From Lichina pygmaea (lineage: Eukaryota; Ascomycota; Lichinomycetes; Lichinales; Lichinaceae), in contig OY730173.1 of assembly GCA_963422465.1 (NCBI GenBank), forward strand, positions 434,001 through 498,000: a stretch of 64,000 nucleotides of DNA, given 5' to 3'. Position numbers and translations under genes: made by a program. The notes under the pieces are model-generated. The model had not been told where the DNA came from and searched no databases. It saw only the letters and a list, made by a program, of their open reading frames with translations. Below are positions 1-64,000 of the stretch, in pieces; positions within the stretch are counted from its first letter, which is position 1; every line of letters begins with the position of its first letter.

Positions 1-1995
1 ACGAGGCTCCCCGTTCCGCGACGCCTCAAGCACCCTGCACCGTCCCGGTGCAACCCTCTCGCTATCAGGCAAGTCTTTTCTTAAGGGGAAGGTGAGCCGA
101 TAACCCGAGTGGAAACGGAATCAAGTCGAGCTGACTTCCTTGGCTTGGCTTGATCTGACCGAGCTACTGTACTATGAAAGCGTAAATAGGTGGGGGTTAA
201 GGTCTAATCTACCCCGCCAACGATTTGAGAACGACGGTGCTCCTCCAGCGAAGGGACGCCCAAGTCCAGGGGCGCTCTAGGTGCAATGAATGCCAAGGCT
301 GTCACTAGCCGCCCCATCTTCCCCGCCTATCTGACCGCCCGCCCTTTCGCCCCTCCCCTCCCCCTCAAGGTGTCTCCCGGACCTTCAAGAGCGCCACTGC
401 CCCACCCACAGTAGTCGCTGTGCTACGCGCAAGCGGCCACCCCGCACTCGTACCTTCGCGCCTCGTTGGGGGAGGGAGGAAGTCGGGTCTGCTGAAGGAC
501 CTGCTGGTCCGTGGGCTCGACGCGTAACGTATGTACGGAGTATCACGTACAGTACGAGTGGGTCCAAGATTCCATCGTCTTCTCCGGGTCACGTGATCTG
601 AGTTGAGCCTCGGCATCTCAGATGCGGGGTCGCATGCATGGCATTTCATCGAGAATGCGATCGGTCTTGGACGCTTCGGACCACAACTCCGAAAGACCCT
701 TTGGCGAGCGGAAGATTCATCCGGAACGGAGAACGCCGAAGCCGACTAAGCTCCACAGGTACCACGGTCCCCCCGGTCCACCCCCCGGTCCACCCCCCGG
801 CCCACCCCCCGGCCTGAGAGCGTATCGCCCACGTCCGAACCGCGAACGATGGAAGGGATGGTGTTCTTGTGCGCCTCTCGTGTGGAGCACGTGGGCTTCT
901 TGCGACTTTCGTACTTGTTTCAATCTCCACGCAATCAACCCAGCAGATCCACAATGAATGCCAGAGGTCCCGAGGACTGGGTTTTCGTCGTTGCTGGTCC
1001 GGCGTACAGTACGAGTACGGGCAGGTTCCGCCGAGCTGTCTTTCTTCCAGGGCCACGTCATTGGGGAACTGATATCAGTGCCGGCCAACCGAGCCCTGTT
1101 GTGCTGGTTCGCGTCGTCGACATGGCTTTTTCGCTGCTGTTATCAAGACCTTGGCAGAGACGGAGTGCGGGGGAGAGAGGTGATGGCGGCTGTCCGAGTT
1201 GCCAACGATGGAGGACACGAGGGCGGGACGGCGCACCAGAGGAATCCGTAGCAGCAGTACTTACGTACATACGTACGAGCACTTTCGTAGATTGCCTGTG
1301 TCCAGCTGGTGAACGATCCACTTGTTGCTGCTGCAAAGCTGCAAAGCTGCAAAGCTGGAGGTACGAGTATCATGATTACGGGCCATCAGTCGTGTCCGGT
1401 CGTGCCGGTCTGGCATCCAGACTATTTGATATCTCTACACGCTCTGGTAGATGACTTTCTCCGCAGGATATTTAAACCCGGCCCCTCGCGGTCAGCTGCC
1501 AGAATCACTACTCGTACGGTATGCAGGAGTACGGAGCTCGGAGCTCGGAGCCCCGTCGGCCCGACCAGCTGCCGTGGCCGAGGGTCACTCTACTCGTAGG
1601 AGAAGATCGAGGGACTCGGAGGCTGTAGAAGTAGCTACTGTACGGAAGTACTGTACATACGTACGTAGCTTCGTCGTTGTTGGTAGGAGGCCAATCGATC
1701 CTCCACTCATGATTAATTATTGCATCTGTGAGATTGCCCAGGATAACCCTGCCAAACTCACTTTGAATCCAAGTTTATTGTGAAGAGAGGATACACTACG
1801 GAGTACCCTGCAGTAGAATAGGATAACAGTAGGGTAGGTTCACCATGGCAGATGAGGAAGATGAGCCATGCAACATTATAATCAACTTTACTGGTACGGT
1901 GGAGACACTTCCCGTTCTCAGACCCGAGAAAGATGAAACCCTTCTTGTCCCTCCATCTGGATGTCCAACCAGGACAGCGCATTCAAAGAACAGAC
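1..1995. other. Gene-free stretch, no supported feature
   Basis: No open frame here has recognisable protein content, and I see no splice-linked exons. The stretch holds a short C-rich tandem repeat near 775-815 (unit of about 12 bases, CCACCCCCCGGT-like), a triple repeat of GCAAAGCT at about 1332-1356, and several GTAC/ACGTAC palindromes (1255-1280, 1650-1670). A TATTTAAA-like stretch lies near 1468-1476 but no gene follows it. Confidence 0.6.
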
Positions 1996-2003
1996 AAAAA
2001 AAA
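1996..2003 (-). terminator. Pol III terminator of the tRNA-Trp gene
   Basis: Eight consecutive T on the minus strand starting 9 nt after the tRNA 3' end. T4 or longer is the standard RNA polymerase III stop signal. Confidence 0.75.
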
Positions 2004-2011
2004 TTATATCA

Positions 2012-2166
2012 TGAACCCAGTCAGATTTGAACTGGCAACCTACGAAGCAAGGTTGAATCAGCACAAATGTTCATGTGGCACAATTTATCGGTAGTTGAAC
2101 CGAAAGGTGAGAGTTCTCATACCTTTCGATCTGGAGTCGAACGCGCTACCGTTGCGCCATGGGTCC
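2012..2166 (-). tRNA. tRNA-Trp (anticodon CCA) with an 83-nt interruption
   Basis: Reading the minus strand, the 5' part begins GGACCCATGGCGC and includes a D arm, an A box (TGGCGCAACGG) and an anticodon arm TTCGA-CTCCAGA-TCGAA, giving anticodon CCA. The 3' part holds a T arm with B box GTTCAAATC and closes the acceptor with TGGGTTC plus discriminator A. A run of eight T (forward A, 1996-2003) follows, as expected for a Pol III terminator. The two parts are split by 83 nt. If the interruption is placed in the variable loop (about 2038-2120) the remaining 72 nt fold perfectly; if it is placed at the usual 37/38 intron position (2047-2129) the anticodon stem keeps four of five pairs and the variable loop is four nt. 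The gene could be functional with a canonical intron, or carry an unusual insertion. Confidence 0.8.
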
Positions 2167-2511
2167 CAATGGTGATTGGTTAGCTGAACCCTCAGGTTTT
2201 CAATCTATAAGTAATACTCTATCATAGCTGAGGTTGGTGAAGTGAACTTTCTTCCCTAAGCTACATAACGTACGTAACGTACGTAGGTGCCGTATTGTAC
2301 AGGTGTGAGAAAGCCTAGGAAAGTGGCTCTGTAGCCCTGGCGTGCCTGGTTCCAGTGAACTTCTTACTATAGTAGCGGTTGAACCGTCACTCTAGCACAC
2401 TATACGGAGTACGGAAGTAGGTACGAGTGAAATACAGGCTCCCCTGTGGGAGACCAACCAGGTCCTGGACGCGGAAGACGAAGCAGGGAGCAACAGTCAT
2501 CCGCCGGCAGG

Positions 2512-3442
2512 ATGGCAGAAGATCTCGCGTCGCCGCGCATCAACGCGCAGTACCTCAGCGCGTTCCAGAACCAGACCGTGCGCATCGTCGGACGCGTGAC
2601 GCAGCTGCGAGGCGAGCAAGCCACGATCGACGCAGCGGGGAGCGTGACGGTGTTTCTGAACCGGGTCAGTTGGGGGAGGACTCGTCCCCGTTCCCGTCAT
2701 CTTTGTCTTGAGAGCACGACTTCGGCTTGTGCTGGGACGGTCCTTCATTTTTCGGTCGCGTTGGAGCGCGAGAGGGTATCGTGGGACAGTTTCGAGTCGA
2801 CTCGACATACTTGCGAGCCTTTTAGGCAATCAATACACTGCGTCTATTTTCATCAGACAGATACGCATGTTCTTCGAAGCACTACTTACCAAGGGACATC
2901 ATCCACTAACACGACCGTCCATGTAGGACTCCCATCTCACGCTCCACAACGCCGTCGAGATTGTCGGCAAGGTCAACCCGGACCTGAGCGTCAAGGTGCT
3001 GGTGGCGACGGACTTCGGGGATAAGCTAGGTGGGTTTGCCTGTCTTTACCTGCACAACGAGCATCCTACGTTTGCAAGCGTCAATGAATTTCCACTTCCT
3101 CATTCGTTGTATATTTTCCATCAATCCGGCTTGGCAAGCTGTTGCGCCAGACGACCAATTTGTCTTGGAAGAACATCGATACTTGGCATGCCATGCAACA
3201 CATCTCCGTCTGCCCCTTCTCAAGCAAGACAAGGACCTCGAAGGACGAACAAGTCTCAGGCCTGGTCAAACACCCTCCATACAGCCAGTCCAGTCCACAT
3301 ACCCCCAGCCCATCATTGAACGGAGAGTGGAATCACTGACTCAGAGAGTGGGCGGAAAAACACAGATTTCAACACCGCAAACGCCGTCGTCGACGCAACG
3401 CATCGATACAAAGAAATCTTCTACGAAGGATCCGATCCATGA
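2512..3442 (+). CDS. RFA3: Replication protein A subunit 3 (RPA14/Rfa3)
   Basis: Small OB-fold subunit of the heterotrimeric single-strand DNA binding complex RPA, acting in replication and repair in the nucleus. Three exons: 2512-2664, 2927-3029 and 3366-3442, joined in phase to a 110-residue protein, the usual size for this subunit. The start is the ATG opening MAEDLASPRIN; it is the first ATG giving the conserved run SAFQNQTVRIVGRV, the first OB strands. Exon 2 reads DSHLTLHNAVEIVGKV and exon 3 gives the C-terminal helix ANAVVDATHRYKEIFY that contacts the other RPA subunits. The second intron is long for this window (336 nt). Identification is from family recall of these motifs; nothing else fits a protein of this size and pattern. 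Confidence 0.9.
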
Positions 3443-4721
3443 GATCCTTCGCCCTTGCCCAGCAAATCAATCAAATCATACCTTTGCGTCTCCTCCCTTC
3501 TCATGTATACGCCCAATGTCTCCACGAGAGAATGACCGGTCCCACCGAATGCTCGTCTCTGTACTCGTTCGTAGTATGTGAAAAGAACCGATTACCGGTA
3601 CGGTTCGCATCTTGCCATCTTTCTTCGGTCTCTCTGGCTGTCTTCTTCTCTTCTTCTGTAGTCAAGCAAAAAGAGCAGAAGAGCAAAAGAGCAAAAGAGC
3701 AAAAGAGCAAAAGAGCAAAAGACCAGAAGACCAGAAGACCAGAGAACAACCCCCATGGGAAAACCCAGGTACCCTCACTCCTCTGCTACAGTAGCATTGA
3801 AATTCAGTAGCATCAAGATGCAGGCATCCATCAGAGGAGGACCCGTCAGAGACGGAGAACAGCGGGGAACACAGCGTGCATACTTGTATATATATGCGTA
3901 CTCGTATACGGAGTATGTGAATGGGAAAGAAGCAGTTTGAAAGAGGCTCTTTTTGCAAAAGAGTCGTCTGAGAGAGTGATCCGGCGTGCGAAGGGGGGGG
4001 GGGGGAATAATCAGTCTGTTGGGGACAGTCTCCTCCCTCCCCCCCCCTCCCCTGTCCTTCCCAAAAACACTCCAAACCCACCTTCAACAAAGAAAGCTCC
4101 TTGTCAACAAAAACACAATGTTTTGGTTTTGGAACATACCACTGTTGTGTCTGTTGACAGCATCAACTCGTGGTAACCTTTTTTTGTGCTGGGTTTACTG
4201 GGCTGGGACTTGCTGGGCTGGGACTTGCTCGGCCTGTTGTGCTCGGCCTACCATGGGGGACAGTTGGCGGTCCACTTACTCTGCTTGGCCTACTGCATAT
4301 ACTAATTACAAACTGGACCCCCTGCTGCACACCTAATATACCTCTCTACTGCAGAGCTCCCAGAGGGTCTACTACCACAGTTACCGTAGTGCCTAGAGTG
4401 TACCAGAGATGGGGACGACGACGATGATGATGATGATGCTGCTGCTACTGCAGCTTGGAAGATGGCTGTAAGTGGAGCATGGTTGCACGTGGAGTACAAC
4501 GGCCGATCATTGATTTGTGTGGCTTGATGGTACCGTAGCAGCTCGTGTGCATTCATACAGCAGTTAGCCATACTGCGTATATCAAGTGGCAGTTTTCTAG
4601 CTGGCAGATGTGAACCACCGCTAGCGTCTGGCCTAGCACAAACAGAAGATGCAGCGAGTGAGCCATGTTCGACAGACTGATTCCGACAAGTCATCTGGAT
4701 TCCTCGCACGACGAACATATT
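3443..4721. other. Spacer between RFA3 and the GATA-factor gene
   Basis: The 3' regions of two convergent genes. Apart from the 8-bp tandem array and a run of 13 G at 3993-4005, it holds a short (GAC/GAT) stretch near 4418-4440 and repeated CTGGGCTGGGACTTG units around 4190-4230. No coding exon is supported. Confidence 0.6.
3672..3745. repeat. 8-bp tandem repeat (GAGCAAAA then GACCAGAA units)
   Basis: About five units of GAGCAAAA run straight into about three units of GACCAGAA with the same 8-bp period, suggesting one array that diverged in its second half. It lies in the spacer after RFA3. Confidence 0.85.
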
Positions 4722-7700
4722 TCACGCCCTTCCCTCCACGTCGTCCCCGTTCGGCGCTTGTGCGGCCTCGGTTGTCCCCACGATATCGAAATCGCTCCAC
4801 ACGCCCGCTGGAGGCTCGGCCGGGTCTTCGTAGAGGGAGAAGAGGTTGGGCGGAGACGACGGCATCTGAACGTCCGTCGTCAGGAGATCCGAGTTTGCGA
4901 ACAGATTGGTGTACGCCTTGCTGGCTGTCGCGGCTGGCCCGCGTTGCGGTAGAAGGTCGCCAAACGGGTTCGCCACGTCCAGAGCTAGTCCGGCGTCGTC
5001 GCCGCTGCCGCCGGTGGGAGAAAGATTCCCTTCCGAGAGGATCTGGTACATCTGAGCGGTGAAGGGCGAGAGCTGATTTCCTGACCGCTTCACCGACGAC
5101 GATGGCGACCGCGCTGCCTTGGATCTGTTGCCGGTGCTGGGCGTCCGAGGCAGGAGCGCCTGACGCTGCGAGCTCGGAGAAAGGTCAAACTTCCACGGGC
5201 TCGACTGGTACCGCAGGCGTCGTCGCAAAGATGAACGGCCGGAGGAGCCGACCCTTGCGCCGAGTGGCGACTTGCGTGGCGACTTGCGTGGCGACTTGCG
5301 TGGCGAGGGAGTGCGTGGCAACTGTCGGTCGGCGCCATCATCACCAAAGAGCTGGTCGAGATCGTCGACCTCGTCGTCGGCAGCCGGGGTCCGGTTCTCC
5401 TTGTTGCTCCCAGTGCTCGCGTCGGTGTTGTGACGCTTCAGGGCCGGTTCGCGGTCGACGTGCTCATCAGATCGGCAGTTGCCGTTGGTGACGTCTTGCA
5501 GCACCTTCAGGGCCTGTGGCCTTTTGGGCGACGGAAAAAGAAGCCGGCGTGTCGATCCAAAGTCATCGAGCTCGATCGGCTGATCTTGTGTGCCTAGGCC
5601 TCGGACAGGACTCGATTGGACTGCCCTCTGCGTGACCGAAACGACGCACTTGCCCTGGATTCCGTCGCGTTCGTCAACCCCATCGAGCGAGCAAGGTTGA
5701 AGACTGGCGGCTCTCTGCCTCTCGCCAAGCGACGCCTTATTGGCCGGCTGATCTGAAGGCCCTCTGTTGTGACGTTTGGAGGACTCATCGGACGATCTGT
5801 TCTCGCCACCCGAGCCGGTCGTGTCGGGCGCGTCCGATGCGGCTGCGCCGTTGTCTCCGCCGTTATCTCCGCCGTCGCTCTGTTTCCTCTTCTTGGCCGC
5901 CCTCCTTTTCCTGTCTCTAGTATCTTTGGGATCCTTGTTCCACTTCTCCTCCGGCCGCATGCATTTGAATTTTTGCAACCACAGACCACAAGCTGTGCAC
6001 TCAGTTAGAATCACCCCCAAGAGGCCAGCGAACCACAACTCACGATTGCAGAGCACAATCTCCTTGTAGCCCACGTCGCCCACGAACAACGCCCTCTTGA
6101 GAATAGTGAAGGAGATGACCTGGCCCGACGCATCCTTTTCCACGTGCTGGACTGCCAGGACGCCACCGTTCGCTGTCCACTGACTCATGTCGAGAGTCGA
6201 CCCTTCAAACTTCTTCCTCCACGCTTTACGCCAAGTCGGCGTTTCGATTGCCCCGCAGTTCTCACAGAAAGGTGGCATTTCACCGGTCTTGATGGCCTCC
6301 TGCAGTCGCTTCTGAATCGCCCGTCGGCGTTTGGCACCTGACCCACTTCGCATCTGATCGGTCGTGACATCGTGGGTGTGGCTTGTTTCTGCGGCCACAG
6401 CCGCAGTTGACGTATCGGCCGGTTCTTCGGCCGGTTCGTCGGCCTGCTCCGAGGGTAGGATGAGACCACCGATCGACGGCGTTCGGAATACACCGCGTGG
6501 TGCTGGCCAAGGTTGGCTGGCCGTTGCTGGGCTTGCGATGCGATCCCCTGTAGTTGATGGCGAGGGCGCGTGCTGCGGAGAAGGATGCTCCGGCACCTCC
6601 GACGGCGTCATTCCCGCATCGTACTGGCTTTCTTGAGGTGAAGCTACGACTTCGTCAGGAACCACAGGAGTTGATGTCTCTGACTTCTTTCGAGAGGCTT
6701 GAGGTCGGGGGAGGATCCGAGTAGGGAGCAGCTCCGGCGGACCAGGTGTGACCTGCTCGAAGATGAGAGCGTTGTCGGCCGCAGTATTGACCCGTTGACT
6801 GTATTGGGCCATGACGTCACGATCTTCGTCGTCGATCGCTCGCATCTCGTTATCGTCGTCAAGAAGCTCCTCTGCCGGCCCACTCATGAAGCCAGAGTCC
6901 GCCTGCAGAGGAAGTGCGGGCGACACAGGACTAGATGGTGCGGGCGATGGGTGCCAACTAATCGGTGGCGATGAAGCAACGTCCACGGGCGTTGTCGCTG
7001 GACTTGCAACGTGCACGGCTTCCGGCACGGACATACTTGGAGTTCTGCCGGCTGGTAGTCTAGGAGAACGATCCGATGGCATTGACGACATCAGTGGCGG
7101 CCCCCGGAGCATTTCGGATCTGCGCGAAGCCTCACTTCTTGGTCGACCCCGGCGTGGTTTCTCCGTTCGATTTGGCCGTGGGGTAGGTGGGCGTACGGGC
7201 TCATCGAACGAACTGCCCTCCATACCAGGCTTTGCCGCGAGCGGTCGAATGGTGCGTATCGACGCCGCCGTGCTAGCGGTTACGCGTAGAGACTCTGCGC
7301 TGGGTCCTCCCAGGGCCTTGCCTTTCCAGCCGGCTTTGGTCGTACGGACCCTTTTTTTTGTCGGGCCTTCTGCTTGGAGACTCTGAGAAGTCCTGTCCGT
7401 CGGTTCGCAAACCGAGTGAGGCGCTTCCACCCGGAAATCCTGAGAAGCGCTATCTGCCGGTTCGCAGAACGAGTGCGACGTTCCCGCCCCGAGATCCTGA
7501 GAAGTCATCTCGATGTCTCCGGTTGACGCTCTCGAGGAGGGCCTTGAACACTCGGCGAGGGCAAAATCGTTCATGATCTCCTGCTGAAGGCCCAAGCTCG
7601 AAAAGGGACTGGCGGTCTGATCGGCCGTGTGCATAGGCGAGGGCATGCCTGCGACAGGCTGCCCGTAGCCGTGTTGCAACGTGGCCTCGAAGTGCTGCGC

Positions 7701-8596
7701 AGGGTTCTCCAACGTTGCAGGGCTCATCAATCGGCTGATGGCCTCCATTCCAGCACTGGCGCCAGTCATCGGATTGCCGTGCGGGAGCGACGCGGATGAC
7801 CGTAGCTGCTCAGCCAGGTCTCGTGCATTTGGATTCTCTTGAAGGAAGGAGCCCCAGGCCGACGGGTCAAAGTTCATTGGTAAGATCCGGCTTAGTTCTC
7901 GATAAGTATCCATGTTCTTGAGGAAGTCGGTCTGAGGACATGCTGGTACGGCCACAAGGCGAAGTTTGACTTCGAGCGTCTCGGCCACGCCACTCGCGAA
8001 TAGACCCAGCACATTCTTACAGACGCGTCCAGTGACTAGCGTTCGGGAGCTTGGTGACATCGTGCCGCTGCTTGAGGGGGCTGCTAGAGCCCATGAAAGC
8101 ATCCCCTGACCTACCAGCGGAGTGTCAACTTCTGAGTAGTCGTATGCGTAGACTGTGTAGTCTTGATCTAGTTTGGCGACCAGCTCCGGGCTGGCACGAG
8201 CACGTCAGCGGAGGAACCATGCGGACAGATGAGGGTGCCTGCGCATCCCTCGTGAGCTCAACTTGCAGCATACCTTGCCGAGACGACAGCCTGGATGCAG
8301 ATCTTCAGGTCGACAACGCCAATGGACGTGTTGCCATCTAGATTCACAGTCTGGACGTTGACGGTGTGGGGCCATCTAGCCAGGCAGTTTGTCTTGTTCT
8401 GGTCATCAAACGTATATAGAACTTTCACTGATCTCTCAGGAAACGACAGTCAGCCATCGACGCTGAAGGTAGTAAGCAATGAAGCTGATTGCCACTTACA
8501 CCTCATCGATCGCAACACGACCGTCTGAGCAGACGCATCTTGACCGATACCTCCATCGGCCACAGGCGACATGGGTGCTGACCCGGTGTATGCCAT
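4722..8596 (-). CDS. GATA-type zinc finger protein, Ams2-like
   Basis: Nuclear DNA-binding protein; the fission yeast member Ams2 activates histone genes and supports CENP-A loading, but the role here is inferred. Four exons (minus): 8596-8502, 8432-8274, 8190-6044, 5992-4722, giving 1223 residues. The N-terminal part reads NCLARWPHTVNVQTVNLDG and TPLVGQGMLSWAL, as in filamentous-fungal Ams2 relatives. Around residues 725-810 is a stretched GATA finger: CENCGAIETPTWRK, about 65 residues, then CNPCGLWLQKFKC; in ordinary GATA fingers the cysteine pairs are only 17-20 residues apart. The last intron (5993-6043, 51 nt) splits the second cysteine pair. The C-terminal third has a basic SPRK repeat (three copies near 5265-5305 on the complementary strand) and a conserved-looking acidic end. 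The start at 8596 is the first ATG of exon 1 in a sensible context; an upstream in-frame ATG cannot be excluded. Confidence 0.85.
5262..5306 (-). repeat. 12-bp coding repeat giving SPRK units in the GATA factor
   Basis: Three tandem copies of a 12-bp unit (forward GGCGACTTGCGT) encode SPRKSPRKSPRKS. SP-R/K-K type repeats are known minor-groove binding and CDK-target motifs in histone H1-like tails; that role here is inference. Confidence 0.8.
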
Positions 8597-9136
8597 GGCG
8601 GCGCTGTTGCCACTGGTGATGGTCGAGTAGACCCACAGTCCTATTGTTTCCCGACGCAGGCTGCAATTGCTTGACCAAGCTCTACTTGCAATGGTCACGG
8701 TTTGGACTGACGTCAGCCGCGTCGAAATGCTGCCGAGACCAGTGGTGCGACTCTTATGGATCGGTCGGAAAGATTGGTTCAAGAGTGAGTGGGTGCCAAT
8801 TGGAGAAAGTAACACCTCCGGCGCTCATCTCCAAGGCTCAAAGAAAGATCATTTCCCAGCCTTCCATATCGGAGCTCTTGGAATGAACCCGTGATGGGAG
8901 ACGCGACGTGACGCGGGTCAGAGTTCCAGTTGACGACGACTACCGGTGCCGGTACGGTACGGTAAGCAACCGATAATGTGATGACTCAGCAGGTGCCCCG
9001 TCAATGACTAAGCGACCCTCATCGCCCGAGAGACAGCACAACTCGGAGTGGCAGACGAAACACAAGCACAACGAAGCCGGGGAAATCGGTGGGGTTTATA
9101 TAGACGCGCTGCCGGACACGGGCTGAAGCAGAGAGG
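8597..9136. promoter_or_regulatory. Divergent promoter region of the GATA factor and SmD2 genes
   Basis: 540 bp between two divergent start codons. A TATATA (9097-9102) sits 35 bp before the SmD2 ATG and could be its core element, though that leaves a very short leader. A GTGCCGGTACGGTACGG stretch at about 8948-8964 is palindrome-rich. No other site is clear. Confidence 0.4.
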
Positions 9137-10031
9137 ATGGCAGACTCCAAAGTGGCGTTAGTCGACTCACAATGCTGCTGATCCCTGCTTTCCTGCCGGC
9201 TTGGGCGCAACGCTAACGCTGGTCTACATATCCATCCAACAGAGAGCTGCTGAGCAAGCCCCGCAACGAGCTCACGTACGTCGTTGCGCAAGGACCTTGC
9301 GAGGCTCCATCACTCGCCTCTCTGGCCGTCAGATCCCAATCCCAAAGTTCGAACACTAATTCTTCCTCGTTGCATGCGCCAACAGGGAGTACGAAGTCGC
9401 CCAGCTTGAGGAGCACGAGTTCACATCCGGTCCCTTGTCGATTCTCCAGACGGCGGTGCGCTCCCACACGCAGGTGCTGATCTCATGCCGGAACAACCGA
9501 AAGCTGCTGGCCCGGGTCAAAGCGTTCGACAGACATTGCAACATGGTGCTCGAAAACGTCAAGGAGATGTGGACGGAGACGCCGCGGACGGCGTCGGGCA
9601 AGAAGGGTAGAGCGGTGAACAAGGATCGGTTCGTGAGTAAGATGTAAGTTGTGGCGACGCTCTGGGGTATGCTATCGGGAAGCCAGACGCAAGGTTGTCC
9701 CAGATGGCCGCCTGCCTTTCACATCATGCCACCTTTCAGCTTGGGAGAGCTCGTTTCAAAACCGCAGCATGGCTTTCAGAGGCACTTCTTCTCAGCAAGA
9801 AGATCAGCTCAGATCCCCCCCCCGATCAACCCAATGCATGACTTGTTCAAGCCGACCAGCCACTCAGACGACTCCAAGCTATTCCATTGCAGAACCCCCT
9901 CCCCCTCCCCCTCTACATCCATCTGTTCAACTTCCTTGCCCCGTTTTCTCCTAGAGCAACGACATGCTAATGTAGATTACGAAATCAGGTTTCTGCGAGG
10001 CGACTCGGTCATTTTAGTCCTGCTCAGTTAG
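9137..10031 (+). CDS. SMD2: Small nuclear ribonucleoprotein Sm D2
   Basis: Core Sm ring protein of the U1, U2, U4 and U5 snRNPs. Exons: 9137-9160, 9247-9275, 9386-9643 and 9989-10031, total 117 residues. The central exon shows the Sm1/Sm2 signatures of D2: [31 protein letters not shown], and the last exon supplies [13 protein letters not shown], the conserved Sm2 end. Exons 2-4 are firm. The first junction is less certain: ATG GCA GAC TCC is the only plausible start, but the donor (GTCGAC after codon 8, or GTGGCG after codon 5) is weak, and the acceptor lies in an AGAGAG run where only the last AG keeps phase. The third intron is 345 nt, long for this window. Confidence 0.88.
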
Positions 10032-10357
10032 AGAAGCAAAAAACCCCAGTTGATGAGATGCGCTTACTTGACCGATTGATCTTCAATATGATGGGCACTT
10101 CACAGGTTTCTTATCTTCCTCTGGCGTTGATACGCTTCGTTTCTGTTGAGTCCTATAGATAGCAAATATCAAGGTATTGAGGTCCTGGAAACCCTCCTCC
10201 TCCCCCCCCCCCCCCACCCAAAAAAACAAATTTAGCCTCGGGGTCCAGAATACGGAGAGGCCGATGAAGATGAAAATCCTTATTTTCGAAAATGTCATTG
10301 TCTTGGAAAGAAAGGAGTTGTCTGCCATGCTGTGCGGTGATGTAAATCAGCACAGTC
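10032..10357. other. Convergent spacer between SMD2 and the DAK gene
   Basis: About 325 bp of 3' flank for two convergent genes. Contains a run of 15 C (10202-10216) followed by an A-rich tract. No gene seen. Confidence 0.55.
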
Positions 10358-12800
10358 TCAAGCTTGCCCCAATCCTTCAGCGAGCCCGCGCACGAGTGCC
10401 GCGACGCCCACCGCTCCTGGGTCGGGCACTCGCTGCCAGGCGGATCCACCGACGTACACGGACCGACCGAGGTGCGAGGGCATGCCGACCGTGTTCTGTG
10501 CGGCGAGCGTCGCGGCCCGGGCGGCGCTGTCGAGGTCCCCGGTCCTGTCGAGCGTGGTGACGAACGGGTGGAGGGCGTCGATCAGGGTGCGGTCGCCGGG
10601 CCGGGCGGGCGTGTACTTGGCCAAGGACGCCAGAGAGGAGTGCAGAGCCCGGGCGAAGACGGCCGTTGACGTAGGCGCGGGAGATGCTGGGGAGAGCGCG
10701 CGCAGGGCGTTGCACAGGGCGTTGAGGAAGATGCTGGGGTCGCGGTGGGGAGAGACCTGGTCAGTTGGGCCTAGGGAGGAGACTTGGCGGGCAGGGCAGC
10801 TGCGGGGGGGAGCGCAGTGTCGTGCGTGGGGACGGTGCCCCGTGGAGAGTGGAGACGGACGGACGTGACTGCATCGAAATGGAGATGGAGATGTGGACTT
10901 ACGAGTACAACGCCCCAGACGTGCCGTCCATGGAGCCTTCGACGAGGCGAGCGATCTGCGCTACGACGGCGACGGCGTCGTCTAGACGGTGTCCTTGAGA
11001 GAGGTAGTCGAGCAGCGCTTTTGCAATCTCGTCAGCAGCTACGATGACATGTACTCGATGGTGAGAGGACCGAGTTGCCAAGCTAGAGCGTAGAGAGAAG
11101 AACGTTGAAAGAAGAGCATATCAAACGTGGCATGGGGATGGAGCCACCTTCAGCACCACGGCGAAGTCCTGTCCCGCAGTCTCCGTCGCCGACTTCTGTG
11201 TCGTATCGCGTGATGTCGGGCTCTGCCGCGATCAGTCTCTCGAGACCGGATCGCAGAGCCCGCGAAGCTCGCTCGTGGTCCACTGTTCGCGCACCGGGGA
11301 CGTGGGATCAGTCGCGGATTACTGTACTATGGATGCGGGGATATTCTGTTCAGTGCCATACGTTTAAGATTGCTCTGCTGCAAGACTTGCGTGGTTTCTG
11401 AATCCTGCTGGTCGTCCAGTACTTCCCACCTCCGCGGCGTCCAGACCATCGGAGGCAGGCTTCCAGACCAACCGATCGCCGCAGCCGGGGCGTCGAGAAG
11501 ATCCAGCATCTCCTTGCCCGGTCCCAGGCCGGTCGGCGTCAATCGCAGGAGGGTGATGCTGAAGCCAGAGCCGTTGAGGCTGGTCATGTATGTTCCTGAC
11601 AGGGTCCTGACAGGATGGATATGGTAGTGCTTTTCCAGCTGTTGCACGATCTCGGTCACGATCCCGCCTAACTCCAAGTTGCTCACGCCCCCGAGATTGT
11701 TCACGAGGAGGACCAACTGATCTTCTTGATGGCTGATGTGCACGAATGCTCGATCTTCATCGGTTGCGTCCAGAAGCTGGGAGAGCATGGTGGTCACGAG
11801 TCCCGTCAATCCGGTCTTCACCAGCTGCGAGCCAGGTTCGTTGTGGATGCCCATGCCAATCTCGATCTCGTCGAGCGCAAGACCTCCATCAGATTCCTCT
11901 TGCTGGGAGTCCGATGCCGTACGGCCGGGCACATGAACATGGCCCAGCGAAGCTCCCACGGAGAGTAGATTGTCAGCCACCAGCTGGGCAACGTGACAGA
12001 CCTGTTCCAGCGAAGTTCTGAAATCCATACCAGAAACATTAGGCACAGCTTCCTTTACAGCCGTAGAAGAACGTCAAGGCCGGAGTCCGAATGCACGCGG
12101 CGTACCCTGTAGCAGCCAGGCCACCGGCAATCTTGTGGACAAGCACCGTGCCAGCGATGCCCCTTCTGCCTACCTTCCCGCCCTGCTTTCTGCCAACGCC
12201 CACGTCATCACCAACGACGACCATTTCGATATCGAGCCCGTCGGCCTTGGCTTGCTCGACCGCAAGGCCAAAATTCAGGACGTCTCCCTTGGTGCAACGC
12301 ATAAGCATCAGCTACCGCTAGCTCTACCGCTACGCACTGAAAGCGGATGCGAACGTCACGCAACTCACAGTATAGTTCATCACCACGACCAGAACGCCAT
12401 TGGCGCCATCGACCCTTCTGGTGAGGGCCTGACGAATCTGTTCGGCTCCGGGGCTCGCAAAAATGGTGCCGGCCACAGAAGCGCTCAGCAAACCCTCGCC
12501 GACAAAGCCGGCGAAGGAGGGCTCATGCCCGCTACCGCCGCCTGACACAATCGACACGGCATGGCCGCGGGCATCTCTCTCACGTCGTCGGTAGATGATC
12601 TTGTTGGCGACGTCGTGGCCCACCGAGGGGTTGAGAAGTGGAATTGATTGCAGAGAGCTGGTGACCAGGTGGGTCGGATCATGTATGAAATGTTTGGCTG
12701 AGAAAGAGGGATGCCGGTTAGCACGTGCGTCTCCATCTGTTGGCAGGATTGGATGCAACTCAGTGTTCTGGTCCGATTGCGTTACGGTACCTGATGGCAT
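10358..12800 (-). CDS. DAK1: Dihydroxyacetone kinase
   Basis: ATP-dependent kinase converting dihydroxyacetone (or glyceraldehyde) to the triose phosphate in cytosolic glycerol catabolism and dihydroxyacetone detoxification. Seven exons (minus): 12800-12791, 12697-12369, 12287-12106, 12017-11362, 11282-11148, 11038-10903, 10733-10358; 607 residues, normal for the family. Exon 1 is only 10 nt (ATGCCATCAG) and joins to AKHFIHDPTHLV, the typical N-terminus. The DhaK domain shows GGGSGHEPSFAGFV with the substrate-binding His, MNYTGDVLNFG, and GDDVGVGR; VLLVNNLGG and HVHVPGR follow. The DhaL domain starts near residue 400 and has EVGDGDCGTGL, the acidic Mg-ATP loop, and SMDGTSGALYS (family usually SMGGTSGALY). 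The gene looks intact. Its start codon is about 85 bp from the LTR of a copia fossil lying upstream in the same orientation. Confidence 0.93.
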
Positions 12801-12885
12801 CTTGTAAGCTATCAGGCTCAGTCGATGGAGGGTGCGTACGTATTGGCCAGCTCGAGGCGAGTCATTCAAATGGTAGCTTCAAAGC

Positions 12886-13178
12886 TACTCGATGAGGGTC
12901 TGCAGCGAAAGAGAAGCTGAGTGCGAGAGACGATGATTCTTCATTGGAGCGAGCTATGCTAACTATGTAGATGAATAGTCTACATAGGGAGCTGCGCACA
13001 TGCCAGCTGCCCATGCCAGCTGGAGGATCTAGCCGAGGACCGAGGACAAGCGTGGTCAATCTCCACAAGGACTGGGGCTAGGGCGCCACAGGGAACTAGG
13101 CCCGGGACGTGACGAAGGGCTCGATCTAGGCACCGCCCAGGTGCCGCCACCACAGGACGGATCATCTCCTTTGAACAC
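12886..13178 (-). repeat. 3' LTR of the copia fossil
   Basis: Begins TGTTCAAAGGAGATGATCC on the minus strand directly after a purine-rich AAGTGGGAG tract and ends near GACCCTCATCGAGTAG. It matches 14020-14316 over its whole length and reaches within about 85 bp of the DAK start codon. Confidence 0.85.
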
Positions 13179-14019
13179 TCCCACTTGATCCGAGCTGTCG
13201 GTCAGTCCTAGTTGCTCAATGAATCTCTTGAATTTGATCGTGCCCAGAGGTTTCGTGAGGCCATCGGCTGCCATGTCAGTAGTTGGGATGTAGGATAGGC
13301 AGATCTCATTGTCAGCCACTCGTTCCCTCATCTATCAACCGATTTACGACCATCTCTCACTCAGGGACCGCCTCGTTGTTTTGGCAAAGGGTCATGATCG
13401 TCGTTGACGAGAAGTTGCGGTAGGCCGGTCCTAGACCGTGGAGAAGGACAGCGATGATTACCCAGTCCTGGAAGGTTTTGTCCAGCTTCTTGAGGCGTTC
13501 AGCCTGACTCTTGATCTCGTTGACGTACTCCGTGATGGATGAGCAATTGGCAAGCTTTGTGCTAACGAGTTCTGGGAGGAGCAGGTATTTCGCCGAGAAT
13601 CCTGCCACTCCGAACATCTTTCTGAACAGCTCCCACATCTCCCTGGCTGATCCATCCTCGTCCGTGTGGTCCAGGAGGTTGTCGTCGATCGTCATGGTGA
13701 GGTTCGCCTTCGCTTCTTCGTCTTTGTCGGCAAAACCTGGAGCTTTCAGGTCTTCTTCGGTGGGTTCGATGACTACCCAGAGGTGGAGCGTTTTGAGGAG
13801 GTTTTTGGCTTTGCGTGCCCAGTGACGGTAGTCCTCCGGCCCCTTGAGTTTGGGCACATTGACTGTTCGGTGGGGATGTTCTGATGACATCTTTGTGGGC
13901 TGCTAGGTTCTCTGTTCCTTGAGCTTTCTAGCTGGCCGTGAGGTTTTTGGTGTTGTCTCGGGGTTTTTGGTGTCGATATCTTGTTCTCAGCTTTGAAGAG
14001 CTAAGCCGGGCTCATAACC

Positions 14020-14316
14020 TATTCGATGAGGGTCTGCAGCGCAAGAGAAGCTGAGATGCTGAGTGCGAGAAACGATGATTCTTCATTGGAGCGAGCTATG
14101 CTAACTATATAGATGAATAGTCTAGATAGGAAGCTGAGCACATGCCAGCCGCACATGCCAGCTGGAGGATCTAGCCGAGGGCCGGACAAGCGTGGTCAAT
14201 CTCCGCAAGGACTGGGGCTAGGGCGCCACAGGGAACTAGGCCCGGGACGTGACGAAGGACTCGATCTAGGCACCGCCCAGGTGCCGCCACCACAGGACGG
14301 ATCATCTGCTTTGAAT
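14020..14316 (-). repeat. 5' LTR of the copia fossil
   Basis: Second LTR copy in the same orientation, with the same internal landmarks (GATGATCCGTCCTGTGG, GCTCGCTCCAATGAAGAATC). It borders the gag stretch. Confidence 0.85.
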
Positions 14317-14671
14317 AAAAGCCACGTCGACAGTCACTCTCATCCATACAGTACAGTACATCCCGACAGGAAGTAGACTCAATCGGAGCGGGGCATGCTT
14401 GCTGGCATGTGCGCAATATCAAAGACATCTATTGCTGTGTCCCAGCCACGGATCGCTCCAAGAAAGCCCGACTTAACCCGCATCTCGATAGTATCATACA
14501 TTAACCAACTTTGCATCCTAAGCAGTTAACCCACTTCAACCCAATGCCGGTATCCATGTGTTCAGACCGACGATGATGGCCGTTGTGGACCCCATCGTAG
14601 TAACTCCGTAGCGCCTCATGACTCATGAAGACGAACACCTCCAGAGTCATGACAGGCGAGAACGCCCGCCG

Positions 14672-17600
14672 TCATGAAGACGTCAGATTTCCATTTCCCG
14701 GTCCGGTTGGCGTCGCATTCATGTTTGCGTAAGCCTTCTTCCACTCCCAGTCCAGCGTAAAGGCTCTCCGCTCGGCCCACTCTGCACGTGCCTTCCAGGC
14801 CTTGAGCTCCTTCTGGGTCTCATGCAGCTGCTCGCTCGGCGCTCTCGAGTCTCGAAAGTCCTTCATCGCCTGCAGCTCCCTCCGTGCTTGCGTCACTTCT
14901 TCGGTGCGGGCATCCAGCAGACGCTGTAGTCGCTGAATCTCGGCGTATAGCGTCGCATTGCCTTTGCTTGGCCCATCCGTGGGCGAGTGTAGACGGACGC
15001 TGCCGTTATTGACACTGGAGCCGGTCCTCGTTTGCGCCTCCGACGAGGATCCCCGCTCGTCCATGGCCCCTGCCACCGAATCTGGCCGAGTCGAGGTCAT
15101 GTAGCGAGCTTGATGCGGGAGCGTCGGCTCATCAGGCTTTCGAGCAGACATGTCCGAATCGGTCGTCAGCCGGCTTCTTCGGCCGGAACGACGACTACCG
15201 GCAGGGCTGCGGTATAGTCCACCTTGGTCCCTGAGGCAACTTGACAAGCGATGAGGGATCCTGTAAGATGGCAAGCGCGAGGTGCGTGCGGTGTCTGGGA
15301 CTTGATCGGTACTCGTCCTTGGTGAGGCAATCCTATCAGGCTTGAACAAGCGGTCTTGATCCATCGCCCCTGGTAGTACCTCGAAGCTGCATCGAGCAGG
15401 TATCGTCTGCCCGTGAGCCGCGGTGGATGGTATAGGTAGCTGTTTGCGTACCACTGGATGTAGCGAAGCCGGAGAGCCCTTGACAGAGGATAGGCGGGTG
15501 GATCCTGTGGGCGGACGAGGTGTCGACTCCTGTGACTCGAGCGCTGTAGGTGTGGTCCGCATAGTTGCATCCAGCAGTCCAGCGCCATGGTAAGGCACCA
15601 GGTCACTTTGTGCGACGCCGTCAGCCCTAGCTCTGGCCTCGGCAACGGCATTGATCGTGCCATCCTCTTTTTGAGAGTTGACCGACTGTGGCGTAAGACT
15701 ATTCACTTGAAGTTCCTGCTCTTCGGTCGGGCCCATGGCGGAGGACGCGGTATTCGGTCGATAAGGCATGAACCTCGGTCGCGGAGCATCGAAGACGCCG
15801 ACGACAACACCCGACAACCGAGAAGACGGTCCGAGCTCGAACGACTGTCGCGGCGTAGACCCGACTGACGGGCTGACAGGCGTATCAACGTACGCGGATG
15901 AGCGCGCCGTGGAATGTGGCGCCGGAGGTGGCAGCGGCACTGGCATTGACGTATGATGGTACCGTGAACTCTGCAGACTCTCGTTCCTCGGCTCGGGAGT
16001 CTTTCCATCTCGAAGCACCGAGTCGCTGGCGTATCCGTTCAAACGCTGACGAGACCCTTTACTGCGGATCTTGATCCTTTTCGAATCCATCCTGGACCGA
16101 GGTCTGTCATATGTCCCTCGACTGGTCGAGTAAGCCTGGTGCGGATGACGCATCCCCGTCGGTGAGGTTCTCCAGCGGGACGAGCGGACCGAGCCGGGCA
16201 TGAGATCGTATGAGCGTGCTCGGGCGAGACGATCATCTGCCCCTGAGGCCTTGTTGCTGTATTCCAGGGCGACGCCCAAGGATTCAGAACGACTCGCATG
16301 TGGCTCAGGCCCAGGCAAACCGATTCGACGGAGTTCTCGTACCACACCGACCCACTCTGTGATCAGCATCTCGGTTATCTGCACCGTTATGTTGGTCCTT
16401 GCAAGTTGCGTGGTCAGGTCATCATGTTGTTGTTGACTGGCTGCTACCTTCATCCTGGAAGGTCGGCGTGGGCTGCGCGTGACGCCACCTGATGAGCTCC
16501 CGGAGCGGCTATGGCCGTCGAGCTGGATCTGGTCAATCATCTCACCGACGAGCAACGGCCCGAAGACCACCCCCAGGGCTTGGTAGCCCATCTTTTCGGT
16601 CGGTTGTGACTCCCGACGGCCGCCGTTCCAGCGGATCTTTGACTCCGTTTCGGCGCCGATCATATTGAGCAGGCCGAAAACTGCGCATACGATGGCGATC
16701 CGCAGCGAAGTATTCAGGCCGGCGATTCCGAGGGCGATGAGCTTCGCACGTGCGTCGCTGCCAGCACGTGGATCGTGACTAGACTCGGCGTCGAAGTCGT
16801 GAGCGCTGATGTCGCGCAGGATGCTGAAGAGCCACCACGAGCCAAGGATACCGCCGGGGAAGCAGGATAGGAACTTCTTGAAGGCCGAGGCCACGTCGTC
16901 CACGTCGTAGCTGATGTGTGCCGGTAATGTCGCCGAGCTTACCGTCTCTTGAACTCGATCAGACCCTCTGTCGGCGTGGTCGATCTGGCGGAGGTAGTGC
17001 TTCAGGAGTGCGTGCACTGTCGTGTGGGAGCCCGGGATTCGAAAGATACCGGTGGTTATGCTCCCTGGCGCGGAGTCAGTAGAGAGTGCTCGGAATCGAA
17101 GCGAGCGGGCACAGGTGCATACAGTTCTGCGCGATGTAGTTCCCCGTCGCGGCCATGCACGTCGGAACGGCGAGCGCGCATGGGCTGTAGTCGGGTGGCA
17201 GGCTGAGAATACCGATGCCTCCGAGGCGAGCGATATCCTCCAGACTCTTGGCCCGAAGAGATTGTACACAGTCGCCTTCCGTTCCGTTGACGTCCACCGA
17301 GCTCATCATCCGCGGGACAGATCGTCTGGACGTTGGTTTCTGAGCCCGCGACGACGGCGCCTTGCGAATCAGCTTGCGGAAGAGCCATCCTTTCGACGGT
17401 AGTTTGGACAGGAGCGACGTTCCGGTCTCATCGTCCTGCTCCGTCTGCTGGGCACCGCGACCGGGTTGATAGTGAGATAGATCATGGAGACCGTGGGACT
17501 GGGCGAGCCTGTTGAACTCGTGTGCCGCGCTGGAGGACCGTGAGCTGCTCGACCGCGACTGACCTGACACGCGGTTGCTGATCGTCGTCCATGTCTTGCT

Positions 17601-17948
17601 CGTAAGCCTCGAGCCACCTTCCTGCGGAGCTCCAAGCGCTGAGGGCTGGCTCGCGTTGCTGACCAGCCGATCGCCGTTGTGGACGGACTGTGGCGCGTCC
17701 GGTTCGGTGGCCTGTCGACTGCTCTGCCGGGACGACCTGTTGCTTCGCACGGACCGGACGGTCGAATCGAGGAAGCCTTGCGTGATCTCCAGATCGACCG
17801 GGCTGGGTATGGCGCCGCCGTCGGCGTGCCTTTTGGTACCCGCGGACGAGACCTCCACTCGAGGCAACGGATGCGATTCCAGACGGTTCGCTCGTCCGCG
17901 CTCGTCCGCGCTGCGCCCGAATGAGAATGCGCCCCGCGGGCCTCTCAT
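14672..17948 (-). CDS. RhoGAP-domain protein with C-terminal coiled coil
   Basis: Predicted GTPase-activating protein for Rho-type GTPases. Two exons (minus), 17948-17123 and 17064-14672, joined in phase 1; 1072 residues. The N-terminal 270 residues are Ser/Arg-rich. The RhoGAP domain follows at about 240-520: CVQSLRAKSLEDIARLGGIG before it, then TTGIFRIPGSHTTV with the arginine-finger position GIFR, KKFLSCFPGGILGSW, and LLNMIG, GVVFGPLLVGEM near its end. A long Ser/Pro-rich region leads to a coiled coil over the last 100 residues (AEIQRLQRLLDARTEEVTQA). The intron lies just before the arginine finger. Start: MRGPRGAFSFGRS is preferred; an in-frame ATG 12 codons upstream (17984) is possible. 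The specific GTPase target is not evident. Confidence 0.85.
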
Positions 17949-18585
17949 ATCTAATGCTCGGCGTAAACGAGGTGTGTGGTGCAAATCGAGACGGACTTTT
18001 CTACCAAGGCAGGATACTCAATCAGCGAACCAGTGCAAGTATCAGGCGAGCCTCACATGGTCTTTCAGCTGGGTAAGTCGCACCTACCTGTTTCAGCATC
18101 GCCAACTCGACCGGAAGCCGCGAGGCGTCTGTCAACGCTGGTGTTTGATCCAACGGGAACTGGAGTCCCCCTACCAAGCTTGCAGTGACTACTTGCTTCC
18201 GTCGGAGGTTTCCACGCTCAATGGTCTTCCAACACGTAGATCGTCATCGATGATCCAGTCCAGGCTTTGTTCGGAAATCACATTCATTCGTTCGACGCAG
18301 AAACGGAATGGACAGGACGACACGAGAAACAGCCATACAGATTCTAAATCTGTATCTAAGTACGACGTGGTCCTGCAGAAACAAGACCACTTGCTGATGG
18401 TGAAAAATAGAATGTCTATCTTCCCTGGCCGCCAGGCTCAAAACAGTCCTCGAATGCGATGGCCATCGGTTGCCGACGATATGCTTCAGGCAGGCAATCC
18501 TTCTCGTCGGGCATAACGAATCAAGAAATCGAACGAAACACCAGGCAAACTCACAAGCCCGCGTCCATGTCTCCTGGTTCATCGT
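17949..18585. other. Spacer between RhoGAP gene and SNF4
   Basis: Upstream region of the RhoGAP gene and 3' flank of SNF4, both on the minus strand. A long plus-strand open frame crossing it is a mirror of the RhoGAP exon and is not supported. A possible acceptor CATTAG just before the RhoGAP ATG hints at a 5' leader intron. Confidence 0.45.
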
Positions 18586-20101
18586 TCATCGTTCGTCGCT
18601 TTCTCCTTCCAACAGCATGTATTGAAGAATGTCGCTGAGCGTGAGTATGCCTTGCAGGTGGTTGCTATCGTCCACGACCACCAGTCGGTGCACTCTCGAC
18701 CGACGGATTGTGTCGAAAATGGTATCCAGCCGATCGTCAACGGTGCAGGTATAGATTCCAGCAAAATCCTGCAGATCCGTCAGCAGGGGCAGAGGCAGAG
18801 GCTGAAGTTCCCAGAGCTTGAAAGCCGACGAGGCTTGGAGCGGAAGAGGAAACGTACATCAGAGCGCTTCATGAGCGCCTCGCCGACGCTGAGGTTGAGG
18901 TCGTCGTACGCGCCGCCCTTGATGATGGTGATGACGTCCACCGCTTCAAAGACGTTGAGCACGACACCTGCAAACGGTCAGACGTCCAGGTCAAGCAAGC
19001 AAAGCGTCCGGAACCGGGTCTCTCACGATCGTCGTCCACGATCGGGACGCTTGATATGCTTCGCTTCACGAGCATCTCGATGATCACCTCGATGACCGGC
19101 GTCTCCATCCTTGCCGTCGCGACGTTGTCGTACGTGCCCAGATTCAAGTCCTTCAAAGGCTTGCGCAGCATCTGCGTCTCGGTGACGTTGATGGCTACGA
19201 ACTTGAGGATACGATACTGGGTGATGACGCTCACGACGAGCTGGCGGCCCGTTTCCGGGTCGACGTCGACAAGAGGTATACGCCGAGCCCGGGAGACAAG
19301 CATGCGACGAAGCGCCTCGTACAGAGACCTGTGCGGATCGGCATAGATCGTCTCGATCGGCGCAACGCCGATGGCCTTCTCGACATCTACCGTGTACATG
19401 AGCATCCTCGTCGCTTTCGTCATCCCGGCGGCGCTCCTACCTCTGAGACTATTCAAACGGAACTTATCAATCTGCTTGAATGCGTCCGAGTTCTGCCAGT
19501 AGTACTGGATGACGTTGATGTAGTCCGAGGTCGTGAGCATTCCCGCAAAGGTCGAGGACTTGGAATCCCACAGAGGGGCAGAGACGATGCCTACGAGTCT
19601 GCAGAATCAACTCTCGGTGCTCTAGGCCGGCACAGAACGCGACGCTTTCAGATCCGATCTCACCATTGAGTATGAGGGTGTTCAGGCTCTTCTTGACCAG
19701 CAGAGACGTGTCGAAGGTGATGAGGCGGTAGCTCAAGGGAAGCACGTCGTAGCTCGTGCGCATCTTGAGGAAGGCTCGAATGGCGCGCTGCGCGGACGAG
19801 ATCGCATGGATCAGCTTGCTTGCCTCGAGTGATCGACGCGGATGCTCGACAGGAGCGCAAGGCAGCGACTGCGTCGCAGATGCTCCGTCAAGCCCTGACG
19901 ACTTACAAGACCCTCCACCTGCTCCCGGTCTATGGCACTCTGGCGAGAAGGAGGTGCAGCCGTTGCCGAGCTATGCCGTGGTCGAAGGTAGGTCGACGGT
20001 CGAACGAAGCCTTCGCCCGGCGCCGGCGACGCTCGGGCGTTGCTGGGCGTATGATCCAGCTGGGGGGATTGGCCGGCGGCGGCATCGCCGCTTTCGGCCA
20101 T
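18586..20101 (-). CDS. SNF4: Snf4, gamma subunit of SNF1/AMP-activated kinase
   Basis: Regulatory, nucleotide-sensing subunit of the Snf1 kinase, controlling carbon-source derepression and energy stress. Five exons (minus): 20101-19907, 19787-19664, 19590-19027, 18967-18858, 18768-18586; 391 residues. Four CBS repeats are visible: SYDVLPLSYRLITFDTSL and GIVSAPLWDSKSSTFAGM (CBS1), LTTSDYINVIQYYWQNSD, VSRARRIPLVDVD (CBS2), VEVIIEMLVKRSISSVPIV (CBS3), and SRVHRLVVVDDSNHLQGILT (CBS4). These are highly conserved Snf4 wordings. The first 55 residues are a variable Ala/Pro/Ser-rich extension as in other moulds. The start ATG follows GAAGAACC and opens MAESGDAA. The protein ends soon after CBS4 (MLLEGESDER). 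Confidence 0.93.
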
Positions 20102-21021
20102 GGTTCTTCACTTAACGCACCCGGGCGATATGAGCAAGAGTTGAGGAGTCGGGCGAGACCGTCCCGTTCTGCATGTCAAGTGCTGATGAGCTTCTGGGTC
20201 AAGCTCGGCGTCCCTTGCCGCTCTGACTCGTACGTCCACGAGCAATGATCGAGGCTTGTTCAAGTACGTGCAGGTGAAGCTCAACGGTGCACAGTACAGT
20301 AGTGAAACTCCTGACCATTCGCACCTCCCGGCAGAAATCAGATTCCAATACAGTAAGTAGCCAATACATGAGTTGGTTCGACGACGGCTGGGGGGGGGGG
20401 GGGGGGGGGGGGGGGACGAAGATCGGTCGTTAGCAAGACCGCTCGGATGAGTGGCGAGAACATCGCCAAGACGGAGCCTAAGCGTAGGGCACCCATCCAC
20501 TAGGTTCTGGGCTCTTCGCCCCCACATTCGCTAGCCAGGCATACAGTACCTGTGTGCGCTGTAGTAGACATGTACCGTCGGTACCGTGGCTCTGCTGGTA
20601 CTACTTGAGCTCATATGTACTTCCGTACAGGTACGTATGTACGGAACGTACATACGTGTCAGTCCGGTTAGACTACTTTACACACGCGCACTGCCGTACC
20701 TTATGTCGAGGTCACTCCGGCACTTATGTACATACGTACTGTACATACGTAGGTACGGACCAGGATTGCTTGAATCGTCCCTTCAGCCCTTTCACGCTGA
20801 TTATGACGGCCGCGCCGTGTCGCGCGCATGGAACCGGTGCAAATCAGATACGGTACGTATGTACAGTACGGTACTGCGGCACGGACCGATGACTACAGCT
20901 CACTCGACCCTAGGAGATGGCGAACGGAGACACGAGCGTCAGGAACCCACCCCAGAAGTCCCTAGCGCCCGACTCAAGGTCAGATGTCGGTGATCCTAGG
21001 CAGACGTCTGACCGTAGACGT
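20102..21021. other. Gene-free spacer rich in GTAC palindromes and a G26 run
   Basis: Upstream of SNF4 and downstream of the VWA gene. Holds an uninterrupted run of 26 G at 20390-20415 and, at about 20575-20760 and 20850-20880, a dense cluster of GTACGTAC, TACGTACG and CCGTAC motifs. No exon supported. Confidence 0.6.
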
Positions 21022-22945
21022 CTAGTAACGCGGCGGCGGAGGAGGCTGGTGGTGACCCCCTTGCGGCGGGTAGCCTCCTTGCGGTGGGTAGCCACCTTGC
21101 GGCGGGTAGCCCCCTTGAGGCGGGTACTGACCGGGCTGGCCGCCGGTGGGGTAGCCCTGAGGAGGTCGCGGCGGAGCTTGTCCGTACTGCTGTGGAGGCC
21201 GGCCGTAGGGCTGAGGCTGACCGCCGTATCCTTGCTGGGGATACGGCGCTTGACCCTGAGGAGGATAGCCCTGGGGTGCACCGTACCCACCGGCAGGGGC
21301 TCCTTGTGGGCGGCGAGTGGCCTCGTCTTTGGAGTCGTAGGACGGATCGATTGCGCCAAGGACCATCTTGGCCAGCTTGTGTTCGACTCCGTCAGCAAAG
21401 ATGCCTTGCCGGCGTCGAGCGCACACCCTTCACTCACCCAGAGTTCCGGCGACAGCGTTACCGGCGGCTGGAGACGTGACATCTCGTCCGCCTCGACCTC
21501 ATAGTCTAGCGACGGCACACGTGCCCGTCAGAATCTCTCGCGAACGGGCCGTCGAACTCGGAGGGAGACGTACTGGAGGTGCTATCGATGAGTGGACCGA
21601 CCATAGGGTCGTTGTCCAAGCGCGAGAGGAACTCCCGGGCCTGCAAGTCGTTACCCACCTGGGCGAACTGGAAGGAGATGGCACCCTGCCCGTAGCGATC
21701 CATTCGAGACAGCTCCGTCGAGGCGTAGCGGATGGCGTCGTTGACGGCCGTCGACGGCTCGCCCGCGGGTTGGCCGTCGGTGATGGTGATGACCAGGACC
21801 GGCTTGTTGAGTCGGCCGGCCCGGGCGGGGCCGACGACCAGAGGGTCCAAGATCTTGTTCCTCAGGCTGGTGCCCATCGGGGTTAAGCCCGAGAAGCTCA
21901 CGCTACGGACGAGTTCTTCGACCTCTTGCTCGGTCCGTACGTTGTTCCCTTGCGCGTTCGAGTTCATGAACCGGACCTGAACGCCGTCGTTGTCGAACAG
22001 CGACGCCGCATAGGCGACGCGCGACAGAATGAGCTTGAGATCCTTGATGCGCTCTCCGCCTTCCTCGAGCTGCATCGAGCCACTGTCATCTGAGCGGATC
22101 GTTCAGCCCCCCCCCAGTCGCTCGGTATTCATCGGGTGCTTTTGCCCGCCTGAACATACCAATGTAGAGAACGGTGTCGAAGAGCGCCAGCTTGATGAAG
22201 TCAATGCCTACCTCGAGCGGCAGGCGCCAGCTGGCGCAGATCTGGTCCACCTGGCTCGTGACACCTCCGGCAATATTGCTCAGCTGTCGACTATCCGGGG
22301 GGAACATGCGCGCGAGATTCTTGTCCTGCACCGTCTGCTGGAGAACGCGTAGGTAAGTATCTCTGCGCTGCGGGTCTGGAGCTCCCCCGTGCTGGCCATG
22401 CTAGAAAGGTTCGACTGATGTCAGCCATGCCCGCTCCTGACCGAATACTCTTCCGCTTCTCACCCGAGGCGCCGGAGCTCCTTGAGGAGCCCCAGGTTTC
22501 CCGTAGCTCTGATAAGCTTGATATTGCTGCTGACCAGGCTGCAGGAAGTGGGCTTTTCGTCAGCGCGCCGAGCCCTCGTTGGTGATTCGCGATCAGGAAG
22601 CGGCCGCTCGTCCTTACATATGCTCCACCAGGAGGCGCTCCGTAGCCTCCAGGAGCGCCGGTCGGTGGTCCGCCAGCAGGAGGATACCCTTGGCCTCCGG
22701 CGAGCTTCGAAGCCAGCTTTACAAAAGCAGCCACGACGTCAGCAAAGCGCGGCAGAGTTTATGAACACGACACGACTTCTGTCATCCACGCCGATACAAC
22801 ACCACGCAACCGAATTAATGAGAAAGCGGGGCCGAGGGCAGGGGCGGGGTTGCGGGGTCGGGGGTGTCGCGGGGTCGCGGGGTCGCGGGAAGTGGGGCAG
22901 CAATAAGTATCAGCACAAGCCCAGAGAGGGAAAACGTACCCCCAT
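21022..22945 (-). CDS. VWA (copine-like A) domain protein with proline-rich ends
   Basis: Seven proposed exons (minus): 22945-22940, 22716-22618, 22538-22464, 22400-22160, 22089-21574, 21505-21438, 21375-21022; 452 residues. The middle is a von Willebrand A fold with the metal-binding MIDAS loop DDSGSM, preceded by [14 protein letters not shown], and followed by [33 protein letters not shown] and [11 protein letters not shown]. The exon-5/6/7 junctions give [21 protein letters not shown], seen in fungal members. The N-terminus is Gly/Pro/Tyr/Gln-rich and the C-terminal 95 residues are YPPQGG-type repeats. Such proteins are thought to mediate protein binding; the role is not known. The first exon (six nt, ATG GGG) and its 223-nt intron are the least certain part; the true start could lie elsewhere. 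Confidence 0.82.
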
Positions 22946-23111
22946 CGTCAGTTATAGAACGCTGCAAACGAGGTCTGCGCTGGTCTCGCGACGGATGCTT
23001 GATGAGTTGAAGAACGAAGGAGAGCTTCGATAGTTGTTGCTGAAATGGCTTGACCGCCGGCGTTGGTTGCTTCGATTTGGTGAGACGCCTCGATGATCGT
23101 CCAGCTGAGGC

Positions 23112-23119
23112 TTTATATA
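23112..23119 (-). promoter_or_regulatory. Possible TATA box of the VWA gene
   Basis: TATATAAA on the minus strand, about 170 bp before the proposed start codon. Position fits a fungal core promoter, but no transcript evidence exists here. Confidence 0.4.
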
Positions 23120-23478
23120 CGTGGCGCACGAAGTACGTACGTAACGAACTCTGTATGACTGCCTACGTTACGTACGTACAGCTTGATGACAAAACTCTAC
23201 CCAACCCCTTGGTCAACAGTACCCGAATAGTCCGCTCGTTGGCAACAGTAGCTTGGCAATTGAACGGCAGTCAATCTTGTTCTGCGTCGTACGACTATTG
23301 CTAGAGAGCTAAGGGCTCAAGTATTTACGACGATTCAACGAAGGTAGACTACGAAGTACAGTACGAGTACTGTCGCCCCACTGTAGGTGCCGCGAGTACT
23401 GTACGTACGAGTACGTAGCTGGCTGCTTACAAATACGCATGCAGCATACCTGCCGTACTGTACCAAGTAAAAACTTAC

Positions 23479-23510
23479 GTACGGAAGCCGGCGACAAAAG
23501 TATTCGCAAT
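23479..23510 (+). repeat. Left terminal inverted repeat of the Tc1 element
   Basis: 32 bp, perfectly matched in reverse by 25058-25089. Weaker similarity continues inward for about 20 bp (AAAAGT..GAGAC). Confidence 0.9.
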
Positions 23511-25087
23511 GATTTGTATGGGGGCAACAAAAGTCGCGAGACACCCCGCATTTCTCCTCCCAATCTGAGTCCCGGTCGCTATTGTTACTGTTCCCCTTCT
23601 CCACCACCAGAATCTTCGAGTCTTGAGTCTTGCGACTAGTCGTCTTCCCAATCTGAGCTCTCGTCACCCTGCTACTCCTCCTCCTCCTCCTCTTCTTCTT
23701 CTTCTGGCACCAGTATATCCTCAGGTCCTCAAGTCTCACGATGCTTGTTACCACCTTCCAGTATGATAATCTGCTGAATATGGTGAGGAATCCGCTCAAT
23801 CCACCACTGAATCCAAGACTGATCCAGCTCCCTCCAAGCCTTCAGCCATGCCTTTGTCATCTCATCTCTTGTCCTTGGTGCACAGAACTTTGTTGTCGTA
23901 CACTTCAGAAAAGGCCAGCATGGCTTGATAGCATTAAGATCAGGGGAGTTGCCTGGCTATAGCAATTGCTGAACACTGTAGCTGGAATAGATTGCCTTCT
24001 GAGAATGGTGTGTGTGTGGGGGGGTCTTGTCTTCTTGGACAATTGTGTTAGGACAAGATTGCTTGCACTCCTGAGCAAAAGGAAGAAGCTTTCCCATCAG
24101 AATAACTTGCCCATATCGATACCAGTCAATTCCTCCTGCTTTAGCTTGTTGTACAAGCTTGCCAGTCTGCTTTGTGAACTTCCAGACTGGTGCTTTGCCT
24201 GGCTTGTTGCGTAGACCTAGATGTTGGACCCCAGTCACAATCTCCTACTGTGCTTGACACTCAGATTCTCAAGTAGTGTTCATCTCAGCTAGCTCTTTCT
24301 CTGCAGTCTTCTTCTCTTGTGCAGTCTCTGGTCTCCAGATATGGCATAGTCCTTTCTTGTTGTACAAGAAAGATCCCCAGAACATGAACTCTGTAACCCC
24401 TTTCCAGCGCTGCTGAATAACTGTCTTGTCGTAGTGTTCTTCCAGTGTCCGCCAGAGTCAAGTCCCACCCTGTTGATGACCTAGAATAACTCCTGTCTTA
24501 TCTGTCTATATCACATTCTTCCAGTCTTCCAGGGTCTTATCTTTGTGTTCTATCGTAAACTGCAATCAAGCAGCTTTTATTGCTGGAGATAGGATAGGCT
24601 TCCATGTTGCCTTAAGCTTTTGGAAACAATTGCGACAAAGGATTTGCTGGACTGTACAAGCAGACACCGGAAACTTGTAGCTGATGTCAGGAGCAGACAT
24701 TTCTTGTCCATGATAATCCTTCCTGACTAGGTCAAGAAGATCTTTAGTCTGCTGCTTATTTAGAGCTTTCGGTCGACCGGTTTGTGGAGCGTCCTTGAAG
24801 AACTCGTGCTGGAAGACTGCATTGGTGACTGGATTGTAGCCACACTCGTACGCAAGTTGACGAATTCGATAGATAGTGCTGAAAGAAAGACCTGTGAGGT
24901 TGGTGATATGATTCACAGGGACACCCTCCTCAAGAAGAGCAAATACACGTGCTTTCTGCGAGATGCTGATGGCTTTGCTACCCATGGTGTCAGTGATGTG
25001 GGTGGTGTCGGTTGCAGATTTAGGTGGTGATCTCCAGTCTCATCACTTTTTGGAGGGATTGCGAATACTTTTGTCGCCGGCTTCCGT
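23481..25087 (-). mobile_element. Tc1/mariner-superfamily DNA transposon, decayed
   Basis: Bounded by perfect 32-bp inverted repeats (23479-23510 and 25058-25089, GTACGGAAGCCGGCGACAAA...), with TA at both outer edges as expected for TA target-site insertion. On the minus strand a helix-turn-helix start is intact (24985-24566; SISQKARVFALLEEGVPVNH, GLSFSTIYRIR, LNKQQTKDLLDLV). Beyond it the DDE domain can still be followed to about 23745 (EHKDKTLEDWKNVI, then *TDKTG where a WSDETG-like catalytic Asp motif is expected, and SPDLNAIKPCW) but is broken by several stops. Some of these (TGG to TAG, GAG to AAG) are G-to-A changes on the coding strand, as RIP would leave. Not active. Confidence 0.85.
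24566..24985 (-). pseudogene. Transposase N-terminal (HTH) fragment
   Basis: 140-codon open frame beginning MGSKAISISQKARV, covering the two N-terminal helix-turn-helix units that bind the inverted repeats in Tc1-type transposases. It ends in a stop (SPAIKAA*) well before the catalytic domain, which continues in decayed form downstream. It is therefore a fragment of a dead transposase gene. A full-length intact relative elsewhere in the genome would be expected if the family is active. Confidence 0.8.
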
Positions 25088-25089
25088 AC
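25058..25089 (-). repeat. Right terminal inverted repeat of the Tc1 element
   Basis: Exact reverse complement of 23479-23510; the outermost GTAC is itself palindromic and includes the TA target. Confidence 0.9.
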
Positions 25090-26290
25090 AGCACGTTCCC
25101 TTACATCAACTGTCTTACTGAGTGGCCCCCAAGACATTGTGTTATCTTAAGATCCTACAAAGACCCCCAGTGAAGACAGCAGACATGGGCAGAGAATCAT
25201 GAACGTGGCATCAAAAGCAAGGACAGGTATTTCCCAAATTCATTTGGACAAGTTGACTGACTAGATGCCTTTCCATGGTAACGTAGTCATGGAGACTGAG
25301 GGGGGGGGGGGGGGTGCACAACGCTGTGATTCAGCTCCTGCTCTGTGTATTCTCTGTCTTGAGAACCATTATGTACACGTACCAGTGGCTTTGCGGAGCC
25401 AAGAGGTACTCAGCTTTACTTCACTTAGTACCATGACTTGAGTGAGCTCAATCTGTCGTGACGTGACAGTCAAGACATTGTAGGACTTGCAGATCATTGT
25501 ACGCAATTGCTTAGACAGTACCGTACTCCGTACGTACCGGTATGGGTACGGTACTTCCGCAATGAGAACTGTATTAAAAGTACTTCCGTAGAGCTGGCAA
25601 GACACATGCGGTACGTATGGGTACATACTTACGTATGTACATAACGTTAGTCATCTATTGTCATCCAAGAAGTCGGGCTAGCGACTTTTGGCAGTCTGTT
25701 ACTAAGCAGATATCGCGTGACGAGTGCTCGTCCGAGTACGTACCCGTGCTTGTACTTGAATTACCCTTTTCGGGAGTTGCCCGATCGTGCCCACCGCAGA
25801 TGATCTGTCGAAGCCATATGACTCGGCTCAACATGACCGGCAGCGTTACTGCACGGCTGTACTGCTGTCCTGCCGCCGGCCTGTGATCGAACACCAGTAC
25901 CAATAGAAACATCGCCCGTCGTTTGCGCTTCGACCAAGCTTGCTCCCGGGAAGAGGCCCCGTTGAGGTCCGGCCCGCTGAACGTTGAGGCGTCGCGTTCG
26001 GTAGCACCGTCGTCGGCGACATCATCACCATCCTCATCGTCATCATCGTCGCTCCTGGCTGTCGCTCCTGGCTGTGAACGGCCGTCACCGTGGTTCGACC
26101 TGTGTCGATAATCGCCCACCGTCGCTTCCAGGATCCGGCAACCTTCCGTTTGGAGCAACTCCACCTCCAGGTCAACTCTTCAGGCGCTCTCGGCCTCGAC
26201 TCTACCACATCTAGGTTGGCCCACGAATCGAAGGCCGTTCGTTTGCCTTGGATACACAACCATCGGGCAAGCCGCCCTTCTCGGCTAACG
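25090..26290. other. Spacer upstream of VAC8
   Basis: Contains a run of 15 G (25300-25314), a cluster of GTAC palindromes at 25520-25640, and a CATCATCGTC-type repeat near 26020-26055 just upstream of VAC8. No exon supported. Confidence 0.5.
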
Positions 26291-28442
26291 ATGGGTATTC
26301 TTTGGGGCTGCTCGCCTTGCTGTGCCGGTATCTTGCCTCCCATCCTCCGACATGTCTCCACTCAAACATTCTAGATATCTCATAGCATTCCGTTTAGGTC
26401 GATCGCGGGACGTCAGCAATGAACAGGTGCTGGCTGACGGCGAGCGGGAGGCGGTATCAGACCTGCTGCAGTTCCTGGAGAACGTACGTGGATGGGACGT
26501 CGCGCTTTTCTTGGGTGGTCTGCTGCTGACCAGATGCGAGATAGCGGGCCGAGACGGACTTCTTCGCGGGCGAGCCCTTGCGAGCCCTCCGGACCCTCGT
26601 CTACTCAGATAATGTCGACCTGCAGCGAAGCGCCAGCTTGACCTTCGCCGAGATCACCGAGAGGGGTAAGGGCCAGCGCCCCCGGACGCTTCGACGGGAG
26701 AAGCAGCTGACAACGGCCGGATCGATCAGATGTGCGAGAAGTCGACCAATACACGCTCGAACCGATACTCTTTCTCCTGCAGAACCCAGACATCGAGGTG
26801 CAACGAGCGGCGAGTGCTGCCCTCGGGAACCTTGCCGTCAACAGTGAGTCCCCCTCTCCCTCCGGTGGCCTAGGCTGCTCTGCCGGGCACGAGCGGGCGA
26901 GCTGACGAAAGGGGTTCAGCGGAGAACAAGGTCTCCATAGTCCTTCTGGGCGGTCTTGCCCCTCTGATACGACAGATGATTTCCCCGAACGTCGAGGTGC
27001 AGTGCAACGCCGTTGGCTGCATCACGAACCTGGCCACGCACGAGGACAACAAAGCCAAGATTGCGAGGTCGGGCGCCTTGGGTCCGTTGATCCGACTTGC
27101 GAAGTCGAGAGACATGCGTGTGCAGCGCAACGCCACCGGCGCTTTACTCAACATGACCCACTCCGGTAAGGACCTGCCGTCCCCTTTCGACCCTGTACGG
27201 CAAGAGGTGACTGACCGACCGGCACGTGACGCTCAGACGACAACCGACAACAGCTGGTCAACGCCGGCGCGGTGCCGGTGCTCGTCCAGCTTCTCTCGTC
27301 GCCGGACGTCGACGTACAATACTACTGCACGACGGCGCTGAGCAACATCGCCGTCGACTCGACGAACCGCAAGCGCTTGGCTCAGTCCGAGACTCGCCTG
27401 GTCCAGTCGCTCGTCTCCCTCATGAGCTCCTCGTCTCCGAAGGTGCAATGTCAAGCCGCACTGGCGCTCCGAAACCTCGCGTCGGACGAGAAATACCAAC
27501 TCGAGATCGTCAAGGCGCGCGGGCTGCCGTCGTTGCTCCGGTTGCTGCAGTCGTCCTACCTGCCGCTGATCCTGTCCGCCGTCGCCTGCATCCGCAACAT
27601 CTCCATCCACCCGCTCAACGAGTCGCCCATCATCGAGGCGGGCTTCTTGAAGCCGCTGGTCAACCTGCTGGGGTCGATCGACAACGAAGAGATCCAATGC
27701 CACGCCATCTCGACCCTTCGGAACCTCGCGGCCAGCTCGGACAAGAACAAGCAGCTCGTGCTCGAGGCCGGTGCGGTCCAGAAGTGCAAGCAACTCGTGC
27801 TCGAGGTGCCCCTCAGCGTGCAGTCGGAGATGACGGCCGCCATCGCCGTGCTCGCGCTCAGCGATGAGCTGAAGGTGCACCTCCTGAACCTCGGCGTCTT
27901 CGACGTGCTCATCCCGCTCACCGAGTCGGAGAGCATCGAGGTGCAGGGCAACAGCGCCGCGGCGCTGGGGAACCTGTCATCCAAGAGTGAGTCGTCGACC
28001 GGTCTCCCCGCACCTCGAGCGACGCATCGCTCGGCGACCTTCTACGCCTTCCTTCCCTTTTCGCTTCGTCTCGGATTCTCCCGAGATCCCGAAGGCTGAT
28101 CGATCCGCACCCGCAGTCGGCGACTACTCCATCTTCGTGAAGCACTGGACGCAGCCCGACGGCGGGGTCCACGGCTACCTCCGCCGCTTCCTGGCCAGCG
28201 GCGATTCGACCTTCCAGCACATTGCCATCTGGACGTTGCTGCAGCTGCTCGAGTCGGAGGACAAGCGACTGATCCAGCTGATCGCGCAGTCCGACGACGT
28301 CGTGAACACGATCCAGACCATCTCCGAGAAGAACGTCGAGTCGGACAACGACGAGGGCGACGAAGGCGACGGCGAGGTGGCCACCCTGGCCCGCCGCTGC
28401 CTCGAACTCGTCGGGAAACGAGAGGGCAGCATCGAGGGCTGA
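26291..28442 (+). CDS. VAC8: Vac8, armadillo-repeat vacuolar membrane protein
   Basis: Lipid-anchored armadillo protein of the vacuole surface, used in vacuole inheritance, homotypic fusion, nucleus-vacuole contacts and selective autophagy. Seven exons: 26291-26327, 26398-26483, 26545-26665, 26730-26843, 26920-27165, 27237-27986, 28117-28442; 559 residues. The 37-nt first exon encodes [12 protein letters not shown]: Gly2 for N-myristoylation and a Cys cluster for palmitoylation, as known for Vac8. About eleven ARM repeats follow; landmarks are [85 protein letters not shown] and [16 protein letters not shown]. The C-terminus is acidic. This is the least ambiguous large protein in the window. 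Confidence 0.96.
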
Positions 28443-29930
28443 AGGCCGTACTCGTCACCCCGAGCGTGATCGTCGTCTCCAGCCGCCGTCATCGCCATCA
28501 CCGACCATCGTCGCTTCATCGGCATGTATCGTTGCCGGCGTGATCCCCGAGACCGGGCTGTATTCCCTGTCTTTTCTTTTGTTTCAAAAGCAAAGTATCC
28601 TCCGTCCATCAAGGACCGGTGCCCGCTGAGCCTTCTACCATGCTCTTCTCGTCTTATCAATCGAGCCTCCCTTCCGGTCTTGAAGCTCCCAACCATACCG
28701 GTGTCGGGCATCACTCACTAGATACTATTATTATTATCATTATTGCCCTTGATCCTCCTCCTCCTCCTCCTCCCTCTCCTCTTACCAACCCTCCCACCTG
28801 CAATTCCGACTCCTATCTCGCACGACAACGCCGCCTGGCCACTCCCAGCAAGCAACCACAACTTCCATCTCTTTCCCTGTCATCAAAAACACGACATTGA
28901 AGCACCGCCGACGGGGCCAGTCGAGGCCAGTACTAGATATATATAGGTACCGTACACATGCCTTCTTCAATGCGGAAGTCAACCACATTGTTACTTCAGT
29001 TCTACGTATAAACATCTTCTTTTCCTTCCTTCCTTCCTTCCTTCCTTCCTTCCTTCCCCTCCCATCTGACAAAGAGCGGAACACACTACACAGGTACGGA
29101 GGACCTCCTCCGCATCTTGGTCGCTACGTTTCTTCCATGTGTGCATGGTTATGTCCGAGTTGGGGTCCTTTGTGATGTAGGTATTGGTGGCTGGCGTCCT
29201 CGTCTCAGGACGTACTGTATGTACTCGGTACGTATGTGGTTCTGCCGGTAAGTAGTTGCAGTGAAGCTCGTGGAGGCTGGTGTGAGTATTCACTATGCAC
29301 TGCTTTGGAAGACACCATTTTACTGGCCAATTCTTCCCACGGTTACACCTTTCTGTTTGCTACAGTACGTTGGTTTTGCCTAGAGCTTCACCTACGAGGG
29401 TAGAAACTTGGGTGCTCTGACTAACTCTTGGCAGCCGTTGCAAGATATCAGGCGACACGCTTAGTCATACTGTATTAGATAACCGGGAGGGTGCTGGCCT
29501 GCTATGTGTCACTACAATCTCAAGCCTGTTCCAAAAGTGACAGGCTCTTTTTCTTTTGATAACAATCTACCTTTTGAACTTGCTGTTTTTCGATGAGTTT
29601 CAGAACAATTGATAAGGTCGAACTCGCGTAAGAAGTCCTAAGACATTAGCGTTTGCCTATTGTTTTCATCGGACGCTCCATTGGCTCTCGGTTGAGGCTT
29701 CCTGCTAGTGAACACAAGAAGGAAGGATTTACGCGTACGAGTAGAAAGAACTGAGCTACTGTGGTAGATGCAATCCTCACATGACAAGAACTCAGGAAAG
29801 GAAGAGTTGAAGCTCTCTCTCTCTCTTCTAGCTAGTCATCGCGGACCAAGGATTTAGTCTTGTCTATAGGGAGCTGAAAGCTGACAAAAGAGCGCAACTC
29901 CCTTCTTAGGTAGTCCTACTACTTGATATA
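28443..29930. other. Gene-free stretch after VAC8
   Basis: Holds microsatellites (TCC repeat near 28756-28780; seven to eight CCTT units at about 29025-29056; a TC run near 29816-29827) and scattered GTAC motifs at 29210-29235. No coding exons are supported. Confidence 0.55.
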
Positions 29931-29931
29931 T

Positions 29932-30451
29932 GTACGGAGGCCCGCGCCAAAAGTATTCGGAAAGATCTCTATATGAATGACAAAAGCCGTGAGACTATCT
30001 CTCAATTCCCCTCCCAGTCGTTATCATGATCCTTGTTGTCGTCCACCACCCCACCACCCCAGTGGTTTGAGGTCTTGAAGTCTGAAGTCCTTGAGTTTCT
30101 TCTCATAAAGCTCAGTCTTCTTCCCACTCTGAGCTGTCACTATTCTCATTATTGTTGTCACCATCGCTGTCGCTGTTCTTGTCCACAGAGTTTACGACTG
30201 GATGGTAGCCACAGTCAAAACATGACTTGACAGATTTGATAGATTGTGCTGGAGGAAAGGTCTGCAAGATTACTGATATGCTTCACAGGTACACCTTCTT
30301 CAAGAAGAGCAAGCACACATGCTTTCTATACAATGCTGTTGGTTCTGGTTGATCAGTGGTATGGGGTCGGGTGAGGTGGCTTTTGGTGGGTGGGGATAGT
30401 CTCATCACTTCTTGGTGGGATTCCGAATATTTCTGTCGCCAGCTCCCGTAC
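29932..30451 (-). mobile_element. Short deletion derivative related to the Tc1 element
   Basis: About 520 bp with imperfect ends GTACGGAGGCCCGCGCCAAA (29932) and TTCTGTCGCCAGCTCCCGTAC (ending 30451), about three-quarters identical to the 32-bp repeats of the 23.5-25.1 kb element. Inside, 30225-30335 matches the transposase start region of that element (TTCACAGG.ACACC.TCTTCAAGAAGAGCAA in the same order). The rest of the transposase is absent, so it could move only with a helper. Confidence 0.75.
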
Positions 30452-30699
30452 ACAAGTACGGAGATGCACGTAGTGCGTTCGACACACCCCCCCACGCCCC
30501 CCAGGTAGTGGTGTCGGCCCCCGTCTGTAGGCACTGTCTGTACTCTCGCACTATGTGTATCCATACCCGTCGGCTAATAATCTAGTGGTGTACTGTACGT
30601 ATGTACGTACGTACCTCGCCACGACCACGGTTCGAACCACCAACCTGTCAAGGGCGGGGTGTGTCCTCTGGTCTTTTTACCAGCGGACAATTAATGCGA

Positions 30700-31171
30700 T
30701 GCCCCCCTCTATGCAACTTTTTGCTTACCATGCCCCCCTTCGTACTTCCATGCCCCCCTGGCTTAGAGGTACGTGCCTTGGTACCTTGAAATTTGCGAAG
30801 ATCCCCGAGAGAGTGTAAGTACTCCAGAACTATTGACAAGTCTCATGCCCCGACCGCTTGACTCCAAGCAGCCGACGGAGTCTCCACACCCACAAAAATG
30901 CCATACACAGCATCAAAATTGAGGTCTGACTACAGGAACGTAAACTTGGACACCGGGTGTGACTAGGGAAAAAATCCGACCGAGAGATGTGTGCTGTGTG
31001 ATGCCTCCAAGACTTATGACACCTAGATCCTGATCGACTTTTAAAAGTACTTACGTTTTGGTGGCTCAGCTGGGTGTAGGGCATGTACTGAGGTATGTAC
31101 CAGCAGGCGAGGGGGGCATGGAAGTACGAAGGGGGGCATGGTACGCAAAAAGTTGCATAGAGGGGGGCATC
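30700..31171. mobile_element. Foldback element, copy A
   Basis: A 68-bp arm (30700-30769) reappears almost perfectly in reverse at 31105-31171, about 330 bp away. Each arm carries the unit ATGCCCCCCT three times with CTATGCAACTTTTTGC between. The unique middle shares GCATCAAAA.TGAG.TCTGA and AAGACTTATGACAC with a second copy at 54.9-55.3 kb. No protein is encoded. Best described as a MITE- or foldback-like repeat; its superfamily is not recognised. Confidence 0.75.
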
Positions 31172-32529
31172 TACTTTTCACCTAGGCAGTCTATGAAGCA
31201 GCTCCGGGCTCATGACTGAAAGCTGACAAAAGATATATCTACACAAGTACGGAGTACACGTAGTGCGTTTGACAGGAGCGTACTCGTACCAGATCAGACT
31301 CTTTTTAGGCCTCTCTCTCGGGTCTGTTAGTCTTTGTTTTCCACTCTCTCCAACAGCCAAATTCGAGGTGGGCCAGCAGTGGCACGCAGGGCTTACGTCA
31401 TTCGACAAAGATTATCCTAGGCTCATGATGATGTGGTGCCTCGCAAATGATTCTCAAAACTCGCGAGAAAGGCCAAGGCAACCTCCGACATCGCTCTCGA
31501 TCGTACGTACTCGGTATTCCGTCTCGAACTGGGTCCCGGCAGACGGTCAACTACCTTGACATACGAAACGTCGTCTGATCGAATGTGGTGACACAAAGCA
31601 GCAGCAGCAGCGGATACGAGTCTCAAGCAGTACGTACGTACTTCCGTGCGAGTAAGCGACGATGCACCAACGTTCCACGCGACCTTCCACTTACCTTCTT
31701 CCTGCAGGTACGTAACGTACGGGACGGTGACCTTGGTCGAACGACGCCGGCTGCGGCTGCGGCTGTGACGCTGCTGTCGTCTTTGTACCGCCCTTGTACA
31801 TCCGTACCTTCGTAGCGTCTCCGTCTCCTGCCAAAGCACCTTTGAGAGCCGCATGTCCAAGCCAGTCCCGATCCCCCGGGCGGATGATAGAGCGGAGGCT
31901 CTGCTTCCGAAACCGACGCTGCAGATGTACATCGTACGTTTGTACCTTACGTAGCGCCCGTTGGCACTCCGATGGCTTCTACTCGTACGTTTGGCCCCTC
32001 GGTAGCGCTACCGTACCGTCTCTACGTAGAGTGTCGGCCTGTGCGACACAACCAGTCGAGAGGAGGTCGAAAAACAAAGTCCGCCAGAGGGTTCAACAGC
32101 GATAGGCACCGCCATGGACCGAGCAGCATCATCCCCCACTTCCGTAGAGGAAAAAAAAAATTTCTTTCGACCCTTCACGATCACATCGTCGTAGACGTCG
32201 TCGTGCTGCGACGAGTCGCCGCCTAAGATCCCGCATCGCATCTCTCTCGGCGCACAACCCAGTACGGACCGACTCCAGACACACGTCGGGCGCGGTGGAC
32301 ATCGGTCCTTGTGATGCTGGACGGTCTGGTCCGGACCTTGTTGAGCCGACACAGCACCGTCCACAGGGGGCCAAGATCAATGCGTCGACGAACGCTCGAG
32401 CAGAGCCTCGACATCTGATATCGTCCTAGACATTGACGGTTCTCGGTTGGATCGAGCTCGGATCTGTAGCAGGACACGCATTCCCGATTCGGCCATCTCG
32501 TCCGATGTGACCAATGCTCCACCGCCGTC
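31172..32529. other. Spacer upstream of the ADF-H gene
   Basis: Several GTAC-palindrome patches (31235-31265, 31500-31520, 31625-31645, 31705-31725, 31930-31990) and a GCAGCAGCAGCAGC repeat near 31598-31611. No supported exon. Confidence 0.5.
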
Positions 32530-33386
32530 ATGTCTCTCAACGGCCTCGACGCAAAGGACATCCTCGAAGCGTATCAGGCGACGTCGATCGAGCCCGGCGG
32601 GTGGTGAGTCCCCGATCCTCAATTCCTCGAGTCGCTGCCCGCAGAGGGTCTGCCTGTCCGGTCGTCCTCGTCGACGCGAGCGCGCCACAGCCGCTGACGA
32701 TCCGCTTGCGCTTCCGGCGGACGAACAGGCTCCTGCTGAAATACTTCTCGAGGAATGAAGTCGACATCTTGGGCCGCGGAAGCGGAGGCGTGGCCGAGGC
32801 GCGGGAGGCGGTCGCCAACTACCCGGAGCGGTCGCCGCTCTACGGCTTCCTTCGCTTTCGCCGGAGGAGCGTTCTTTTACGATATGTCCCGACGGAGACG
32901 TCGCGACTGCTTCAGGGTACGACATCGCCTCGTCGGTCGCCGCTTGTTCTCCTCCTCTTCCTCCTCCTCCTCCTCCTCTACGGGTCACGAACCACCTGAC
33001 GTTGCCGTCTTCTCCAGCGCGGGTGACCGTTCATTTCCAGGCGGTCATGGACCGCTTCTCGCCGCACGACGCCATCTTCGCGCTCGCCGACGCCGCCGAC
33101 CTCAAGGACTCGGCCCTGTCGGCCGCCTGTCGTCTCCACGCCGCGTCCGGCTCGACCTCGTCCTCGACGAGCTCGCTCCCGCGCCGGCAGCTGGGAGAGA
33201 TCGCCGAGGACGCCGAGGACACGGCCACGACGGTATCCGACGCCGACAAACCGCTGCCGCCGCTGCCGTACGAACTCGCACGGCGCGCCGAGCAGATGGA
33301 GCCCTCGACCGACGCGAGACCGCAGACGGGCCGGACCGTCCCCGACCAGGATCGGACCGCCTCGGCCGAGGCCAGACCCAGCTCGC

Positions 33387-33426
<40 letters not shown>

Positions 33427-35507
33427 GCCCGATCCGTCGGACCGGTCGAGGTCGAGCTCGACCACGATCAAGGTTCCGCTGATCCTGAGCCACAGCCTCG
33501 CCCAGGGCCCGTCGCACGCCCCGTCGCCGAGCTCGTTCTCCGGCCACGAGCCGGGCTCGCCCTCGAGCCCGGACGGCTTCGCGCCGCTGTCGACCTACGG
33601 AGCTTTCGCCTACGGCACCAAGACCAAGGTCCGGCTCGGCCCGCGCCCGACGGTGGACCCTTCGCGGCGCACGCACGCGTCAGGCTCGACTCAACGTACC
33701 AACGAAGGTCGGCCGGTGTCGTCGCTGCCGGCCGGCGTCCGCATGCCTCGGCGCCGGAGCCAGACTACAAACCCTCTCGGCCGGCCCGCGTCCCAGCGCT
33801 CGCGCTTTCCAGTATCGGTTCAGACCTCCACGCCCCGCCTCTCGGACATGCCGACGCTGTCGAGCTTGCCGCCCGTCAGGCCAGCCACCGGCCCTCAGCC
33901 GGCCGCCGCCGACGACTCGGGACCGCCGACGCCTTCCTCGGCCCACTTCCCGCCGGCCCGGACACCGGAGAAGCAGAGGCTGATGAAGGCGCTGCAGCTG
34001 CGCAGGAGACAGCTGGAAGAGGCCGCAAGGGAGACGATCGAGTCGGAACCGGCCGAAACAGACGCCAGTCCATCCTCGCCGCACGACCCTGACGAGAGGC
34101 CGGCTGATGCCATCGAAGAGTCTGACCGCGAACGAGGTGAGGTTGCCGAGGGGGCCGAGGGGGCCGAGGGGGCCGAGGGGGCCGAGGGAGCCTCTGATAT
34201 TGTGGAGGCCGTGCTCGATCGCTTCGAAGAGCCCCGCGAAGAGGAACATGACGAGGAGGAGGAGGAGGAGGAGGAGGAGGAGGAGCAGCAAGAGCCCGTC
34301 ACGGCCGAGGCAAGTATGCCCTTGGAGCCAGATCGGAAGGCCGCATCCGAGCCGGGTGTGGATGCGGCTCCGGCGGGCCCCGCAACAAACGCACCTGATG
34401 AGGTCGAACCTACCGGAGGAGAGCAGGGAGAGCCTACCGCGCCTCCGACAGAAGCTGTGGTCGGCTCGTCGCCTTCCGCTTCCGACAACTCGGCCGAGCC
34501 TGCCTCGACCCAGGCGTCATCGGTGTCGGACGAGGCCGACCAGGAACGGTCCACCGCGACGGCCACGCGGCCGGGTTCGTGTGCACACGACGTAGATGCC
34601 ATCTGCGAGGCGGAGCAGCAACCATCGCGGCCGACGGCGTCGTCGGCCGAACAGGCGGCCCCAGCTGACCCGAAGGTGGACGACGACGTGTCTACGGAGC
34701 AGCCATCATCTCTAGGGGCTGGCGAGCCCGTCCGAGACGAGTCCGTCGATCCGCCGACGTCCGAATCGCGACCGGTCGACCCAGAACCCGACGATGTTGC
34801 CCTGACACCGACGCCAAACAGGGGAAAGCGGGAAAGCACGAGCTCGACGAGGTCGCCTTCGAGAGGCAGCGACGCCCTGGACCCCGAGCCGACAAGGTTT
34901 GAACGGCGGGACCCGATCTTGGTAACTTCCCACGCTTCCTCCCGCCGGGCCGAACACCGACACAGCATCTCCTCGTGCGAGTCGGCTCGGTCCCGTACCG
35001 AGAGCGACTCGAGGCCGACGACGAGCACGGACACGAGCAAGGCCTTCGACGGGCCTCGAAAGAAGCGCCGAATCGTCATGGCACCGATCCGAACGGACCT
35101 CAGCACCGAGAACTCGGACGACAACCTGCTCTCGGACGACTCGCTCATGGACGAACTGAACTCGGCCACGGTTCAGGAGGCGAAGCCGGTCTCGGTCGGC
35201 AAGTCGCCCATGACGCCCGTCTTCCCAGGCCTCTCGGACGAACATCGCACGAGCGGCGCCTTCACGTCTCACCGGACCGTGTCCACTCCGATCCTCGGGT
35301 CGCGCTCGACCGAAGCGCTCGATCGTTCCACGCTGGGCGTCCCCTCGGGGAGCTTCAACACCGGACCGAGTCCGGAGCAGGTCCGCCTCGGCAGCTTCGA
35401 GACGAAGAAGGGACCCATCGCCGTGATCAAGAAGGTGAACGTGTCGTCGGGCATCTCGCAGCGGATCAAGGCCCTCGAACGGGTCTCGAGCCAGGCCAGC
35501 CGACCCA

Positions 35508-35577
<70 letters not shown>

Positions 35578-35789
35578 GTCGTCGTCGTCGACGGCTTCCG
35601 TCCCGGCTTCACCGACGGTTTCGGACGTCCGAAAGGCCAGCCTGCGCTCGGCGTCGGGGCCGGCTCAAGGTCCCAATGGCAATGAGAGCAACGTCGCTTC
35701 GGTCTCGGACGGCCGCGGCGTTGGGCCAGGGAACCCGGTCTTGCGTCCTCTGAGCAGGGGCCAAGCCGTTGACGATGGCAAGGGATTGT

Positions 35790-35844
<55 letters not shown>

Positions 35845-37129
35845 GGAGTCGTCTCCGAGCTCGGTCCGGACCCAGATCATGCACGACGCCAGAATTTCGG
35901 ACACGCAGACAAGCCCGTCCGGTCGAGGCCACACGGACTCGAGTTCCGTCGAGGACATTGCCGTCACCCCCGCCGCCGATCACGACATGGCACATGCTCC
36001 CCGACAGACCGAGGGCTCGGTCCGAGCTCGGCACGAAGACATGGTCGCAAAACCGTCGTCACGTCCAGCTTCGGGCCTACCGTCGCCTCCGTCGACCCGA
36101 CGTCCGTCCATCATCACGACTCGATCGACGTCGAGCCGCGAGGGCAAGCAGACCAGGACCCCTCCTCTGCCGGTCGAACCCCCTTCGCCACACCACTCGC
36201 TTCAGACCAACGGCCGCATCGGCAGGGACGAGAACGAGGCGCCGCGGCAGCTCTCGTCGGCGTCGGATGCGCTCGAGAAGGCTCCGACGCGGGGCGGCAA
36301 GTCGGACGAGGTCTCGGCCAAGGGACTGGGCATCACCGTCCAGCCGGTCCCTGAGAGGCAACGGGCAGCGACGGAGGTGGGCGACGTCAACGTTCAGTTT
36401 CCGGACAACATGGTACGTCGGGCCTCACATCCGGACGAGTGAAGCGCACCTGCTGACCGGGCCTCTCTGCCTGTCCTTGCCAGCTGTGGAAGCGACGGCA
36501 CATGCGGCTGGACTCGGAAGGCTACATCGTCCTCAGCGCTTCCAAGGCCGACGAGGTATGGCAACACTCGTCTATCACGTCTTTCCTCCGGCTCTCTTTC
36601 CGTGCCCGGCCTGGTGGCCTGGGAGACTGACGCGTCGGCGTAGAGCTCCCGAATCCTCCCGCGACGGTTCCACATTTCCGACTTTGACCTTCCCTTTGCG
36701 CCGGATCTCGACATGCAGGAGATGCCTCATAGTGAGTAATCCGTGCATCCACGTCTTGTCGCACGGCGGTGCGGAGGAACAGCACGTCGTAAGCATGGAG
36801 CTGACGGGATGTCGACGCACCAGGCGTAGTCATGGATTTCCAGGATGGAAGTGCGGCGCTGCAATGTGCCTGCGGGAGTTCAGTCGCGCAGGCGCATGTT
36901 CTGCACGGTACGTCTGAGCCTTTCCACGAGCGTCCTCTTTCTTATGCGTAACCATCCACCCTATCCATCTCTCGCACTTTCGATATTCGTGAGATATCCT
37001 ACATTCACGTTTCACCATTCACCTGAAAACCAAAGTTGAAGTACACGCCGGGCTGATTCACAGGTCGGGTCGTACGACGGTCATCTAGTCTTGAGGAAAG
37101 CACACCAAGCTTGGATACCTGACCGCTGA
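32530..37129 (+). CDS. Large ADF-H (cofilin-like) domain protein
   Basis: Predicted actin-associated protein. Seven exons: 32530-32603, 32729-32916, 33018-36412, 36484-36555, 36644-36731, 36824-36907, 37089-37129; 1313 residues. Residues 1-140 form an ADF-homology domain as in a family found across moulds: MSLNGLDAKDILEAYQ, GGWLLLKYFSRNEVDILGRG, SPLYGFLRFRRRSVLLRYVP, ARVTVHFQAVMDRFSPHD and SAACRLHAASGSTSSS. A very long low-complexity middle (one 3.4-kb exon) has runs of Thr, EGA repeats, Glu, Pro and two Gln tracts. The last exons rebuild a conserved tail: LWKRRHMRLDSEGYIVLS, RRFHISDFDLPFAPDLDMQE and SVVMDFQDGSAALQCAC. The final 41-nt exon (VLRKAHQAWIPDR) is chosen over an alternative acceptor because it fits the family tail. 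Function beyond actin binding is not known to me. Confidence 0.87.
35539..35575 (+). repeat. CAG/polyglutamine tract 1 in the ADF-H gene
   Basis: CCG repeat (nine Pro) runs into a CAG-type repeat of about twelve Gln, in frame in the long exon. Confidence 0.9.
35793..35842 (+). repeat. CAG/polyglutamine tract 2 in the ADF-H gene
   Basis: Uninterrupted CAG repeat of about seventeen codons, in frame, 220 bp after the first Gln tract. Length polymorphism between strains is likely. Confidence 0.9.
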
Positions 37130-38849
37130 GCACTGGGGCCGGAAGTTACGTGGCAGCATCTACAGCACGCATCTGAGTGGGTTGGGTTGGGTTGGCTGAG
37201 TTGGATTGGGAGGCAGTGGGAGAGAAAGGAGAACGACGGGGAACATGTGTCTCTAAAAAAGGGGAAAAACTAAAAAGGGAACAATGAATGCTCTCGGCTA
37301 TACCTCTCCTATTCCGTCCTACTCTCTACCTTTATCAAATTCTCTTTTTTTTTTTTTTTCCTTCTCTCTCCTCTCTCCGCCGTCCTTTCGATGTCTCTTC
37401 ATCTCTGCATTGTACTTTACAGTATTCCCGCTTGTCAAGAAACATCCATGCCAGGAACGAACGCCAGGCGCCAAAGAACCAAGGTGGGGGGGGGGTTGCA
37501 TCCTTCCGTCACTCGTGACGTCGTTTGGACTGGCTTGGCTTGGGAGACGTACAGTACAGTACGGGGCGACAGCCCCAATCTACTACAATCTTACGCGCGC
37601 GTACACATACAGCATGTCACGTACTGTACCTGGCGGGGGGGGGGGGGGGGGGGGACAGGACAAGACAGGGAGTGAGTGCTGAGTGCTGAGTGGTGAGCGC
37701 TGAGCGGACGAAGCTCCAAAGGGGTTCGACTCCGAGAGTACTGTACTGCACCGTACGTACCGAACAGGATCAGGCGCCACGACCGTGCAAATCCTCTCTA
37801 CGTATGGACATGTAGTACGTAGTAGTATAGTACCCGTTGGCCCGCCTCCCTGCAAACAACGAACCATCGATCCCATTTTAAAAAAATAAAAATAAAAAAA
37901 TTGGGTTTTTGATTGAAAAGAAAATGAGGGGGAGGGCAGGGTCTGGCCAGAACTCGAACGCAGAAAGGGGAGGGGGTTTTCGATTTACCTGCCGACAGAT
38001 GGTGCTTTGACCATTAGGCCGCTTGGGGCCAGGTGGTGGGACCCGGCCCACCACCATGGAGGATGGAAGGCGTGCTTTGGGTATTTGTTTGATTCATTGG
38101 AGACGGGGGGGGGGGGGGGGGGGAAAGGGGGAAGGAGAGGGAAAAGGGGTAAGGTTCAGGTGGTTATGTATCTTGTACTTATGTACATACGTACTTCTGT
38201 ACTCCGTACGGAGTACTTCCGTACATACGAAGGTACATAGAGTACCTACAAGTAGAGGTCTTCCGTCGTGTACTCCGTACAGTTGACCACTGTAGGTTAG
38301 GCTACAGTACAAGACCCACGTACGGAAGCACTGTATGTACATACTGTACGTACAGTACGTTACGTACGAAGGTACGACTACTGTAACCACCACCACTGCC
38401 CGCGCACAGTGCTGGCGGCTGACGCAAGGAAGGAGTCCCTCTCTGTGTAATTTTTACCCCTCGTGCCCCTCTCACTCCCTGTTCCCTACAGTACGATACA
38501 ATACACTCCTGATTCTCTATTGATCTGTACAAATTCTCTCCAACGTTATTCAGACAGGTTGAATGAAAGATGTTCACTTTGACATCAGCAAATCTTTGGG
38601 GGGGGTTTTTTCTTTGAGAGACAGTACGTCTGTTCATTCACCCATCCGTCAACTGTGTCAATCCTCGATTTTCAGGTAGAGCCCAGGCTTCGTACGCAAG
38701 AACTTTCGACACCGACGGCCAAAGCCGTCGTCGTGACCTCTCCTTTCACGGCCACCGTACAGACGTACTTTCGGCCTTGCACATACGCACATACGTACAG
38801 CTGTTCGAATGCGGAAAAGAGATGCTTCGTTTCTGGCCGTCGTCGAGGA
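37130..38849. other. Spacer with two G runs and palindromic GTAC cluster
   Basis: Convergent 3' flanks of the ADF-H and PH genes. It holds G20 (37635-37654) and G19 (38105-38123) runs and an unusually dense palindrome patch at 38165-38375, including GTACTCCGTACGGAGTAC (about 38199-38216). A tRNA-like stretch at 37943-38032 could not be folded (see rejected items). No exon supported. Confidence 0.55.
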
Positions 38850-40705
38850 CTAGCTGGGCATGTCTCCTGTCATGGCGGAAGGCCCGCGAAGAGGGCAAGG
38901 TCTACTGCCGATGCTGATGCTCATGCTGCCCATGTCACCGACGAGCGTTTCACCGCTGGGACCGTGGCCGGTGTCGCCACTGCTAGACACGGGCGGCATG
39001 CCTCCCGCGTTGGAATGAAAGGCGGAAGGGCTTGTGGTAGCGTTGGCAGGAGGGCTGAGGGGCGTGCTGATGGGTATTGTGATCCCTCCAGCCGACGGGT
39101 TGCCACCGGCCTGCAGAGTGCCATCCCATCCACCGTGCGCAGCGTCTGCGCTCCCGACTCTGTGACCAGCACCACCGCCCGAACCGTATCCCTTGTTCCT
39201 CGCGAGGCGACTCTTCAGCGCTCCGAGCCAGCGCGAGAGGCTCTCGTCGTCAGGCGCGCAGAACCGAAAGCTTTTGCTGCTCGTGATGATCTGCATGCAG
39301 TACTGCTTGTGATTCGACAGCGGGTCAACCTCGACGGCGTCGATGATGGACGAGAGCGGGATCAGAAGAATGGGCTTGTACTCCTTTGCGGGGAGTCAGT
39401 ATCGGGCTTGCTACGGTCTGACGAGGATATGCGAAGAAGAATGGCCAGCCCAAGGGAGAAGAGATACCTCGTCCGTCTTGTAGAGCGCGAGGTTCTTTGA
39501 CCGAAGGACCGTCCACAGCCGTTTCCACGATCGGACCCCACCTTTGGATCGCAGACATCGCAGGTAGCCGTGCCAGACGACTCGCTCGGTGTCGTTGACG
39601 GCATGCGTCCCCATTCCAGCGGGTACTGATGCCGACGCTGAAAAAGATCCCATCGGATGAGCGACGGGATGGTGACCATCCTCGGAGCCAGCATATGGAC
39701 CGCGTGCCTGGCCTGGTACGTTCAAAGGCAGGGTCGTGGCGCTACCGCCAGCTACTCCATCCGAAAAGTCCCGCGGGTCGGACAGCGATAGCGACACAGA
39801 CGAATCGCACTGCCCTGACGATGCGAATGTGTCGGAGAACTCGGAACAAGACCCCATCTCGAAGCCGGCGCCGCCGTCGTGCTGAAACTCGGCCGCGGTA
39901 GGGGCTCCGAGCTCCACCGGCGGTATTCGTATGCCGTCTCTAGTCGTTGCTACGGCCGAACCAGGCCTTGCCGGTGCATGGTGTCCGTCATAGAGCTGCG
40001 AATCAAATGCTTCAGGCGAACTGGACTCAATCCACGCAGCTCTCGTCGTAGGCGGCTGCCGCTGTAGACATCGCACCTGTTCCGCTGATCGTCCAAGTGG
40101 AATCTTCTGTTCAGGGCCGGCCAAGGGACCAACCTCGTCGTCGATCCGAGCCTCTCCCCTGATCAGCTCGACCCAGCTTAGAGCGTCCTGCTCCGAGGCC
40201 GCCTCGAGGTAGTAGTTTTTGGAAAAGGTAAAAACGCCAAAGACGTTCTCGTGCTTCCAGTGTTTCAAACGGGCCACGGCCGTGAGATCCGACAGACTGA
40301 TCTGCTGCCGCAGCTTGACCTCTTGCTCGTTCCTGTAGATCGAGAGCAAGTTGGGCCTAAGGACCAGGTACACTTTCTTCCAGCTCTGTGTGCGAACGCG
40401 TCAGCTGTTGCTCGTGTGCGCTGCGATCTGCGCATCCCAAGCACCTTTGTCTTGCGCGTGCGCTTTCGAACGGTACCACTCTTGACGATCCGGTCATGTT
40501 CGAAGCTTCCATTTTGATTCAACGACGATCTGCTGATGCCCGGGTTTGCTCCGCTGGGTCGATAGACCCGACTCTCTGGTGACGTAGGTTGGGAGGCCCT
40601 GCGGGACCAAGGGGCAGCCGTATCTCCGGTTGATAGTGCTGGCAGGTCTCTTGACAGTTGGGGGGAAGCAGCTCCCCCTACGAATGGCTCCGCTGTGATT
40701 GCCAT
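38850..40705 (-). CDS. Double PH-domain protein (Opy1-like)
   Basis: Predicted phosphoinositide-binding adaptor; in yeast Opy1 has two PH domains and binds PI(4,5)P2. Three exons (minus): 40705-40445, 40385-39468, 39383-38850; 570 residues. PH1 spans about residues 75-180: GSFEHDRIVKSGTVRKRTRK, SWKKVYLVLRPNLLSIYRNE, NVFGVFTFSKNYYLEAASEQ and LSWVELIRGEARI. After a Ser/Pro/Ala-rich linker PH2 spans about 340-465: RVVWHGYLRCLRSKGGVRSW, KRLWTVLRSKNLALYK, EYKPILLIPLSSIIDAVEVD, KSFRFCAPDDESLSRWLGAL, ending in the diagnostic PH tryptophan. A Gly/Ser/Pro-rich tail follows. The start at MAITAEPFVGG fits the family N-terminus; the upstream in-frame ATG (40801) is less likely. Confidence 0.88.
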
Positions 40706-41621
40706 TATAGCGCACTTCCTGATCAGGGCATAGAGGGGTATGAATCCTGTTGGCGTCAGTACAGCGATAGGAACATCATGATGTAGCATTTCGGAATGCA
40801 TACATCGGCCACGCCGGCCGACTTTGGTCTTCTGGGTCCTTCTCCAGGGGCAGTTGTACTACTGGTAATGTGGGTGCCGCTCCCTCTTCACTGGTCTTCG
40901 CCCCAAGCTGGATGTTGTCGGTGGAGCAAGTCGAGCCAGGTGGATCGCGCGCAACCTTGTCGCAGGCTGGGTAATTTGTCCATGCAGGCGCTATCATTCT
41001 CAATGGTGCCTAAGTTACCATGTCGGTCCAGACCATCACGGCTAAATAGAGCTGTAAGGCCGCTGCACCAAAAATAAATAGGCTACGGCTGACCCATAAC
41101 TACGTAGCATTAGGGCTGCAGTAGGTCAAGCGCTAGCCTACCGTTGCCTACGGTACCATTGCCATTTTGTGCCTACAGTAACTTCGTACTAAGCCGAGCC
41201 ACCGAACAAGTCGTCATTGCTTGCTGTCTTCCATCTGACATGGCTCCAGTGACAAGCGGCATCGAAACAGAAACAAAATCCCGCTAGAAACTCCGCATAG
41301 CTACAACTGCTTTTCGGTTCATTGATGTATAAACACGTATATCTGGTAACGACAAGATTGACTTCTCAACCTACAATTTAGCTCTACAAGGCATTCAACT
41401 CGTCATACCTCGTCGCAAAGTGTGCGGGGCATTTCAGATCAAACCAAGCAGTTCCAGTCATCTGCATTGCGTGTCATGTGTTGCCAAATATAGATTGTCG
41501 GATCGCAGTCTCAAGGCCTGTGTGCTCACTGTCAAGCAGGGTTGAAGCTGTTCGCCAAGTTGGTGATGAATGGTGAACCGACTTCTCAGATTACTTTCTC
41601 CTGTTTCACCATCCTACAACA
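40706..41621. promoter_or_regulatory. Divergent promoter region of the PH and EFL1 genes
   Basis: 916 bp between divergent starts; base composition is more AT-rich than the neighbouring genes. I see no clear TATA box, CCAAT pair or repeat, and no exon. Confidence 0.4.
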
Positions 41622-44156
41622 ATGCCAGTCGTCAGTCGAGACCAGCTCGTCCAACTACAACAGGACCCTGCCAGCATCAGAAATGTAAGTCGTAGCCTGT
41701 CATCTTTCGATCTGGGATATTGACATTGCCGGTTCTAGATTTGCATTCTTGCACATGTCGTAAGTGGCATGACCTCTAGTGACCTAGGATACCATATTCA
41801 TAAGAGATTGGCAGGATCATGGCAAGACATCGCTCACAGACGCGCTCCTTGCCACAAACGGGATCATCTCGCCGAGGCTGGCTGGAAAGGTCCGCTACCT
41901 GGATTCCAGGCCAGATGAACAGCTTCGTGGGATCACGATGGAGTCCTCCGCCATTTCACTACACTTCTCGATGCTGCGGCGAGAGAGCGGAAACGAACCA
42001 CAGCTGCAGCAGGAGTACCTGATCAACCTCATTGATTCTCCTGGACATATTGACTTTAGCAGCGAGGTCTCCGTGGCTTCCCGTCTCTGTGACGGAGCCG
42101 TCGTTCTGGTCGATGCAGTCGAAGGAGTGTGCAGCCAGACCGTTACGGTTCTACGGGAAACATGGATAGAGCATCTACAACCTATACTCGTGATCAACAA
42201 GATCGACCGCCTGGTGACAGAGCTGAAGATGAGCCCAACTGAAGCTTATGCCCATCTCAGCAAGATCTTGGAGCAGGTTAACGCCGTCGTCGGCACGTTC
42301 TTCCAGGGCGAGAGGATGGAACAAGATCTATTGTGGCGCGAACGGATAGAGGGACAGGTGGCTGCAAAGACGGCGAAGACTCATGCCAAAGCGGAGCAAG
42401 ACGTCCCGGCAAAGACGGTTGCCAAGGCTCGCCCTGATGGCGATGGCTCTGCCGACGACAAGCCTTCCGCCGTAGGTTTCGTGGAGAAGGACGACGAGGA
42501 GATTTATTTTGCGCCGGAGAAGAACAACGTCGTTTTCAGCAGTGCCCTGGATGGATGGGGCTTCACCGTCAGACAGTTTGCAACTTTGTACGAGAAAAAA
42601 CTAGGCATCAAAAAGGCTGCTCTGGAAAAGGTGCTCTGGGGAGACTATTATTTGGACCCAAAGACCAAGAGAGTGCTTGGGCACAAGCATCTCAAAGGAC
42701 GAGCGTTGAAGCCAATGTTTGTACAGCTGGTGCTAGAGAATATATGGGCGGTGTATGATGCTACTACAGGGCGGGGCAATGCCAAAGGGTGCGTCGCGGT
42801 GCTTTTACGTGTCCCTGTCCCTGGAGCAGACGCAAAAGCTCACTCGGGTGTTCTGCAGCGATCCGTCTTTGACTCGGAAGATCCTTGATTCCCTGAACAT
42901 TACGCTTCCGACCCATGTTCTACGATCCAAAGATCCACGTTCGGTTTTGACAAGCCTCTTTGCTGCATGGCTTCCCCTGTCGACTGCCATCCTCGTTTCC
43001 GTGGTAGAGTATCTGCCCTCGCCCCTTGTTGCTCAAGCAGCCAGGCTACCCTCAATCATCCATGCCTCGCCAGGAGCCGCACACGTTGACGACAAGCTTC
43101 GTGACGCCATGGTCGAATCCAAGAGCGAGAAGGGCCAACCGGTTGTTGCGTACGTGAGCAAGATGATCGCCGTTCCGGAGAGCCAGCTGCCACAAAATCG
43201 ACGTGGGCAAGGGGGTTTGACAGCCGAGGAGGCGCGAGAAGCTGGGCGGCGGAAGCGTGCCGAGATAGCCAAAGCCCGTGCTCTGGCTAGCGCTGCCGAG
43301 CCTGAGGGAACGGGTGGCCTGGCGGCGATGATGCATGACACCAGCCTTGGGAGAAGCCAGAACGGCTTTCAGGAAGAAGCATCCGACCCCGTAGTCGAGG
43401 ATCGAGAACATCTCATTGGCTTTTCTCGAATCTACTCTGGCGTTCTGTCGGTCGGTGACGATGTCTATATCTTACGGCCAAAGTTCTCCCCCGCACACCC
43501 GGACGCGCATCCACAGCCCGTGCGAGTGACCGTGACGGCTCTATATCTGATGATGGGACGCAACCTGGAATCCCTCGACTCGGTCCCCGCCGGTGTCGTC
43601 TTTGGTGTTGCTGGTCTGGAAGGCCACATCCTCAAGTCCGGTACTCTGTGCAGCCAAGTCGCCGGCGGGATCAACCTGGCTGGCCTCAACATGGGCAGCC
43701 AACCGATCGTGCGCGTCGCGCTGGAACCAACGAATCCCGGCGATCTGGACAAGATGATTCACGGCCTACGACTGCTCGAGCAGAGCGACCCGTCGGCCGA
43801 GTACGAAGTCTTGGAGAGCGGCGAACACGTCATCGCCACGGCTGGAGAGTTGCATCTCGAGCGGTGTCTAAAAGACCTAAGAGAGCGCTTTGCCAAGTGC
43901 GAGATCCAGGCCGGCGAGCCCATCGTCCCTTATCGAGAGACGATCGTCAGCGCCAGCGAGATGGCGCCGCCGAAGCACAAGGATCTTTCGAGAGGAACAG
44001 TCCTCGCGGTCACGGCATCCAAGCAGCTGACCGTGCGACTGAACGTCAGACCTTTGCCAGCTGCCGTCACGGAGTTCTTGGTCGAGAATGTCAGCGCCGT
44101 TCGGAGGTTGCAATCGCAGCAGAGAGCCAAGGAGGAGCAGGAGAGGGAGAAGAGAA

Positions 44157-44189
<33 letters not shown>

Positions 44190-45552
44190 CGGATGGCGGC
44201 GAGGGACTGGAGAGATTGATTGGCGGACTAAAGGAGCAAAGTACAGAGTCCACTGAAGATGACGATGGTAGAGAAAACCAGCCCCGCGATCTACGCACGT
44301 TGTCTCTGGCAGAGTTCCGGCACGGCCTGGAGCAGGCGTTCAAAGCAGCCAAGACGGACAAGGACTTGGGGAGTGATGTCGTCGAGAGGCTTGCTGCCTT
44401 TGGTCCGCGACGGGTGGGCCCAAACTTGCTGATCGACTGTACCGAGGCTGGTATTTTTCGAAGATTGTATGTCCTCGGACGTGCAGCGGGCTCGTGGTCA
44501 CCCCGGCTCGTCCTTGATATTGGGACCGCGAGCGCTGACCGCACGATCCCAGCCTTCGAGGTGCGGAACATGGCGAGTCGACCATCGGCAGCAGCAGCGT
44601 ACACGAGTTGGATAGATCAGACGAGCCGCCAAGGCCAAACCACGACCCATCACCATCCCAGCGCGCAGAATCACGGCTCCAGAAGGCGGCATCGGCAGCA
44701 AAAGGGGCGGTACCGGAAGATGTCCTCGACAAGATATCATACGCCTTCCAACTGGCGACGGCACAGGGTCCGCTTTCTCACGAGCCCATGCAGGGCGTGT
44801 GCGTGTCGGTCGAGGAAGTCTCCATTCCGCCATCGGTCGAGCAGGAAGACGACGCAGCAGGGGCGATGTCGGTCGAGATGATGGGGGCGTTGACGAGCGA
44901 GGCCATCAAGACGGTGAGAGACGCGGTCGGGCAGGCATTCCTCGATTGGAGCCCGCGCCTGCTGCTGGCGATGTACAGCTGTGAGATTCAAGCTTCCAGT
45001 AAGTCGTGCTCACTTTCCGCCGTCTAGTCTCGCGTCCTGTTCTCTCTCTCTCTCTCTCTCTCTCTCTGTTCAATCCTGCCGCGGAACCGCGACATCGAGA
45101 AAACGCCATCTCGATTTCTTACCGAGACATATTCCTTAATTCTCGTTTCTTAAAAAAAATCAACAGCGGAAGTGCTCGGCAAAGTCTACGCCGTGCTCAC
45201 GCGACGGCGCGGCCGGATCCTGTCCGAGTCGCTGAAGGAGGGCACGGCCTTCTTCACGATCCAGGCGGTGCTGCCCGTGGCCGAGTCCTTTGGCTTCTCG
45301 GACGAGATGCGCAAGCGCACCTCGGGCGGCGCCAGCCCCCAGCTCGTCTTCCACGGCTACGACATCCTCGTCGACCAGGACCCGTTCTGGGTGCCCTCGA
45401 CCGAGGAGGAGATCGAGGACCTCGGCCGGACCGCCGACCGCGACAACATCGCCAAGCGCTACATGGACGCCGTCCGCACCCGCAAGGGCCTCTTCGTCAC
45501 CGGCAGGAAACTGGTCGAGAGGGCCGAGAAGCAGAAGACTCTGAAGAGGTGA
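41622..45552 (+). CDS. EFL1: Ribosome assembly GTPase EFL1/Ria1
   Basis: Cytosolic EF-2-like GTPase that, with Sdo1/SBDS, evicts Tif6 (eIF6) from the 60S subunit. Six exons: 41622-41684, 41739-41759, 41815-42788, 42859-44466, 44553-44998, 45167-45552; 1165 residues, usual length. Exon 2 is 21 nt and encodes ICILAHV; joined to exon 3 it builds the P loop [15 protein letters not shown]3 is [13 protein letters not shown]4 is INKIDR, and [10 protein letters not shown] marks switch I. Domain landmarks further on: [64 protein letters not shown] and [10 protein letters not shown], then [20 protein letters not shown] and [19 protein letters not shown] in the EF-G V-like end. A polyglutamine run of about twelve lies near residue 840. 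The 70-nt intron at 42789-42858 explains an apparent frame change there. Confidence 0.95.
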
Positions 45553-45850
45553 GACTGAGACTGGGGGAGAAAAGGGGGATCTTGGTCGGCTCTCCTTTTC
45601 TTTTCTTTTCTTTTGGGAGGGGGGCGGGGGTTCATCGTTTTGAGAAGGAGGAGCGGGAAGACAAGGGTTCGTTCTCGTTCTCACGTGGCATTGGGCAGTA
45701 GAAGCGGCAGTGCAACAGTATAAAACCGAACGAGATGCCCTCTGGTCTTTTTTGCGTCCCGACTTTGCCCTTCTTTTTTTTTTTCCTGTACCATTCAATT
45801 CCTTGCCTGCTCAGGCCTTGTTTCTTCTCTTTTCTGTTCTTTCCTTCTTT

Positions 45851-45931
<81 letters not shown>

Positions 45932-46006
45932 GAACAGCCCCAATTTCTTCCCAGTATAGCACTCAAGACAGTGTAAGGGCTTGAGAGATGAACAACTTCC
46001 ACCGCC
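45553..46006. other. Convergent spacer between EFL1 and CSL4
   Basis: 454 bp of 3' flanks. Dominated by a long CT microsatellite and T-rich tracts; no gene. Confidence 0.7.
45854..45929. repeat. (CT)n microsatellite
   Basis: About 38 uninterrupted CT units. A shorter CT run also lies in the last EFL1 intron (about 45040-45067). Confidence 0.95.
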
Positions 46007-47532
46007 TTAAAAGGGCTTTGCGACTTTCCTCGGCTCGACCGTGCCCGTGGCCGGATCCTTGAAATCCTTCCAGCTCATCGGATACATGGGATTGCCCGTC
46101 TCGGAACTGGCCATGATCACGCCCAGGTAGTTGTTCGCGGTCGAGAGGTAGTAGTTGGATTGGTCGCCGAGGGAGATCTATTGTCGTGTGTGAGTACGTC
46201 GCGGATGGGGGTGGGGGTGGGCATGTGGGCATGACAATGGGAGGATGGGCGGTTGGAGCATGGAATACGAAGAAAGAAGTGGACTTTTGAAGCTCGGGGG
46301 AAGGAAGACCAAAGGGCAGCATATACATCCCCGGCACCGCAACACTCTTGGACAAGACGACCGCATACAAAAATGCAGATTGGGATATAGCACCGAAAAG
46401 GTGCTCGGCCTGGGGCACAAGAAGAACAGCTCCCGCACAAGAAAACGGGATGACGAGAGAGAGACGGAGAGAGGGAAAAGGAGAGCAGGTCGACGGTAAT
46501 TACCACTTGAGCGCGCACAACATCGCCCGGTCGAAAACTGGAGAAGATCTTGACCTTGTCCTTTTCCGTCGCACGCACGTCCTGCACGCTATGACGACGA
46601 TCGAACAAGGTACGTCGTGTCAGCCCATTCGACAATCAATCAACTCGACGAGCCAGAAACATCTCTTCGGGGGGGGAGGGGGGGTTCCGACGTGGTCCAG
46701 TAGCATCAAATCCGATCACAAACCTCCGTGGCGGGCAACAAGACACGGGGGTGACGAAGAGGAGCATATCAGAGAGATGGAGGAAATAACGAAAATCCTC
46801 TTGGGAAAGCGCTTACAGCGAGGCCCATCCCAAGAAATCAAATAGATAAGGTGAACGAGAAACGCTGTCGAATCATCCCCTAGCAGCACAAGAAAATGAA
46901 TATCCTCACCGAATAATGCCCGGAAAGTCATCCCGACACACGACGTCGCCAACGACCAAGATGGCGACGTTGGCTTGGCGCGGGTTGATCCTCGTCACGC
47001 GAGCCAGGACGATGGAGTTGACTTCGGGCAGCAGGACGTTGGTCGTGCCCGCGCCACGATCTCCCGGCGTCGTCGTGGCGATATCGCCCTCCTCCTCTTC
47101 TCCTTCCTCGTCTGTGGCGTGTCGCCGGACAGACAACATGCGCCGCTGGTCCGCACCGGATGCGTACACACGAGACGTCACGGATCCTTGCCGCGACGTC
47201 TTGGATCCAGGGAGTCCTGGCAATCCTGGGAGTCCTGATGGTCCCTGTGGTCCCGGTGGTCCCTGTGCCGACGATGACGACGACGCCGACGCCGACGCCG
47301 ACGCCGAGAGCCTTGTTTCAATCGTGCGTCCCACCGTCGAGGCGCACACGTTGCCGTTGAAGACGTGTGTGCCAGGCCCCGCCACGTATCTGCTGCTCGA
47401 ACCAAGGATCTGCCCTGGGATGGCCGTCTCAGGCGAGCCTCCTCCTCCTCCTCCTCCTCCTCCTCCTCCTCCTCCTTGTCGGGCTCCTGTCGCTTCGTCC
47501 GGCCCGGTCCTTGTTGCCGCTGGAGCACTCAT
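46007..47532 (-). CDS. CSL4: Exosome complex subunit Csl4
   Basis: S1-type cap subunit of the nuclear and cytoplasmic RNA exosome (3'-5' RNA decay and processing). Three exons (minus): 47532-46910, 46588-46504, 46177-46007; 292 residues. The N-terminal exosome domain shows IPGQILGSSSRYVAGPGTHV; the S1-like core reads LPEVNSIVLARVTRINPRQA, VQDVRATEKDKVKIFSSFRP, GDVVRAQV, and the last exon gives ISLGDQSNYYLSTAENNYLG and the C-terminal MYPMSWKDFKDP, classic Csl4 wording. Between the two domains (about residues 60-110) is a Ser/Ala run followed by collagen-like Gly-X-Y triplets and then a Glu-rich stretch, which lengthen the linker. A Gly run sits near residue 22. The start is the ATG opening MSAPAATRTGPD. 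Confidence 0.93.
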
Positions 47533-49201
47533 CCTAGACGTTGGCCGTACGGCACAGGAAAGTATGTACTGTACGTATGCACAGTAGCCGAGTCTCATCC
47601 GGGACAGAAAAACGCCACAAGTGCAGACCCCAAGTTCTGTGAAGCTACGACTCGTATCCACGAAACAATACCGTACGGTATGTAAGACAGGAGGTTAATG
47701 CTGTCGAGACTGGGATGCTGTGGTACGGTACTGGACCAGGCAGCTTGGGACTAATCGAGCAGTCTTGGGCCTGTCATGTCACGCTCTCGGGTCTCAGTCA
47801 TGGCCTTGTGTGAGCGTTCAGATCAGAGAGCCATGAAACATGTGCTGCAGCTCGATTGCATTCTCGAACCTCACTGACGCTCGCTACAGTACTTCCGTAC
47901 GTGCGTCGAGCTGCCTGATACCGGCATGCGGCATCTTCACGGTCAAGCGACGGTGCGTCTCCACCCAAGGTCACACGAACATAAGGCTTTCACACGCGGC
48001 TCCAAGTCAGCCACGTCGGGATGAAGCGACAGAAGAGCCAAAGTCACGCAACTACATGACGGTACGGCTACATCTCAGCACACAACGCACAAACAGCGCG
48101 AACGACGCCTCTCTCTCTAGCAGTGCCCAACGATGGAACGCCAACCCTACGACGACCATGGCTTCCTCTCTGGTCGTCCACTCATGAGAGACCGTAGATC
48201 TGCCTTGCGGCATGGGGTCTTTCACCTGCGTCGGCCGGTGGCATTGACGTCGGGTATCTGTCGTGGCCGTGAATATGGACAGACCTCTCTGTTGCCACGG
48301 ACATAATGCTGTCTAGGGGTATGGCGCACCGGTCCATCGTTCTCTTTCATCTCTTCTCCACCAACTGGTGTATCGTTGTGCGGGTAAGCAGTGGCATCTT
48401 GTACGACGCTGTATAGTAGCACGCTGCACGGCTCCGTAGAATCTCTCGCCGTCGCTCGTCGACAACACCGACTGCACGAGGATGCGAGTGGGAGGAAGTA
48501 CTGCTCAGTGAGAATGCAGTCGCCCTGAGCGGCTCGTGAAGATCGAGAGAAGCACGTCTCGCGGACTAGCGTGTCATTGGCAGAAGATGAGTCGTTTGGT
48601 TGATTCCGGAAGGACGGGCCAGGCTCCAGGGTCACGCACTTGTCAAGGTGAATGGTGGTGGCGACGAGGATGGAGAAAGCAGGACGCATGTAGAATCTCA
48701 TGGTATTGTTGCGATCTGCTGATGCGATTGGCGGAAGAGGTCAATGGGCTTGTAGCATTGCTAGATCTACGAAAGATGCTGCGCTTTGGCCTGCTACGGC
48801 CGAGGTGTCCATGTTGGCGCAATCAGACTAGCTGACTGCCGATGTCCATGACGGCCGATGGGAGAACGTCGAGGTGATGACGATGCGCCGACGAGAAGCA
48901 TGCCCCAGCCAGCTGATGCGTGTCTTGCCAACGAACAGAGATGGGCTGTTCGATGAAACCAAGCCCGCTCAAATGGAACACACGTCAGGCAACGACGCCG
49001 AGGGTAGAAGGTGCCGAGGACAAAACAGAAACGCCGCACTTTCATCACGAATTCGTCGATCGAGGATCGAGTGCCCTTGCGACGACGACGGCGACGTCGA
49101 TGCCAACCCCACCAGCACAACACCAAAGCAATGCAACGGCGACGACGACGCTTTGCGGACGGCTCACGAGACAGCGGATGCCTGCACCCGCTTCTGCGAT
49201 C
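47533..49201. other. Gene-free spacer upstream of CSL4
   Basis: No exon with recognisable content. A 159-codon minus-strand open frame at 48222-48701 has no domain, codon or splice support. GTAC patches occur near 47560-47580, 47670-47680 and 47890-47905. Confidence 0.5.
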
Positions 49202-50124
49202 CTAAGATGCGTTGCCGAACTGGATAAAGGAGAGCTCCTTCTGTCGCTCGCGCTCGTGCATCGGCTCGAGCGTCCTCTCGTCCGGTGGCGACGGAGGACG
49301 ATCCGTCGGCGACGGCGTACGTGGACGCTCGAGCGAGTCCAGAGGCTCGTCGTACGGATCCGCGAGCGACGGCTTCCGGCGCTGCGGGTGCAGGGACGAA
49401 AAATCGCTGTAAAAGGCGCAGGCCACTTCGGGGTCGGTCCCGCCGCCGTCCATCGCCGCCGCGGCCTCGTCATCCTCGCGATCCAGCTCGTCGTAGTTCG
49501 AGCAGATACGGGGCGACGGCGGTCTCGGTAGAGACGGTGGGGTCGTGGGTGCGTCCACGGACCGGCGTCGTCGGCTCCTGCTCGAGTCAGAGTTGGGCTG
49601 GGAGTACGTCATCGACAGCGCCGTCTGGGATGGCCGAGTCCGTACATGAAAGCTTGTCGGGCGACCTCCATCTGCCACCGCTTCGCCCGTTGAGCCTCGG
49701 CGACACGCGTGCGGATGTTGTTCATGATGGCCACCTTCCGGAGCTGGTCGGTGCCCAGATGACGCTGCTTGGCCCAGGTGGCGAACTTGGACGAGCTTCG
49801 GTCGACGATGTAGGTGGGCGGGGCCGAGAACGGTCGACTCAGCCGCGAGGTGATCAAGACGAGCCGCAGTCGTCGTTTCTTCCGTCGGCTCCTACATGCC
49901 CACTCGCCGTCGACGTCCGTCAGGGGTCGATGTCGCTTCGGTCTTCTCCAAGACTGCTGCGGCCGGCGCCGTTGGTCCTCGTCCTCGTCCTCGTCCTCCT
50001 CCTTGGGTCGCGCTGCTTTCGGCGACGACGGCGGCGGGAAAGATAGAAGAAAGGCCGGTCTGGGACCGGCGGTAAAGGCAAAGAGGCTCGCGGAAGATGG
50101 ACCGGAAGATGTCTCGATGTCCAT
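49202..50124 (-). CDS. Conserved fungal protein of unknown function
   Basis: Two segments (minus), 50124-49666 and 49624-49202, give 293 residues. The conserved block is basic: RKKRRLRLVLITSRLSRPFS, PPTYIVDRSSSKFATWAKQR and LRKVAIMNNIRTRVAEAQ, which I recognise from unnamed proteins of many moulds. The rest is Ser/Pro/Asp/Glu-rich (SPRICSNYDELDREDDEAAA, LDSLERPRTPSPTDRPPSPP). The two frames are linked by a GT-AG segment of only 41 nt, below the usual minimum for fungal introns, so a one-base sequence discrepancy is an alternative. The N-terminus is uncertain: upstream on the same strand is a long GAC repeat (Asp run in another frame) that could belong to a further exon. No function can be assigned. 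Confidence 0.65.
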
Positions 50125-50191
50125 CGATCGGAGGCGCCTCGATCGTGGGAGATGCGAGAGAGACGCGTCAGGACAGCGTCCTCGAAGCCGT

Positions 50192-50199
50192 CTTCATCG

Positions 50200-50247
<48 letters not shown>

Positions 50248-50251
50248 GCGT
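50192..50251. repeat. (GTC/GAC)n trinucleotide repeat
   Basis: About 17 uninterrupted GTC units with a few variant units at the edges; reads as polyaspartate on the minus strand in a frame not clearly coding. Confidence 0.9.
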
Positions 50252-52665
50252 CGTCGACCTGGACCGTTTCGATCAGCCTCCGCTCCTCTTCTTTCCTCCT
50301 CGACACGCAGGTCGTTTCGGTCCATGTTCCAATGCAGTCTACTTGTACTTGCTCGTCCCGAACTCGGACCCGGACCCCGACTTCGACGCCGCTGCGCTTC
50401 TCCAGATCGGGTCGCGTGCCGGAGGCGACGACCGCCACAGCCGTCCTCGCGGCCCCTCCTCACCCTCTCCGCTTGCTCCTCCCCATTTCTCCCTCTCCCT
50501 CCGACCCCGGGAAAGCATGTCTTGCCGGCTCGACAGTAGCACAGAAGCTCGAGGATCGACCAACGAGCGTGCTCCGGTAGCAGCTCGAGAGCCGGAAAAA
50601 GCAAGCACGCATTGTTTTGTGGGGAGATGATGGGCCGCTCGTCTACGAGTATTCGTTCTGGGCACTCATGCAGTCGTCGCAGCCGGAGGTACCTCCGCTG
50701 TTGGCGCAGCGATGGCACTGTATGCCACCTGTCCCGGTGGGGCGAATGCCGCATCTGGCACTTCGCAACGTCGCGACGACCATCAGAACGACGTTCGGAA
50801 CGCAGAAGCCGCAGGGCGCATAGCGTTGACGATGCTGCCGGACGAGATGCTTGCTCTCTCCTCCGACTAGGCCGCCGTCGATCGACGACGGCCCGGGGAC
50901 CAACTCCCCAATCCGAACGCGGCTTCTCGGCTCGGTGCTCGCTGGCCCTTCCCCGCGATAATCCAGCAATCTTAGCGCCCCTGCAAAGTTCAGACAAGAC
51001 GATGTGAAGGTCTCCTGCCGCGACGCCGAACCTGGCGGCGTCCTGGGCCTCGATCCCCACGGGGAAGACGTTTGCGCCGTCGGACAGGCAACGTCAGCAA
51101 GCCCTGCAAGCCTTCGACGGCACCTAGGCACGCTGGAGGCGTGCGACATCCGTAAGGGAAGGATCTCCGACCCGCGCCGTCCCTCGGAGATGCTGTAGCG
51201 AAGCTTGGCTCTCACGCTTCTGAAGCTTTCCGGCTGGGTTCATCTTGGTCTGCGCCACAGCGAGGCGCCCAATCATGTAGAACGTAGAGCCCCACGGCCC
51301 CTACGCCTCGTACCCTATCGTCACTTGAAGCAGTCAGCCGGGTCCTGTCTGAGGACATTCCGGGAAAGCCTCAGTTCGTTGCTGCTCGGAGAAGCACAAC
51401 GACGACATGCAGCCTCCATCACGAGCAGGCGCCCTTAGCAGCCACAGCAGCTCACAACGGCAATTGTATCAGCGCCGACAGGGGCGGGAAGTGGTCGGTC
51501 TTCGCTTGGGACGACGAATGGCGATGATGTTCATGGACGGTGCTGACGATGGCCGAAAGCTGAACGAACTGTGATTTCGCCCGGACGCCGTCAGAACATG
51601 TTTTTCCACGGTGAGTGCTACCGAGGTAAAGTACTTCCGAGAAAGTTGTGGTCGGGCTTGGCGTTTCCCATTACTAATACTCCATAGGAATGCCCAGTAA
51701 CCTTACTTCCGTACGTACGTACGAAGGGGTACGTACTACGAGTAGTAGCGAATCTCGCCACTGCTCGCACCGTAAACCTGCGTCTTAATAATATGAATCG
51801 CTACTGTAGGCGAGCCGCCTCGTGTGTAAAACTTACGAGTACATACGTACTGTACATAGGTACTGTACATACGTACTTCGTACTGTCAGCTTCTTCCAAG
51901 TGGGCGTCTTACTCGTACGAGTAGGTTAAAAAAATTACGTCTAGTCTGGTGTGTAAGCAGGAGAAAAAACCAAGGATGAGCTCTTTCGTCAAGTACTGTT
52001 GAGACATGAGATTTGCAACAGAGAGTAGAGTACATGTGTACTCCGCACTCTGTCGTAGGCTCAAGCAGTACAAGGTACGAGGGTACGAGTAAGAAGTGAC
52101 ATGGTACTGTACGAATGTACGGAGTGCAATGGACACCTTGTCGGCATTTGGTTGAGTCCTGAGGCTTGAAGACCTTTGCGGGTCCAATGCCCGACGACCA
52201 ATCATGCTGACTCATGAAACAGCACTTGCTTAATCAGCGCATCCATAAGCACGTGAAACTATGTACAGGATGCCCATTGACCATTGTCCGTTGACAAGGT
52301 ACGTAACCTACAAGTACGAGGTCGGTGACAGACATAACGTTACAGACGTACATACGCACTGTTAGTCAGCTGAGAAATCAGCAACCATACTGAACCACCG
52401 ACTCAGCCTGGAAACTCTAGATGTCTCGAGAATTCTGACAATACAGCTGTGCAACTAACTCTCGCCTGTACAGTACTGTACTCCTGTAATGTTTTATCCC
52501 GGACACACCTCGTACCCGTGTCATGGGTACCCCATTTTCCTGGGACATGCGTACTGTACATGCTTAACTCCGGACAATTACTGCTGTACATACGTATGTA
52601 TGGAGTACTCTGTACCCGTGCCAAGGGGAGGCACTCCATACCCCCTCCTCCTGCACCTTCAGTAG
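50252..52665. other. Gene-free accessory stretch
   Basis: Overlapping open frames on both strands at 50.2-51.2 kb lack splice or domain support. 51700-51890 and 52040-52130 are packed with GTAC, TACGTACG and TACGAGTA motifs. No tRNA or exon seen. Confidence 0.5.
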
Positions 52666-52848
52666 TCGGAACACCCCTTCTCTCGGAGGGGTGTTGATCA
52701 TTTGTCCGATACAATCAGCTGTCTGATACATTTTCATGATAGATTCAACTGCAATGCCTATAACTCCACAACAGAGAGACTAAACAGAAAAGTAAGTGGC
52801 TTATTTGATTTGCCTGCTTCTGGACTATAATCTCTGAAGTTTTAGGTC
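52666..52848 (+). repeat. Left long inverted repeat of the 2.2-kb element
   Basis: Starts GGAACACCCC with a self-complementary tip, runs through CGATACAATCAGCTGTCTGA and GAGACTAAACAGAAAAGTAA; similarity to the right copy weakens after TCTCTGAAGTTTTAGG. Confidence 0.8.
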
Positions 52849-54689
52849 TCTGCTTGAGCCATGATAGTAGATGAAGTAGAAAACAATGAAGAAAGATTGA
52901 TGAGAGAAGTGAAGCGAGTGACTCAAGCTTCTATGGTAGCTAACATGGTCATAGTAGCTAGAGCAGCTACTCAACGATGCCAGTAAAATCAGGACAGACT
53001 TGCAGCCTCAGGGATGATGGAAAGAAAGTTGGTTATTGGTTATTGGTATTCCTACTCCATTCTAGTGCTAGTTATCTAGACTATGCTGGGTCAGCTATGA
53101 AAATTAAGCAAGGAAAACCCTAGACCTGCTAGGGTGAGAAACCTCCTTCTGCAGTGCCTGGCCAGCACTATCCTGTCGAGATGCTGTAGAACATGGGGGG
53201 TGGCTGGCTAGCAGCCAGCTTCCAGCTGCTCCTGAGCCCAGGAGAACTGGGGGAGAATGCCTTGTCAGAGGATCCACGCTGTGAGGGCGGTGGTGGGCCG
53301 TGGTCAGGATGTCAAAGCCTGGTAGTCAGTGGTGGCAGCTGCTAGATACAGGCTTCGCCGCACTCGGAGAAGGCGTGGGCAGCCACAGTTGAGCTATGCC
53401 GAGGCATAGCGCAGAGTCGACATCCTGTGCAGGGTCTCTGCCACGCTTCCCCACAGTCCTGAGGCCTTTTGCGCTCCGCCGTGTACGCTCACCCCTAGGT
53501 CCTGCTTCGGAGTGCTGGGTTGCCAGCCCGGAGCCCACGCTCCAACTGCAGTTTGCTCCTTGAGCCTGTCATTTGCAGCCTGAGCCTGCACTCTGTACGG
53601 ACCGGCATGCGCTTCCGTCCTCTCAGGCCATATAGACAGTCTCGTAGTAGGCCCAGACCCTACTGCCATCACTGCCATTATATGCCACACCCCGCAGCTC
53701 TTGCTGTTTCGTGTTACCTCTGTAGATCTCTTGTACAGAGGCCGACCATGCCTCGCAGGCTCTACGGACCCTGCAGGCCATGCCAGCACCTGCAGGACTG
53801 CCTTTCCAGCCCACTAACCAAGTAGGGAGGAGTCTCAATCTGCCCGCTGTCGCCTGTGGGGCCCCGGTTGTACGCGGTGACCCACCAGAGAACCTCTGAA
53901 CAGAGAATCTCCAGTGCCCCGGCCCCGGTCTGCAGGCAGTCCGAAGGGAACCTGTGGCAAGACCTTAGGCAAAACCATCAAGCCAGCACTTTGGCTATCA
54001 CACAGCCCTTAGGCACTGGAGCGGTGGGCTTCCTCCAGGCTGCCTGCTCACCTTCTTGAACATGTATTCCCCGTTCGATTAACAATGCTGCGGTGCAGAT
54101 ATCACTCCCCTCCTAGAACAAGATCCTTGACGCATTAGCTGCTGGAGACTCTGCTAGGGGGGGGGTTGTGTGATGAAAACTCCTCTTGACTACTCCTGAG
54201 GTGCCCTGTCGGATGCCTAGACTTCACATCCACCAGCTGCAGGGCTGGTTTCGGGCCGTAGCGTACACAGTAGACATCCGTCGGGTGGTTTTCATAACCA
54301 GTTTGGTCGCAGTCCTCTGTTCTGCTGATGTCACCTCACGGGGGTGTCCAGGGTGCCTGCGTGACACCTCCGGTGGCCCGTCGCTCCACGGGCACCAGCA
54401 GCTTGACTGGTGACTCAATTAGCTCTCGGTGCAGCGACTACAAGCAGCTTGAGAGACTGCCTGCCATCGCTGCCCCAAGGTTCCCAGCCTGCACCGTGTG
54501 GAGGTTTGAGTTGTCGCAGGCCATGGAAAGAAAGTAGGAGAATCAGATAAGCACATAAAAATTACTGTTTGCCTATCTGATTGTGAAGTTATAGACATTA
54601 TAAGATTGATGTTGTTGAGAGCCTGGTTTTGAACAACAACTGCTGTAACATCTCACTAACACCACAGAAATCTAGAGAAGTCTATAACT

Positions 54690-54866
54690 TCAGGGATTGT
54701 AGTAGAGAGATAGAGGAATCCAATAAGCAGTTTACTTTTCTGTTTAGTCGCTCTGTTATGGAGTTATGTACATTGCAGTTGAATCTATCGTGAAAATGTA
54801 TTGGACAGCTGATTGTATCAGACAAGTGATCAACACCCCCCCGGGAGGAGGGGTGTTCTGACTGTA
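54690..54866 (-). repeat. Right long inverted repeat of the 2.2-kb element
   Basis: Reverse-complement counterpart of 52666-52848, with scattered substitutions (about one base in ten by eye). Confidence 0.8.
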
Positions 54867-54905
54867 CCAAAGGTGAGGTATGTACTACGTACCTAACGTA
54901 CGAAG

Positions 54906-55321
54906 TGCCCCTCTTCTATGCAAATTTCTTGCTCCCATGCCCCCCTCTTACTTCACTGCCCCCCTCGCTCACCATTGGTACTTCTAATTTAGTAGTAGCC
55001 CCGAGGAACAATAAGTACTGCTAAACTTCTGCGGCATCAGCCCCCCGACTGACACAGTCACACAGCTACCGGAATCTCTACCCCCCCCCCCCCCCCCAAA
55101 AAGCGATATCCGGCATCAAAACTGAGATCTGAGTACGCCAATGTAGGACTGAGCATCTCACATAGCTTCTCAAAACTTGTGACTGAGAAAACTTGCTATG
55201 TGGTTCTGTCAAGACTTATGACACGCTCAGATCAAAGAGATATCTAGCTTTAACGTGGTAGCGAAGTGCATGTGCCTACCTAAGCGAAGGGGACACTGGA
55301 GCAAGAAATCTGCATAATTGG
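54906..55321. mobile_element. Foldback element, copy B
   Basis: Left arm 54906-54972 (GCCCCTCTTCTATGCAAATT, CATGCCCCCCTC) and right arm about 55283-55321 (GGAGCAAGAAATCTGCATAA) are inverted copies. The middle shares GCATCAAAACTGAGATCTGA and CAAGACTTATGACACG with copy A at 30.7-31.2 kb. It contains C17 (55081-55097). Lies only 40 bp from the end of the 2.2-kb element. More diverged than copy A, so probably older. Confidence 0.65.
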
Positions 55322-55854
55322 TAGTAATTGTCCAGTCTAACTCACTGTACGTACGATGAACTTACTGGAAGTGGTCACGTGATGATTCTTCGACCGTTCA
55401 TCGTCTCATCGGCCGAGTCGGAACAACGAATATCCGGATGCACCACCAAAGATGTACCGAGTACGTACGTATGTACTAGTACGTCTCTGCTGTACGGAGT
55501 ACATACCTACTCCGACGTCAGCCGGGATGATAAGCCAATTCGCGACCACAGCGCACAAGCAAAACAATCTACCAGTACGACCTTCAAGCGCTTGTGCTTG
55601 CTCACGTTGCGCTGACGAACAGCTCCCCACATCAATCGGCTTTCATGGCTTTGATGGGGTAACTGGTTCCAGTGGCAGTGGATCTGCAACACCTCAGATG
55701 CACGAATCGACCTCGCGGATGCTGTTGACCGACGTCGTGATGCCTTCGCTTGCTCTACATTCGCTCGATTGAGACCAACAACGGCCGACTGCTCAGATGG
55801 CGCCAGCAACGGGGGCGCCCTTGCCGTATATCGAGGTAACCGATTCAAAGGGCA
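55322..55854. other. Spacer upstream of the WDR44/DGR2-like gene
   Basis: GTAC palindromes at 55345-55356 and 55458-55505; otherwise nothing recognised. Part may be promoter or 5' leader of the following gene. Confidence 0.45.
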
Positions 55855-58642
55855 ATGGTGTCATGCCGTCCGGTCCGTCGCCGGCCAAGCCCTGGTCGAG
55901 GGCCAACGGGGAAAGAGATGCCTCGGACGCCGGTGTGTCTGGCGCCGGGCAGGCCGTCTGCCACCGACGATGAACATGCAAGTGCTGACGAGGGAGCCTT
56001 GTCGCGGCAGCTCACAAACCCGTCGCTGCTGGAGACCAAGACCGACCCGCTTCGGATGTCGGGTCGCATTCCTCCGTCGTTGCCAGGTTGAACGGCGCGT
56101 CGCCGCCGGACGAGGAACGCCGCACGGACAGGCCTAAATCTACCACGATAGACCCGTTGTCGCAGGTAGAAAGGGCTCTCGATCGGTCGTCGTCCGTCGC
56201 GCTGGTTGGGCTGATGCGTGTGGTAGCATATCTTGAAGCGCAACCAGACCGAGAGCGCGACCGGGCAACGACTTCGTCTGGGTGCGAACGATGCGACGAG
56301 TCGCGAGGGCGGGAGTAGATATGGCGCTTCGTCCAACGATGTCGCGAAACCCGGATGGGAGCCTTCGGACAAGACCGTCGCCGCGGCGGCGGCGGCGGCG
56401 GCGGCGACGAACACGGGCAACAAGGAGAAGAAGTGAGCTACTTCGGGCCCTCCCGGTGATGGCTCGCATGACGTGAGGCTGACGGGCAGCTGCGTGGTGC
56501 CAGGCGGGGTGGAGTCTCGTTTCTGAGCCGCATCATCGGTACTAAGAAGAAAGAGCCGACACACGACTCGGGAGGCGACAACGAGTCCGAGCTGGGTGAA
56601 CGACGGACCGAGGGAATGGATGCACCCGTCTTCTCGCATCCCATCACCTCGAACGCCTACACGCCGCACCATCCCGCCCCGCCCCGATACATCAAGGTTC
56701 GCACGCACAACAAGAGGATCGCTGACTTCAACCGCGTCTTTCTGGCGCAGGAGCTGCGCGGCAGGAAGCCCGACGCCGGAGGCGCAACTCCGCCCCTTTC
56801 CGGGCCCGATGGCTCCCATTCCGCCCCCACCCAGGTCGGACCCAGCGCCATCTGGTCGCTGGACTTCAGCGTCGACGGCCGCTTCCTGGCCGCCGGCGGG
56901 CAGGATCGCGTGGTGCGCGTGTGGGTCGTCATCGCGACGGCCGAGGAGCGCGAGGCGCACGAGTCCGAAGAAGCCAACACGGCCGTCGACGCGGCCGGCC
57001 AGACCATGCGACTGGACGCGCCCGTCTTCAGGACGAAGCCGGTACGCGAGTACGAAGGTCACACCTTGGACGTGCTGGATCTTAGCTGGAGCAAGGTGCG
57101 TCGGGCGAGCTTGTCGAAGGGGCTGACGATACTGCTGCTCGCCCCACCCGGATTGGACTGACCCCTCCCCCTCTTCCTCCCCACGCAGAACAACTTCCTG
57201 CTGTCGTCTTCGATGGACAAGACGGTGCGGCTGTGGCATACCAGTCGCCAGGAATGCCTCTGCTGCTTCAAGCACAGCGACTTTGTCACGTCCATCGCCT
57301 TCCATCCGCGCGACGACCGCTTCTTCCTGGCCGGCTCGTTGGATTCGAAGCTGCGGCTGTGGAGCATCCCGGACAAGGGCGTGGCGTACTGGAACCAGCT
57401 GCCGGATCTCATCACCGCCGTCGCCTTCACGCCGGACGGCAAGACGGCCATCGCCGGTTGCCTGAACGGGCACTGTCTCTTCTACGAGACCGAGGGCCTC
57501 CGCTACGCCACCCAGATCCACGTCCGGTCGGCTCGGGGCAAGAACGCCAAGGGCAGCAAGATCGCCGGCATCCGGACGACCCGCCTGCCTCCGCACGACC
57601 CCGAGGCCGAGATGAAGCTGCTCGTGACCAGCAACGACTCGAGGATCCGGATGTACAACTTCCGCGACCAGGCGCTCGAGATGAAGTTCCGCGGCAACGA
57701 GAACTCGTGCAGCCAGATCCGGGCGTCGTTCAGCGACGAGGCCCGCTACGTCGTCTGCGGCAGCGAGGACCGCAAGGTCTACATCTGGTCTACGGGGCCG
57801 CCGGAAGGGGACAAGAAGGACCGGCAGCCGGTCGAGATGTTCTCGGCCCACTCGGCCATCGTGACGGCGACGGTTTTGGCGCCCGTCACGACGAGGCAGA
57901 TGCTGGGCCGGTCCGGCGACCCGATCTACGACCTCTGCAACCCGCCGCCGGTCACGCTCGTGAGCCGGACCGAGTCCCGAGCATCGTCGTCCCGGGCGCC
58001 CACCGACGCGTCCAAGCGTCTGAGCGACGCGAACCCGGCCTCGCAGCCCGCCGCCGCCGAGACCCGAGCCAAGAACGCGACGCCGGCCGAAGCATCGCCT
58101 TTGTACATCTCGCGTTCGGCGCACCGGGACGGCAACATCGTCGTGAGCGCCGATTACATGGGCGTCATCAAGGTGTTCCGTCAGGACTGCGCCCACAGTC
58201 GACGCCGCATCGAGTCGTGGGATGCACCGCCGTCGGCGACCTTCCCGAAGAAGGTCGGCGGCGGCGGCGGCGGTGGCAGCGGCATCCTCAACCGGAACGC
58301 CAGCGGCGCCACTCGGACGAGCGCCCACCGCCGGCGGGCGTCGAGCTCGTCTCACGGTCCGTCGTCGGATCGGATCATATCGTGGCGGAACGCCATCTCG
58401 AGCAGCAACACGAGCCTCGACAACGTGTACCGGAGCAGCGAGCGGACGAGAAGCGCCTCGCCGCGGAAGTTTACCTTTTCGCGTCAGGCGCACGGGTCGA
58501 CGCCGCTCACACACGCCAACTCCCCGTCGATCTCGACATCCTCGCCGCCGGGCAGCATCCACCAAGCGCCGACCGACACCGCACATGCCCATTCTCATGC
58601 TGGTCTTTCCTCACCACCACCGAAACAGCCGCCTTTAAAGAA

Positions 58643-58673
<31 letters not shown>

Positions 58674-59935
58674 ATCGAGAGAGGCATCTCGACCACCACC
58701 GACCACAACCCGTTGATGATACAAGCCGACGGTCAGTCCTTGGCGTTCTGGAACATGTCGAACTGGCAGCAATCCGGCAGCCGACGGACCCAGAACGGGA
58801 GCCGGAGCCGGGGCGGGGGCGGGGGCATGGGCGCCAACAGCCATAAAGCCGGCGGCGACGGTCGAGCAGGAGCAGAAAGAGCGGCGGCGGCAGGCACCGA
58901 TAGCGCTCGAACCACGAGCGTCGCGAGCACCGCAAGCGCCGTCAGCGCGCTCAGCGCGCTGAGCAGCGAAGTCGATGACGAACTCGAACGCAAAGCCCGG
59001 GCTACCGCCGCCGCCGAAGATGAAGAAGACAACGATGACGACGACGGCAACGACGACAACGACGACGATGATGATGGCGATGACGGCGACCAAGAAGGAG
59101 CACAAGAAGCAAGAGGAGGACGAGACCGCCGCGACGGCACATCCAAAACGACAAGTACGCTCACGACGATAAAGACGACGGAGCAGGTCCTTCGCTGCCA
59201 CACGTGCGGCAGCGCGAGCTTCAAGGCGACCAGGATACGCAAAGGCAAGAGCAGGGGCGAGACGCAGCGCCTGGTGTGCTCAACGTACGTCATTAATCTC
59301 AAATTCTCGTCTTCATTTCTATCTATCTCCTGTTGTATGCCCTGCTGTTCATAAATACGCACACACACACACCTCTTCAGTGCTCTATTCTGTTTAGGCT
59401 CTGTTGCTGTTGGCCTTCTTTTCCAGCTCTCTCTCTCTCTCTAATTTTCACGCTTGGAGTTTTGAGCTGTGTTGTCTTGGGACGTGCTCTCATAATTTTC
59501 ACTCCTGCCGTGATGAGGGATGAGGGAGTGGTGTGAAGAGTGAGTAGTCATGATTGATAAGAGAAGAGGAGAGGAGAAGAGACGATATGCCCATGAGTGA
59601 CAAGCCCTTGTTCTGCCTGTATCAATATCTTGGTTCAAGCCTCATGTTCTTCCCTACAGCCTGCTTCAAGTCTACACTCCTCTCCTCTCCTCTTCTCTCA
59701 GCTTTTCTGCGCTACCATCATCATCACATCACTCAACATCTCTCACCTCTGCTCTGCTTCCATCTCTACGTCCATGTATTCAACCTCTCTCCGCCATTCA
59801 TCTGTTTTCCCCATCCAACAGCCTCCCCCCCCTCCTTCCTCTTCTCTTCTTCCCTGCCCATCTCTTCATCCATGCATCCATGCATCCAAACTAACGACTC
59901 CCTGTCCTCTTTACAGATGTGGAACACCCGTGTGA
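55855..59935 (+). CDS. WD-repeat protein, WDR44/DGR2 family
   Basis: Large WD40 protein. Firm exons: part ending 56165, then 56227-56432, 56504-57095, 57189-59284 and 59917-59935, about 1000 residues. Early wording PLSQ-HILKRNQTE, GVSFLSRIIGTKKKE and GMDAPVFSHPI is typical of the mould family. WD repeats: SAIWSLDFSVDGRFLAAGGQ, GHTLDVLDLSWSK-NNFLLSSS, MDKTVRLWHTSRQECLCCF, VTSIAFHPRDDRFFLAGSLD, LITAVAFTPDGKTAIAG, ARYVVCGSEDRKVYIW and GNIVVSADYMGVIKVF. The C-terminus is a zinc ribbon, CHTCGS...CSTCGTPV, whose last pair is encoded by a 19-nt exon after a 632-nt intron. The 5' end is unresolved: an open frame from ATG 55855 (SRQLTNPSLLETKTDPLRM) looks coding but is in a different frame from the segment ending at 56165, with no room for an intron. 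Confidence 0.8.
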
Positions 59936-60500
59936 GTGTTCAAGTTTTGTGAACACAACCACGTATGTACAGTACTGTACCATCACCGGTCATCAACATG
60001 GCCTCCCTTTCAGCAGCCTCTCTTTTCTCGAGAGCTTTGATGGCCCCCGTCATTGTTCGTGTTAAGAGCTACGACAAGAACACCCTTTGAGCGTGGACGA
60101 CAACAACCCACTAATTACAGCACCGTATCAACAACCATTAAGTTCAAAGTTACGTGCAGTACGTGCAGTACGTACAGTAAAGTAGCACCTGATACCCCCA
60201 TCACGATGCTCCCCACAAGCTCCTCCCGAAAAGCACACATTCATACCTCTCTTGTAGGAGTACGAATAGGTAGGCAGTAATCACACGGCAATTTCTCCAT
60301 GCGCCTAACACAGTCTTGAGTTATTTGTGGCAATGGCGGATCGACAGAGGATGGACGGGTATCGTAGATCAACCGGCTCTATTATTCCAGCCCGGTGCAC
60401 GCTGGGATGACAGTCATCTTGCTTGTCGATACACATGTGTGTATGTCATCACAGTTGTGTGCTGTTCATGAGGCCGGATGAGGTCAGATCAAGCCGAGTC

Positions 60501-60562
60501 AATTCAGGTCATGTCAGGTCATGTCAGGTCAAGTCAGGTCAATCCAGGTCAATCCAGGTCAA
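60501..60562. repeat. 10-bp tandem array (CAGGTCAWGT units)
   Basis: Six tandem units, each with the core CAGGTCA and a two- to three-base variable part (AATT, ATGT, AAGT, AATC). Period is strictly 10 bp. Confidence 0.9.
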
Positions 60563-60823
60563 GAGCCTCTTCCCATCCCGGCTTCACTCCTCCAGCTACG
60601 ACTTCCGCGAAGAGCCTTCTGCCGAGAGACATATCTCCAGGGCGGGTGCTCGAGTGACGGTCTACTAGAGAGGCACGACGGGCTCGTAGACGGGAGATTG
60701 GGAAACCCCCACCCCCCTCTTGCGGGCAGAGCAGAATACGCGTTTGGTAGAAAAGTGTAACTAGTGTAATTAATGGTGGAACGCCAACGACTCTAATGGG
60801 AACCACGACTCCAGTGCAAAACG

Positions 60824-60858
<35 letters not shown>
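60824..60858. repeat. C35 homopolymer
   Basis: Thirty-five consecutive C, the longest homopolymer in the window, 37 bp past the SWD2 stop codon. Confidence 0.9.
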
Positions 60859-60894
60859 AGACTCCGTCAGCGAAGATCCGTTGGTGCCGACAGC

Positions 60895-62357
60895 CTAGGC
60901 ACTCCTATTCGGCACCCAAAAGACCACGTCTTGGTCGGCGGATACGACATGATTGAAGCGTGGGTTGAAGGCGACGACGGCGGCGGTGTTTTTGGATTCC
61001 AGCTCGTGTTGAGGGTAGAGAATGGCGGTCGAAGATGGGGAGCCCTCTCCGCTGCCGCTGTTGTTATTATTATTATTGTTGTTGTTGTTGCTGTCGTCCT
61101 TGCCACCGTCGCCGTCGCCTTCCCCGGCACCGCTTTCGCCGGGGTTTGGATTCGTTGCGGCCGAGGAAGAGTTCGCTTGTGCTGGGTCTGCAGAGGCGGG
61201 AGGAGAATCGGATCGGGCAGGCGCTTGGTGCGTGTCCCAGACGAACATATTCTGATCGCCGGCCCCACCGACGACGTACCGTGCGTCGGGCGTGAAGCAG
61301 ACGTTGCCCTGCCCCCGCACGGCATTGCCCGATGCGAGAGGGAGGTTGCCCGGTGCCAGGCGCAGCGACTTGTCAGGTCCGGCCGTGCTCTCTGTCAAGG
61401 ACGACGGAGGTTTCTTGAGGGCGCAGAAGGCGCTGACGGCACCCGAGAAGGCGTCGAGCAGGTAGTGGCCGTTTCCCGAGGCGGTGCCGAGCAACAGCAA
61501 CTTTCCGTCGTTGGAGAACTCCACCGACGTCCAGCGCCCCGGATTGCTGGCCCCGCTCAAGCCGGATCGAGCCGCCGGGGCCATGAGCCTCGGGTTGTGC
61601 GTCGTTTCGGCTTTGAGCACGTCGAAGGTCGCGAAGGGCGCCTTGTCGTAGTTTCGTAGGTCGTACATCAGGACCGAGCTCGTCCCCGGCGAGGCGACGG
61701 CGAAGACCGTCGCCGACGGATCAAAGGCGGCGAGATACGGCGTGTGGAGGACCAGCTTGCCGACGGCGTTGGGCGTGTTCAAGGCCCATATCCGCACCGT
61801 GTTGTCCAACGAGCACGAGATGAACTCGTCAGACCCGGGGGACAGCGCGAGACACGTCACCGCCGCCGTGTGGCCGGGGAAGTAGCGGATGTACTGGTTG
61901 TCGTGTGTCGAGAGGTAGCGTATCGTGTCTGTGCATCTCTTACCGTCAGTCGTTCGCGTGTACGGTCGTGCCTGAAGCAGGCGCTCGGCGGTGTGCTCGT
62001 CGTACCATCCACCTTTGTGCTGGCATAGAGGACGCTGGACGACTGGTGCGTGAAGCGGGCCAGATGCGCGCCGTACTTCTTGCTGAAGAGCATCTTGGAA
62101 TGTGATCCGTCTCGACAACTGTACAGCTGTAGCATCTCATCGTCGCAGGCAGCGACGAGCAGCTCCCCCTGGTTGTCAAAGTCCAAGGAAGTGACGTACG
62201 ATTCCGGTTTGGCCGGTTTGAAGAGCTACGGGTAGGCTGGCGTCAGAGGACTGTTCGACGCCAACATCGGGAAGCTCACCTTGCTCGGTCGGTAGGTGTT
62301 GATGACCTCGGGGAGTCGAGCTGTCGGCTCGCGCGGGGGATGGGGTGGTTGGACCAT
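60895..62357 (-). CDS. SWD2: Swd2, WD40 subunit of COMPASS and the cleavage/polyadenylation factor
   Basis: Seven-bladed WD40 protein that in yeast serves both the Set1/COMPASS H3K4 methylase and the APT part of CPF. Three exons (minus): 62357-62280, 62225-62006, 61928-60895; 443 residues. Landmarks: LPEVINTYRPSK-LFKPAKPE at the N-terminus, SLDFDNQGELLVAACDDEML, FSKKYGAHLARFTHQSSS, VDDTIRYLSTHDNQYIRYF, SPGSDEFISCSLDNTVRIWA, TPYLAAFDPSATVFAVAS, WTSVEFSNDGKLLLLGTASG, NVCFTPDARYVVGGAGDQNM, and HELESKNTAAVVAFNPRFNH near the end. A 60-residue Ser/Gly/Asp-rich insertion with a run of about ten Asn sits in the last blade. The intron-2 donor (GTACGA) is chosen because it restores VDDTIRY; the first GT would not keep phase. 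Confidence 0.93.
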
Positions 62358-62821
62358 GATGAAGGCGTGGACGTCCGCTCGGTCTCCTCATCGTCGCGTA
62401 CTTATGCGTGGCCGGATGAATATTGTTCCGGTCCGCTCTCGGGCGTCGGCCGCTTGATATCCCGGGAAGCCACTAAGCAGTTTATAGTCTAGCGCCAATT
62501 CCAGGGTTGAGATCATCTCCCGATGACGCCACTAAGCTTAATTGACTCGCGCGTAATCACGTGTCCGCCAAGACAGCGACGCGCTAAGGGCCATCACTCA
62601 ACCAGTCAATCACGTCCATCCGACCACGCCCGTTTCTTTTGCTCGGCATCTGCCACTACAAAAACACGTCCGCGCTCCCCTCGGTCTTCGGTCCGCTTCT
62701 TCCCTTCTCCATCCGCCGTCGACGACGTCCATATCGGTCCTCTGCATACCCCATACGTGTCACGATCGATCAAGGACGCCGCCATATTCACCCGTCAGTT
62801 CCATCCCGTCTCAACGAGCAA
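62358..62821. promoter_or_regulatory. Divergent SWD2/RNR2 promoter with paired ACGCG sites
   Basis: 464 bp between divergent starts. Two ACGCG cores, one on each strand (62550-62554 as CGCGT, 62579-62583 as ACGCG), flank a CACGTG (62558-62563). ACGCG is the core of the MluI cell-cycle box bound by MBF in yeasts, which controls ribonucleotide reductase genes at G1/S; that it works so here is inference, as the motif is short and the region GC-rich. Confidence 0.45.
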
Positions 62822-64000
62822 ATGTCTACTCTGGTCACTCCTTCCAAGAAGGTGGGTCCTGTCGGCCGAGACGCGTCGCGGTCGAGGGATGACCGACTGA
62901 CTGCTCGCTCGACAGGCTGCCAACGCCATCGAGAATCTCAAGATGGGCGAGTCTCCGACGAAGAAAATCGTCTTTGACGCGGCCGACAAAGAAAACGTCA
63001 AGAACGGCCTCGCCCCGGGAGAGCCCGGAACGGTCGCGATCGAGTTCTCGATGGCCCTCGAACACGTCGAGGAGGCCTACGCCACGCTTCCCGAGAGCCT
63101 CAGGGACAGGGTGACGATCAGGCTGGCGGACAAACCGGTCGAGGCCAAGCCCGTGGAGGTCAGGCCTGTGGACGCCAACCCCGCGGACAAGCTCGTCGTC
63201 GCACCGTCGATCAAGCCCGACGAGTCGGACGAACCGCTGCTGCAGGAAAACCCGCATCGCTTCGTCCTCTTTCCCATCAAGTACCACGAGGTAGGTGGTG
63301 CTCGTCGTCCCATCCGTCGTGGCCAGCCCTCGGCGCGTAAGGTGGGCTCCCGTCTGGTGCTCCACTCGCTGACACGCGTCGGTGTTCAGATCTGGCAGAT
63401 GTACAAGAAAGCAGAGGCGTCGTTCTGGACGGCCGAGGAGATTGACCTGTCCAAGGACCTCCACGACTGGAACGACCGGCTGACGGACGACGAACGCTAC
63501 TTCATCTCGCACGTTCTCGCCTTCTTCGCCGCCTCGGACGGCATCGTCAACGAGAACCTGGTGGAACGGTTCAGCGGCGAGGTCCAGATCCCCGAGGCAC
63601 GCTGCTTCTACGGCTTCCAGATCATGATGGAGAACATCCACTCGGAGACATACTCGCTGCTCATCGACACCTACATCAAGGAGCAGAAGCAGCGGACGTA
63701 TCTGTTCGACGCCATTGATACCAGTGCGTCGCTCTCCGCCATCGTGACAGGTTCGCCGCAGCTGACGTGACGCGTCGCAGTCCCATGCATCCGGAAGAAG
63801 GCCGACTGGGCCATCCGATGGATCCAGGACAAGGACTCGACCTTCGCCCAGCGCCTCGTCGCCTTTGCCGCCGTCGAGGGCATCTTCTTCAGCGGCTCGT
63901 TCGCGTCCATCTTCTGGCTCAAGAAGCGGGGGCTGATGCCGGGCCTGACCTTCTCGAACGAGCTCATCTCTCGGGACGAGGGCCTGCACACGGACTTTGC
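62822..64000 (+). CDS. RNR2: Ribonucleotide reductase small subunit (partial, runs off the window)
   Basis: Supplies the diiron-tyrosyl radical for dNTP synthesis. Exons so far: 62822-62851, 62916-63290, 63390-63723, 63781 to the window edge; the C-terminal part is outside. The N-terminal 110 residues include the [15 protein letters not shown] region found in fungal small subunits and a repetitive [18 protein letters not shown] stretch. Catalytic landmarks: [18 protein letters not shown] (first iron-ligand acid), [33 protein letters not shown] with the ligands E..H and the radical-bearing Tyr region, and [31 protein letters not shown] (second Glu/His set). Canonical, active-looking Rnr2 rather than an Rnr4-type paralogue. 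Confidence 0.95.

Follow-up and report, generated by a model that had tools for sequence, protein, structure and literature searches.

Within a 64,000-nucleotide stretch of the Lichina pygmaea genome (the window) we identified a composite unit which, judging from its copies elsewhere in the genome, is a MITE carrying a later retro-insert, that is, two insertions of different kinds in place of the single element proposed by the initial annotation. With a probability of roughly 0.85 the unit arose through the landing of a MITE and the subsequent insertion of a template-switch chimera, in which the cDNA of a LINE would have been joined to that of a ribozyme-headed non-coding RNA. The window corresponds to C5:434001-498000 of a genome of 32.47 Mb in 8 contigs, and the components of the unit are as follows.

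52613..52614, no strand: TA at the left outer MITE end, the presumed target dinucleotide (sequence; repeat-end comparison)
52615..53029, plus strand: left MITE part with terminal repeat, hairpin tip, AT-rich rim and the first duplication copy (repeat comparison)
52670..52695, no strand: left subterminal hairpin, AACACCCC...GGGGTGTT (fold; recurs in other MITE copies)
53017..53029, no strand: target-site duplication, copy 1, ATGGAAAGAAAGT (sequence; empty-site alignment)
53030..53382, minus strand: LINE part, a 353-bp 5′-truncated non-LTR 3′ end terminating in AATACCAATAACC-type repeats (locus comparison)
53383..54522, minus strand: 1140-bp module, probably the copy of a non-coding RNA, starting GGCCTGCG and ending AACTGTGG (copy comparison)
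53393..53410, minus strand: 8-bp hairpin, GCTATGCC/GGCATAGC, ending 10 nt before the module 3′ end (sequence)
54412..54522, minus strand: HDV-like ribozyme fold with predicted cleavage directly before 54522 (Rfam; descriptor; fold)
54523..54535, no strand: target-site duplication, copy 2, ATGGAAAGAAAGT (sequence; empty-site alignment)
54523..54916, plus strand: right MITE part, the outermost ~50 bases decayed (repeat comparison)
54832..54857, no strand: right subterminal hairpin (fold compared with shuffles)

The rims of the unit are, on repeat comparison, a non-autonomous DNA transposon (MITE) of approximately 0.8 kb, which as a transposon is ordinary. Its length is 776-869 bp in thirteen copies that lack the insert and retain both tips, and queries with the left end (237 bp) and the right end (324 bp) returned at least 40 and at least 55 genome matches respectively, both arms of a copy being counted. 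Much of the first description of these rims was borne out: the inverted repeats of about 180 bp correspond to arms at 52664-52845 and 54682-54863 (182 nt, 84 % complementary, 1836 nt between them), the tips fold as DNA hairpins (52670-52695, z = -4.84; 54832-54857, z = -2.34, relative to shuffles) and the rims reach 36-44 % GC compared with 53-63 % in the core (200-base windows). The terminal repeat exceeds the length given there, however: with its hairpins it is approximately 235 bp in length and good copies start with TACCCGTGCC, beside TA, about 50 bases further out. In the window copy the left end is intact (52613/52615) while the right tip has decayed beyond ~54863 and adjoins another small element with TA flanks (54917-55316). 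This neighbor, some 400 bp in length, has TA on either side and inverted ends of 31 bp (84 %), and part of it matches the locus L069.

Almost every MITE end listed has a TA dinucleotide before its CCCGTGCC tip; it is missing at the left end of L005, the right ends of L038 and L039 and the right end in the window, among others. The flanks beyond TA are mostly unmatched by eye, the search pattern having itself included TA, and an 8-base flank match at L040 lies in GTAC-rich flanks and is chance-like. No regular target duplication of 8-11 bp, for which the initial annotation had proposed a check, was apparent by eye at the MITE flanks. Because TA stands at nearly all tips and no longer flank match occurs in most copies, a TA target duplication, of which only the left TA is intact in the window, is likely rather than proven; an unoccupied genomic site of the MITE was not encountered.

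Larger elements with similar ends indicate the class of the MITE. The inverted repeats of L069 are 150 bp in length and 98.7 % alike, spanning 2236 bp tip to tip, and those of L071, L074 and L075 are 142-143 bp and 94-99 % alike. Pfam domains HTH_Tnp_Tc5 and DDE_1 share a single frame in L071 and are split over two adjacent frames in L069. The MITE thus probably belongs to the Tc1/mariner class, since relatives with similar ends encode DDE_1 and HTH_Tnp_Tc5, and we take it to be pogo/Fot1-like. It resembles MITEs of that group in its TA flanks, inverted ends, lack of a transposase and DDE_1 and HTH_Tnp_Tc5 relatives but differs in its long hairpin-bearing terminal repeats and in the distance of those relatives, whose ends (L069, L071, L074, L075) are only 72-79 % alike to those of the MITE. 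The search for autonomous relatives suggested in the initial annotation therefore yielded a related subfamily of L069/L071-type elements, as far as their sequences tell, rather than a proven source of transposase. A genome-wide search for transposases with DDE_1 (PF03184) gave 112 matches, and MITE-like ends were absent from all ten of the fetched loci of other DDE_1 matches.

The core (53030-54522, minus strand) is, as the empty sites show, a later retro-insertion into an existing MITE. Three MITEs, L002, L003 and L004, are without the core. The sequence on either side of it in the window unit aligns to one uninterrupted stretch of these MITEs, reaching 53032 on the left and resuming at 54523 on the right, with an overlap of 16 bases. 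Since this overlap represents the target duplication, the insert is bounded at 53030 and 54522. The duplication comprises 13 exact bases, or 16 with one mismatch, and the empty MITEs do not have this sequence in duplicate. Search of the core against the host genome, a check proposed at the outset, identified it as a repeat with at least 54 matches, the best 40 of 568 candidates being scored. Taken together, the repeated core, the internal 13-bp duplication, the empty MITEs and the LINE chimera described below argue for retrotransposition into an existing MITE. The initial annotation had been correct in giving core and rims different origins; it had likened the unit to a Pack-MULE, in which a non-coding core lies between long inverted repeats, and the GC-rich core between AT-rich arms has that appearance. 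We consider such capture of a host segment very improbable, and the MITEs with an empty site together with the internal 13-bp duplication contradict it. The core is moreover repeated in the genome, and relatives of the MITE carry a transposase of the DDE_1 class. The unit differs from a Pack-MULE in that its core is a later retro-insertion and in that the MITE copies show no regular 8-11-bp duplication.

Other copies of the insert also lie between target duplications. Ten chimeras with a LINE 3′ end, from a set of 20 loci (L009-L028), all have duplications of 12-16 bp with at most one mismatch, the best downstream match being taken in a search without shuffled control, and each of the ten matches immediately follows the simple-repeat tail of the LINE. 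A SINE or LTR origin of the core was rejected on account of these 12-16-bp duplications and LINE tails. LINE or chimera insertions were also seen in the MITE copies L021, L037 and L041, at differing sites in L021 and L041, and LINEs may frequently land in the AT-rich interior of the MITE.

Read on the minus strand, the insert consists of the 1140-bp module followed by the last 353 bp of a LINE. Sequence past the module was inspected at 34 loci, compared with 137 places in the genome having the module 3′ end. These loci provided 35 junctions (L091, which lacks the module 3′ end, was excluded), at all of which the module terminates at one position with small sequence variants. At 34 of them it is fused directly to LINE sequence in the same orientation as the module, and no two of these tails share their first 14 bases, although those of L021 and L026 are offset by a single base in related LINEs. 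Sequence running through the junction was supplied by a different locus for 27 of the 34, weakly in the case of L079 (68 %) and L013 (75 %). The tails of L017 (zinc knuckle) and of L022, L023 and L028 (reverse transcriptase) are LINE-like by translation, and L082, L086 and L087 were counted as LINE as other tails map into or beside them (by eye for L087). Five LINE pieces were searched against Pfam: that of L023 gave RVT_1 with an E of 2.3e-16, the sole match passing the curated cut-off, two others gave matches under the cut-off, one matched a weak unrelated family and one gave none. By eye and translation, the tails fall in zinc-knuckle, reverse transcriptase, C-terminal and 5′-region sequence of more than one LINE, and two different C-terminal sequences point, by eye, to at least two LINE families. 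One large LINE family includes numerous zinc-knuckle frames of 507 aa that are open and score almost equally (best 150 of 581), and because of this it is possibly young or active.

The remaining junction, the first of L078, joins the module to a 5′-truncated second module that is itself joined to a LINE. This tripartite arrangement of module, truncated module and LINE (C4:3397600-3400400) suggests from its structure that a module-bearing RNA was itself used as a template or that a double switch took place.

With constant module ends and variable points of entry into the LINE, the insert is well supported by its junctions as a template-switch chimera. The alternative in which the module is the 5′ UTR of a LINE, with the short copies being non-autonomous derivatives of LINEs formed by internal deletion, such as RIME/NARTc of trypanosomes, is unlikely. 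Its module 5′ ends would be complete, as observed, a solo module was not seen at the 35 junctions, and HDV-like ribozymes occur at the 5′ ends of the R2 and L1Tc LINEs in the available parts of the respective reports (PMC3774820, PMC4035085). It is opposed by the constant module 3′ boundary, from which 34 LINE tails all start differently and in more than one LINE. Furthermore the tail of L087 resembles (by eye) the region upstream of the L070 LINE ORF1, which is not module-like, and LINE ORF1 of L113 together with its upstream DNA has no module match, the start of that LINE not being known. L112, a candidate for a LINE 5′ end, was rejected as it is a host gene.

The points at which the tails begin show a bias. 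The first two bases of the 35 tails (34 LINE, one module) are CC in 23, CT in 5, TC in 5, TT in 1 and CA in 1. CC starts (23/35, with 12 tails lacking CC) compare with a background of 8.3 % (p 4e-17), and CCA starts (15/35) with 2.5 % (p 2e-15). Where the context is known, the bases that follow ...AACTGTGG are those of the LINE. This bias suggests microhomology with the 3′ end of the module RNA. It would fit pairing between a terminal ...GGCC(A) of that RNA, some of whose molecules would stop at GG, and cDNA with (T)GG at its end. Alternatively, the CC bias could reflect where the enzyme prefers to pause.

The full series of events would then be as follows. A Tc1/mariner-class (pogo/Fot1-like) non-autonomous MITE would have landed first, and later a LINE reverse transcriptase would have nicked its AT-rich interior and started to copy LINE RNA. 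After 353 nt copying would have halted and jumped to the 3′ end of a 1.14-kb non-coding transcript, separate from that of the LINE, the jump often being aided where cDNA ending in GG can pair with CC at the RNA 3′ end. This second RNA would have been copied to its 5′ end, itself set by an HDV-like self-cleaving ribozyme, resulting in a chimera between 13-bp target duplications.

The module is present in high copy number with sharply defined ends. Its 3′ end (at most one mismatch) was found at 137 places in the genome and its 5′ end (at most two mismatches) at 181, reversed-pattern controls giving 0 and 0. At least forty core matches reach the end of the query, 2 bases short of the module 5′ end. 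Forty-three copies begin at the same position (G, or A in 3) after unrelated flanks, although 20 of these were chosen by their 5′ end and thus provide no independent word on completeness. Twenty-two copies measure 1124-1161 bp, with deletions of 1, 7 and 15 bases relative to the consensus. The hairpin at 53393..53410 is a possible 3′-end signal. No exact head-to-tail joins of the module with a gap of 0-8 bases were found, and a tandem or circular source RNA was rejected on that basis. Decay of the copies (those in L009-L028, L078 and L081) is mainly by C-to-T and G-to-A changes at CpG, where 176 of the 266 C>T and 224 of the 302 G>A changes lie; the module copy in the window carries 38 C-to-T/G-to-A transitions, irrespective of context, and 3 changes of another type. 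The classical context of RIP is CpA, and the CpG-centred pattern suggests CpG methylation or a CpG-type RIP.

Coding capacity, denied to the unit by the initial annotation, appears limited. No Pfam domain was found in the three core frames tested, in agreement with the stated lack of a transposase, and a protein-coding core was rejected on these grounds. A stop-to-stop frame of 139 aa, the longest in the core, recurs however among copies and tempers that rejection; frames among module copies reach 189 aa. From its sequence the module is probably non-coding.

At its 5′ end the module displays the features of an HDV-like ribozyme, namely a nested double pseudoknot, five helices and a C in J4/2. 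By eye, the common sequence folds into P1 (GGCCUGC/GCAGGCU, with G1-U37), P2 (GACUCAA/UUGAGUC), P3 (ACC/GGU, with loop UCCACGC), P1.1 (CC/GG), a 12-pair P4 and a J4/2 with CUAA; in the window copy the outermost P2 pair is broken. The first nucleotide of the module seems on this model to be the predicted cleavage site. Comparison with RNA databases, another of the checks proposed, placed HDV_ribozyme (RF00094) at the top of 4227 Rfam families on a 1.6-kb stretch, at 54524-54450 (minus strand), although the match of 27.4 bits (E 0.18) is below the Rfam gathering score of 50. A strict HDV-like descriptor gave one match on both strands of the window (128 kb), at 54522, and one match in 691 shuffled 64-kb strands (first-order random sequence). 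In all fetched loci (0.6 Mb, both strands, the loci overlapping) its 31 matches are all module starts, representing 31 of at least 43 such starts, decayed copies failing. As it was drawn up with the fold already known, the descriptor constitutes support for a ribozyme rather than proof. In an alignment of 32 distinct 5′ ends, standard pairs fill 97.6 % of the pair cells, compared with 29.5-35.5 % for slid versions, and J4/2 CTAA is invariant; the covariation score equals that of shuffles, the aligned copies being 95 % identical. Since the fold was judged by the descriptor and its Rfam score lies under the threshold, we file it as HDV-like only. The structured RNA that the initial annotation offered as one option for the core thus gains a ribozyme-like 5′ end at the level of fold prediction.

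At gathering score, Rfam found a tRNA alone in the whole window, at 2012-2166 (minus strand). It spans 155 bases and so perhaps contains an intron, and it is without an ARAGORN call. Further stretches matching fetched loci lie at 23969-25089, 29743-29935 and 30660-31171. Genes of the window encode Ams2/SPT21 N-terminal, RhoGAP and EFL1-type domains, and these, like the kinds of transposon present, are consistent with a filamentous fungus.

The 34 loci inspected past the module did not reveal a source gene for it, and the 35 junctions included no solo module. The module may possibly, although we regard this as doubtful, be a selfish RNA without a cellular gene, remade from chimeric copies and re-attached to new LINE cDNA, the ribozyme trimming the new RNA at its 5′ end and a second cut being made close to the 3′ hairpin. 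None of the 35 ends is solo, 34 leading to a LINE and one to a truncated LINE-fused module, and the 137-181 copies have a conserved ribozyme-like 5′ end. The structure of L078 suggests that module-bearing RNA can again be a template, and Magnaporthe is likewise without solo copies of its module WEIRD in the available part of the report describing it (PMC2104539). Only about a quarter of the copies was examined, however, and a single source gene may sit among the rest. By an extension of this idea that we put forward tentatively, the module would be an RNA that begins with a ribozyme and parasitizes more than one LINE family, remade from chimeras and spreading only via unfinished LINE cDNA. Having neither a reverse transcriptase nor a LINE-like 3′ end, it would rely on the ribozyme to make its exact 5′ end and on a 3′-terminal CC(A) to capture cDNA ending in GG.

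The closest known system is MINE of Magnaporthe grisea. According to the available part of its 2007 description, MINE combines WEIRD (1113 nt) with a truncated MGL in 31 copies, with 10-20-bp duplications, no solo WEIRD and, at that time, no relative elsewhere; other chimeras of Magnaporthe involve Mg-SINE and the LINE Enigma. Switch points there are GCC*A/U, microhomology was reported absent and template switching was invoked (PMC2104539). As far as that text extends, the two systems share a non-coding RNA copy of about 1.1 kb placed before a 5′-truncated LINE, tripartite cases, target duplications within 10-20 bp, CC-containing switch sites and the lack of any solo copy found. The likeness thus rests on structural features, namely an RNA part with constant ends, variable LINE truncation and duplications. 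The best match of MINE primer MNR2 to the insert has 7 mismatches of 20, the place of the primer in MINE not being known. The systems differ, within the same portion of the source, in number (137-181 ends here compared with 31 MINEs) and in the tails, which belong to several LINEs here and there to MGL, plus Enigma and Mg-SINE in some chimeras. They differ also in the predicted HDV-like 5′ ribozyme, for which the available text on WEIRD contains no mention, and in the CC that we read as microhomology but which was not so found there (PMC2104539). Chimeras of LINE-1 with diverse RNAs have been catalogued, as the accessible part of that report states (PMC13174262).

HDV-like ribozymes are located at the 5′ ends of R2 and L1Tc/ingi retrotransposons (PMC3774820, PMC4035085; in the parts available), and the module resembles them in that the retrotransposed RNA begins with a ribozyme fold. 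For R2, cleavage takes place at its own 5′ junction or upstream of it. In these systems the fold is on the LINE, whereas here it would be on a non-coding passenger RNA. For R2 transgene templates a stable HDV-like ribozyme fold is the optimal 5′ end, to judge from the accessible text (PMC11331408), which fits the place of the predicted ribozyme at the module start. HDV-class variants are found in fungal genomes and two constructs cleave, by the portion of that study available (PMC5640933). As described there, P4 of these variants contains a loop E, an additional base separates P2 from P3 and the cleavage site has C-G, whereas the module fold has the general HDV form with G-U at the site; the word 'Retrotransposon' is absent from the main text of PMC5640933. 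Among the open-access matches listed, none by title or abstract ties an HDV-like ribozyme to a template-switch acceptor RNA. What is new here is apparently a second, larger set of the MINE type, its ribozyme-like 5′ end and the reading of CC.

As of 2007, in the available account, WEIRD-LINE chimeras had been described from one fungus with no source gene, and the choice of RNA and the origin of its ends were unexplained (PMC2104539). A predicted 5′ ribozyme together with a CC bias provides a testable account of both RNA ends and of the choice of acceptor. If the module is indeed such a parasite, a second example would be provided by WEIRD of Magnaporthe, which should then start with a ribozyme of this kind. 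The finding joins HDV-like ribozymes with template switching by LINEs.
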